From an uncultured Eggerthellaceae bacterium (lineage in GTDB: Bacteria > Actinomycetota > Coriobacteriia > Coriobacteriales > Eggerthellaceae), in the NCBI GenBank assembly GCA_947626665.1, contig CANQTB010000003.1, positions 1 to 33,045 on the forward strand: a stretch of DNA of 33,045 nt, given 5' to 3'. Shown here one piece after another: positions 1 to 33,045 of the stretch; the stretch's first letter is position 1, and each line of letters begins with the position of its first letter. Both the position numbers and the translations under genes were made by a program. The notes below the pieces were generated by a model. The model saw nothing but the letters and a program-made list of their open reading frames with translations. It had not been told where the DNA came from and made no database searches.

Positions 1-43
1 CAGTTTTCAAGACTGCCGCCTTCGACCACTCGGCCATTCCTCC
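1..43 (-). tRNA. tRNA-Ser(UGA), 5' part only
   Basis: Read on the minus strand, this stretch starts GGAGGAA-TG-GCCGAGTGG, the acceptor strand and D-arm typical of serine tRNAs. It runs into an anticodon arm with loop CTTGAAA, giving anticodon TGA. The window edge cuts the gene right after the anticodon stem, so the variable arm, T-arm and 3' end are missing. The start was set by placing the two-base TG linker after a seven-base acceptor strand. The gene is divergent from the tRNA adenosine deaminase gene. Confidence 0.9.
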
Positions 44-55
44 GCTTTTCATTCG

Positions 56-76
56 TCTGACAAACGTGCTGTCAGA
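56..76. repeat. 7-bp perfect inverted repeat between tRNA-Ser and tadA
   Basis: TCTGACA and TGTCAGA are perfect complements separated by seven bases. The element lies 12 bp upstream of the tRNA-Ser 5' end and ends 22 bp before the tadA -10 box. Neither side has a T-run, so it is not an intrinsic terminator. It could be an operator or a shared structural element of the divergent promoter region; the function is unknown. Confidence 0.5.
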
Positions 77-98
77 AAGGTGCTTCGTAAAGATACCA

Positions 99-104
99 TA
101 TAAT
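99..104 (+). promoter_or_regulatory. -10 box of tadA, implying a leaderless transcript
   Basis: A consensus TATAAT ends seven bases before the ATG at 111. With the usual 6-8 base distance from -10 to start site, transcription would begin at or within a base or so of the A of the start codon. No Shine-Dalgarno sequence precedes that ATG. The -35 region (about 76-81, AAAGGT) is a poor match. Confidence 0.5.
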
Positions 105-110
105 AGCCCC

Positions 111-599
111 ATGACGGATGAAGATTGCATACGGCTTGCACTTGAAGAAGCACGCTTTGCCGGTGAAAAGGGCGAGGTGCCGATAGGCGCAGTTGTCGTT
201 TACGAGCCCATCGACCCTGCGACACGGCGCTCTCTCGCAAAACCCACCATCATCGCACGGGCTCACAACCTGCGGGAAACTCTTCGCGATCCCTCGGCAC
301 ATGCCGAGTTTCTGGCAATTCAGGAGGCGTCGAGAAAGCTCGATCGCTGGCGCCTGTCGGATTGCACGGTGTATGTGACGCTTGAGCCGTGCCTCATGTG
401 TGCAGGGCTCATGTATCAGGCACGCATCCGCCGCTGCGTGTATGGGGCGCACGATCCGAAGGCCGGAGCGCTCGGCTCACTCTACGCGATTCATACAGAT
501 TCGCGACTGAATCATCGTTTCGAGGTAACCGATGGTATTCTAGAGGGAGAGTGCGCTGAGATACTGCACAGGTTTTTCGAGAATAAGAGGAAGCGATGA
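111..599 (+). CDS. tadA: tRNA-specific adenosine deaminase
   Basis: This enzyme deaminates the wobble adenosine of tRNA-Arg(ACG) to inosine in the cytoplasm. The 162-residue protein has the zinc-deaminase signature in order: HAE (zinc-binding His and proton-shuttle Glu) in SAHAEFLAI, then EPCLMCAG with the two zinc cysteines, then the typical YGAHDPKAGALGS stretch. The segment before the HAE motif, around YEPIDPATRRSLAKP, is longer than in the E. coli enzyme. The ORF track opens at 66, but the family homology starts at MTDEDC, so ATG 111 is chosen. That ATG has no ribosome binding site and sits where transcription is predicted to start. The stop overlaps the ispE start (ATGA), so the two are probably translationally coupled. 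This is not the Tad pilus ATPase of the same name. Confidence 0.93.
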   Translation: MTDEDCIRLALEEARFAGEKGEVPIGAVVVYEPIDPATRRSLAKPTIIARAHNLRETLRDPSAHAEFLAIQEASRKLDRWRLSDCTVYVTLEPCLMCAGLMYQARIRRCVYGAHDPKAGALGSLYAIHTDSRLNHRFEVTDGILEGECAEILHRFFENKRKR

Positions 600-1789
600 C
601 GCTGCATACGAGCAATACCGACATGATATCGGCGGCTCGCCATGCGCAGTGGAACCAAGAAGACGCATGGGGCCCCGATGTTTTGAAGGCCGTATCCCCC
701 GCGAAGGTAAACCTTTTCCTCGCTGTAGGAGATAAGCGTACGGATGGGTTCCACGATGTGACCACGATTATGCATGCGTTGGCCCTGCACGATGTGCTTT
801 ATTTTGCCGCGGTACCGCTTTCGGAAGAAGCCTTCGAGGCGGCGCAGGGAAATCCTCAAGCGGTGTTTGTGGGGCCGCGGGAAAACCTCCTCGTCACGCT
901 TGATGTTGCCGAGCTCGGAGGCATTGTTCCCCGCGAGATCCCGCTGCGGGAAAACCTCATCGTGGAAGCCATCGACGCATTGGCACACGCGGTCTCCTAT
1001 GAAAACAGAGAACGAATTTTTCTTCGCTTGGAAAAGGCGATTCCCTATGAGGCGGGCTTGGGTGGAGGCTCGTCCAATGCGGCGGCAGCGCTCGCTTGCG
1101 CCGCTACTACCTGGGGGTTTGATCCTCTCGGTCAGAAAACTCACGATGTGGCCATCTCGCTTGGAAGCGACGTTGCATTTTTCCTTCATGGGGGCTGCGC
1201 GCTCTTCGATGGGCGCGGTGAGCATTTCGTCCATGAGCTTGAATCGAGCCGCGCGCCCGTCGTATTGGTGACCCCTCCGATGGGCGTGTCGACCAAAGAC
1301 GCCTACGCACGCTTCGACGAACAAGGCGAAAAGGTCGATGATGAGGCCATCGAGCAGGCGACGTGGGCCACGAAAGCGGATGAGGTTCATCTCGCTAACA
1401 ATCTGGTGCCTGCAGCCGAGGCGCTGCTCCCCGAACTCAAAGATATTGCCTCATGGCTTGCCTCGTGCCCGGGAGTTCAGGAGGTGCTCCTTTCCGGAAG
1501 CGGTTCGACGACGTTTGCGAAGACGACGGATTTCACGGCGGCGATGAACGCGGTCGCCGAGGCGAACAAGCGAGGATACTGGGCACGGGCAACAACATTC
1601 AGCTCGCTACATGCGGCGGTGATGCCCCAGGAGAAAAAGAAGTTCCCGCACGTACCGCACGCCTCGGAGGCGAACGCCTCGGGTCCGCATGCTTCGGACC
1701 CACATGCTTCGGACCCACATGCTTCGGATCCGCATGTTTCGGGCGCTTCCTCCTCCATGCAAGGTTCCCAGACGACATCAGCAAGGTGA
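596..1789 (+). CDS. ispE: 4-diphosphocytidyl-2-C-methyl-D-erythritol kinase with repeat tail
   Basis: IspE phosphorylates CDP-methylerythritol using ATP in the MEP isoprenoid pathway. It is a GHMP-family kinase: SPAKVNLFL near residue 34, the glycine-rich ATP loop GLGGGSSNAAAAL near 155-167, GSDVAFFLHGG after it, and SGSGST near 300. The start ATG overlaps the tadA stop and follows AGAGGAAG. At 397 residues it is much longer than the usual 280-310. The extra length is a C-terminal tail from about residue 340 containing a five-residue repeat (ASDPH) encoded by a 15-bp tandem repeat. The tail is absent from the known catalytic fold and is probably disordered. The next gene's ribosome binding site overlaps the stop codon. 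Confidence 0.93.
   Translation: MTLHTSNTDMISAARHAQWNQEDAWGPDVLKAVSPAKVNLFLAVGDKRTDGFHDVTTIMHALALHDVLYFAAVPLSEEAFEAAQGNPQAVFVGPRENLLVTLDVAELGGIVPREIPLRENLIVEAIDALAHAVSYENRERIFLRLEKAIPYEAGLGGGSSNAAAALACAATTWGFDPLGQKTHDVAISLGSDVAFFLHGGCALFDGRGEHFVHELESSRAPVVLVTPPMGVSTKDAYARFDEQGEKVDDEAIEQATWATKADEVHLANNLVPAAEALLPELKDIASWLASCPGVQEVLLSGSGSTTFAKTTDFTAAMNAVAEANKRGYWARATTFSSLHAAVMPQEKKKFPHVPHASEANASGPHASDPHASDPHASDPHVSGASSSMQGSQTTSAR
1676..1735 (+). repeat. 15-bp tandem repeat (4 copies) in the ispE tail
   Basis: Four consecutive units related to GCTTCGGACCCACAT occupy this stretch. The two central copies are identical and the outer two carry a few substitutions. Each unit encodes AS(G/D)PH. The unit is a multiple of three, so gain or loss of copies would not disturb the frame. 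Confidence 0.9.
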
Positions 1790-1795
1790 TAGACA

Positions 1796-2176
1796 ATGGG
1801 TTTGCTCGCACGGCTTGGCCGCATGGTGCCGATGATCATCGTTCTCGCGATCCTCGCGATCGTGATCTATTTCGTCGTGCAATGGAAATCGTCACCCTCG
1901 CGCGCCAAGGAGATCCTCATCAAGGTCTTCACGTGGATCACCATCGCGATCTCCATCTTCTTCGGCATCGTGACGCTGTATGCGTGGGCGGAAGGCAACA
2001 TGGCCGTGCTCGATCTTTCCGTGAGCTGTTTGATCGTCACCCTCGTGGCGCTCGGTATCACCCGTTGGTGCAACCATGTGTTTCTCAAGCACAATCCTCA
2101 TTACAAATCGAAGCGCAACGTGAAGGCGAAAACCAAGCGCCGCTTTCCATGGTCGAATATCCCGTGGTCAAAATAG
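1796..2176 (+). CDS. small membrane protein of unknown function
   Basis: I do not recognise this 126-residue protein. It has about three hydrophobic segments: MIIVLAILAIVIYFVV near residues 13-28, WITIAISIFFGIVTLYAW near 46-64, and VLDLSVSCLIVTLVALGI near 70-88. A strongly basic C-terminal tail (KSKRNVKAKTKRR) follows, predicted to be cytoplasmic. ATG 1796 is preceded by AAGGTG, which overlaps the ispE stop, so it is probably the last gene of the tadA-ispE operon. It converges on the acyltransferase gene with only six bases between the stop codons, and no terminator is visible there. Confidence 0.75.
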   Translation: MGLLARLGRMVPMIIVLAILAIVIYFVVQWKSSPSRAKEILIKVFTWITIAISIFFGIVTLYAWAEGNMAVLDLSVSCLIVTLVALGITRWCNHVFLKHNPHYKSKRNVKAKTKRRFPWSNIPWSK

Positions 2177-2182
2177 CGCGGA

Positions 2183-4291
2183 TTACGCGAGGGCGGCAGC
2201 TTCGGCGCGATAGCTTCTCAACACCTCTTCAAGAAGGCTCACGAACCCTTGGGTTCCCGTTTGATTCAAGTGCGTGCCGTCGCTTTCAAACCAATCGCTG
2301 TGGTCGGCGGTCAGGTTGTACCAATCCACTAAGAAGACGTCGTCCCGATCAGACGCGATCTGCTCGATAAGGCGGTTGTTGTTGTAGTTGCTGATCCCGG
2401 GAGTGCGGATGTTCATGACGAAAATCGGAATGTTCTCGGGAACCTCGGCAAGCAGGGCGTTGTATTGCTGAAGATAGTCCTCATCGGTGGTGACAACGTT
2501 GGCGCCAAGGGAAATGACGACGACATCGCCCTCCCAGCCTTCGTCTATCCATGTTCTGAGGGCATCGGTTCCCTCGATGATGTTACGGTTGGAAACGGAA
2601 TCTTCGAAGCTTTGGGTGAAATGAGAGAGGAATTCCTCCTTCGCCTCGCGTGTAACGGAATCACCGATCAAAAGAATGCGCCAATCCTTTGGCTCGGCCG
2701 GCAAGCTCGCCAGATATGCCCTAGCAGATTCGGAGACAAGGGGAGACGGGACGAAATTGCCGTTTTCGGCATTTCCGGCGTCTTCGTTCGCGTTGGGCGC
2801 TTCGCTGTTCGCGTTCCCGGTCTGGTCTGCTTGCTGTCCCTCGTACGGCTGGTCATTCGCTTGCTGTGCAAGTGCCTGCGATGGATCGATGATGTCGTTC
2901 TCGTTGTAGTTTGCGCCATTTTGCACGGCGCTTGTCGGGGGCACGACAATCGCGGCGATGATTGCGGCAGCAAAGAGGCAGGCCGCGCTTCCGAAATACC
3001 GCTGATGGCGTTCGAGCAGCATGCCGACCGTTGCCCTATGCGAGCTGATAGAGGCAAGCGTTTTGCGGATGGCGCCTTTGCGGATCGGATTCTCGACGAA
3101 GTGGTACGAGAATTCCGTGACGGCGAGGATGACAGCCACCTGAAGGACATACACCCACCAGGGCTTTTCGGCAAAGTCGGTCGGCGGGTTCATGAGCAGC
3201 AAGAGGGGATAGTGCCATAGGTAGAGGCCGTACGAGCGCTCGCCGATCCAAACGAGCGGGGCGAGGGCGAAGATTTTCGCGAGGATTCCCCTGCTGTTCA
3301 CGAGGGCGATGATGATTATCGCCGTGAGGAGCGAAAGGCCGAAGTAACCGCCGCGATAGAGGAACGGCTCGTAAGCGCTTACGGTGAAGATCATGGCGGC
3401 GATGATGCCCAAAGCGATGAAAGCCGCCACCTCGGCAACGACGCGGGCCGATTTCGGGAACGCCTCCGAGCGCACGCGGGCCGCAGGAAGGACGAAGGCG
3501 AGGAATGCGCCGATCAGGAGCGAGAACGCACGGGTGTCGGTGCCATAGTAAACACGGGACGGATCGTCGCCGGGAACATACAGAAGCGCCATGTCGGCGG
3601 CGGAGAGCAAGGCAAGCACGACGATCAGGGCGCAGATGAGCTTCTTGTTCGTCTTTATCTTGAAGAGCAGCAGAAGAAGAACGGGCCAAACGATATAGAA
3701 CTGCTCCTCAATCGAAAGCGACCAAAAATGCGTGACGGGCGAAGGCGATCCGAGGTTTTCGAAATAGCTGACGTCGTGGAAGATCTGCCACCAGTTGTTA
3801 TAGAAGAACAGGCACGAGAGCAGATCTTGCTTGAGTTTGGTCAACATGACGGGCGAGAATATCGCGCACAGGACGATGAGGCATAAGAGCAGGAAGATGA
3901 TCGCCGGCACCAGACGGCGAACGCGCCTGAGCCAGAAGTTCTTCAGGCTCAGATGCGAGGTGGCGTTCCATTCATCGATGATGAGGCCCGTGATCAGATA
4001 GCCCGAAAGCACGAAGAATATCGTTACGCCGAGCAGTCCGCAGGGCGCCCAGACCGTTTTCAAGTGATAGACCACAACGGCGATGACGGCAAACGCGCGA
4101 AGACCATCCAGCGCCGGAATATAGGACGATTTCATCCGAGGCCGCTCATTGAGGAATTCGCTGTCGTCCGAAAGCTGCGCGTGATGGACGGTGACCGGAT
4201 GCGGGCCTTGCGGCGAAAGGATATTGCTCAGCTGATGGATATCGGATTGGTGGACGTAACGGTCGTCATCGTGCCAGTGGGACGATTTCAC
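2183..4291 (-). CDS. OatA-like membrane acyltransferase with SGNH domain
   Basis: The 702-residue protein joins an acyltransferase-3 membrane domain to an extracytoplasmic SGNH esterase-fold domain, the layout of peptidoglycan O-acetyltransferases such as OatA. The membrane domain starts at YIPALDGLRAFAVIAVVVYHL and includes FWSLSIEEQFYIVWP; many hydrophobic helices follow to about residue 460. A low-complexity Asn/Glu/Gln linker leads to the SGNH domain, with the nucleophile motif GDSVT and the late DGTHLNQTG bearing the Asp/His pair. The likely role is acetyl transfer across the membrane to a cell-wall or surface glycan; the acceptor cannot be read from sequence. GTG 4291 was chosen because GGGAAG precedes it at good spacing. 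The alternative Met at 4135 lacks a site but sits right at the start of the conserved domain. Confidence 0.85.
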   Translation of the reverse strand: MKSSHWHDDDRYVHQSDIHQLSNILSPQGPHPVTVHHAQLSDDSEFLNERPRMKSSYIPALDGLRAFAVIAVVVYHLKTVWAPCGLLGVTIFFVLSGYLITGLIIDEWNATSHLSLKNFWLRRVRRLVPAIIFLLLCLIVLCAIFSPVMLTKLKQDLLSCLFFYNNWWQIFHDVSYFENLGSPSPVTHFWSLSIEEQFYIVWPVLLLLLFKIKTNKKLICALIVVLALLSAADMALLYVPGDDPSRVYYGTDTRAFSLLIGAFLAFVLPAARVRSEAFPKSARVVAEVAAFIALGIIAAMIFTVSAYEPFLYRGGYFGLSLLTAIIIIALVNSRGILAKIFALAPLVWIGERSYGLYLWHYPLLLLMNPPTDFAEKPWWVYVLQVAVILAVTEFSYHFVENPIRKGAIRKTLASISSHRATVGMLLERHQRYFGSAACLFAAAIIAAIVVPPTSAVQNGANYNENDIIDPSQALAQQANDQPYEGQQADQTGNANSEAPNANEDAGNAENGNFVPSPLVSESARAYLASLPAEPKDWRILLIGDSVTREAKEEFLSHFTQSFEDSVSNRNIIEGTDALRTWIDEGWEGDVVVISLGANVVTTDEDYLQQYNALLAEVPENIPIFVMNIRTPGISNYNNNRLIEQIASDRDDVFLVDWYNLTADHSDWFESDGTHLNQTGTQGFVSLLEEVLRSYRAEAAALA

Positions 4292-4444
4292 ATGATCACT
4301 TCCCGTGATAGATCGATGCGCATCATGTGTTGAAAATCATCGTGCAATGAAACTTTCCTCAGCCGAGAATCTATGCGGTCTCATTATCGTATTTCGCTAT
4401 TGAAAATGCGAGTATTTTATCGCCATAGTATCGGCTCGGGGCTC

Positions 4445-4450
4445 TATACT
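4445..4450 (+). promoter_or_regulatory. putative -10 box of the PurF-like cluster
   Basis: TATACT lies about 70 bases upstream of the PurF-like start codon at 4520, in the region between two divergent genes. No good -35 box stands at 16-18 bases, so only the -10 is supported. A TTGAAA at 4400-4405 could serve a second, weaker promoter. Confidence 0.35.
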
Positions 4451-4519
4451 TCTTCCAGAGAAAGAGAGAGGGTTTCTCCTTGTGAGGGTGCAACGACGAA
4501 CGAAAGGGGAATGCAAGCA

Positions 4520-5941
4520 ATGGGAGGCTTTTTCGGAGCTACGTCAAAGCGCGATGTTGTGGTAGATGTCTTTTTCGGCACGGATTACCATTCCCATCTC
4601 GGCACGAAATTCGGCGGGATGGCGTTTTGCGACAACGGGAGCTTTTCCCGCGAGATCCATTCCATTGAGAACACGCCGTTCCGCACACGTTTCGAAGCCG
4701 ACCTCAATGGCTTCCATGGAACCTGTGGCTTCGGCTGCATCAGCGATACCGATCCGCAGCCTTTGCTTGTAAGGTCGCACCTCGGCGTTTTCGCCATCAC
4801 GACCGTGAGCGCCATCAACAACGCCAACGAGCTTGTTGAGGAATACTTCACCGAGGGCGGCAAGCAGTTCATGGCGATGGGCTCGGGCGCGGTGAACACG
4901 ACCGAGCTCGTGGCGGGACTTATCAACCAGAAGAACTCGCTGGAAGATGGCATTCGTTTCGCCCAAGAGACGATCAAGGGGTCGCTTACCCTTTTGATCA
5001 TGAAAAGCGACGGCAGCATCATTGCGGCACGCGACCGTATGGGCAGGCTGCCGGTGCTTATTGGAAAAAACGACGACGGCTACTGTGTGGCCTTCGAATC
5101 GTTTGCCTATCATAAGCTCGGCTATATCGACGACTACGAGCTGGGCTCGGGCGAAATTGTGAACGTGACGCCCGAGGGGATCGAGGTGCTTTCACCGGCG
5201 CGCGACGAGATGCGCATCTGCGCCTTCCTCTGGGTGTATTACGGCTATCCCAACTCCAATTACGAGGGCATAAACGTCGAGGTCATGCGCTATAAAAACG
5301 GCGCCATCATGGCGGAGACCGAAATCGCACGCCATATTCTGCCTGAAGTGGATTATGTTGCCGGCGTGCCCGATTCGGGCGTTCCGCATGGCATCGGCTT
5401 CTCGATGCGCTCGGGAATGCCGTTCGGGCGCCCGTTCATCAAATACACCCCCACATGGCCGCGCTCCTTCATGCCAACCGATCAATCGATGCGCAATCGT
5501 GTGGCGAAGATGAAGCTCATCCCCGTGCCCGAGCTGATCGATGGCAAGAAGCTTCTGTTCGTTGACGATTCGATCGTACGTGGAACGCAACTGCGCGAGA
5601 CGGTGGATTTTCTCTATGCGAGCGGCGCGAAGGAAGTGCACATGCGCTCGGCCTGCCCGCCTATCATGTTCAGCTGCAAGTATCTGAGTTTTTCGCGCGG
5701 CAAATCCGACATGGATCTTATCGCACGCCGCGTGGTGGATGAGTTGGAGGGCGAAGAGGGCGCCAGGCACCTTGATGAATACGCTGACGCGACGACCGAG
5801 CGCGGCGGTTGCCTGCTGAAGACCATCTGCGATCAGTTGCGTTTCGACAGTCTGAGCTATCAATCGCTCGATGGCATGCTTGAGGCCATTGGCATCGATC
5901 GCAATCTCATCTGCACATATTGCTGGACGGGAAAGGAATAG
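4520..5941 (+). CDS. PurF-like phosphoribosyltransferase lacking the glutaminase Cys
   Basis: This 473-residue protein is a paralogue of amidophosphoribosyltransferase (PurF), the first enzyme of purine synthesis. The PRPP-binding loop FVDDSIVRGTQ is intact. Four cysteines fall where B. subtilis PurF binds its [4Fe-4S] cluster: RICAF, FSCKY and the terminal CTYC. The N-terminal class II glutaminase domain is present but degenerate. The start reads MGGFFG where active enzymes have a catalytic Cys (MCGI, or ECGVFG after processing). The usual HRG motif is GTK, and the NGN glutamine-binding motif is missing. It therefore should not hydrolyse glutamine. It could use ammonia or another amine, or bind PRPP for another purpose. 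ATG 4520 is preferred over ATG 4511 because AAAGGGGA abuts 4511 but stands nine bases before 4520. The DUF2804 gene follows after four bases. Confidence 0.82.
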   Translation: MGGFFGATSKRDVVVDVFFGTDYHSHLGTKFGGMAFCDNGSFSREIHSIENTPFRTRFEADLNGFHGTCGFGCISDTDPQPLLVRSHLGVFAITTVSAINNANELVEEYFTEGGKQFMAMGSGAVNTTELVAGLINQKNSLEDGIRFAQETIKGSLTLLIMKSDGSIIAARDRMGRLPVLIGKNDDGYCVAFESFAYHKLGYIDDYELGSGEIVNVTPEGIEVLSPARDEMRICAFLWVYYGYPNSNYEGINVEVMRYKNGAIMAETEIARHILPEVDYVAGVPDSGVPHGIGFSMRSGMPFGRPFIKYTPTWPRSFMPTDQSMRNRVAKMKLIPVPELIDGKKLLFVDDSIVRGTQLRETVDFLYASGAKEVHMRSACPPIMFSCKYLSFSRGKSDMDLIARRVVDELEGEEGARHLDEYADATTERGGCLLKTICDQLRFDSLSYQSLDGMLEAIGIDRNLICTYCWTGKE

Positions 5942-5945
5942 CAGG

Positions 5946-6983
5946 ATGGCGGTCAGCACGCGCAACCACGAGGTTATCTCGTCGCAGCCGCTGCTTGACG
6001 CGAAGGGCAACATCGCCGAAGCCGGCTGGGCGCCACGTCAAGTATGGCGCTATGACCGCACGGCCATCAAGGCGCCGTTTTTCCGCATTAAGGAATGGGA
6101 CTACTATATGGTGGTCGGGCAGGGCTTTGCGATCTCTCTGACGCTTTCCGACATCGGCTACATGGGCTTGCAGTCCGTTTCCTTCTTCGACCTGAGCAAG
6201 CACCCGTGGGTGGCGACGAATTTCGTCGTGAATCCACTGCCACGTGGGACGATGGGCCTTCCTCCCGACGATGGCGATCATCATGTGAGCTTTAAGAGCC
6301 CGCGCCTCTTTCTCGATTATGAGAAACGCGGCGACAAGCGCTACCTTGTGTGCGATTTTCCACACTTTTATAAGGGAAAGCATCTCTTTTGCAGCATCGT
6401 GCTTTCCGAACCGCCGCAGGAAAGCGTTGTCGTTGCGACGCCATGGGATGAACCTGCGCATTTCTATTACAACCAGAAGATCAACTGCATGAGGGCGGGC
6501 GGCTTCGTCACCCTGGGTCGCGAGCGCTATACGTTCAATCCGCAAAGCGACTTCGCGACGCTCGATTGGGGGCGTGGCGTATGGACCTACGACAACACGT
6601 GGTTTTGGTCATCGGGAAACGCCGACATAGAAGGGCACCCCTTCGGGTTCAATCTTGGATACGGGTTTGCGAACACCGAAGCGGCGAGCGAAAACGTCAT
6701 CTTCTATGACGGACGTGCACATAAAATCGATGATGTGGAGTTCATCATGCGCAACCCGCGCGATTTCGAGGCTCCGTGGCGATTCACCTCGTCAGACGGG
6801 CGCTTCGAAGGAGATTTCATACCGATCATCGACCGCGTGGGAAAGATCGACGTGGGCTTTGCCTGTACCGATCAGCATCAGGTGTTCGGAAAGCTTTCCG
6901 GCACGGCGGTTCTCGACGATGGGACGAACCTTTCGATGAACGAGATTTGCTGTTTTGTCGAACGCGTTCGCATGAAGTATTGA
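5946..6983 (+). CDS. DUF2804 family protein
   Basis: The 345-residue protein matches the DUF2804 family, whose members look like beta-rich, lipocalin or tocopherol-cyclase-like folds; no biochemical role is established that I know of. Family-like stretches are EWDYYMVVGQGFAISLTLSD near the N-terminus, FATLDWGRGVWTYDNTWFW in the middle and GHPFGFNLGYGF after it. There is no signal peptide or membrane segment, so it should be cytoplasmic. ATG 5946 was chosen over the upstream ORF opening because AAAGGA stands just before it, overlapping the end of the PurF-like gene. The four-base gap makes co-translation with the PurF-like gene very likely. Confidence 0.78.
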   Translation: MAVSTRNHEVISSQPLLDAKGNIAEAGWAPRQVWRYDRTAIKAPFFRIKEWDYYMVVGQGFAISLTLSDIGYMGLQSVSFFDLSKHPWVATNFVVNPLPRGTMGLPPDDGDHHVSFKSPRLFLDYEKRGDKRYLVCDFPHFYKGKHLFCSIVLSEPPQESVVVATPWDEPAHFYYNQKINCMRAGGFVTLGRERYTFNPQSDFATLDWGRGVWTYDNTWFWSSGNADIEGHPFGFNLGYGFANTEAASENVIFYDGRAHKIDDVEFIMRNPRDFEAPWRFTSSDGRFEGDFIPIIDRVGKIDVGFACTDQHQVFGKLSGTAVLDDGTNLSMNEICCFVERVRMKY

Positions 6984-7007
6984 CGGACTGGCTCGAGAGG
7001 AGACACG

Positions 7008-8129
7008 ATGAGTTTTTCGCTGACGCCTTACACCCCGCCGGATTTCTCGAGTCCTGCCTTGAAGGAGGCGCCTGACGTGCAGCTTCAGCCAGCGCCGCTT
7101 GACGGGGTGGCTCCTTTCGGCTATCACGCCATGAGCATCTATCCCGAATACTTCAAAATCGACGGGAGATGGCAGCTTGCCCCCGACAGCCGCATGGACT
7201 GCGTTGCCGTCTACGAGGACGGTGCGATCTACGTGCGGGAGTTTCGCCATATCAAAGCGGGCGACGCCATCGTGTGCGGAAGGAAGGAGCGTGGCGAGGA
7301 GGGGATCTTCGTTCATACGACAGGATTTCAAAATCCCCTTGCCGGCGATGTGCCCGACGAAGAGGATGCCGGACGTCACTCCGACAATTTCGCCTTCCGC
7401 CTAGGGAGAAGCCGCGAGACAGCGTTTTCCCGCGATTACGATGAGCTTTACGAGCTGCTTGAATACGAGCGCGATCACGGTTACGTCGTATGGGTGATGG
7501 GGCCGGCGTTCTCGTTCAACGGCTTTTCGCGCAATGCGTTCGCGAAGATCATCGACGCAGGGTATGTTGATGCGCTCTTCGCCGGCAACGCGCTTGCCAC
7601 GCACGATTTGGAAGGCGCCTATCTGGGCACCGCGCTCGGGCAGGACATCGAAACGCAGAAGAACCATCCGAACGGCCATTACAACCATCTCGACACGATC
7701 AATGCCGCGCGTGCTGCCGGCTCGATCGAGGCGTTCATCGAACAGCAGCATATCGACAACGGCATCATGCACGCCATCGTGAAGAACAAGGTGCCCTATG
7801 TGTTGGCAGGATCGATCCGCGACGACGGCCCCTTGCCGGGCGTCTATGCGAACGCCTATGAGGCGCAGGATGCGATGCGCAGCCACATCCGCCGTGCGAC
7901 GACGGTGATCTGTATGGCGACAATGCTGCACACCATCGCAACGGGTAACATGACGCCGCTCTTCCGCGTGCAAAGCGACGGCAGCTTGCGCGAGGTGTAT
8001 TTCTACTGCGTCGACATCGCGGAATTCGCGGTAAACAAGCTGATCGACCGCGGTTCCTTGGCGTCGCGTGGCATTGTGACGAATGTGCAGGATTTCATTG
8101 CGAACGTGGCAAAGGGGTTAGGGCTTTAA
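7008..8129 (+). CDS. LOR/SDH (TIGR00300-type) protein, ornithine cyclodeaminase-like
   Basis: The C-terminal two-thirds resemble the LOR/SDH family (TIGR00300), which includes archaeal ornithine cyclodeaminase of the MMP1218 type and the C-terminal part of cyanobacterial arginine-catabolic AgrE/ArgZ. Recognisable stretches are VMGPAFSFNG, LFAGNALATHDLEGAYLGT and VPYVLAGSIRDDGPLPG. These enzymes are NAD-dependent and convert ornithine to proline with loss of ammonia. The substrate here is unproven, and an ammonia-releasing reaction next to a PurF-like protein that cannot use glutamine is suggestive. The 373-residue length is close to the family norm. ATG 7008 follows AGGAG at good spacing, 24 bases after the DUF2804 stop. 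The assignment is from memory of family motifs, not from a search. Confidence 0.7.
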   Translation: MSFSLTPYTPPDFSSPALKEAPDVQLQPAPLDGVAPFGYHAMSIYPEYFKIDGRWQLAPDSRMDCVAVYEDGAIYVREFRHIKAGDAIVCGRKERGEEGIFVHTTGFQNPLAGDVPDEEDAGRHSDNFAFRLGRSRETAFSRDYDELYELLEYERDHGYVVWVMGPAFSFNGFSRNAFAKIIDAGYVDALFAGNALATHDLEGAYLGTALGQDIETQKNHPNGHYNHLDTINAARAAGSIEAFIEQQHIDNGIMHAIVKNKVPYVLAGSIRDDGPLPGVYANAYEAQDAMRSHIRRATTVICMATMLHTIATGNMTPLFRVQSDGSLREVYFYCVDIAEFAVNKLIDRGSLASRGIVTNVQDFIANVAKGLGL

Positions 8130-8185
8130 ACAAGGCGTTGAGCAGGAACCAAAAGCCGGCTCGACGAGGATGAGGGGGAGTTCGA

Positions 8186-8208
8186 AGAAGGCAGGGACCA
8201 CGCCTTCT
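8186..8208 (+). repeat. hairpin in the leader of the DUF2974 gene
   Basis: AGAAGGC and GCCTTCT pair perfectly over seven bases with a nine-base loop, in the 108-base spacer before the DUF2974 gene. There is no T-run, so it is not a classical terminator. It may stabilise or punctuate the message between the third and fourth genes of the cluster. Confidence 0.4.
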
Positions 8209-8237
8209 CACGAGAACAGAAACCGAAAGGAAAGACA

Positions 8238-9437
8238 ATGGGATTTTTATTCGATTACCTGGATCACCAGTTCGCCACATTTGAGGAGATGCCGCTTGGG
8301 CCGGTGGACGCTGCGGCGATTTCCCAATTTGCCATGATGAACTCAGGGGCGGTCGTTCCCGCGATAAAAAGCCGTGCGTCGTTTTGCGATGAGCAGAGCC
8401 TCATTGAGGATCCGGAGGAGCCGGCGGGAGAATACGTGCATTTCGTCGACTTGCTGCGTGCGGAGAATTTTGAAACCATGTTCGGCGGCGAGGGCTTTTC
8501 CGTGCGCGAGCGCGACCTCGTTGCCTTGGCCGCAAGCCCGCGTTTTCGCGATTTGAAACTCGCCAACTACATCAGCCTGCTCGACACGAAGAACGAGGCG
8601 CAATTTGCGGCGGTCACGCTTACCTATAAAGACCAGTTCGGCATCATCGACTACCGTGGGACCGACGGCACCTACACCGGCTGGAAAGAGGATTTCAATA
8701 TGGGCTTCAAGGCGCCGGTGCCTGCGCAGTTCCACGCGCTTCATTATTTCAAGGCGGTGGCTGATCGTCTTCCCGAAAAGATCTATGTCATCGGGCATTC
8801 AAAGGGCGGAAACCTTGCGGAGTATGTGGCGACGAAAGTAGCACCCGAGTTGCAGAAGCGCATTGTTCAGGTATATAACCTCGATGGCCCCGGCTTCAAA
8901 GAAGGCTTCATCACCGAGGAAGAATATGCGCCGATTATCGATCGCATATACAAGATAGCTCCTACGGAATCGCTCGTGGGAATTCTGCTGTTCTCTCCCG
9001 TGCCGATGCATGTTGTGCCAAGCGTGGGGCAGGGCTTTGGCACGCACTCCGTTTACACATGGGAAGTCAACGAGGAGAACACGGACTTCGTGGACGCGGG
9101 ATCGCTTTCAGACAAGACGATGCTTCTTGCCCAAACGCTTCGAGCTTGGATCACTCAGTACGACGATGAGAAACGGGAGGCGCTCACCGAATCGCTTTTC
9201 CAGGTGATCGCGAATACAGGGCAAAGCTCGATGGCCGATGTGCTTTCGGGAGGGCTGGCAACGGTCGCTCAGTACCTTGATGGTGCGGCGGTTAAGGATG
9301 AGAAGGATGTTGCCGCCGTTGTAGAGGCGGGAAGAAGCTTCATCGACACGGCTGCCGGCATTGCTTTGCGTCAGCTTGCCGCTCGTGCTGCACAGCAGAA
9401 GGCGGATGGAGAGGCCGGCGCTTGCGACAATGGGTGA
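8238..9437 (+). CDS. DUF2974 (Mbeg1-like) alpha/beta hydrolase
   Basis: The 399-residue protein has the features of the DUF2974 family, lipase-like alpha/beta hydrolases. The nucleophile elbow is GHSKGG, with Ser near residue 188. It is followed by YNLDGPGF carrying a likely catalytic Asp and GTHSVYTW carrying a likely His. The early segment FRDLKLANYISLLDTKNEAQFAAVTL and IDYRGTDGTYTGWKEDF are also typical. No signal peptide is evident, so it should act in the cytoplasm. The substrate is unknown. The start follows GAAAGGAAAG. It is the last gene of the PurF-like cluster; the 108-base gap leaves room for its own promoter, so membership of the same transcript is probable rather than certain. 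Confidence 0.8.
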   Translation: MGFLFDYLDHQFATFEEMPLGPVDAAAISQFAMMNSGAVVPAIKSRASFCDEQSLIEDPEEPAGEYVHFVDLLRAENFETMFGGEGFSVRERDLVALAASPRFRDLKLANYISLLDTKNEAQFAAVTLTYKDQFGIIDYRGTDGTYTGWKEDFNMGFKAPVPAQFHALHYFKAVADRLPEKIYVIGHSKGGNLAEYVATKVAPELQKRIVQVYNLDGPGFKEGFITEEEYAPIIDRIYKIAPTESLVGILLFSPVPMHVVPSVGQGFGTHSVYTWEVNEENTDFVDAGSLSDKTMLLAQTLRAWITQYDDEKREALTESLFQVIANTGQSSMADVLSGGLATVAQYLDGAAVKDEKDVAAVVEAGRSFIDTAAGIALRQLAARAAQQKADGEAGACDNG

Positions 9438-9558
9438 TCCCATGTTGCCGATTGTGTGTGGTTATTCGAAAAAGCGCTATTTATCAGCGGAAATAAGCAA
9501 ACTTTTTGAAGTGTAGACTATTTTTTCGATGCTGCTTACGCGGTGATAAATGGTCGGA

Positions 9559-9564
9559 TACAAT
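9559..9564 (+). promoter_or_regulatory. putative -10 box of the antitoxin gene
   Basis: TACAAT lies about 40 bases upstream of the antitoxin start, in AT-rich DNA. The -35 region (TTACGC at 9536-9541, 17-base spacer) is weak. A TTTATCA/TGATAAA pair (9480-9486 and 9544-9550) flanks this region, but it is widely spaced and may be chance. Confidence 0.35.
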
Positions 9565-9604
9565 GATTGCATTATGCGTACTGTAACCGACGAGGAGAAT
9601 AACC

Positions 9605-9835
9605 ATGCCGACTAAAAGTTCAAACGTCAATGTCACCATACGCGTTGATCGCGACCTGAAAAAACAGGCCGATGCGCTTTTCTCAGACATGGGCATGAGC
9701 TTTACCACAGCAGTTAACATCTTTATCAAGCAATCGGTGCGAGAAGGCCGCATTCCCTTCGAAATAAATACCGCTGCAGGAACAGAGAAATACGAATATG
9801 CCGCCGTTGGCCTTCCGGAGGCGAAGACGGAGTAG
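9605..9835 (+). CDS. RelB/DinJ-family antitoxin without a partner toxin
   Basis: The 76-residue protein has the RelB/DinJ pattern: a ribbon strand VNVTIRVDRDLKKQADALFSDMGMSFTTAVNIFIKQSVREGRIPFEI, which in this family forms a ribbon-helix-helix dimer that binds its own operator. The following C-terminal stretch normally wraps a RelE/YafQ-type toxin. It is slightly shorter than E. coli DinJ (86 residues). The start follows AGGAG. No toxin ORF is found downstream on either strand before the TetR gene, nor just upstream. It is therefore an orphan antitoxin, a remnant of a lost pair, or a partner of a toxin encoded elsewhere. Confidence 0.85.
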   Translation: MPTKSSNVNVTIRVDRDLKKQADALFSDMGMSFTTAVNIFIKQSVREGRIPFEINTAAGTEKYEYAAVGLPEAKTE

Positions 9836-9933
9836 TTTGTTTTATTGGGCGTTAGCGCCCTGCGTTGCACAGAAGCAGGTTCTTGAAATCCGCCAAATTG
9901 CGGTTGTTTTGCTGTGGAGTGCGACGGTGTTTT

Positions 9934-9959
9934 CATCATCTTATGGTCGAAAGATGATG
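9934..9959. repeat. 9-bp perfect inverted repeat downstream of the antitoxin gene
   Basis: CATCATCTT and AAGATGATG pair perfectly around an eight-base loop, in the 253-base gap between the antitoxin and TetR genes. The stem is AT-rich and no T-run follows on the plus strand, so terminator activity is doubtful. It stands where a toxin gene would be expected to lie. Confidence 0.55.
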
Positions 9960-9984
9960 TGCAAGGAAATCCCTCTAAAATTAA

Positions 9985-10016
9985 GTGCAAACACATTAAA
10001 ATGCACGTAATATAAT
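9985..10016 (+). promoter_or_regulatory. putative promoter and operator of the TetR-type gene
   Basis: A consensus TATAAT at 10011-10016 lies about 75 bases upstream of the TetR start codon. Directly upstream, GTGCA (9985-9989) and TGCAC (10002-10006) form an inverted repeat that would occupy the -35/-10 spacer. That is where many TetR-family repressors bind to control their own genes. The -35 box itself is poor. Confidence 0.4.
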
Positions 10017-10088
10017 TCTAACGGAACAACGCTCGGAGAGTTTTTGCGGTTGTGATTGGTTTCGGGAGAAAATAGAGGAAGACTCCTC

Positions 10089-10934
10089 ATGGCAAGACCA
10101 GTTAATATCGTTCTTGTTCGCAGCATGAAAAGCACTGCCTATCGTCTGCTTCGCGAGCAGGGCTTTAACGAAGTTTCGTATACGGCGATAGCGAATGCAT
10201 GCGGTGCTTCAAAAGGGCTCGTGCAGCATCATTTTCCCCGCAAGGAACTGTTGGCGGTAGATCTCGTTCAGCAGCTTACCGATGAAGGTGCCCGCCTCTT
10301 CGGCATTGGAGAGGATGCGGTGCAGCAAGAGGCAGCGGCGCAGCAATCAGCGCCGCGACGATCAGAGGCTCAGCAATCGGCGCGGCAATCAGCGCCGCGA
10401 CTATCAGAGGCTCAGCAATCAGCGCGGCAATCAGCGCGGCAATCAGCTCGGCAATCAGCTCAGCAATCAGCTCAGCAATCGTCTTCCTTGATTTCGTGGT
10501 ATGAGCCCTGCCAAGCGCTGCTGAGCTTTTTCGTCGATCGTTCCGGTTATCGGGTTTTCATGCGCGATATTTTGGAATCGCGAAGTCTCACGGACGAGAT
10601 TTTGCCCCTTAGCGTTTCGTGGTTTATCCGGCGAGGATTTTTGAAAGGGGAAATCAGTCCGAAAGCTTTTGAGAATGTTGTGCAAAATGTCGGCGGTTTG
10701 TTCGAGGTGCTCTACCAATATGTTCTTTGTGGAGATCCTGCTCGGCAAGCCGTTCAGGTGGCGCCCCTGATAAAAAAGGTGTTTGTTGCCGTCGGGCAGG
10801 CGATGCGGAAGGCAAACGACGAAAAAGCCCAAAGCGCTGAAACGCAGCTCCATGTACTTTCTCGGGAAAGCCTCGAGAAAGCCATACAGGCGCTTGGTTG
10901 CTACGCGAGAGGCATCGAGCAGGCAGCGGGCTAG
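10089..10934 (+). CDS. TetR-family regulator with Gln/Ser/Ala/Arg-rich repeat insert
   Basis: The first 60 residues form a TetR-type DNA-binding domain; the helix-turn-helix is YTAIANACGASKGLVQHHFPRKELL. A low-complexity tract follows at roughly residues 80-131, rich in QQSA and RQSA units and encoded by a 12-bp-based tandem repeat. After it comes a helical, presumably ligand-binding and dimerising domain starting at WYEPCQALLSFFVDRSGY. TetR proteins are usually about 200 residues; the repeat explains much of the excess in this 281-residue protein. ATG 10089 was chosen because AGAGGAAG precedes it and the homology begins there. The effector and targets are unknown; the inverted repeat in its own promoter suggests autoregulation. 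It converges on the CNNM-type gene. Confidence 0.8.
   Translation: MARPVNIVLVRSMKSTAYRLLREQGFNEVSYTAIANACGASKGLVQHHFPRKELLAVDLVQQLTDEGARLFGIGEDAVQQEAAAQQSAPRRSEAQQSARQSAPRLSEAQQSARQSARQSARQSAQQSAQQSSSLISWYEPCQALLSFFVDRSGYRVFMRDILESRSLTDEILPLSVSWFIRRGFLKGEISPKAFENVVQNVGGLFEVLYQYVLCGDPARQAVQVAPLIKKVFVAVGQAMRKANDEKAQSAETQLHVLSRESLEKAIQALGCYARGIEQAAG
10330..10480 (+). repeat. 12-bp-based tandem repeat inside the TetR-type gene
   Basis: Units related to GCAATCAGCGCG recur about a dozen times, with two interspersed copies of a longer CGCGACNATCAGAGGCT block. The last copies differ mainly at one or two bases. The array stays in frame and encodes Gln, Ser, Ala and Arg. The boundaries are approximate because the units drift. 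Confidence 0.85.
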
Positions 10935-10975
10935 CGGGCTTACAAAAGCAAGGAAATCGACTCTGCGGCTCTGCG

Positions 10976-11020
10976 GCTCTGCTGCTGCTCGCGCTGCAGC
11001 TCTGCTGCTGCTCGCGCTGC
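10976..11020. repeat. 23-bp tandem duplication between convergent genes
   Basis: GCTCTGCTGCTGCTCGCGCTGC occurs twice with a period of 23 bases, preceded by two shorter CTCTGCGG units. It fills much of the 116-base gap between the TetR-type and CNNM-type stop codons. No intrinsic terminator with a T-run is visible for either gene. Confidence 0.85.
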
Positions 11021-11050
11021 TTGTAAATGCCGATGAAACGACAGCCTGTG

Positions 11051-12388
11051 TCAATCGTGATCGTCGGCTTCTTCTGAGTGCTCGATGCGCATGGCGATTT
11101 TGTCGATGCGGAGGCGATCCATCGAGGTGACGGTGAAATCCACGTGTGTGTTGCCCTTGTCGAGCGACGTTTTGTCGCCCTCTTGGGGAATACGATCGAA
11201 GAGGATGAGCAAAAGGCCGCCGGCGGTTTCGCATTCATTGGCTTCCTGCGGGGTGAAACCAAGAAGTTCCTCAAGTTCGTTCATGGGAAGCGAACCATCC
11301 AACTCGTAAACGCCATCAGTAAGCGTCACCACGTCATCGCCGATCCCGTGGCGATACTCATCGTCGATGTGCCCGACGATCTGCGCCATGATGTCGCTTA
11401 ATGTCACGATGCCTGCGGTGCCGCCATGTTCATCGACGACGACTGTCATCTCGGTGCGACGTTCCTGCATGGTTTGCAGAAGGCGTGCGATCGGAATTGT
11501 TTCCGGCACGGCGGGAAGCTCGCGGATGTGCCATTCGGAAAGCGGCAGATCGGTCTTCTGGCCATAGAGATCCTTCATATGAATGAAGCCGACAATATGG
11601 TCTTTCGAGCCATTGCAGACCGGATAGCGCGTGTATTTGTATTGGCGGATCGTGTCGAGTGTTTCCTCAAGGCTGTCTTCGAGGTCGAGGCAAACAAGGT
11701 CGGTGCGTGGCGTCATGATTGCCTCGGCGTCTTTGTCGCCGAGATCGAAGATGTTGTCAACGAATTCGTTTTGTTCGGGATCAATGAGGCCGTTCTCCGT
11801 GCTCTCGTCGATGAGGATCTTGATCTCCTCGTCGGTATAGACCTCGTGCTCGTTGGCCGGATCGTGGCCGAGGAGCTTTACGACGCCATTGGTAACCGTG
11901 TTGAAGAGCCACATGATGGGGTAGGTGATCCGATAGAACCATTGGAGCGCCGTCGCGGTGGCCAAAGCGTATCGCTCGGTGGAGAAGATGGCGAGCGATT
12001 TGGGGATGAGCTCGCCAATGACGACGTGCAGGGCGGTCATGATGATATAGCCGATGGCGATAGCAATTGCCGAAACGGCCGCGTCGGGCAGCCCGAAAAC
12101 ATCGAGAACCGGATGAATGAGCGAGGAAATAGCCGGCTCACCAAGCCAGCCGAGGGCCAACGACGCAAGGGTGATGCCAAGCTGGCAGGCGGAAAGATAG
12201 GCGTTGATGTTTTCTGCGATGCGATGTGCCGCCAGCGCTCCGCGTTTTCCTTCTTCGATGGCTAATTCGAGCTGAGATTTTCTCACGCGCACGAGAGCAA
12301 ATTCCGCAATGACAAAAAACGCGTTCATCAAAAGAAAGAACACAACGAGCACAAGGCTTAACACAATAGCCATGATGGCTGAAAACAC
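11051..12388 (-). CDS. CNNM/CorC-type membrane protein with CBS pair
   Basis: This 445-residue protein has the hemolysin C/CNNM layout. An N-terminal DUF21 transmembrane domain has about three to four helices, starting VLSLVLVVFFLLMNAFFVIAEFALVRVR. A CBS pair begins around IMTPRTDLVCLDL and runs through VVDEHGGTAGIVTLSDIMAQIVG. A C-terminal CorC/HlyC domain contains DGSLPMNELEELLGF. Family members are linked to magnesium or cobalt transport or efflux; the ion cannot be read from sequence. The start is uncertain. GTG 12388 follows AGGTAAAGG closely, while ATG 12373 would have the same purine-rich stretch about 12 bases away. It is divergent from the MFS-CBS gene. Confidence 0.88.
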   Translation of the reverse strand: MFSAIMAIVLSLVLVVFFLLMNAFFVIAEFALVRVRKSQLELAIEEGKRGALAAHRIAENINAYLSACQLGITLASLALGWLGEPAISSLIHPVLDVFGLPDAAVSAIAIAIGYIIMTALHVVIGELIPKSLAIFSTERYALATATALQWFYRITYPIMWLFNTVTNGVVKLLGHDPANEHEVYTDEEIKILIDESTENGLIDPEQNEFVDNIFDLGDKDAEAIMTPRTDLVCLDLEDSLEETLDTIRQYKYTRYPVCNGSKDHIVGFIHMKDLYGQKTDLPLSEWHIRELPAVPETIPIARLLQTMQERRTEMTVVVDEHGGTAGIVTLSDIMAQIVGHIDDEYRHGIGDDVVTLTDGVYELDGSLPMNELEELLGFTPQEANECETAGGLLLILFDRIPQEGDKTSLDKGNTHVDFTVTSMDRLRIDKIAMRIEHSEEADDHD

Positions 12389-12502
12389 CTTCCTTTACCT
12401 CTTGTTTTGGGGCAGCTTATTGAGCGGCGGAAACGGCAGTATCTGGTTGATTCAGCCGATTGTCGCATGCAGTCGTGCGTGCTCGTTCTCCGCCAAACGC
12501 GC

Positions 12503-12531
12503 TTGCCCTTCGTTATTCTAAGTGACACAAT
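12503..12531 (+). promoter_or_regulatory. putative promoter of the MFS-CBS gene
   Basis: TTGCCC (12503-12508) and CACAAT (12526-12531) are separated by 17 bases, each matching four of six consensus positions. The promoter would give a leader of about 30 bases before the GTG at 12569. It lies in the spacer shared with the divergent CNNM-type gene. Confidence 0.35.
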
Positions 12532-12568
12532 AGGGTATTCGCAACGAAAAGAAGAGGGTGACGGACGA

Positions 12569-14476
12569 GTGGGGTTAACTCGTAAACAATGGTTTATGCT
12601 CGTTGTTCTGGTGACGGGTTCTTTTATCACATGGCTCAATCAGACGATTGTCACGCCTGCTCTGCCTTCCATGATGACCGAGCTTCATGTGGATGCAACG
12701 CTCATCCAATGGCTCACGACAGGCTTCACGCTGGTTAACGCGATCATGATCCCCATCACGGCCTACTTGCAAGACCGGTTTTCGGTGAGGGCGCTCTTCC
12801 TTGTTTCCATGGGGCTTTTCTCTGCAGGAACGCTTTTGTGCGGTTGGGGTCCCGATTTCGGCGTGCTTTTGAGCGGGCGTCTCGTACAGGCTGCCGGCGC
12901 CGGCATCATCATGCCGATGGTGATGACGGTTTTGATGATCACGTTTCCTATTGAGAAGCGTGGTATGGCCCTTGGTATCTTCGGATTGGTGAATGCGTTT
13001 GCTCCGGCTTTTGGCCCAACGGTTTCGGGCATTATGATCGATATGGCCGGATGGCACCTGATGTTCTTCATTATCGCCGGATTGTCGATTGCCATTATGG
13101 TCGCGGGCATCGCCGTGCTTTCGGGCACCAAGCCCGAGGACAGCAAGGACGTCATACTCGACAAGCTCTCTCTCGTCCTTTCGACTGTCGGTTTCGGTGG
13201 GCTGCTCTATGGGTTTAGCGTCATCGGGTCGGTAGGTTTCCAGCCGCTCGATATGGCGATTGCGGCCGTTGGTTTCGTGTGCTTGATTTTCTTCTTCCGT
13301 CGCCAATTGCGCATCGACCATCCGATGCTGCGGGTGGATGTTCTTAAGAACCGCAAATTCCTCGTGGCGACGATCATCGGCATGCTTTGCCAAGCGGCGC
13401 TTCTCGTGACCGGCATCCTCATGCCGATTTACATCCAAACGCTTTGCGGTTATCCGGCAACGGTCTCGGGCCTTGTGCTTATGCCCGGCGCCATCGTGAT
13501 GGGCGCGATGAATCCGATCGCCGGCAAACTGTTCGACAAGCATGGGCCGCGCGCCCTCGGCCTTATCGGCATGACTCTCATGACCATCACGACATTCGGA
13601 TTCTCGATTCTCACAACGACGACCTCAATCATCTACGTTACCTGCCTCTATGTGGTTCGCATGTTCGCGATGACGCTGGTGAACATGCCGATCACCACAT
13701 GGGGCATGAACGCCCTCGACAACAAGGTGATCAACCATGGCACCTCGGTGAACAACACGCTGCGCATGGTTGCCGGCTCACTCGGCACGGCGCTCATCGT
13801 TTCGCTTTCGACTGCAGTGACCAACGCCGCCACGCCGGATATGGGCACGATAGAGGCGACGATGCTCGGGAACAACGTGGCGTTTTTCGTCTGCACGATC
13901 CTTTGCGTGATCGGGCTTGTGGTGACGATCGTCACGGTGAAGCCGGTTGCCGGTGAATCCGCCGTGAAAGACACAGATGATACGCACAAGAACCTGCTCT
14001 CTTCAATCATGAAAACCGATGTCTTCACACTTCATGAAGAAGCCACCGTTGAGGATGCGATCAGGCTGTTCACCGAAAAGAAAATCAGCGCGGCTCCCGT
14101 GGTGAACGACGAGGGCGAAGCTGTGGGATTTTTGTCTGATGGCGATATTTTGCGCAGGCTCTCACGGCAGGCGAATTCCTTCATCGATCCGATCGTCATG
14201 ATTTTACGAACGGTCAACGACGAGCAGGATTATCACGACAAGCTGGAAGACCTCATGGGAAGGAAGGTGCGAGACATCGGCGTGAACCGCACCATCGGCG
14301 TTGATATCCACGACGACCTTGCTGAGGTTTGCCGCGTTTTGAGCGAGAACCATCTGAAGAAAGTCCCCGTGCTTGAGGATGGCAAGATCGTGGGCGTTAT
14401 CAACCGCAGCGACATCACGCAGCACACCATGAACGAATATCTGAAGCGCCGCTCAGAAGCGGCCAGCGTGTCGTAG
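12569..14476 (+). CDS. MFS drug-efflux-type transporter fused to a CBS pair
   Basis: Residues 1 to about 465 are a DHA2-type (EmrB/QacA-like) major facilitator: ITWLNQTIVTPALPSMM at the start, LVQAAGAGIIMPMVMTVL in the middle, and roughly 14 hydrophobic helices. A short linker then leads to two CBS domains at about 480-535 and 569-625 (DVFTLHEEATVEDAI... and DIGVNRTIGVDIHDDL...). CBS pairs usually bind adenine nucleotides and gate or tune the attached transporter, so export may be regulated by nucleotide state; the substrate is unknown. GTG 12569 was chosen because GAGGGTG precedes it at eight bases and the family homology begins there. The ORF track's upstream 54 residues overlap the promoter region. 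Confidence 0.85.
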   Translation: MGLTRKQWFMLVVLVTGSFITWLNQTIVTPALPSMMTELHVDATLIQWLTTGFTLVNAIMIPITAYLQDRFSVRALFLVSMGLFSAGTLLCGWGPDFGVLLSGRLVQAAGAGIIMPMVMTVLMITFPIEKRGMALGIFGLVNAFAPAFGPTVSGIMIDMAGWHLMFFIIAGLSIAIMVAGIAVLSGTKPEDSKDVILDKLSLVLSTVGFGGLLYGFSVIGSVGFQPLDMAIAAVGFVCLIFFFRRQLRIDHPMLRVDVLKNRKFLVATIIGMLCQAALLVTGILMPIYIQTLCGYPATVSGLVLMPGAIVMGAMNPIAGKLFDKHGPRALGLIGMTLMTITTFGFSILTTTTSIIYVTCLYVVRMFAMTLVNMPITTWGMNALDNKVINHGTSVNNTLRMVAGSLGTALIVSLSTAVTNAATPDMGTIEATMLGNNVAFFVCTILCVIGLVVTIVTVKPVAGESAVKDTDDTHKNLLSSIMKTDVFTLHEEATVEDAIRLFTEKKISAAPVVNDEGEAVGFLSDGDILRRLSRQANSFIDPIVMILRTVNDEQDYHDKLEDLMGRKVRDIGVNRTIGVDIHDDLAEVCRVLSENHLKKVPVLEDGKIVGVINRSDITQHTMNEYLKRRSEAASVS

Positions 14477-14755
14477 AGGGCCTTTCTGGAGCTTACCGTT
14501 ACTGCCGCCTTTTCGTCCCCTCGCTTTTCGCGGCTTTCCTTATTCTCGGTGAAATCCGGCTGACTTGAGGGTTTCGGTTTTTCGCGCGTCAGGGGCTTTC
14601 GATTTCCATAAATCCAGCTGACCAAGCGCGCGTCAGTTTGAGACAGTCGCGACGGCATCGGTCGGCAATTTCGCTGACAATCATGTGACATATCTGCGAC
14701 TTATCTGCAAGATGCACACCTCATGCTCTTCTTGTCATCACGAGAAAGGGAGGGC
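14477..14755 (+). promoter_or_regulatory. upstream region of the Tad locus with repeated motifs
   Basis: No gene is seen here. Two short motifs occur twice in the same order: AAATCCRGCTGAC at 14552-14564 and 14610-14622, and CGCGCGTCAG at 14583-14592 and 14627-14636. A further CTGACA lies at 14674. Their position upstream of the 13-gene Tad locus makes them candidate regulator sites. A GTGACA at 14685-14690 could be a -35 box, but no convincing -10 box pairs with it. Confidence 0.4.
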
Positions 14756-15466
14756 ATGAAGCCGAACAAAACGCTTATCGCAGGACTTTTGTGTGGGGCG
14801 GCATGCGCGCTTCTTGTCGGTGCCTATACCAATCAGCTCACCGAGGAAAACGAACAAGCACGCGCGGAGGCGCTTGCCCGTTATGGGGGAGAGTCGCTTG
14901 AGGTTTGCGTTGCCACGCGCCCGCTTGCCGTAGGGGAGACGCTCGATGAGAGCGCGATCGAGACAAAGCTCTGGCTCGTCGATTTGCTTCCCCCCGATGC
15001 CGTTGTTGAAAAGAACGCGGCGATTGGCGAGGTGGTTTCGTCTCCGATTCTGGAAGGTGAAGTTATTTCTTCGCAAAGATTCGCCACCGAAGCCGAAACG
15101 CTTGATGTTCCGGCAGGAAAAAGCGCGCTTTCGGTTCCCGCGCGCGAAGTGCAAGCAGTGGGCGGGGCGCTTGCGAAAGGGATGACGGTCGATATCTATG
15201 CGACTGGTGCATCGACCACGACGCTGCTCGCTGAGAATGTGCAGGTTCTCGCTTCTTCCTCGGGCACGACGGGCGAAGAGGCAACCACATGGATCACGGT
15301 AGCCGTGCCGCCGGAATCGGCGGAGGAAATGGTCGCTGCCGCACAGAACCTTCAACTTTATTTCGTTCTTCCCAACGATTCAGGGGGAACTCTTTCTGAC
15401 AACCATACAGCACAGGACAAGAAGGAAACCGACGTTGTAGAAGAAAAGGAGGAGCCCGATGAGTGA
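14756..15466 (+). CDS. cpaB: Flp pilus assembly protein CpaB/RcpC
   Basis: The 236-residue protein starts with an N-terminal membrane anchor (TLIAGLLCGAACALLVGAY) and then a SAF domain (LEVCVATRPLAVGETLDESAIETKLWL), the CpaB/RcpC layout. In Tad systems CpaB is an extracytoplasmic assembly factor; in diderms it contacts the secretin, which is absent here. The C-terminus is acidic and lysine-rich. ATG 14756 is preceded by a strong AGGGAGG and is preferred over the ORF-track start at 14723. Its stop overlaps the next start (ATGAGTGA). It opens the Tad operon. Confidence 0.87.
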   Translation: MKPNKTLIAGLLCGAACALLVGAYTNQLTEENEQARAEALARYGGESLEVCVATRPLAVGETLDESAIETKLWLVDLLPPDAVVEKNAAIGEVVSSPILEGEVISSQRFATEAETLDVPAGKSALSVPAREVQAVGGALAKGMTVDIYATGASTTTLLAENVQVLASSSGTTGEEATTWITVAVPPESAEEMVAAAQNLQLYFVLPNDSGGTLSDNHTAQDKKETDVVEEKEEPDE

Positions 15467-16883
15467 AGTGCTTTTATGTGCCGATCAAGCATGCCTTGCC
15501 AATCCTTCGCTTTTGGGACTCGAAGGCGAAACGTTTGATGCGCAACCATGGCTCCGTGTGTTTTCCCAGGGAATGAGCGCTCGCGCCTATCTGGCACAAG
15601 ACGACAAACGATCAGTGGAGGAGGCCTGGATTGTGTCGAGCGACGATATTGACGGGCTGAATCTTGCGGCGGCCCTTCGTTATGATCATCCCGAATTGCC
15701 AGTCTACTGGGTTTCTTTTCATGCGAATGGATCATCGCTTTCACGCGCGGGGTCAGCAGGGCTGACCGGTGTTCTTTCGCGAAACACGTTTCTGAAACGC
15801 TATCTTGAACGGAAGGCAAATGCCATTGTGTCGGCCAGAGAGGGGGAAACGAGAGCGTCGGTTGGTCAAGAAGGCGAAACTGCTTTGCGAGGACAAGAAG
15901 CATCGAACGTTTCGGACGAGCGTGCGGGAGCAACAAAAACTCTGCCGACACCGAAGGCAACGCTTGATCGTCAGCCGGCAGATCGTCAGCCGGCAGATCG
16001 TCAGCCGGCAGATCACCAGCCGGCAGAGGCCCAAGCCGAAGAGGGATTGTCGAAAGATCCTCGCGAGAATGCTGCTGCAGTTGTGGCAGTTGACGACGCC
16101 GTCACCCATGTTCGTCAGATTCCCCATCGTGCGGTGCAAACAGGAACTATTGTCAGCGTCGTTAGCGGAAGCGGCGGAGTGGGAAAGAGCGCATTAGCTG
16201 CTATTCTTGCCTGTGAAGGAGTGCGACGCGGGATGAAGACCGCGCTTCTCGATGCTGACTTTCAGTTTGGTGATGAAGAGTTTTATCTGGGGGCTGATGA
16301 GCCGTTGCGAGTGGGAGACGTGTTGTCGAATCCCGCGAAGCTCGATCGTTTGCCCCGCACCGAGAAATTACCTGCACTTATAGCTCCTCCAAAACAAGTC
16401 GAACAAGCGGATTTGCTTGAGGGCAAAATGGAATTTCTTCTGGCAGAACTGCAGTCGCGCTTCGAGCTTGTTGTGGTGAACACCGGCGGAAGCTGGACCG
16501 AACAGACGCTTGACCTGATCGAACGAAGCAATAGGACGATTATGCTTATGGATCAGCGCACATCTTCCATCCGATCGTGCCAGCATGCATATGATCTTTG
16601 CCTGAGATGCGGAATCGCAACCGGATCGCTTCTCTTCCTTTTAAACCGTTGTTCGAAAAAGTCGCCCTTCACATCGCTCGATATCTCATGTGCGCTCCAA
16701 GGCGCCTCGGTTATTGAGGTGCGCGATGGCGGATATGAGGTCGAGGAGCTTTTGGCATCGGGCCTCGCGACTGAATTGGTGCAATCGAAAAACTGGCTCG
16801 CTCGCAGCGTACGCGATATCTGGGACGACATTTTCTCAGCTGACGACAGCACGAACCGCAAACGGCATAAGCAACCGAGGTAG
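15459..16883 (+). CDS. tadZ: TadZ/CpaE-like localisation ATPase with repeat linker
   Basis: The 474-residue protein has an N-terminal receiver-like domain (EAWIVSSDDIDGLNLAAALRYDHPELPVYWVSF). A low-complexity linker follows, and then a MinD/ParA-type ATPase with the deviant Walker A SGSGGVGKSA near residue 236. Further ATPase signatures are LLDADFQFGD and LVVVNTGG. TadZ/CpaE proteins place the pilus machine at the pole or another site. The linker holds four 15-bp repeats encoding ADRQP units. The start follows a strong AAGGAGG within the end of cpaB and overlaps its stop, indicating coupling. Confidence 0.87.
   Translation: MSEVLLCADQACLANPSLLGLEGETFDAQPWLRVFSQGMSARAYLAQDDKRSVEEAWIVSSDDIDGLNLAAALRYDHPELPVYWVSFHANGSSLSRAGSAGLTGVLSRNTFLKRYLERKANAIVSAREGETRASVGQEGETALRGQEASNVSDERAGATKTLPTPKATLDRQPADRQPADRQPADHQPAEAQAEEGLSKDPRENAAAVVAVDDAVTHVRQIPHRAVQTGTIVSVVSGSGGVGKSALAAILACEGVRRGMKTALLDADFQFGDEEFYLGADEPLRVGDVLSNPAKLDRLPRTEKLPALIAPPKQVEQADLLEGKMEFLLAELQSRFELVVVNTGGSWTEQTLDLIERSNRTIMLMDQRTSSIRSCQHAYDLCLRCGIATGSLLFLLNRCSKKSPFTSLDISCALQGASVIEVRDGGYEVEELLASGLATELVQSKNWLARSVRDIWDDIFSADDSTNRKRHKQPR
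15966..16025 (+). repeat. 15-bp tandem repeat (4 copies) in tadZ
   Basis: GATCGTCAGCCGGCA occurs three times without change, and a fourth time with one or two substitutions (GATCACCAGCCGGCA). It encodes the DRQPA repeat in the linker between the receiver-like and ATPase domains. Perfect identity of three copies points to recent expansion or active homogenisation. Confidence 0.95.
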
Positions 16884-16886
16884 GCC

Positions 16887-18206
16887 ATGGGATTAATCGA
16901 TCGTGTTAATGCGCGGCTTGCGCCAGCTCAGCTCGGTGAAGCGGAGAAGCAGCCGCGACCCACGATCGCGCTTCTGCGCGAAGGGGTGAAAGAGTTTCTC
17001 CCCATGGAGGAGCTTGCTCACATTATGGGCGAGAATCCCGATCGCGCAAAAAATGAGCTTCGGCTTGCTTGCCGTCAGGCGATGATGAATTCCGCTTGGG
17101 ATTATGTTGAAGCGCCGATACGCGAGTCTCTTGTCAATGAGCTTATCGACATGGTTTTTGGGCTCGGGCCGATTGATGCGCTGCTCGATGATGAATCAAT
17201 CACCGAGATCATGGTCAATGGAACTCAGAGCGTCTATTACGAACGAGACGGCAGGCTTTTTCGGAGTTCGCTCCGCTTTGAAACAGACGATGAGGTCCGC
17301 GTCCTTATCGATCGTATTATTGGGCCGTTGGGCAGAAGGATCGACGAAGCGTCCCCTATGGTGAACGCCCGACTTCCGCAGGGGCATCGCGTGCATGCTA
17401 TCATTCCGCCGCTTTCCCTCATCGGGCCGGTTGTCACCATACGTGCTTTTGCGCGACGAACATTCTCGCTGCAGCAGATGGCCGAGATGGGTTCTTTCGG
17501 AAAGCCTGAGATGAAGTTTTTCCGATGGGCGATCCTCGCACGCAAAAATATCGCGGTAAGCGGCGGTACTGGAAGTGGCAAGACAACGCTTCTCAATGCG
17601 CTCTCGCTCCATATTCCGGGCAGCGAACGAATCATCACCATAGAGGATTCTGCTGAGCTGCGGTTTCTTGAACATCCCCATGTGGTGCGCCTTGAGGCGC
17701 GTCCGCGCAATGCGGAAGGAACGGGGGAGGTGACGATCCGTGAGCTCGTGATCAATGCGCTTCGCATGAGGCCCGATCGCATCATCGTCGGCGAATGCAG
17801 AGGTGGGGAGGCGATCGATATGCTGCAGGCGATGTCGACCGGCCATGACGGATCGCTTACCACGCTTCATGCCAACGCTCCCCTTGAAGTGGTTGATCGA
17901 TTGGTCACGATGGTGCGATACGCGCTCGATCTTCCGGTTGATGCGATAGAGGCGCAAATCGGCAACGCATTCGATCTCATTATCCAAACATCTCGCGCCT
18001 CCGACGGCAGCCGCTATGTTTCTGAAATCGCTTCGCTTGTCTTTGATCGTGACATCCGCCGCTGTCATATCGCCACGCTTTATCAAAGAGACGGTGCAAG
18101 GGAAAAGGGCAGTTGGCTGGCTGTCCCTTCGTGGATTGATGGGCTAGAAGAACGGGGGATCGCGCAAATTGGGGAGGTGGCAGCGTGGAAACATTCGATA
18201 GCTTAA
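16887..18206 (+). CDS. cpaF: Tad pilus secretion ATPase CpaF
   Basis: This is the PilT/VirB11-type hexameric ATPase that drives pilin polymerisation, also called TadA in Tad nomenclature. The 439-residue protein carries the CpaF N-terminal domain (FGLGPIDALLDDESITEIMVNG), Walker A GGTGSGKTT near residue 228, the Asp-box region ITIEDSAEL, and the Walker B/His-box region RPDRIIVGECRGGEAIDMLQAM followed by GSLTTLHANAP. It is cytoplasmic and works with TadB and TadC. The start follows GAGGT in the spacer after tadZ. The end overlaps tadB by 22 bases. Confidence 0.95.
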   Translation: MGLIDRVNARLAPAQLGEAEKQPRPTIALLREGVKEFLPMEELAHIMGENPDRAKNELRLACRQAMMNSAWDYVEAPIRESLVNELIDMVFGLGPIDALLDDESITEIMVNGTQSVYYERDGRLFRSSLRFETDDEVRVLIDRIIGPLGRRIDEASPMVNARLPQGHRVHAIIPPLSLIGPVVTIRAFARRTFSLQQMAEMGSFGKPEMKFFRWAILARKNIAVSGGTGSGKTTLLNALSLHIPGSERIITIEDSAELRFLEHPHVVRLEARPRNAEGTGEVTIRELVINALRMRPDRIIVGECRGGEAIDMLQAMSTGHDGSLTTLHANAPLEVVDRLVTMVRYALDLPVDAIEAQIGNAFDLIIQTSRASDGSRYVSEIASLVFDRDIRRCHIATLYQRDGAREKGSWLAVPSWIDGLEERGIAQIGEVAAWKHSIA

Positions 18207-19225
18207 CGCAGGTCGCCTCTTTTGCGGTTCCGATGACCGAGCGTCTTCAGGCGATATGGGCAACGCTCGGGCACCTCGTCTACCTTGCGCCGGTGTTTGC
18301 TTTTCTCGTCGGCCTTTGCCTTGTGGGCTTGTGGCGGCAGGTCGCCAAAAGACGGGAGGGCTCAGCGTCTTTTCTTAAGACACAGGACCAAACGCGCGAG
18401 TTGTGGCAACTTCGTCATGGCATTCGGCCGCTTTTGCCTTTGGCGCGGCGCCTTCTTCGCATAAGGCACGTAAATGTTTTTGGTGAGAAGGCCGTTTCAT
18501 TGCTTTCAGACGCCGGTGTGGCAAGTAGCGAGGAGGCTGTAATTTCTTGCGTGTTGGGCATCGGGTTCGTAGCGGTGTTTATCGGCGCCGTGTTTTCTGC
18601 GTCGCTCGTCGGGGGGCTTGCTCTCGCTTGCGCCTTGATGATCGTGCTGTCGTTCATTGTGAAATCACGCAACGAGAAGCGCCTCAATGAGATGCGCGAG
18701 GAGATACCCGATGCGCTCCGCGTTATGAGCATGTGTTTCCGATCAGGCCTTTCGCTTCAGCAAACGCTCCAACAAACGGCGGATGAGACGAAAAAGCCAT
18801 TGAAGGAGCTATTTGAGAACGCCGTTCAGCGTCTGCAGACCGGCGAGCCGGTTTCCGAAGCGCTCGCCGTTTTCGATTCCCCTCAGGCATCGGGGGAGCT
18901 TGCGTTCGTGGCGGTTGCCCTTGATGTGCAACACATCAGCGGCGGAAGTATCGCGACGGTTCTTGATTCGGCGAGAATGTTTGTCGAAAGTGAATTGAAT
19001 TTGCTGAGATCGCTTCATGTGCAAACCGCCCAAGCGAAACTTTCGGCGCAAATAGTCACGATCATGCCGTTTGTTCTGATAGCGGTGTTTTCGTTGATAA
19101 GCGAGAATTTTCTCGCGCCGTTCTTTGAGAGTCCGCTCGGGCTGGCGCTTCTTATCGTTGCGCTTGCTCTTCAGATTGCCGGCATTGTGGCGGTACGGCG
19201 GGTATTGAAAGTGGAAGTGGATTGA
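18185..19225 (+). CDS. tadB: Tad pilus inner-membrane platform protein TadB
   Basis: The 346-residue protein has a T2SF domain between hydrophobic segments. An N-terminal helix (LVYLAPVFAFLVGLCLVGLW) is followed by two helices around residues 120-160, the cytoplasmic EIPDALRVMSMCFRSGLSLQQTLQQ segment, and C-terminal helices (IVTIMPFVLIAVFSLI and LALLIVALALQIAGIVAV). It forms the membrane platform with TadC. GTG 18185 was chosen because GGGAGGTG lies six bases before it, inside the cpaF gene. Confidence 0.9.
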   Translation: METFDSLTQVASFAVPMTERLQAIWATLGHLVYLAPVFAFLVGLCLVGLWRQVAKRREGSASFLKTQDQTRELWQLRHGIRPLLPLARRLLRIRHVNVFGEKAVSLLSDAGVASSEEAVISCVLGIGFVAVFIGAVFSASLVGGLALACALMIVLSFIVKSRNEKRLNEMREEIPDALRVMSMCFRSGLSLQQTLQQTADETKKPLKELFENAVQRLQTGEPVSEALAVFDSPQASGELAFVAVALDVQHISGGSIATVLDSARMFVESELNLLRSLHVQTAQAKLSAQIVTIMPFVLIAVFSLISENFLAPFFESPLGLALLIVALALQIAGIVAVRRVLKVEVD

Positions 19226-19226
19226 T

Positions 19227-20189
19227 ATGGATACAACGTTTCCCTTTCAAACCTGTGCCGTTTTACTTGCTGCTCTATTCGGGATGTGCCTTTGGGCTGT
19301 TGCGGAAAGCGCGTTACGCGAGAAGCGGCTTCGCAAAAGCGTTCTTTCGGGCATAGGCGGCGGACAGCTCGATGAAGAAGCTGGCGCTTATCGGAGGGCT
19401 GGTGGCCAGAGCGGCTTCGATGTGAGGGCCCTCGCCATGGCACGGGCTTCAACGCAGCGCTTGAGGATGCAGGGCAGCAAGAGAAAGCCTTATTCGCCGC
19501 AATGGTGGAATGAGAGCCGATGGCTACGCGATCGCATGAAACAAGCGGGACTTTCCCAAGAGCTTTCCGCGCAAGGCTACCATGCAACATGTTTGCAGCT
19601 TGCAGTCATGGCGGGTATGGTGGGGGCCCTGATCGGGGCGGTGTTTTCGCTCCCGTGTTGCCTTCTTGGCGCCGTGATTGGTGCGTGGTGGGGCTTTCGT
19701 CTTCTACGACGGGCCATCGAGAAGCGCATCGCATGGCGGACCAAGGAACTCGAGCGCCATCTTCCCGAAATGCTCGATGTTATGGTGATGGGCCTTCGCA
19801 GCGGCTTGAGCTTCGATCGGGCGCTTCAGCTCTACATCGATCATTTCTCTACGTTGCTCTCGTTTTCGGTGGCTGAGGCAAAACGTCAATGGTCTTTTGG
19901 GCTCTCGCGTCGTGATGATGCGTTGCGGGCTCTTGCCGAAACATATGATTCGCTTCTTTTCTCACGTGTGGTGGAAAACATCATCCGCTCGTTGCATTTC
20001 GGCACTTCAATGGCCGACAACCTCGAAAGTGCTGCCAATGAAGCAAGGCTTGCCTACCAAGCAAAAAAGCAGGAAGAGGTTGCGAAGGCACCCGTCAAGA
20101 TGATGCTTCCGACAGGGGCGCTCATCTTGCCGGCGATGCTCCTTCTCGTCCTTGGGCCGGTGCTTTTGGAATTGATTGAGGGCTTTTGA
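19227..20189 (+). CDS. tadC: Tad pilus inner-membrane platform protein TadC
   Basis: The 320-residue T2SF-domain protein is the usual partner of TadB. It has an N-terminal helix (CAVLLAALFGMCLWAVAES), a paired hydrophobic segment near residues 125-165, the T2SF core HLPEMLDVMVMGLRSGLSFDRALQLY, and a C-terminal helix (ALILPAMLLLVLGPVLLELIEGF). The ATG stands one base after the tadB stop, and GGAAGTGG within the end of tadB may act as its ribosome binding site. Confidence 0.9.
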   Translation: MDTTFPFQTCAVLLAALFGMCLWAVAESALREKRLRKSVLSGIGGGQLDEEAGAYRRAGGQSGFDVRALAMARASTQRLRMQGSKRKPYSPQWWNESRWLRDRMKQAGLSQELSAQGYHATCLQLAVMAGMVGALIGAVFSLPCCLLGAVIGAWWGFRLLRRAIEKRIAWRTKELERHLPEMLDVMVMGLRSGLSFDRALQLYIDHFSTLLSFSVAEAKRQWSFGLSRRDDALRALAETYDSLLFSRVVENIIRSLHFGTSMADNLESAANEARLAYQAKKQEEVAKAPVKMMLPTGALILPAMLLLVLGPVLLELIEGF

Positions 20190-20207
20190 TAGGAAAGGAG
20201 GTGCGCC

Positions 20208-20384
20208 ATGGGGCTTGTACGGGCTGCGTTCGAAAAGGTGAGGCAGCAGAAAGGCCAAGGAACCACCGAATACGCGATTCTGGTTGGTGTTCTTGTTGTT
20301 ATCGCAATCGTCGCGATCACGCTGTTTCGACCCAAGATCGAGGAGCTATGGAATGCAATTGCAACGGGAATCAATGGGCTTTAG
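20208..20384 (+). CDS. flp: Flp major pilin (missed by the ORF track)
   Basis: This 58-residue ORF is too short for the supplied track but is the key structural gene of the locus. It has a basic leader ending in Gly and then QGTTEYAILVGVLVVIAIVAI, matching the Flp rule of cleavage after Gly with Glu-Tyr at mature positions 5-6, followed by a single hydrophobic helix. The mature pilin would be about 43 residues. A near-perfect AAGGAGGT precedes the ATG, as expected for a highly made protein. The prepilin peptidase that should process it is not in this window. The 3' end overlaps the next gene by 32 bases. Confidence 0.93.
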   Translation: MGLVRAAFEKVRQQKGQGTTEYAILVGVLVVIAIVAITLFRPKIEELWNAIATGINGL

Positions 20385-20571
20385 TGATCAAAAAGGGCAG
20401 GCGACAGTAGAGTTCGCCCTTGTGACATGTGCCTTATTGGCCATCGTCATAGGTCTTGGTGCAATCTGGCATGCCGTTTCAGAAGGGCTGCTCATCGATC
20501 ACGCACTGATGGCGGCAAGCCATCATGTTCAGGCGGCTGCCGGTTGGGTCATCGATGTTTTCAGCTATTAG
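20353..20571 (+). CDS. short TadE-like pseudopilin
   Basis: The 72-residue protein carries a TadE-type N-terminus (KGQATVEFALV) followed by one hydrophobic helix (LLAIVIGLGAIWHAVSEGLL). The Gly before QATVEF is a probable prepilin-peptidase cleavage site. TadE-like proteins are minor pilins that help assembly. ATG 20353 was chosen because GAGGAG, inside flp, stands about eight bases upstream; ATG 20374 is an alternative with a weaker site. It is much shorter than typical TadE proteins and keeps almost nothing beyond the helix. Confidence 0.8.
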   Translation: MQLQRESMGFSDQKGQATVEFALVTCALLAIVIGLGAIWHAVSEGLLIDHALMAASHHVQAAAGWVIDVFSY

Positions 20572-20590
20572 ATTCAGCTGCGGGAAGCCA

Positions 20591-20650
20591 GAGGATGAAG
20601 CAGAGGATGAAGCAGAGGATGAAGCAGAGGACAAAGCAAAGGACAAAGCA
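20591..20650 (+). repeat. 12-bp tandem repeat (5 copies) before a tadE-like gene
   Basis: Three identical GAGGATGAAGCA units are followed by GAGGACAAAGCA and AAGGACAAAGCA. Every unit holds a purine-rich AGAGGA or AAAGGA core resembling a ribosome binding site. The last one, AAGGAG, is correctly placed for the next gene. The ORF is open through the repeat (EDEA/DKAK units), so it could alternatively be translated as an N-terminal extension. Confidence 0.93.
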
Positions 20651-20665
20651 AAGGAGAGCGTGCAG

Positions 20666-21214
20666 GTGCTTATGCGGAAAGTGAGAAAGAGGGGCGTTAT
20701 GCGAATGCGGCGTTTCTCTCGGAGAAGCGATTGCGGCGGGCAGGCAACCGTCGAGGCGGCTTTTGCCTTGCCTGTCATTCTGCTTGTCGTTCTTTTGCTT
20801 GTTCAGCCGGGGATTCTGCTCTATGACCGAACCGTCATCCAGAGCGCCGCGAACGAGGCATGCCGCTTTCTTTCAACGCAGGGCGATGACGCGCAATCGC
20901 GTTGCGAGGATTTCATCAGGCGCAGACTCGGTGCAATTCCCCAGCAGGATTGTTTCCATGTGCATTCAGGCGGTTGTTCCTATCGAATTCAGACTTCGGG
21001 AAACGAAAACAGCGAAACGGTGAGCGTTCGCATCTCCACCGAAGCGAAGCCGCTGCCTCTTCTTGGTGCCGGAGCCGAGCTTTTAGGCATCACCAATTCG
21101 CGAGGCAATTTTGAGGTGAGCGTTGAGGCACAGGGGACGACACAGCCCTCATGGGTGCAGACAAGTGGTGTCGGGCCGGCAGGCTCGTGGGCGGGTGCAT
21201 GGCAAAATGATTAA
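20666..21214 (+). CDS. TadE-like pseudopilin
   Basis: The protein of about 182 residues has a basic leader, GGQATVEAAFALPVILLVVLLLVQPGILLYDR as the TadE signature and hydrophobic helix, and an extracytoplasmic domain with several cysteines (EACRF, SRCEDF, QDCFHVHSGGC) that could form disulfides. The start is uncertain. GTG 20666 has AAGGAG nine bases away, ATG 20672 is further off, and GTG 20660 is only three bases away. The ORF-track start at 20525 would include the repeat and overlap the upstream gene, which is less likely. Its stop overlaps the start of the TadG-like gene. Confidence 0.8.
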   Translation: MLMRKVRKRGVMRMRRFSRRSDCGGQATVEAAFALPVILLVVLLLVQPGILLYDRTVIQSAANEACRFLSTQGDDAQSRCEDFIRRRLGAIPQQDCFHVHSGGCSYRIQTSGNENSETVSVRISTEAKPLPLLGAGAELLGITNSRGNFEVSVEAQGTTQPSWVQTSGVGPAGSWAGAWQND

Positions 21215-23327
21215 ACTATTTCGCGATGAGCATGGCTTTACGACGCTCGGCATGGCAGTTGCTCTTCTCGTAACGCTCTCTCTCATTTTTACGACCGCAC
21301 AGGTGTATCGGATCAATGCCGCCTCTGCCGATGTTCAAGATGTTGCAGACGCGAGCGCTTTAGCTGCCGAAAACGACGTTGCGGAATTTATGGTTGCCGT
21401 CAAGACGGCTGATGCAATTGTGCTTTCCATGACGCTGCTCAGCTCATTTTCCTATGCAATAGGGATTGTTGCGATGTGTGTTCCTCCAGCGATGGGGATC
21501 GGGGAAGAGCTTATCGAAGCCGGAGGGAAAATCATCGAAGCGCGAAATACCTTCGCTCAAAATGTGGCGAAGGGCCTCAATGTTTTGCAGCAAGCGCTTC
21601 CGTTCTTATGCGCTGCTGATGCCGTGCTTGTTGCACAGGCTAATGGCGGCGGGGTGACGAATGCCTTCTATCAGGCTATTGCGGTGCCGATTCCCAGCGA
21701 GGGCGCCCCGATCGTCATCGGCGAGGCCCAAGGCTCGGATGAGATGAAAGAAGCGGTTGAAGAAGGCTTTGACGATGTGCGCGATCTTGCCGAAAAGGCC
21801 GATGAGCTCGCTCAGCAAGCGAACGAAATAAAAGAAGAGGGCTATCAGCATGACTGCGGTTTAAATCCCGACTATTGCATGTATCAGCGCGCAGAGACGC
21901 TTGCCGATATGCTGGGCGTGGAAAATCCCTACTATGCGAGTGCCGACACGTGGTCCTTTTCGGTTGCTCTCAAACGTGCGCAAGAGTATTACCGGCGACG
22001 CCTTGCACAGGAGGCCCCCGCTTCAACAAGCGTTTCGGAACAAGCAAACTCCGCTTTGCGAAAACGGTTCTATGCCTATGCCGTTGAACAGGTATCCCAG
22101 GGCTATGTTGTGGAAACCGACGAAGAATTCGATGCGCTTTTCCCCGAACTGCCGAAGAATACGAGCGAAATGCGCGCTACCGAGCTTTATACCGAGGCGG
22201 TGTATCCCATAACGAACGGGGACGAGGGCCAAGTAATGCATGCTTGGGAGGGGTGTCCTCAGGCAAGTGGCGCTTCATCGTATGGATCGATCGCTCAGAT
22301 GGAATCAGGAGGATTCGGGAAATGTCCGCTCTGTGAGTTCACCGCTTCAAGCTTGGGAAAGGTTGCCGCAGCCTCCACCTCGATCGAGAACGGTTTCGAA
22401 TATCACTATAACGTGGTGGCACAGGCGGCCAAACGTTATGAAGAAGTGCAAGATGAGCTGAAGCCCGCACTCAAAGAGGCGAAGGAAAAGGCGGGGGATC
22501 TCTTCGAAACATGTTTTGATGTTATTGAAGAGGCATGCGGTTATCGCATCGAGGCGTCTCCGCCCGGAAGCAAAGGAATGATCGCCCTCGTTGCGAATGT
22601 TTCCTCAACAGCCGCCGACACAGGATTTGAAAACAGTTTCGTGGGAGGCGGCGCGACGCTTGGCGCTCGAGCGGCCGTTTCGGGGGCGACCCTTCTGAAG
22701 GATACATCGGCGGAAGGGAAGACAGTTCTCAATTCGCTGCTTGATGGCCTCGGTGACGATGGAGGAGCGCTCGTTGGAACGGGGAGGTTGTTGCTTGATT
22801 GTTGGTCGGGGCTGCTTGAGGTGTATGGCAACGGTGTGAACGCACTGACCGACACGCTTTCAGAAGCGCTTGGCGACATTCCCTTGATCGGACCTTCAGG
22901 CTTGGGGGAATGGGCGGCGAACGCGGTGACGGAAGGCCTTCAGGCCCTCGGACTGGAACCGGCAGACACGACGATTCTGAAACCGGCCCTTATCAATACG
23001 GCCTATGTGGCAGCTGCCGATGATCAGGGGTTTGCCGTATCGTATCGGTCGCTGCAGCAAAAAGCAATGAGCCTTCCCGCTTCAAGCTCCGATCTGTTCA
23101 CGTCGCTTGTCACATCGGTCGAATCCGATGCGATCGATGAGCTTGATCGTGCTGGTGAGGGGATTGTTCTTGCAACAATCGAAGTTCCGGTGATCGGAGT
23201 GTCCGTTCCCTTGACGATCGCAATCCCCCCTTCCTTGGTTGAGCAAGGGAAGGGCCTTGTCGAGCAGGCAGCCGATGGGCTTCGAGGAATTCAAGGAGCG
23301 ATTTTGGGGAGGAGAACGTGGGAATGA
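21207..23327 (+). CDS. large TadG-like protein
   Basis: The 706-residue protein has one N-terminal membrane helix after a short basic stretch (HGFTTLGMAVALLVTLSLIFTTAQVYR). The segment DVQDVADASALAAEN that follows is typical of TadG/TadE-G N-termini (the AADAAALA motif). The long remainder is predicted to be extracytoplasmic and largely helical, with several Glu/Lys-rich coiled-coil-like stretches and a few cysteine pairs (CPLCEF, HDCGLNPDYC). No von Willebrand factor motif was found. ATG 21207 overlaps the preceding stop; the ribosome binding site is weak, so translation is probably coupled. Confidence 0.75.
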   Translation: MIKLFRDEHGFTTLGMAVALLVTLSLIFTTAQVYRINAASADVQDVADASALAAENDVAEFMVAVKTADAIVLSMTLLSSFSYAIGIVAMCVPPAMGIGEELIEAGGKIIEARNTFAQNVAKGLNVLQQALPFLCAADAVLVAQANGGGVTNAFYQAIAVPIPSEGAPIVIGEAQGSDEMKEAVEEGFDDVRDLAEKADELAQQANEIKEEGYQHDCGLNPDYCMYQRAETLADMLGVENPYYASADTWSFSVALKRAQEYYRRRLAQEAPASTSVSEQANSALRKRFYAYAVEQVSQGYVVETDEEFDALFPELPKNTSEMRATELYTEAVYPITNGDEGQVMHAWEGCPQASGASSYGSIAQMESGGFGKCPLCEFTASSLGKVAAASTSIENGFEYHYNVVAQAAKRYEEVQDELKPALKEAKEKAGDLFETCFDVIEEACGYRIEASPPGSKGMIALVANVSSTAADTGFENSFVGGGATLGARAAVSGATLLKDTSAEGKTVLNSLLDGLGDDGGALVGTGRLLLDCWSGLLEVYGNGVNALTDTLSEALGDIPLIGPSGLGEWAANAVTEGLQALGLEPADTTILKPALINTAYVAAADDQGFAVSYRSLQQKAMSLPASSSDLFTSLVTSVESDAIDELDRAGEGIVLATIEVPVIGVSVPLTIAIPPSLVEQGKGLVEQAADGLRGIQGAILGRRTWE

Positions 23328-23770
23328 CCGCGCGCATGATGAAGGTGCTGAGAGGCAGACAAGGGCAGATGACGCTCGAGTTTCTTGTTGTGCTGCCGGC
23401 GGTGATCGCGATTGCGGCAATTGCGGTGAACGCCGGAGTGTTCTTCTCGGATTGCGCGGCCTTCGATCGCATTGCTCGCAACGCAACGCGCCTTTATGCG
23501 ACATCGCCAAGCGCGGAGCAAAGTGCCGATGCATGTTTGGCGCTTGCCTGTGCAGACATCGAATCGGCTTGCGATCGGAACAACCTCAGTGTTGAAGGGC
23601 GCGTGGAAGCAGCGGCATGGGGGCAGACAAGGTTCACCTACACGCTCCATTATCAGCCGACGCTTTTCGGGTTCGGGTTGAAAAGCGAGGTGTTTGGCGT
23701 TGCCTTGCCCGCGCTTTCCCACAGCGTTTCACTTGTTGTTGATACGTACAAGCCGGGAATGCTCTTTTAA
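23318..23770 (+). CDS. third TadE-like pseudopilin
   Basis: The 150-residue protein has the TadE signature RQGQMTLEFLVVLPAVIAIAAIAVNAGVFF after a basic leader. Its extracytoplasmic part has four cysteines (SDCAAF, DACLALACADIESAC) that may pair. GTG 23318 has GGGGAGGAG at ideal distance and is preferred over ATG 23324. The start overlaps the end of the TadG-like gene. Confidence 0.83.
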   Translation: MGMTARMMKVLRGRQGQMTLEFLVVLPAVIAIAAIAVNAGVFFSDCAAFDRIARNATRLYATSPSAEQSADACLALACADIESACDRNNLSVEGRVEAAAWGQTRFTYTLHYQPTLFGFGLKSEVFGVALPALSHSVSLVVDTYKPGMLF

Positions 23771-23792
23771 GCAAAGAGGAAGATGATTCGAA

Positions 23793-24347
23793 ATGAGGGT
23801 GAATCAGATTCGGCTCATGAAGGCCTCATTTGGCATAGCAGTGGGCTTTTCGCTTTTGGCCGTGATGAATGTTTGCGAAACGGGCTTGCAAACGGCTGAT
23901 GAGCCCGTAGCTGATCGCCAAATCGAAGGCCCCGTTCTGGATCTCGGTTCGTTAGAGGAGGTGAATAGCGAAAACCTGCTTTCCCAAATAGAGGAAGCGC
24001 AGAAAAGCCTTGGCGCATATCGAAAAAGCCTTGGGGATTTACCCCCATGGTTTCATGAAGAGCTGCTTTCTCTGCAGGCAGGCGAAAGGATAGGGATAGA
24101 GGATTGCTATATGGACGCAACGGAATCGATTGTGAGCTTTACCAGCAAATGCGATTGCCAAAAGCTCCAAAGCCTCCTTGAAGGCGAACTGAGGGGAAAC
24201 GGTTGGATTGCCTATGAAAGCGGTTATGAGGGATGTATGAGCTTTACGAAGGAAGGAGGAAGATGCCGATGGGTGCTTCTCAGCTGCGTGGCGATCGGGG
24301 AGAAATCGGTGGCAACGTTGATTGTCTCGAAAAAGGGCGATACGTGA
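23793..24347 (+). CDS. secreted or membrane-anchored protein of unknown function
   Basis: I do not recognise this 184-residue protein. It begins with a basic stretch and a hydrophobic segment (ASFGIAVGFSLLAVMNVCETG) that could be a signal peptide or an anchor; the cysteine after it is not in a clear lipobox. The rest is acidic, with a later half containing five cysteines (EDCY, KCDCQ, GCMSF, RCRW, LSCVA). AGAGGAAG precedes the ATG. Its place, between the last TadE-like gene and the DUF192 gene with overlapping ends, suggests a pilus-related role. Confidence 0.7.
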   Translation: MRVNQIRLMKASFGIAVGFSLLAVMNVCETGLQTADEPVADRQIEGPVLDLGSLEEVNSENLLSQIEEAQKSLGAYRKSLGDLPPWFHEELLSLQAGERIGIEDCYMDATESIVSFTSKCDCQKLQSLLEGELRGNGWIAYESGYEGCMSFTKEGGRCRWVLLSCVAIGEKSVATLIVSKKGDT

Positions 24348-24670
24348 TGCGCCTCAATATAGCGGCAACGCTTTTTGCGCGTTTGAAAGGTTTGGCGGGC
24401 AGAAGCGTCCCTTCCGAAGAAATAATCTTGGCGAGTTGTCGGGATATTCACACCTATACGATGCACCGGAAGATCGATGTTGCCTTCGTGAGCCCAAAAG
24501 GAGAAGTTCTTGCCGTTTATCGGGAGCTTCAGCCGCACAAGCGCAAGAAATGCAAGAACGCGGCATTCGTTATCGAAAGGATCGCCCAAGATGGATGTTG
24601 GCTTCAGGTTGGTGATGAGCTGGGGCTCACGCGCATCTCGTTGGAAGCGATAGGAAAGGAGAGGCGATGA
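24347..24670 (+). CDS. DUF192 family protein
   Basis: The 107-residue protein matches the DUF192 family: ARLKGLAGRSVP, then CRDIHTYTMHRKIDVAFVSPKGEVLAVYREL, then a later AAFVIER stretch. DUF192 proteins are small beta-barrels without a settled function, and I recall them accompanying Tad-type loci. The start is ambiguous. ATG 24347 overlaps the preceding stop (TGATG). ATG 24263 in the same frame has a very strong AAGGAGG but would overlap the upstream gene by 85 bases. The shorter form contains the whole recognisable domain. Confidence 0.75.
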   Translation: MRLNIAATLFARLKGLAGRSVPSEEIILASCRDIHTYTMHRKIDVAFVSPKGEVLAVYRELQPHKRKKCKNAAFVIERIAQDGCWLQVGDELGLTRISLEAIGKERR

Positions 24671-25032
24671 ACGCCCAAGAAATAAGGTATGCGACAAAGG
24701 AATGTCCCATTTGTAAAACAAAACTATTTGCCGATATGAAAACCTGCTATGGATGTCTCCATGATTTCAGTGAGGAGCCATTCGACTATGAATTTCCGAG
24801 CATTTTTGAGCCTGAAGACGTGCAGGTTCATACGGAGCAACAAAGCTCGACGATACCGCTCGAAGCGATCCCGACAATTGACTTCTCGCCAGCGCAAGAA
24901 GGGAAAAGCCCAAACAAGGGCCAATGGCTTCTCAGGATCGAGCTTGAGGAAGCAGATGAGCCGAAGCGAAATTGGCGCATCGAGCTTAATCCCTCAGAGC
25001 CGCGCTTTTATCCTGAGCCACTGGGCCGATAA
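24667..25032 (+). CDS. small zinc-ribbon protein at the end of the Tad operon
   Basis: The 121-residue protein has two CxxC knuckles, ECPICKTKLFADMKTCYGCLHDF, forming a probable zinc ribbon at residues 14-32. An acidic, proline-containing middle and a C-terminal segment WLLRIELEEADEPKRNWRIEL follow, which may form a beta-rich or FHA-like piece. The ATG overlaps the DUF192 stop (ATGA), and AAAGGAGAGG stands before it, so it belongs to the same transcript. A role in regulation or assembly of the pilus is possible but unproven. Confidence 0.72.
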   Translation: MNAQEIRYATKECPICKTKLFADMKTCYGCLHDFSEEPFDYEFPSIFEPEDVQVHTEQQSSTIPLEAIPTIDFSPAQEGKSPNKGQWLLRIELEEADEPKRNWRIELNPSEPRFYPEPLGR

Positions 25033-25054
25033 TGCGCTGAGCCGCTGGGCCGAT
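25015..25054. repeat. 24-bp-period direct repeat across the end of the zinc-ribbon gene
   Basis: GAGCCACTGGGCCGAT (25015-25030) recurs as GAGCCGCTGGGCCGAT (25039-25054), with one mismatch in 16. The first copy holds the last codons of the zinc-ribbon gene and the second lies in the 44-base gap before the convergent thrC stop. Loss or gain of a copy would change the protein's C-terminus. Confidence 0.8.
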
Positions 25055-25076
25055 GAGCTGCAAAGCCCTGCGCTCG

Positions 25077-26654
25077 CTACGATGTTTGGCGGATGAACGT
25101 TTCCACCGCACGTTCGATCGTCGAGGCGTCACCATCAATGACCTCGGTGAACCGAACAGGGAGGTTATCAAGATCGGCGAGGTTTCGCGGAATGAAGGAT
25201 TGCCCGGTCTCTTGTGCGACGAGGTTGTTCAGTTCGCAGCCCGAAAGTGCCGCCGCTTCTGCGGGAAGCTCCTCCTCATAAGCGAGGTGATGGACGGCGC
25301 GGTAAACGCTCGGCCCGAATTTCGCCCAATGAGCGGTCGAAACGATGACAAGCGGGTTCGTACCGCGGTTATCAAAGCCTGCTTTGCAGGCGATGGCGGT
25401 GTGAGAATCGACCAGATAGCCGTAGGTCGAGAGGACCTCGCGAATAGTGGCAAGGCATTCCTCGTTGTTAACCGACGCTGCAACGTAATTGCTCTGCAAC
25501 GATTCTCGCGTTTTATCGTCAACCACAAACTTGCGCTGCGTTTTCAGATCTTCCATCCATGACTTTACGAGGGAGGCGCTGCGTCCGCAAAGCTCGAACA
25601 GCTGGCGTTCCATGTTGGAAGACACGAGGATGTCCATTGAGGGAGCGGGCGTTAAGATGAAGGGGCGATCCGAGATATCGTAGGTGCCCGTTTCGATAAA
25701 GTCGGTCAGCACGCGGTTCACGTTGCTTGCGCAGATAAGCCGCTCAATGGGGGCTCCCATCTGTTTGGCGTACCAAGCCGCGAGGATATTGCCGAAGTTG
25801 CCGGTCGGCACGCAAATATCGATAGGGTCGCCGGCTGCGACGCCGCCACGCGAAACGAGCGTAGCGTAAGCGGAAAGGTAGTAGACGATTTGCGGCATGA
25901 GCCTGCCCCAATTGATGGAGTTGGCGCTTGAAAGCGCGATGTCGTAATTCTTCGCAAGATGATCGGCGAAGACAGGGTCGTCAAACGCGAACTTCACGCC
26001 GGTTTGGCAGTCGTCGAAGTTTCCGCGAACTGCCCATACGTACACGTTGTCGCCGCCCTGAGTTACCATCTGCTTGCGTTGGATGTCGCTTACGCCGCCA
26101 TCGGGGAACAGCACGCCGATGCGGACGCCTTCCACTCCTTGAAAGCCGGCCAAAGCAGCCTTGCCCGTATCGCCTGAGGTAGCGACCAAGATCATAAAGT
26201 CGGTGTGAAGCTTTCCCTGTTCACGGAGGGCTTGGGCGCTTTTCGAGAACACGTGGGGCAAACATTGCAAAGCCATGTCTTTGAAGGCGCTTGTCGGCCC
26301 ATGCCAAAGCTCCAGAACATGGGTTTTCTCATCGAGAGGATGGAGGGGGCAGATTTCCTCTGTATCGAAATTGTCTGCATATGATGCGCCCATCACCTCA
26401 TCAATAACCACATCGGGAAGATCGATATTGAAGGCGCGATAAACAAACGCTGCTCGTTTCGCATAAGGCATTTCTGCAAGCGCAAGAACCTCGTCAAGGC
26501 TGAAGTGGGGGATTTCGCACGGGACGAAAAGCCCCCCGCCCGAGGCAAGCCCCTCCAACACTACTTGGGTAAATGGCAACGGCTCGGTAATAGTGCCCCG
26601 CGTGTCGAGGTAGCGGTTCTCGCCAAATTGAGTCGAGCGTGACAAGCAATCCAT
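25077..26654 (-). CDS. thrC: threonine synthase
   Basis: ThrC converts O-phosphohomoserine to threonine with pyridoxal phosphate, the last step of threonine synthesis. The 525-residue protein has the N-terminal segment TEPLPFTQVVLEGLASGGGLFVP and the PLP-lysine motif HGPTSAFKDMALQ, with Lys near residue 125. The later motifs LVATSGDTGKAALAGF and CVPTGNFGNILAAWYAKQMG bind the cofactor phosphate and substrate. It is longer than the E. coli enzyme (428 residues), as in the variant common in some bacteria and in fungi. ATG 26654 was chosen because GAAGGA stands seven bases upstream, rather than the TTG opening at 26681. It is divergent from the feo cluster. Confidence 0.93.
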   Translation of the reverse strand: MDCLSRSTQFGENRYLDTRGTITEPLPFTQVVLEGLASGGGLFVPCEIPHFSLDEVLALAEMPYAKRAAFVYRAFNIDLPDVVIDEVMGASYADNFDTEEICPLHPLDEKTHVLELWHGPTSAFKDMALQCLPHVFSKSAQALREQGKLHTDFMILVATSGDTGKAALAGFQGVEGVRIGVLFPDGGVSDIQRKQMVTQGGDNVYVWAVRGNFDDCQTGVKFAFDDPVFADHLAKNYDIALSSANSINWGRLMPQIVYYLSAYATLVSRGGVAAGDPIDICVPTGNFGNILAAWYAKQMGAPIERLICASNVNRVLTDFIETGTYDISDRPFILTPAPSMDILVSSNMERQLFELCGRSASLVKSWMEDLKTQRKFVVDDKTRESLQSNYVAASVNNEECLATIREVLSTYGYLVDSHTAIACKAGFDNRGTNPLVIVSTAHWAKFGPSVYRAVHHLAYEEELPAEAAALSGCELNNLVAQETGQSFIPRNLADLDNLPVRFTEVIDGDASTIERAVETFIRQTS

Positions 26655-26684
26655 AATGCATCCTTCATGACGGCAATCCAATCC

Positions 26685-26699
26685 TTTGCATTATGCAAA
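26685..26699. promoter_or_regulatory. 15-bp perfect palindrome over the presumed thrC promoter
   Basis: TTTGCATTATGCAAA is perfectly symmetric around its central T and lies 31 bases upstream of the thrC start. On the minus strand it contains CATAAT, a plausible -10 box. A second, imperfect palindrome CCTCGTTTGACGAAGG lies next to it at about 26701-26716. The arrangement suggests a repressor site for thrC; the regulator is not known. Confidence 0.5.
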
Positions 26700-26713
26700 A
26701 CCTCGTTTGACGA

Positions 26714-26735
26714 AGGCAGAAATGCCTCATTTTTT
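26714..26735 (+). terminator. possible terminator or attenuator hairpin in the thrC-feo spacer
   Basis: AGGCA and TGCCT pair around a GAAA tetraloop, and CA plus six T residues follow on the plus strand. The stem is only five base pairs, so the terminator would be weak. No plus-strand gene lies just upstream, so its job is unclear; it may be chance or belong to antisense transcription. Confidence 0.3.
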
Positions 26736-26757
26736 CCATGAAAGGCCGCGCGTTAAC

Positions 26758-26778
26758 GGCTAATTTGAGAAGTTAGCC
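26758..26778. promoter_or_regulatory. inverted repeat upstream of feoA1, candidate metal-regulator operator
   Basis: GGCTAA and TTAGCC are perfect complements separated by nine bases, for a 21-bp element just upstream of the presumed feo promoter. The half-sites resemble the TTAG/CTAA content of DtxR/MntR-type boxes but do not match a full box. The DtxR-type protein encoded at the end of this cluster is an obvious candidate ligand. Confidence 0.45.
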
Positions 26779-26787
26779 AAATCTTCC

Positions 26788-26814
26788 TTTACAAAATGTT
26801 TGAGAAGGTATACT
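26788..26814 (+). promoter_or_regulatory. putative promoter of the feo cluster
   Basis: TTTACA (26788-26793) and TATACT (26809-26814) match five of six consensus bases each, separated by 15 bases, which is slightly short. The predicted leader before the feoA1 start at 26902 is about 80 bases. Confidence 0.45.
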
Positions 26815-26901
26815 TTTAGTAAACCAACGGTAACTTATTCGCTTCTTGCCAATTTCTTTAGGCGAGAACGAGCGAACGGCAAAAGAAGAAGGATGGATGT
26901 C

Positions 26902-27186
26902 ATGCAGGAAGCTTCGGTAGTCGAAAGAATTGCCTTTGCGACGCTCAACGATGACTTCGGAACGCGCCAGCAGATGCCGCTTTCGTTTTTACGGAGCGGC
27001 GATCGTGCCCGCATCGCCAAAGTTCGTGGCAAGGGCGAGGTGCATCATCATCTCGAAAACCTCGGTTTTGTCGAGGGCGCCGACGTGTATGTGGTTTCCG
27101 AGCAAGGGGGGAACCTCATCATCGAGATCAAGGGCACGCAGGTGGCGCTCGATCGCAGCATCGCATCGAAGATCATCACATGCTAG
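26902..27186 (+). CDS. feoA: FeoA-family protein (first copy)
   Basis: FeoA proteins are small SH3-like, cytoplasmic accessory factors of the FeoB ferrous-iron transporter. The 94-residue form contains MPLSFLRSGDRARIAKVRGKGEVHHHLENLGFVEGADVYVVS and IIEIKGTQVALDRSIASKI, the usual FeoA pattern. ATG 26902 has AAGGATGG at good distance; ATG 26893 in the same frame is the alternative. The ORF-track opening at 26800 lies in the promoter. A second feoA follows after a 119-base spacer with a strong hairpin. Confidence 0.87.
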   Translation: MQEASVVERIAFATLNDDFGTRQQMPLSFLRSGDRARIAKVRGKGEVHHHLENLGFVEGADVYVVSEQGGNLIIEIKGTQVALDRSIASKIITC

Positions 27187-27195
27187 CAATACATT

Positions 27196-27223
27196 GAGCG
27201 GCTCTGGCTCTGCCCAGCCGCTC
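27196..27223 (+). repeat. 8-bp perfect hairpin between the two feoA genes
   Basis: GAGCGGCT and AGCCGCTC pair perfectly around a 12-base loop, starting nine bases after the feoA1 stop. There is no T-run, so it is not an ordinary terminator. A GC-rich hairpin at this place could protect the upstream message end or mark an RNA processing point. Confidence 0.65.
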
Positions 27224-27305
27224 GGCAACAGGATTCTCAACGAATGGGAATATAAAAGAGGAAAGTAAAAGCACGAGGCAAGAGGAAAGGACGGATGGCG
27301 GAAGA

Positions 27306-27557
27306 ATGGCAGAGGCATCTCAGGGAAACGTGCCGAAGAAGACCCTTCGCGATGTGCCGATCGGCGAAACGGCAAAGGTCGTGCGTCTTACCGGCGAGGG
27401 CGCGCTGAAGCGCCACATCATGGACATGGGCATCACGAAAGGCGTCGACGTGTACGTTCGCAAGGTGGCGCCCCTCGGAGACCCCATCGAGGTGACGGTG
27501 CGCGGCTACGAGCTTTCGCTGCGTAAGAGCGAGGCGGAAAACGTCGTGGTTGGCTAG
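27306..27557 (+). CDS. feoA: FeoA-family protein (second copy)
   Basis: The 83-residue protein has the FeoA pattern: LRDVPIGETAKVVRLTGEGALKRHIMDMGITKGVDVYVRKVAPLGDPIEVTVRGYELSLRKSEA. It is closer to the usual FeoA consensus than the first copy, including the DPIEVTVRGYELSLR stretch. The ribosome binding site is modest (GGCGGAAG). Two FeoA genes ahead of one feoB is a known layout in several anaerobes. Confidence 0.92.
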   Translation: MAEASQGNVPKKTLRDVPIGETAKVVRLTGEGALKRHIMDMGITKGVDVYVRKVAPLGDPIEVTVRGYELSLRKSEAENVVVG

Positions 27558-27563
27558 GCCGCG

Positions 27564-27627
27564 GGTGATGTAAGACGGCGTAAAGCGGCGTGAGGCGGCA
27601 TAAGGCGACCGCCGCATTCGCATCACC
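27564..27627 (+). repeat. long-range stem enclosing 10-bp repeats before feoB
   Basis: GGTGATG (27564-27570) and CATCACC (27621-27627) are perfect complements that enclose about 50 bases of imperfect 10-bp repeats related to GCGGCGTAAG, ending in GGCGACCGCCGC, which can itself fold. The element stands between the feoA2 stop and the terminator at 27629. It could be a structured leader of feoB. Confidence 0.55.
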
Positions 27628-27628
27628 G

Positions 27629-27652
27629 TGCGCCAAAGGGCGCATCTTTTTT
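27629..27652 (+). terminator. intrinsic terminator between feoA2 and feoB
   Basis: TGCGCC and GGCGCA form a GC-rich six-base stem around an AAAG loop, followed by TC and six T residues, a standard rho-independent terminator. It lies inside what looks like one operon, 42 bases before the feoB start. Partial termination or attenuation before feoB is therefore likely. Confidence 0.75.
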
Positions 27653-27693
27653 GAGCATGAGTTAGACGAAATTAACTTTAAGGAGAGAAAGGT

Positions 27694-30057
27694 ATGGGAA
27701 TCAACATTGCGCTTGCCGGAAACCCGAACTGCGGCAAGACGACCATGTTCAACGATCTCACGGGAGCGAACCAATATGTGGGGAACTGGCCCGGCGTGAC
27801 CGTTGAGAAAAAAGAAGGCAAGTATACGCGCGACAAGGAGGTCACGATCACTGACTTGCCGGGCATCTATTCGCTTTCGCCCTATTCGCCTGAGGAGATC
27901 GTTGCACGCGACTATCTGCTCTCCGGCGCTCCCGACGTGGTGATCAACCTCATCGATGGAACGAACCTTGAGCGCAATCTCTACCTCACCACCCAGATCA
28001 TCAATTTGGGCGTGCCCGTCGTCGTGGCCCTCAACATGATGGACTTGGTGGAGAAATCGGGGAATAAGATCGATGTCGCGAAGCTCTCGGCAGAACTCGG
28101 CTGCCCTGTCATTGAAACGGCAGCCTCAAAGGGCCGCGGACTGAACGACGTGATGGGAGCCGCTCAGGCAGCGGCAGCGAAGGGGACGGCCCCTGCCTCA
28201 ACGATGCGCTTCGACGATGATATTGAAACTGCCATCGCGAAAGTGATCGACGAGATCGGCGGGCGCGTACCTTCAAACCTTGTGCGGTGGTACGCGATCA
28301 AGCTCCTCGAAAACGACAGCCTCACCCTCTCGCGCCTGAATCTGACGGCGCATAACCTCAGCACGATCGCGGCCATCCGCGAGGGCCTTGAGGAAGAATA
28401 CGACGACGATGCCGAAAGCATCATCACCGGCGCGCGCTACGATGTGATCACCGACGTGGTGGCGGGTGTTCTCAAGCGCTCGGTAAAGGGGCTTACGACC
28501 ACGCAGAAGGTCGACCGGATCGTCACGAACCGCTGGCTCGGCATTCCGATCTTCATCGTCGTGATGTTCATCGTCTACTACCTCTCCGTCTCCACCTTCG
28601 GCACGCTGTTCACCGACTGGGCGAACGACGGCCTGTTCGGGGACGGCTGGCTCTACACCGGCGTCGAGGAATACGATGGCGCGGTGGAGGCTTGGGAGGA
28701 AGAGCTCGCCGCAGCCGAGGAGTCGGGTGCCAGCGAGGCCGCACTTGCGGCGATTGAAGAGGCCGAGCCTAATCCGGCCGATTTCGGCATCTACCACGTG
28801 GGCATTCCTGTCGTCGTGGGCGAATGGATGAACACGATCGGCGTTGCGGATTGGCTCCAAAGCCTCGTGATCGACGGCATCATCGCGGGCGTCGGCGCCG
28901 TGCTGGGCTTCGTTCCGCAGATGATCGTGCTGTTCCTCCTGCTCTCCATCCTTGAGCAATGCGGCTATATGGCGCGCGTCGCGTTCATCATGGACCGCAT
29001 CTTCCGCAAGTTCGGCCTTTCCGGCAAGAGCTTCATCCCGATGCTCATCGGCAGCGGCTGCGGCGTGCCGGCGGTCATGGCCACGAAAACGATCGAAAAC
29101 GAAAAAGACCGTCGCATGACCATCATGACCACCACGATGATCCCGTGCGGCGCGAAGATGCCGATCATCGCCCTCGTGTTCGGCGCCATCGCGTCGGGCA
29201 ATTCCGAGGACTTCTGGTGGGTGGCGCCGGTGTTCTACTTCCTCGGTGTGTTCGCGATCATCATCTCGGGCATCATGTTGCGCAAGACGCGTGCGTTCGC
29301 CGGCGAGGCGACGTCCTTCATCATGGAGCTTCCAGCCTATCACGTCCCCGCCGTAAAAGGCGTGCTGCTTTCCACATGGGAGCGCGTGAAGGCGTTCATC
29401 GTGAAAGCGGGAACGATCATCTTCATCGCCTCGATCGTCATCTGGTTCCTCACGAACTTCGGCTTCTATGAGGGCGCCTTCGGCATGCTCAATACCGAGA
29501 TGGAAGGCTATATGGAGTACTCGCTCATGGCGGGAATCGGCAATGCGATCGCGTGGATCTTCGCACCGCTCGGCTTCGGCAACTGGGAAAGCGCTGCCAC
29601 CTCCATCACCGGCCTCGTGGCGAAGGAAAACGTCGTGGCGACCGTCGGCATCATGACCAACCTCGGCGAGCTCGGCGAAACTGATCCGGCGCTGTGGCAG
29701 GGCTTTGCCCTCATGTTCGGAGGAAGCGCCGCTGCGATTGCCGCGTTCTGCGCATTCAACCTTTTGTGTGCCCCGTGCTTCGCAGCCATCGGCGCGATCA
29801 GCAACCAGATGCGCTCCGCGAAATGGACGTGGGCGGCGATCGGCTACATGACCGGCTTCGCGTGGTGCGTCGGCTTGATGATCTATCAATTCGCCGGCTT
29901 GGCCCTTGGCGAGGTGTCCTTCAGTGTGTGGACCGTGGTCGCCATCCTCATCCTTGAGGCGATGCTCTTCCAGATATTCCGCCCGATGCCCCATTTTGAG
30001 GAACGTGGCGAGAAGGGCGCCAAGGTGAAGAGCGCTGCCGCAAAGAACGTGGCGTAA
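27694..30057 (+). CDS. feoB: ferrous iron transport protein FeoB
   Basis: FeoB is the inner-membrane Fe(II) permease with an N-terminal G-protein domain. The 787-residue protein shows G1 GNPNCGKT at residues 9-16, G3 DLPG at 54-57, G4 NMMD at 114-117 and an AASKGRG G5-like stretch. The membrane domain contains both Gate-type regions, including GSGCGVPAVMATKTIENEKDRRM and IPCGAKMPIIALVFGA with conserved cysteines. Unusually, an insertion of roughly 50 residues (about 318-365) lies after the first membrane helix: acidic and Ala/Glu-rich (AWEEELAAAEESGASEAAL), probably an external helical hairpin. The start follows a strong AAGGAGAG. Fusion or loss of domains is not seen. Confidence 0.97.
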   Translation: MGINIALAGNPNCGKTTMFNDLTGANQYVGNWPGVTVEKKEGKYTRDKEVTITDLPGIYSLSPYSPEEIVARDYLLSGAPDVVINLIDGTNLERNLYLTTQIINLGVPVVVALNMMDLVEKSGNKIDVAKLSAELGCPVIETAASKGRGLNDVMGAAQAAAAKGTAPASTMRFDDDIETAIAKVIDEIGGRVPSNLVRWYAIKLLENDSLTLSRLNLTAHNLSTIAAIREGLEEEYDDDAESIITGARYDVITDVVAGVLKRSVKGLTTTQKVDRIVTNRWLGIPIFIVVMFIVYYLSVSTFGTLFTDWANDGLFGDGWLYTGVEEYDGAVEAWEEELAAAEESGASEAALAAIEEAEPNPADFGIYHVGIPVVVGEWMNTIGVADWLQSLVIDGIIAGVGAVLGFVPQMIVLFLLLSILEQCGYMARVAFIMDRIFRKFGLSGKSFIPMLIGSGCGVPAVMATKTIENEKDRRMTIMTTTMIPCGAKMPIIALVFGAIASGNSEDFWWVAPVFYFLGVFAIIISGIMLRKTRAFAGEATSFIMELPAYHVPAVKGVLLSTWERVKAFIVKAGTIIFIASIVIWFLTNFGFYEGAFGMLNTEMEGYMEYSLMAGIGNAIAWIFAPLGFGNWESAATSITGLVAKENVVATVGIMTNLGELGETDPALWQGFALMFGGSAAAIAAFCAFNLLCAPCFAAIGAISNQMRSAKWTWAAIGYMTGFAWCVGLMIYQFAGLALGEVSFSVWTVVAILILEAMLFQIFRPMPHFEERGEKGAKVKSAAAKNVA

Positions 30058-30067
30058 CATCGCTGCC

Positions 30068-30100
30068 TAACGGAGGTTTAACGGAGATTTAACGGAGATT
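30068..30100 (+). repeat. 11-bp tandem repeat (3 copies) after feoB
   Basis: TAACGGAGGTT is followed by two identical TAACGGAGATT units. They lie just after the feoB stop and before two copies of the palindrome TTGCGCGCAA (30099-30108 and 30124-30133). Confidence 0.9.
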
Positions 30101-30119
30101 GCGCGCAACCGCGGGAAAC

Positions 30120-30152
30120 GTTCTTGCGCGCAACAACTCCGCAAGCGTTTTT
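30120..30152 (+). terminator. probable intrinsic terminator after feoB
   Basis: CTTGCG (30123-30128) pairs with CGCAAG (30140-30145), and CG plus five T residues follow. The upstream ACG-TT can extend the stem with a small bulge. The 11-base loop is large, and the palindromic TTGCGCGCAA copies offer a competing fold, so its efficiency is uncertain. Confidence 0.55.
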
Positions 30153-30217
30153 AAAAGCATCTTTGAAACGTGTGGTTGATGAGTGAAAGTTTGTAAGACG
30201 GAAAGCGAGCTGATTGA

Positions 30218-30430
30218 ATGTTGGTACCGATTGAGATAACGCCTGCGACCATTCTCGTTGCCGTGGCGGTCATCGTCCTCGTTGTGCTCGCTTTTCGCCG
30301 CCTGATCGTTCGCGGCATGTGCGACTGCCATGACCATTGCGGCGACGGCGCGGGCGGCTGCAAAGGATGCAAGGGGTGTTCTGCCGCTGCCGACATGGTC
30401 CGAAAGATGGAGCAGGCTGCCGAGCATTAA
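30218..30430 (+). CDS. FeoB-associated Cys-rich membrane protein
   Basis: The 70-residue protein has one N-terminal membrane helix (ATILVAVAVIVLVVLAFRRLIV) and a short cysteine-rich cytoplasmic tail, CDCHDHCGDGAGGCKGCKGC. This is the layout of the small FeoB-associated Cys-rich family found in Gram-positive bacteria. Such proteins may handle Fe(II) at the exit of FeoB or stand in for FeoC. It lies between feoB and the DtxR-type gene. The ribosome binding site is weak. Confidence 0.88.
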   Translation: MLVPIEITPATILVAVAVIVLVVLAFRRLIVRGMCDCHDHCGDGAGGCKGCKGCSAAADMVRKMEQAAEH

Positions 30431-30473
30431 CCGGTTGTGCTACCATGTGCCAAGCGCAACCGGAAGGAGAACC

Positions 30474-30854
30474 ATGGAAAAGATGTCCATGTCTCATGAG
30501 GACTATCTCGAAGCGATGGTAATGCTCGGCGGAACCACGCAGCAATCCGTGCGTTCGGTTGACGTCGCAAACAAGCTGGGGGTCTCAAAGGCGTCGGTAA
30601 ACAAAGCCGTCTCTGTTCTGAAGGAACGCGGACTCGTAGAACAGCCGTATTACGGCGATATCACGCTTACTGAAAGTGGCTACGAATACGGGAAATCCGT
30701 TCTCGAACGCCATGAGCTCCTTTATGCATTTCTCACGAAGGCCCTCGGCATTCCCGAGGAGCGCGCCTATGACGAGGCGTGCCAGATGGAGCACGCGATA
30801 AGCGACGAATCGATGGAGCGCTGGGTCAGCTACGTGAAAAACCTCAATTTATAA
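30474..30854 (+). CDS. DtxR/MntR-family metal-dependent regulator
   Basis: The 126-residue protein starts with the family pattern MSHEDYLEAMVML, followed by a winged helix (VRSVDVANKLGVSKASVNKAVSVLKERGLVEQ). The metal-binding and dimer domain has ERHELLYAFLTKALGIPEERAYDEACQMEHAIS, with the conserved His, Glu and Cys/Glu ligands in place. It lacks the SH3-like third domain, as MntR-type members do. ATG 30474 follows GGAAGGAGA. As the last gene of the feo cluster it probably represses the cluster when Fe(II) or Mn(II) is plentiful; the inverted repeat at 26758 is a candidate site. Confidence 0.9.
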   Translation: MEKMSMSHEDYLEAMVMLGGTTQQSVRSVDVANKLGVSKASVNKAVSVLKERGLVEQPYYGDITLTESGYEYGKSVLERHELLYAFLTKALGIPEERAYDEACQMEHAISDESMERWVSYVKNLNL

Positions 30855-30995
30855 CGCTCTGCATGGCATTTGCCGTGGAAATCACCATATGTTGGGAAAC
30901 GCCGACCTATCTCACCCACAAAATGTGGTAAGCTAATTCACGCTTTCGCATAAACGTACCATCAAAGAACTACATGCGTCTGGAAGCGAGCCTGA

Positions 30996-31790
30996 GTGGC
31001 ACATCCGAAAAACAGCAGAACGAGAACAAGCGGGCCAATCGGCGGGGGGAACGTTTATGGCTCAAGCCTCGGTGCGAACCTATCGCAACGCATGGAGGCA
31101 CCGAAGCCCTACGACAGCGGAAGCCTGTATATGCCGTCCTCGATGTCGGGTGCTCATCAGGGGAAATCCTCTTCTCTCGGCCTGTATTTCGCTGCGAAGA
31201 AGCGCTCACGCATCAAAAGCAAAGCTGATAAAACCTTCACACGACAATATGGGGATCTCGATCACGCAAGCTCGGCAAGCGAGGCTGGCCCGCGCGCGGC
31301 GGTATACAAAGCCGAAATGGGTCATAGCCACAAGCGGGCCACGCGCTTGCAGTCTTCGGGATCGTCGATGAATGCCGCCGCGGTTTCCAAGGCGATGCGT
31401 CCTTCCTCGCGCGTTGGTTCTCGCGTGCTCGTAACGGTGACGGTTCTCGCGTGCCTTGCGCTCTCAGCGCTGTTCCTCTATGCGCCAGCGAAGCAGTATT
31501 ATCTTCAGATTCGCGAGGTCGACCGTCTTCAGGCAGAGTATCAGGCAGTGAGCGAACGCAACGACGCGCTGCAGCAAGAAGTCGATAAGCTGATGAGCGA
31601 TGAGGGCGTGGAGGATCTTGCCCGCGAAGAACTTGGCTGGGTGGCCGATGGTGAACAGTCGGTAAGCGTTTCGGGACTCGATCTGCCCGAGAAGGAGTCG
31701 GATTTCAAAGCGAACATTCCGCCGGGAAGCGTCAAGGCGCCTAGGACGTGGTATTCCGAAATTGGTGATTTCATCTTTGGCGTTGAATAG
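30996..31790 (+). CDS. DivIC/FtsB-like septum formation protein
   Basis: The 264-residue protein has a long polar N-terminal region of about 140 residues (cytoplasmic), one membrane helix (VLVTVTVLACLALSALFLYA), and then a coiled coil (YYLQIREVDRLQAEYQAVSERNDALQQEVDKLM) with the family-typical VEDLAREELGWV. This is the DivIC/FtsB layout; the protein would act in the divisome with FtsL and FtsQ. The long N-terminal region is typical of actinobacterial members. GTG 30996 has a modest GGAAG; later in-frame starts cannot be excluded. Ppx/GppA follows, as in many Actinobacteria. Confidence 0.82.
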   Translation: MAHPKNSRTRTSGPIGGGNVYGSSLGANLSQRMEAPKPYDSGSLYMPSSMSGAHQGKSSSLGLYFAAKKRSRIKSKADKTFTRQYGDLDHASSASEAGPRAAVYKAEMGHSHKRATRLQSSGSSMNAAAVSKAMRPSSRVGSRVLVTVTVLACLALSALFLYAPAKQYYLQIREVDRLQAEYQAVSERNDALQQEVDKLMSDEGVEDLAREELGWVADGEQSVSVSGLDLPEKESDFKANIPPGSVKAPRTWYSEIGDFIFGVE

Positions 31791-31840
31791 ACGCCTTGCA
31801 ATTGCAAAATGAACCACGCAAAGAGAAACCAGAGGTGAAC

Positions 31841-32842
31841 GTGAAAAACGGTCGTTATGCCGCTATCGATATTGGCACGGTAACGACGCGTATGCTTATT
31901 GCCGATGTAGCGGATGGCAACGTCGCTGATTGCGTGCGCGAATACACCATAACGAATTTGGGCGAGGGAGTGGATGCGACGGGCGTTTTGAAGCCCGAGG
32001 CGATCCAGCGCGTTGGTGAAGCGATCGATCGCTATCTTGCCGTGCGGGCCTCCTTCGAATGCGATGGGCAGAAGATACCAACGGCGGTTATGGCAACGTC
32101 GGCGGCGCGCGATGCGCAAAACGCGGAGGAATTTGTTGAAGTGCTTGCGCGAAAAGGCCTTACGCTGCAGGTCATTCCGGGCAATCGCGAGGCGGCACTA
32201 TCGTTTCTTGGGGCCTCAAGCTCGTTTGCCGATGGGCGCATCATGCTCGTGGACATTGGCGGCGGCTCCACCGAAATTGCTATCGGCGATACGCGGCGCG
32301 ATCCTTTATGGTCGCATTCGTTTGACGTTGGTTGTCGCCGTATGACTGAGCGCTTTTTTGCGCATGACCCCATCGAACTCGATGAGATGCAGCAAGCGAG
32401 CGCGTGGGTGAGGGACGTCATGACGCCCTATTTCGTCGATTTGGCGCAACAAGGATATTTGCGCGGGGAAAACGCTGGTGAAGCTGCCAACGGGGCAGGC
32501 GATTCGAAGGTTGTACCCGTTGATCGCGTGGTCGCTGTTGCCGGAACCGCAACGAGCGTGGTGAGCATTCGCGATGAGATGGAAGAGTACGATAGCAGCC
32601 GTGTTCATCGTGCTGTCGTGACCGCGAAGGAGCTAGACGGCGTTTTGGGTCAACTGAGCGCCCTCACGGTTGAAGAACGGCGCCATGTGGTTGGGCTCGA
32701 CCCCGAACGCGCGCCTGTTATCGTGGCCGGGCTGGTAATTTTGAAGACGGTTTTGGAACTCGCGGGATTTCGCTCTTACACGGCCAGTGAAACCGACCTT
32801 TTGCATGGCATGGTGCTCGTGCTTGCCGATGGCGAATTCTGA
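31841..32842 (+). CDS. Ppx/GppA family phosphatase
   Basis: The protein of about 333 residues belongs to the exopolyphosphatase/guanosine pentaphosphatase family of the ASKHA fold. Motifs: AAIDIGTVTTRMLIAD as phosphate loop 1, TSAARDAQN, VIPGNREAALSFLG, and VDIGGGSTEIAIG as phosphate loop 2. It lacks the long C-terminal domains of E. coli Ppx, as is usual in Actinobacteria. It may hydrolyse polyphosphate or pppGpp; the sequence does not decide. GTG 31841 follows AGAGG five bases away and begins just before the first motif; TTG 31796 and GTG 31835 are alternatives. Confidence 0.9.
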   Translation: MKNGRYAAIDIGTVTTRMLIADVADGNVADCVREYTITNLGEGVDATGVLKPEAIQRVGEAIDRYLAVRASFECDGQKIPTAVMATSAARDAQNAEEFVEVLARKGLTLQVIPGNREAALSFLGASSSFADGRIMLVDIGGGSTEIAIGDTRRDPLWSHSFDVGCRRMTERFFAHDPIELDEMQQASAWVRDVMTPYFVDLAQQGYLRGENAGEAANGAGDSKVVPVDRVVAVAGTATSVVSIRDEMEEYDSSRVHRAVVTAKELDGVLGQLSALTVEERRHVVGLDPERAPVIVAGLVILKTVLELAGFRSYTASETDLLHGMVLVLADGEF

Positions 32843-32876
32843 AAAAGGAAGCCCCCTCAACTCATAGATGCCGATG

Positions 32877-32885
32877 TGGTAGTAT
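32877..32885 (+). promoter_or_regulatory. extended -10 promoter of tRNA-Leu
   Basis: TGGTAGTAT is an extended -10 element (TGn before TAGTAT) about 20 bases upstream of the mature tRNA start. The -35 region is poor, which fits an extended -10 promoter. A primary transcript would carry a 5' leader of about 14 bases. Confidence 0.45.
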
Positions 32886-32905
32886 GCAATTCGCACGTAT
32901 TCTGC

Positions 32906-32990
32906 GGGGGTGTGGCGGAATTGGCAGACGCAGCGGACTTAAAATCCGCCGCCGCAAGGCTTAAGGGTTCGAGTCCCTTCACCCCTACCA
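32906..32990 (+). tRNA. tRNA-Leu(UAA), complete
   Basis: The acceptor GGGGGTG pairs with CACCCCT (first pair G-T, as in E. coli tRNA-Leu). The D-arm holds GCGGAATTGGCAGACGC, and the anticodon stem AGCGGACTTAAAATCCGCC carries anticodon TAA. A long variable arm (GCCGCAAGGC) marks a class II tRNA. The T-arm is AAGGGTTCGAGTCCCTT, and CCA is encoded. Confidence 0.97.
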
Positions 32991-33045
32991 GGTCAAGAAA
33001 ACTTTCATTGACATAAATTAGACAGGTGCAATAGCCCTACATCAA

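Follow-up and report, generated by a model that had tools for sequence, protein, structure and literature searches.

Why a transcription terminator should lie inside the feo operon, directly before feoB, and what may act on it there, is the question raised by the window analyzed here, which is the whole stretch of 33,045 nucleotides from an uncultured Eggerthellaceae bacterium. The genes are arranged on the plus strand in the order of feoA1 (26893–27186; Pfam FeoA, 4.9e-17), feoA2 (27306–27557; Pfam FeoA, 2e-21), feoB (27694–30057; Pfam FeoB_N, 3.2e-68; TIGR00437, 2.9e-157), a small Cys-rich ORF of 70 amino acids, and a regulator gene of the DtxR/MntR family. The spacer between feoA2 and feoB is 136 nt long. 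The 70-aa ORF (30218–30430, plus strand) contains a membrane-like N-terminal segment and CDCHDHCGDGAGGCKGCKGC, and it resembles a small Cys-rich FeoB-associated protein; a Pfam/NCBIfam search at 0.001 gave no match for it.

For the comparison, the feoA2-feoB spacers were taken from Coriobacteriia, and those of Clostridia and other groups were obtained by scanning genome contigs. The FeoA2 of the window is approximately 70–82% identical to clostridial proteins (loci including L095, L098 and L132), and the spacer module is common to both, which, at the level of the sequences, suggests horizontal transfer of the feo cluster. In a genome of the same genus (G001), no clear feoB orthologue (best E-value, 1.1e-5) and no FeoA2 match were detected, and this feo cluster is absent there.

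Folding of the feoA2-feoB spacer

The original prediction placed an intrinsic terminator between feoA2 and feoB, and the folding calculations bear this out. The hairpin GTGCGCC-AAAG-GGCGCAT at 27628–27645 (plus strand) consists of 7 pairs, 5 of them GC, with a loop of 4 nt (AAAG), and a single C separates it from the run of T6 at 27647–27652 (plus strand), which forms the U-tract. The stem has a ΔG of approximately −11.4 kcal mol−1, which is lower than expected from dinucleotide shuffles (z = −3.3, p = 0.006), and the probability of its inner pairs is >0.99. A GC-rich hairpin followed by a U-tract within 0–2 nt, as found here, is the sequence form of a Rho-independent terminator.

The terminator was also examined in the relatives. 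Among the Coriobacteriia, a hairpin with a ΔG of −5 or lower abuts the T-run in 70 of 87 sites, compared with 11% of the shuffled segments, and these are 70 different hairpins, which indicates that the structure is retained while its letters vary. In Clostridia, a hairpin lies beside the T-run in 13 of 43 sites, and 25 sites have the T-run without a hairpin. The many clostridial sites of the latter kind indicate that the T-run tracks the operator described in the next section.

Upstream of the terminator, the original prediction described a 7-bp outer stem enclosing imperfect 10-bp repeats. The letters do exist, as GGTGATG at 27564–27570 and CATCACC at 27621–27627, and as a GCGGC-rich, imperfect 10-nt tandem repeat at 27570–27607 (plus strand; 3.8 copies according to TRF), but their pairing is at the level of chance. 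The 70 nt upstream of the terminator, comprising the stem and the repeats, show no folding beyond that of shuffled sequence (z = −0.65, p = 0.24), and 8.5% of the shuffled copies contain a comparable 7-bp stem. The repeat block is species-specific, with no supported function, and a search of approximately 200 homologous feo loci found no homologue of it, so that the repeats are not conserved in the related genomes. A scan with Rfam gave no match in the spacer, and its only match in the window is a tRNA elsewhere. It had also been proposed that the repeats pair with the GCGCC arm of the terminator; no alternative pairing of the arms was found. In the full transcript, the best fold lacking the terminator stem is 11.9 kcal mol−1 worse and leaves the arms unpaired, and the 5′ arm can pair with the beginning of the spacer only transiently, until the 3′ arm has been transcribed.

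These results bear on the possibility of an RNA attenuator or riboswitch, in which a metal or a protein is sensed by the outer stem together with the repeats, or in which the palindrome described below folds as an RNA hairpin ahead of the ribosome-binding site of feoB. Taken as a whole, the 161-nt region is more stably folded than its shuffles (z = −2.9), which would favor such a device; however, this excess comes from the terminator and is not found in the remainder. A switch formed by the outer stem and the repeats was rejected because of the comparison with shuffles, the absence of an anti-terminator and the absence of conservation, and the metal- or protein-sensing RNA leader of the original prediction is unsupported for the same reasons. 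We consider an RNA device of either kind to be highly improbable.

The palindrome behind the terminator

The interval covered by the original prediction also contains a palindrome, which was overlooked there. The sequence AGTTAGACGAAATTAACT is located at 27660–27677 (plus strand), with a core of GTTAG-N6-TTAAC at 27661–27676, and is a predicted operator of a DtxR-family repressor within the transcribed leader of feoB. The T6 of the terminator ends 8 nt before this core, and its position is conserved in two phyla. The Shine-Dalgarno sequence of feoB, AAGGAG (27680–27685, plus strand), follows 3 nt past the core, and similar crowding is seen in the relatives, where 6 nt or fewer separate its start from the operator in 17 of 79 Coriobacteriia and 16 of 35 Clostridia. 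At those loci, the operator must therefore be transcribed.

An exact copy of GTTAR-N6-YTAAC occurs only once in the 1.97-Mb assembly, namely in the feoB spacer. The core GTTA-N8-TAAC is exact in 76 of 113 distinct feoA2-feoB spacers of Coriobacteriia, with one mismatch in 18 more, and exact in 22 of 71 mostly clostridial spacers, with one mismatch in 21 more. Judged from these alignments, the palindrome is a recurrent element of the feoA-feoB spacer in most of the Coriobacteriia examined and in many Clostridia. In the clostridial feoB sites, the last position is T (GTTAG...CTAAT) in 40%, and the first position is A (ATTAG...CTAAC) in 0 of 43, an asymmetry of the half-sites that is unexpected for a symmetric dimer.

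The second variant of the RNA device, with the palindrome as an RNA hairpin, was rejected because no covariation was found. In Coriobacteriia, the fifth pair is often A-C (11) or C-C (6), compared with A-T in 2; a pair that is not kept as RNA is the pattern expected of a DNA site.

When the 18-bp form was searched with up to 2 mismatches, 20 strand-hits were obtained in the assembly. They include a degenerate operator copy, AGTAAACCAACGGTAACT, at 26818–26835 (plus strand), where the feoA1-feoA2 transcript presumably starts, directly behind TATACT (26809–26814, plus strand), the candidate −10 box of the feoA1 promoter. An operator-like site is present upstream of feoA2 in 74 of 103 Coriobacteriia loci. 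Further half-sites with another spacing are found in GTTAACGGCTAATTTGAGAAGTTAGCC at 26750–26780, upstream of the −10 box of feoA1, and similar ones precede feoA1 in the relatives.

The predicted owner of the operator is the DtxR/MntR-family regulator of 126 aa encoded at 30474–30854 on the plus strand (PF02742, 1e-18; PF01325, 2e-9). In the assembly, which has a completeness of 87%, no other gene exceeds the PF01325 cut-off, and one weak match below the threshold lies elsewhere. In Eggerthellaceae, a gene for a regulator of 60–77% identity adjoins feo on the 3′ side of feoB in most loci with enough flanking sequence. In many clostridial loci, a gene of 35–45% identity lies divergently upstream of feoA1, and the intergenic region between the two is full of copies of the palindrome. 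The regulator is assigned to the palindrome on the basis of this gene neighborhood, and a dyad site conserved beside a DtxR-family gene is what is expected in sequence of an operator of this family. The palindrome is thus very probably the operator of the DtxR-family repressor encoded nearby.

The GTTAG/CTAAC half-sites resemble the DtxR/IdeR box, in which the half-sites are 1 nt apart, compared with 6 nt in the feoB palindrome. In the alignment to MntR of B. subtilis (1ON1), the regulator has Cys at the position of MntR Glu99. DtxR and IdeR carry Cys at the equivalent position, which suggests the sensing of Fe(II).

Distance between the T-run and the operator

Apart from the palindrome, on which the sites were aligned, what is most conserved in both groups is a T-tract at −16 to −9. 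A T5+ run ends 8–12 nt before the palindrome core in 71 of 87 Coriobacteriia and 28 of 43 Clostridia feoB sites, where the mean of the shuffles is approximately 0.5. Such a run accompanies only 2 of 109 operators on the feoA1 side in Coriobacteriia and 11 of 142 in Clostridia, which indicates that the T-tract is not needed for the binding of the protein; the T-run as a part of the protein site was rejected on these counts. Some feoA1 leaders, L150 and L162 among them, also have a T-run followed by the operator approximately 10 nt further on, and in L150 this T-run itself comes immediately after a further palindrome.

The T-run and the operator are also lost together across several genera of Coriobacteriia (86:6 versus 3:12, Fisher p = 3e-9), and the same test in Clostridia, with few cases, gave p = 0.08–0.13. 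Because the sequences are related, the independent events are fewer than these p-values imply. When the whole family was searched for T5-N6-12-operator, the arrangement was present in 62 of the 140 genomes, representing 31 of the 48 genera; most of the matches lay at feoB, and the reversed control gave few. Culturable species that carry the module include Enteroscipio rubneri, Paraeggerthella hongkongensis and Blautia wexlerae (loci L084–L086 and L132). The distance from the stop element to the protein site is thus fixed and the operator lies between the terminator and the Shine-Dalgarno sequence, which is the layout of roadblock-type termination.

The palindrome might instead serve as an auxiliary operator that, through looping or cooperative binding, helps to repress the feoA1 promoter, with the terminator only setting the FeoA:FeoB ratio. 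The second copy approximately 840 bp upstream would fit such a role, and several operators per cluster are common. However, it would leave unexplained the fixed spacing of the T-run in two phyla, its joint loss with the operator and its scarcity at the other operators, and we regard this role as improbable.

The arrangement could also consist of two independent units: the terminator would mark the end of the feoA mRNA, and feoB would be transcribed from a separate promoter that the DtxR-family protein represses at the palindrome, with the T-run doubling as part of the −35 box. This is the usual textbook arrangement, and TTG often ends the T-run, with G at −8 in 69% of Coriobacteriia and 47% of Clostridia and with TTGAC in some Clostridia. 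The feoB spacers were scanned for sigma-70-type promoters at 9 of 12 consensus positions, a scan that would miss promoters of unusual type. Matches were found in 4 of 84 Coriobacteriia and 8 of 42 Clostridia, compared with 4.75 and 8.0 in the shuffles, whereas the feoA1 side is enriched, with 22 of 75 and 37 of 41 compared with 7.4 and 19, respectively. In the alignments of Coriobacteriia and Clostridia, no −10 box keeps a constant distance from the feoB operator.

The proximity of the Shine-Dalgarno sequence means that a transcript starting behind the site would lose it, and a −10 box placed in the right half-site would put the start inside or past the Shine-Dalgarno sequence in many species. 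The genuine operator-in-spacer promoters of these clusters also differ in geometry. On the clostridial feoA1 side of L130 and L162, the operator forms the spacer between the −35 and −10 boxes (TTGACA-site-TATAAT), and TAxxxT boxes lie 12–14 nt upstream of the feoA1-side operators of relatives or just past them. A feoB promoter with the T-run as its −35 box was rejected because of the missing constant −10 box, the shuffle-level scan and the nearness of the Shine-Dalgarno sequence. Two independent units are therefore unlikely, even if we consider that the iron-dependent repressor YtgR also represses an internal promoter in addition to promoting termination (PMC6504234).

Proposed gating of termination by a repressor

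The reading that we prefer, and consider somewhat probable, is a protein-gated terminator, in which the iron-loaded DtxR-family repressor on the operator promotes termination at the U-tract before feoB. Three elements of this reading are inferred: recognition of the palindrome by the regulator, Fe(II) as the ligand, and an effect of binding on termination. Transcription starting at the feoA1 promoter would run into the spacer. In iron-rich cells, the repressor would carry its metal and sit on the operator as a roadblock to RNA polymerase, and the active site of the blocked polymerase would stand in or near the U-tract, where the transcript would be released, so that feoA would be made and feoB would not. 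The U-tract would provide the weakest hybrid, and in Coriobacteriia the hairpin would aid the release. The same repressor would also make initiation from the feoA1 promoter less frequent. Under iron shortage it would leave the operator, and a part of the polymerases would pass the terminator to express feoB.

Because the hairpin is strong, the readthrough at low iron may be small unless it is helped, and the hairpin alone may end most of the transcripts. The exact position at which the polymerase stops decides whether the hairpin can form: a polymerase stopped approximately 15 bp before the site, as with Reb1 and Nsi1, would stand at the first letters of the T-run, before the whole hairpin has emerged. 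The idea of the original prediction that feoB is conditional or reduced relative to feoA and that a metal is sensed fits the evidence in general terms; the RNA as its agent is unsupported, and the DtxR-family protein is the more likely sensor.

The closest known system is YtgR of Chlamydia trachomatis, which is reported to promote termination where it binds in the trpR-trpBA intergenic region (PMC6504234). The likeness consists in an iron-dependent repressor, an operator within the operon and, when iron is replete, the ending of transcripts that began at the upstream promoter; however, an internal promoter was mapped there and the text does not use the word "terminator" (PMC6504234). The feo case differs from it in having a hairpin and/or a U-tract at a constant distance from the operator in two phyla, in concerning the feo operon itself and in having no promoter signal.

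In the portions of the source at hand, RNA polymerase I is described as stopping 15 bp before the site of Reb1 or Nsi1, behind a T-rich element and a hairpin (PMC12366685). The order of hairpin, T-rich element and site of a roadblock protein is the same in feo, whereas the polymerase is eukaryotic, the proteins are others and those portions describe no control by a ligand (PMC12366685); the feo roadblock would be controlled by a metal. According to excerpts of further reports, LacI (PMC10310618, PMC4132739) and C.Kpn2I (PMC6237814), bound to DNA downstream of a promoter, halt the elongating RNA polymerase, which is released, for example, by Mfd. A regulator bound past the promoter and blocking elongation is what they have in common with the feo proposal, but these excerpts mention no dedicated U-tract or hairpin at a fixed spacing (PMC10310618, PMC4132739, PMC6237814).

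With respect to DtxR, IdeR and MntR, the feo cluster encodes a member with DNA-binding and metal-binding domains; the difference is that the feoB site lies in a transcribed leader behind a terminator. A search of open-access papers found no report of this feo arrangement, with a terminator and an operator before feoB.

The feo spacer is likely to be a metal-gated, protein-assisted terminator, and what is new is likely to be a variant of roadblock regulation within operons. More tentatively, it may represent a class of bacterial terminator, gated by a ligand, that has so far not been described: a metalloregulator bound at a set distance past the U-tract would switch termination in the feo operon. 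This class would be common to Coriobacteriia and Clostridia and would have a layout like that of Reb1, the T-rich element and the hairpin of RNA polymerase I.

For an intra-operon terminator, the DNA immediately behind it should be inspected before an RNA switch is proposed. If the proposal is true, it would provide a compact case from comparative genomics of a DNA-binding repressor cooperating with an intrinsic terminator, and iron would control the ferrous iron uptake of many gut anaerobes twice, when transcription is initiated at feoA and when it is terminated ahead of feoB, through one local repressor.
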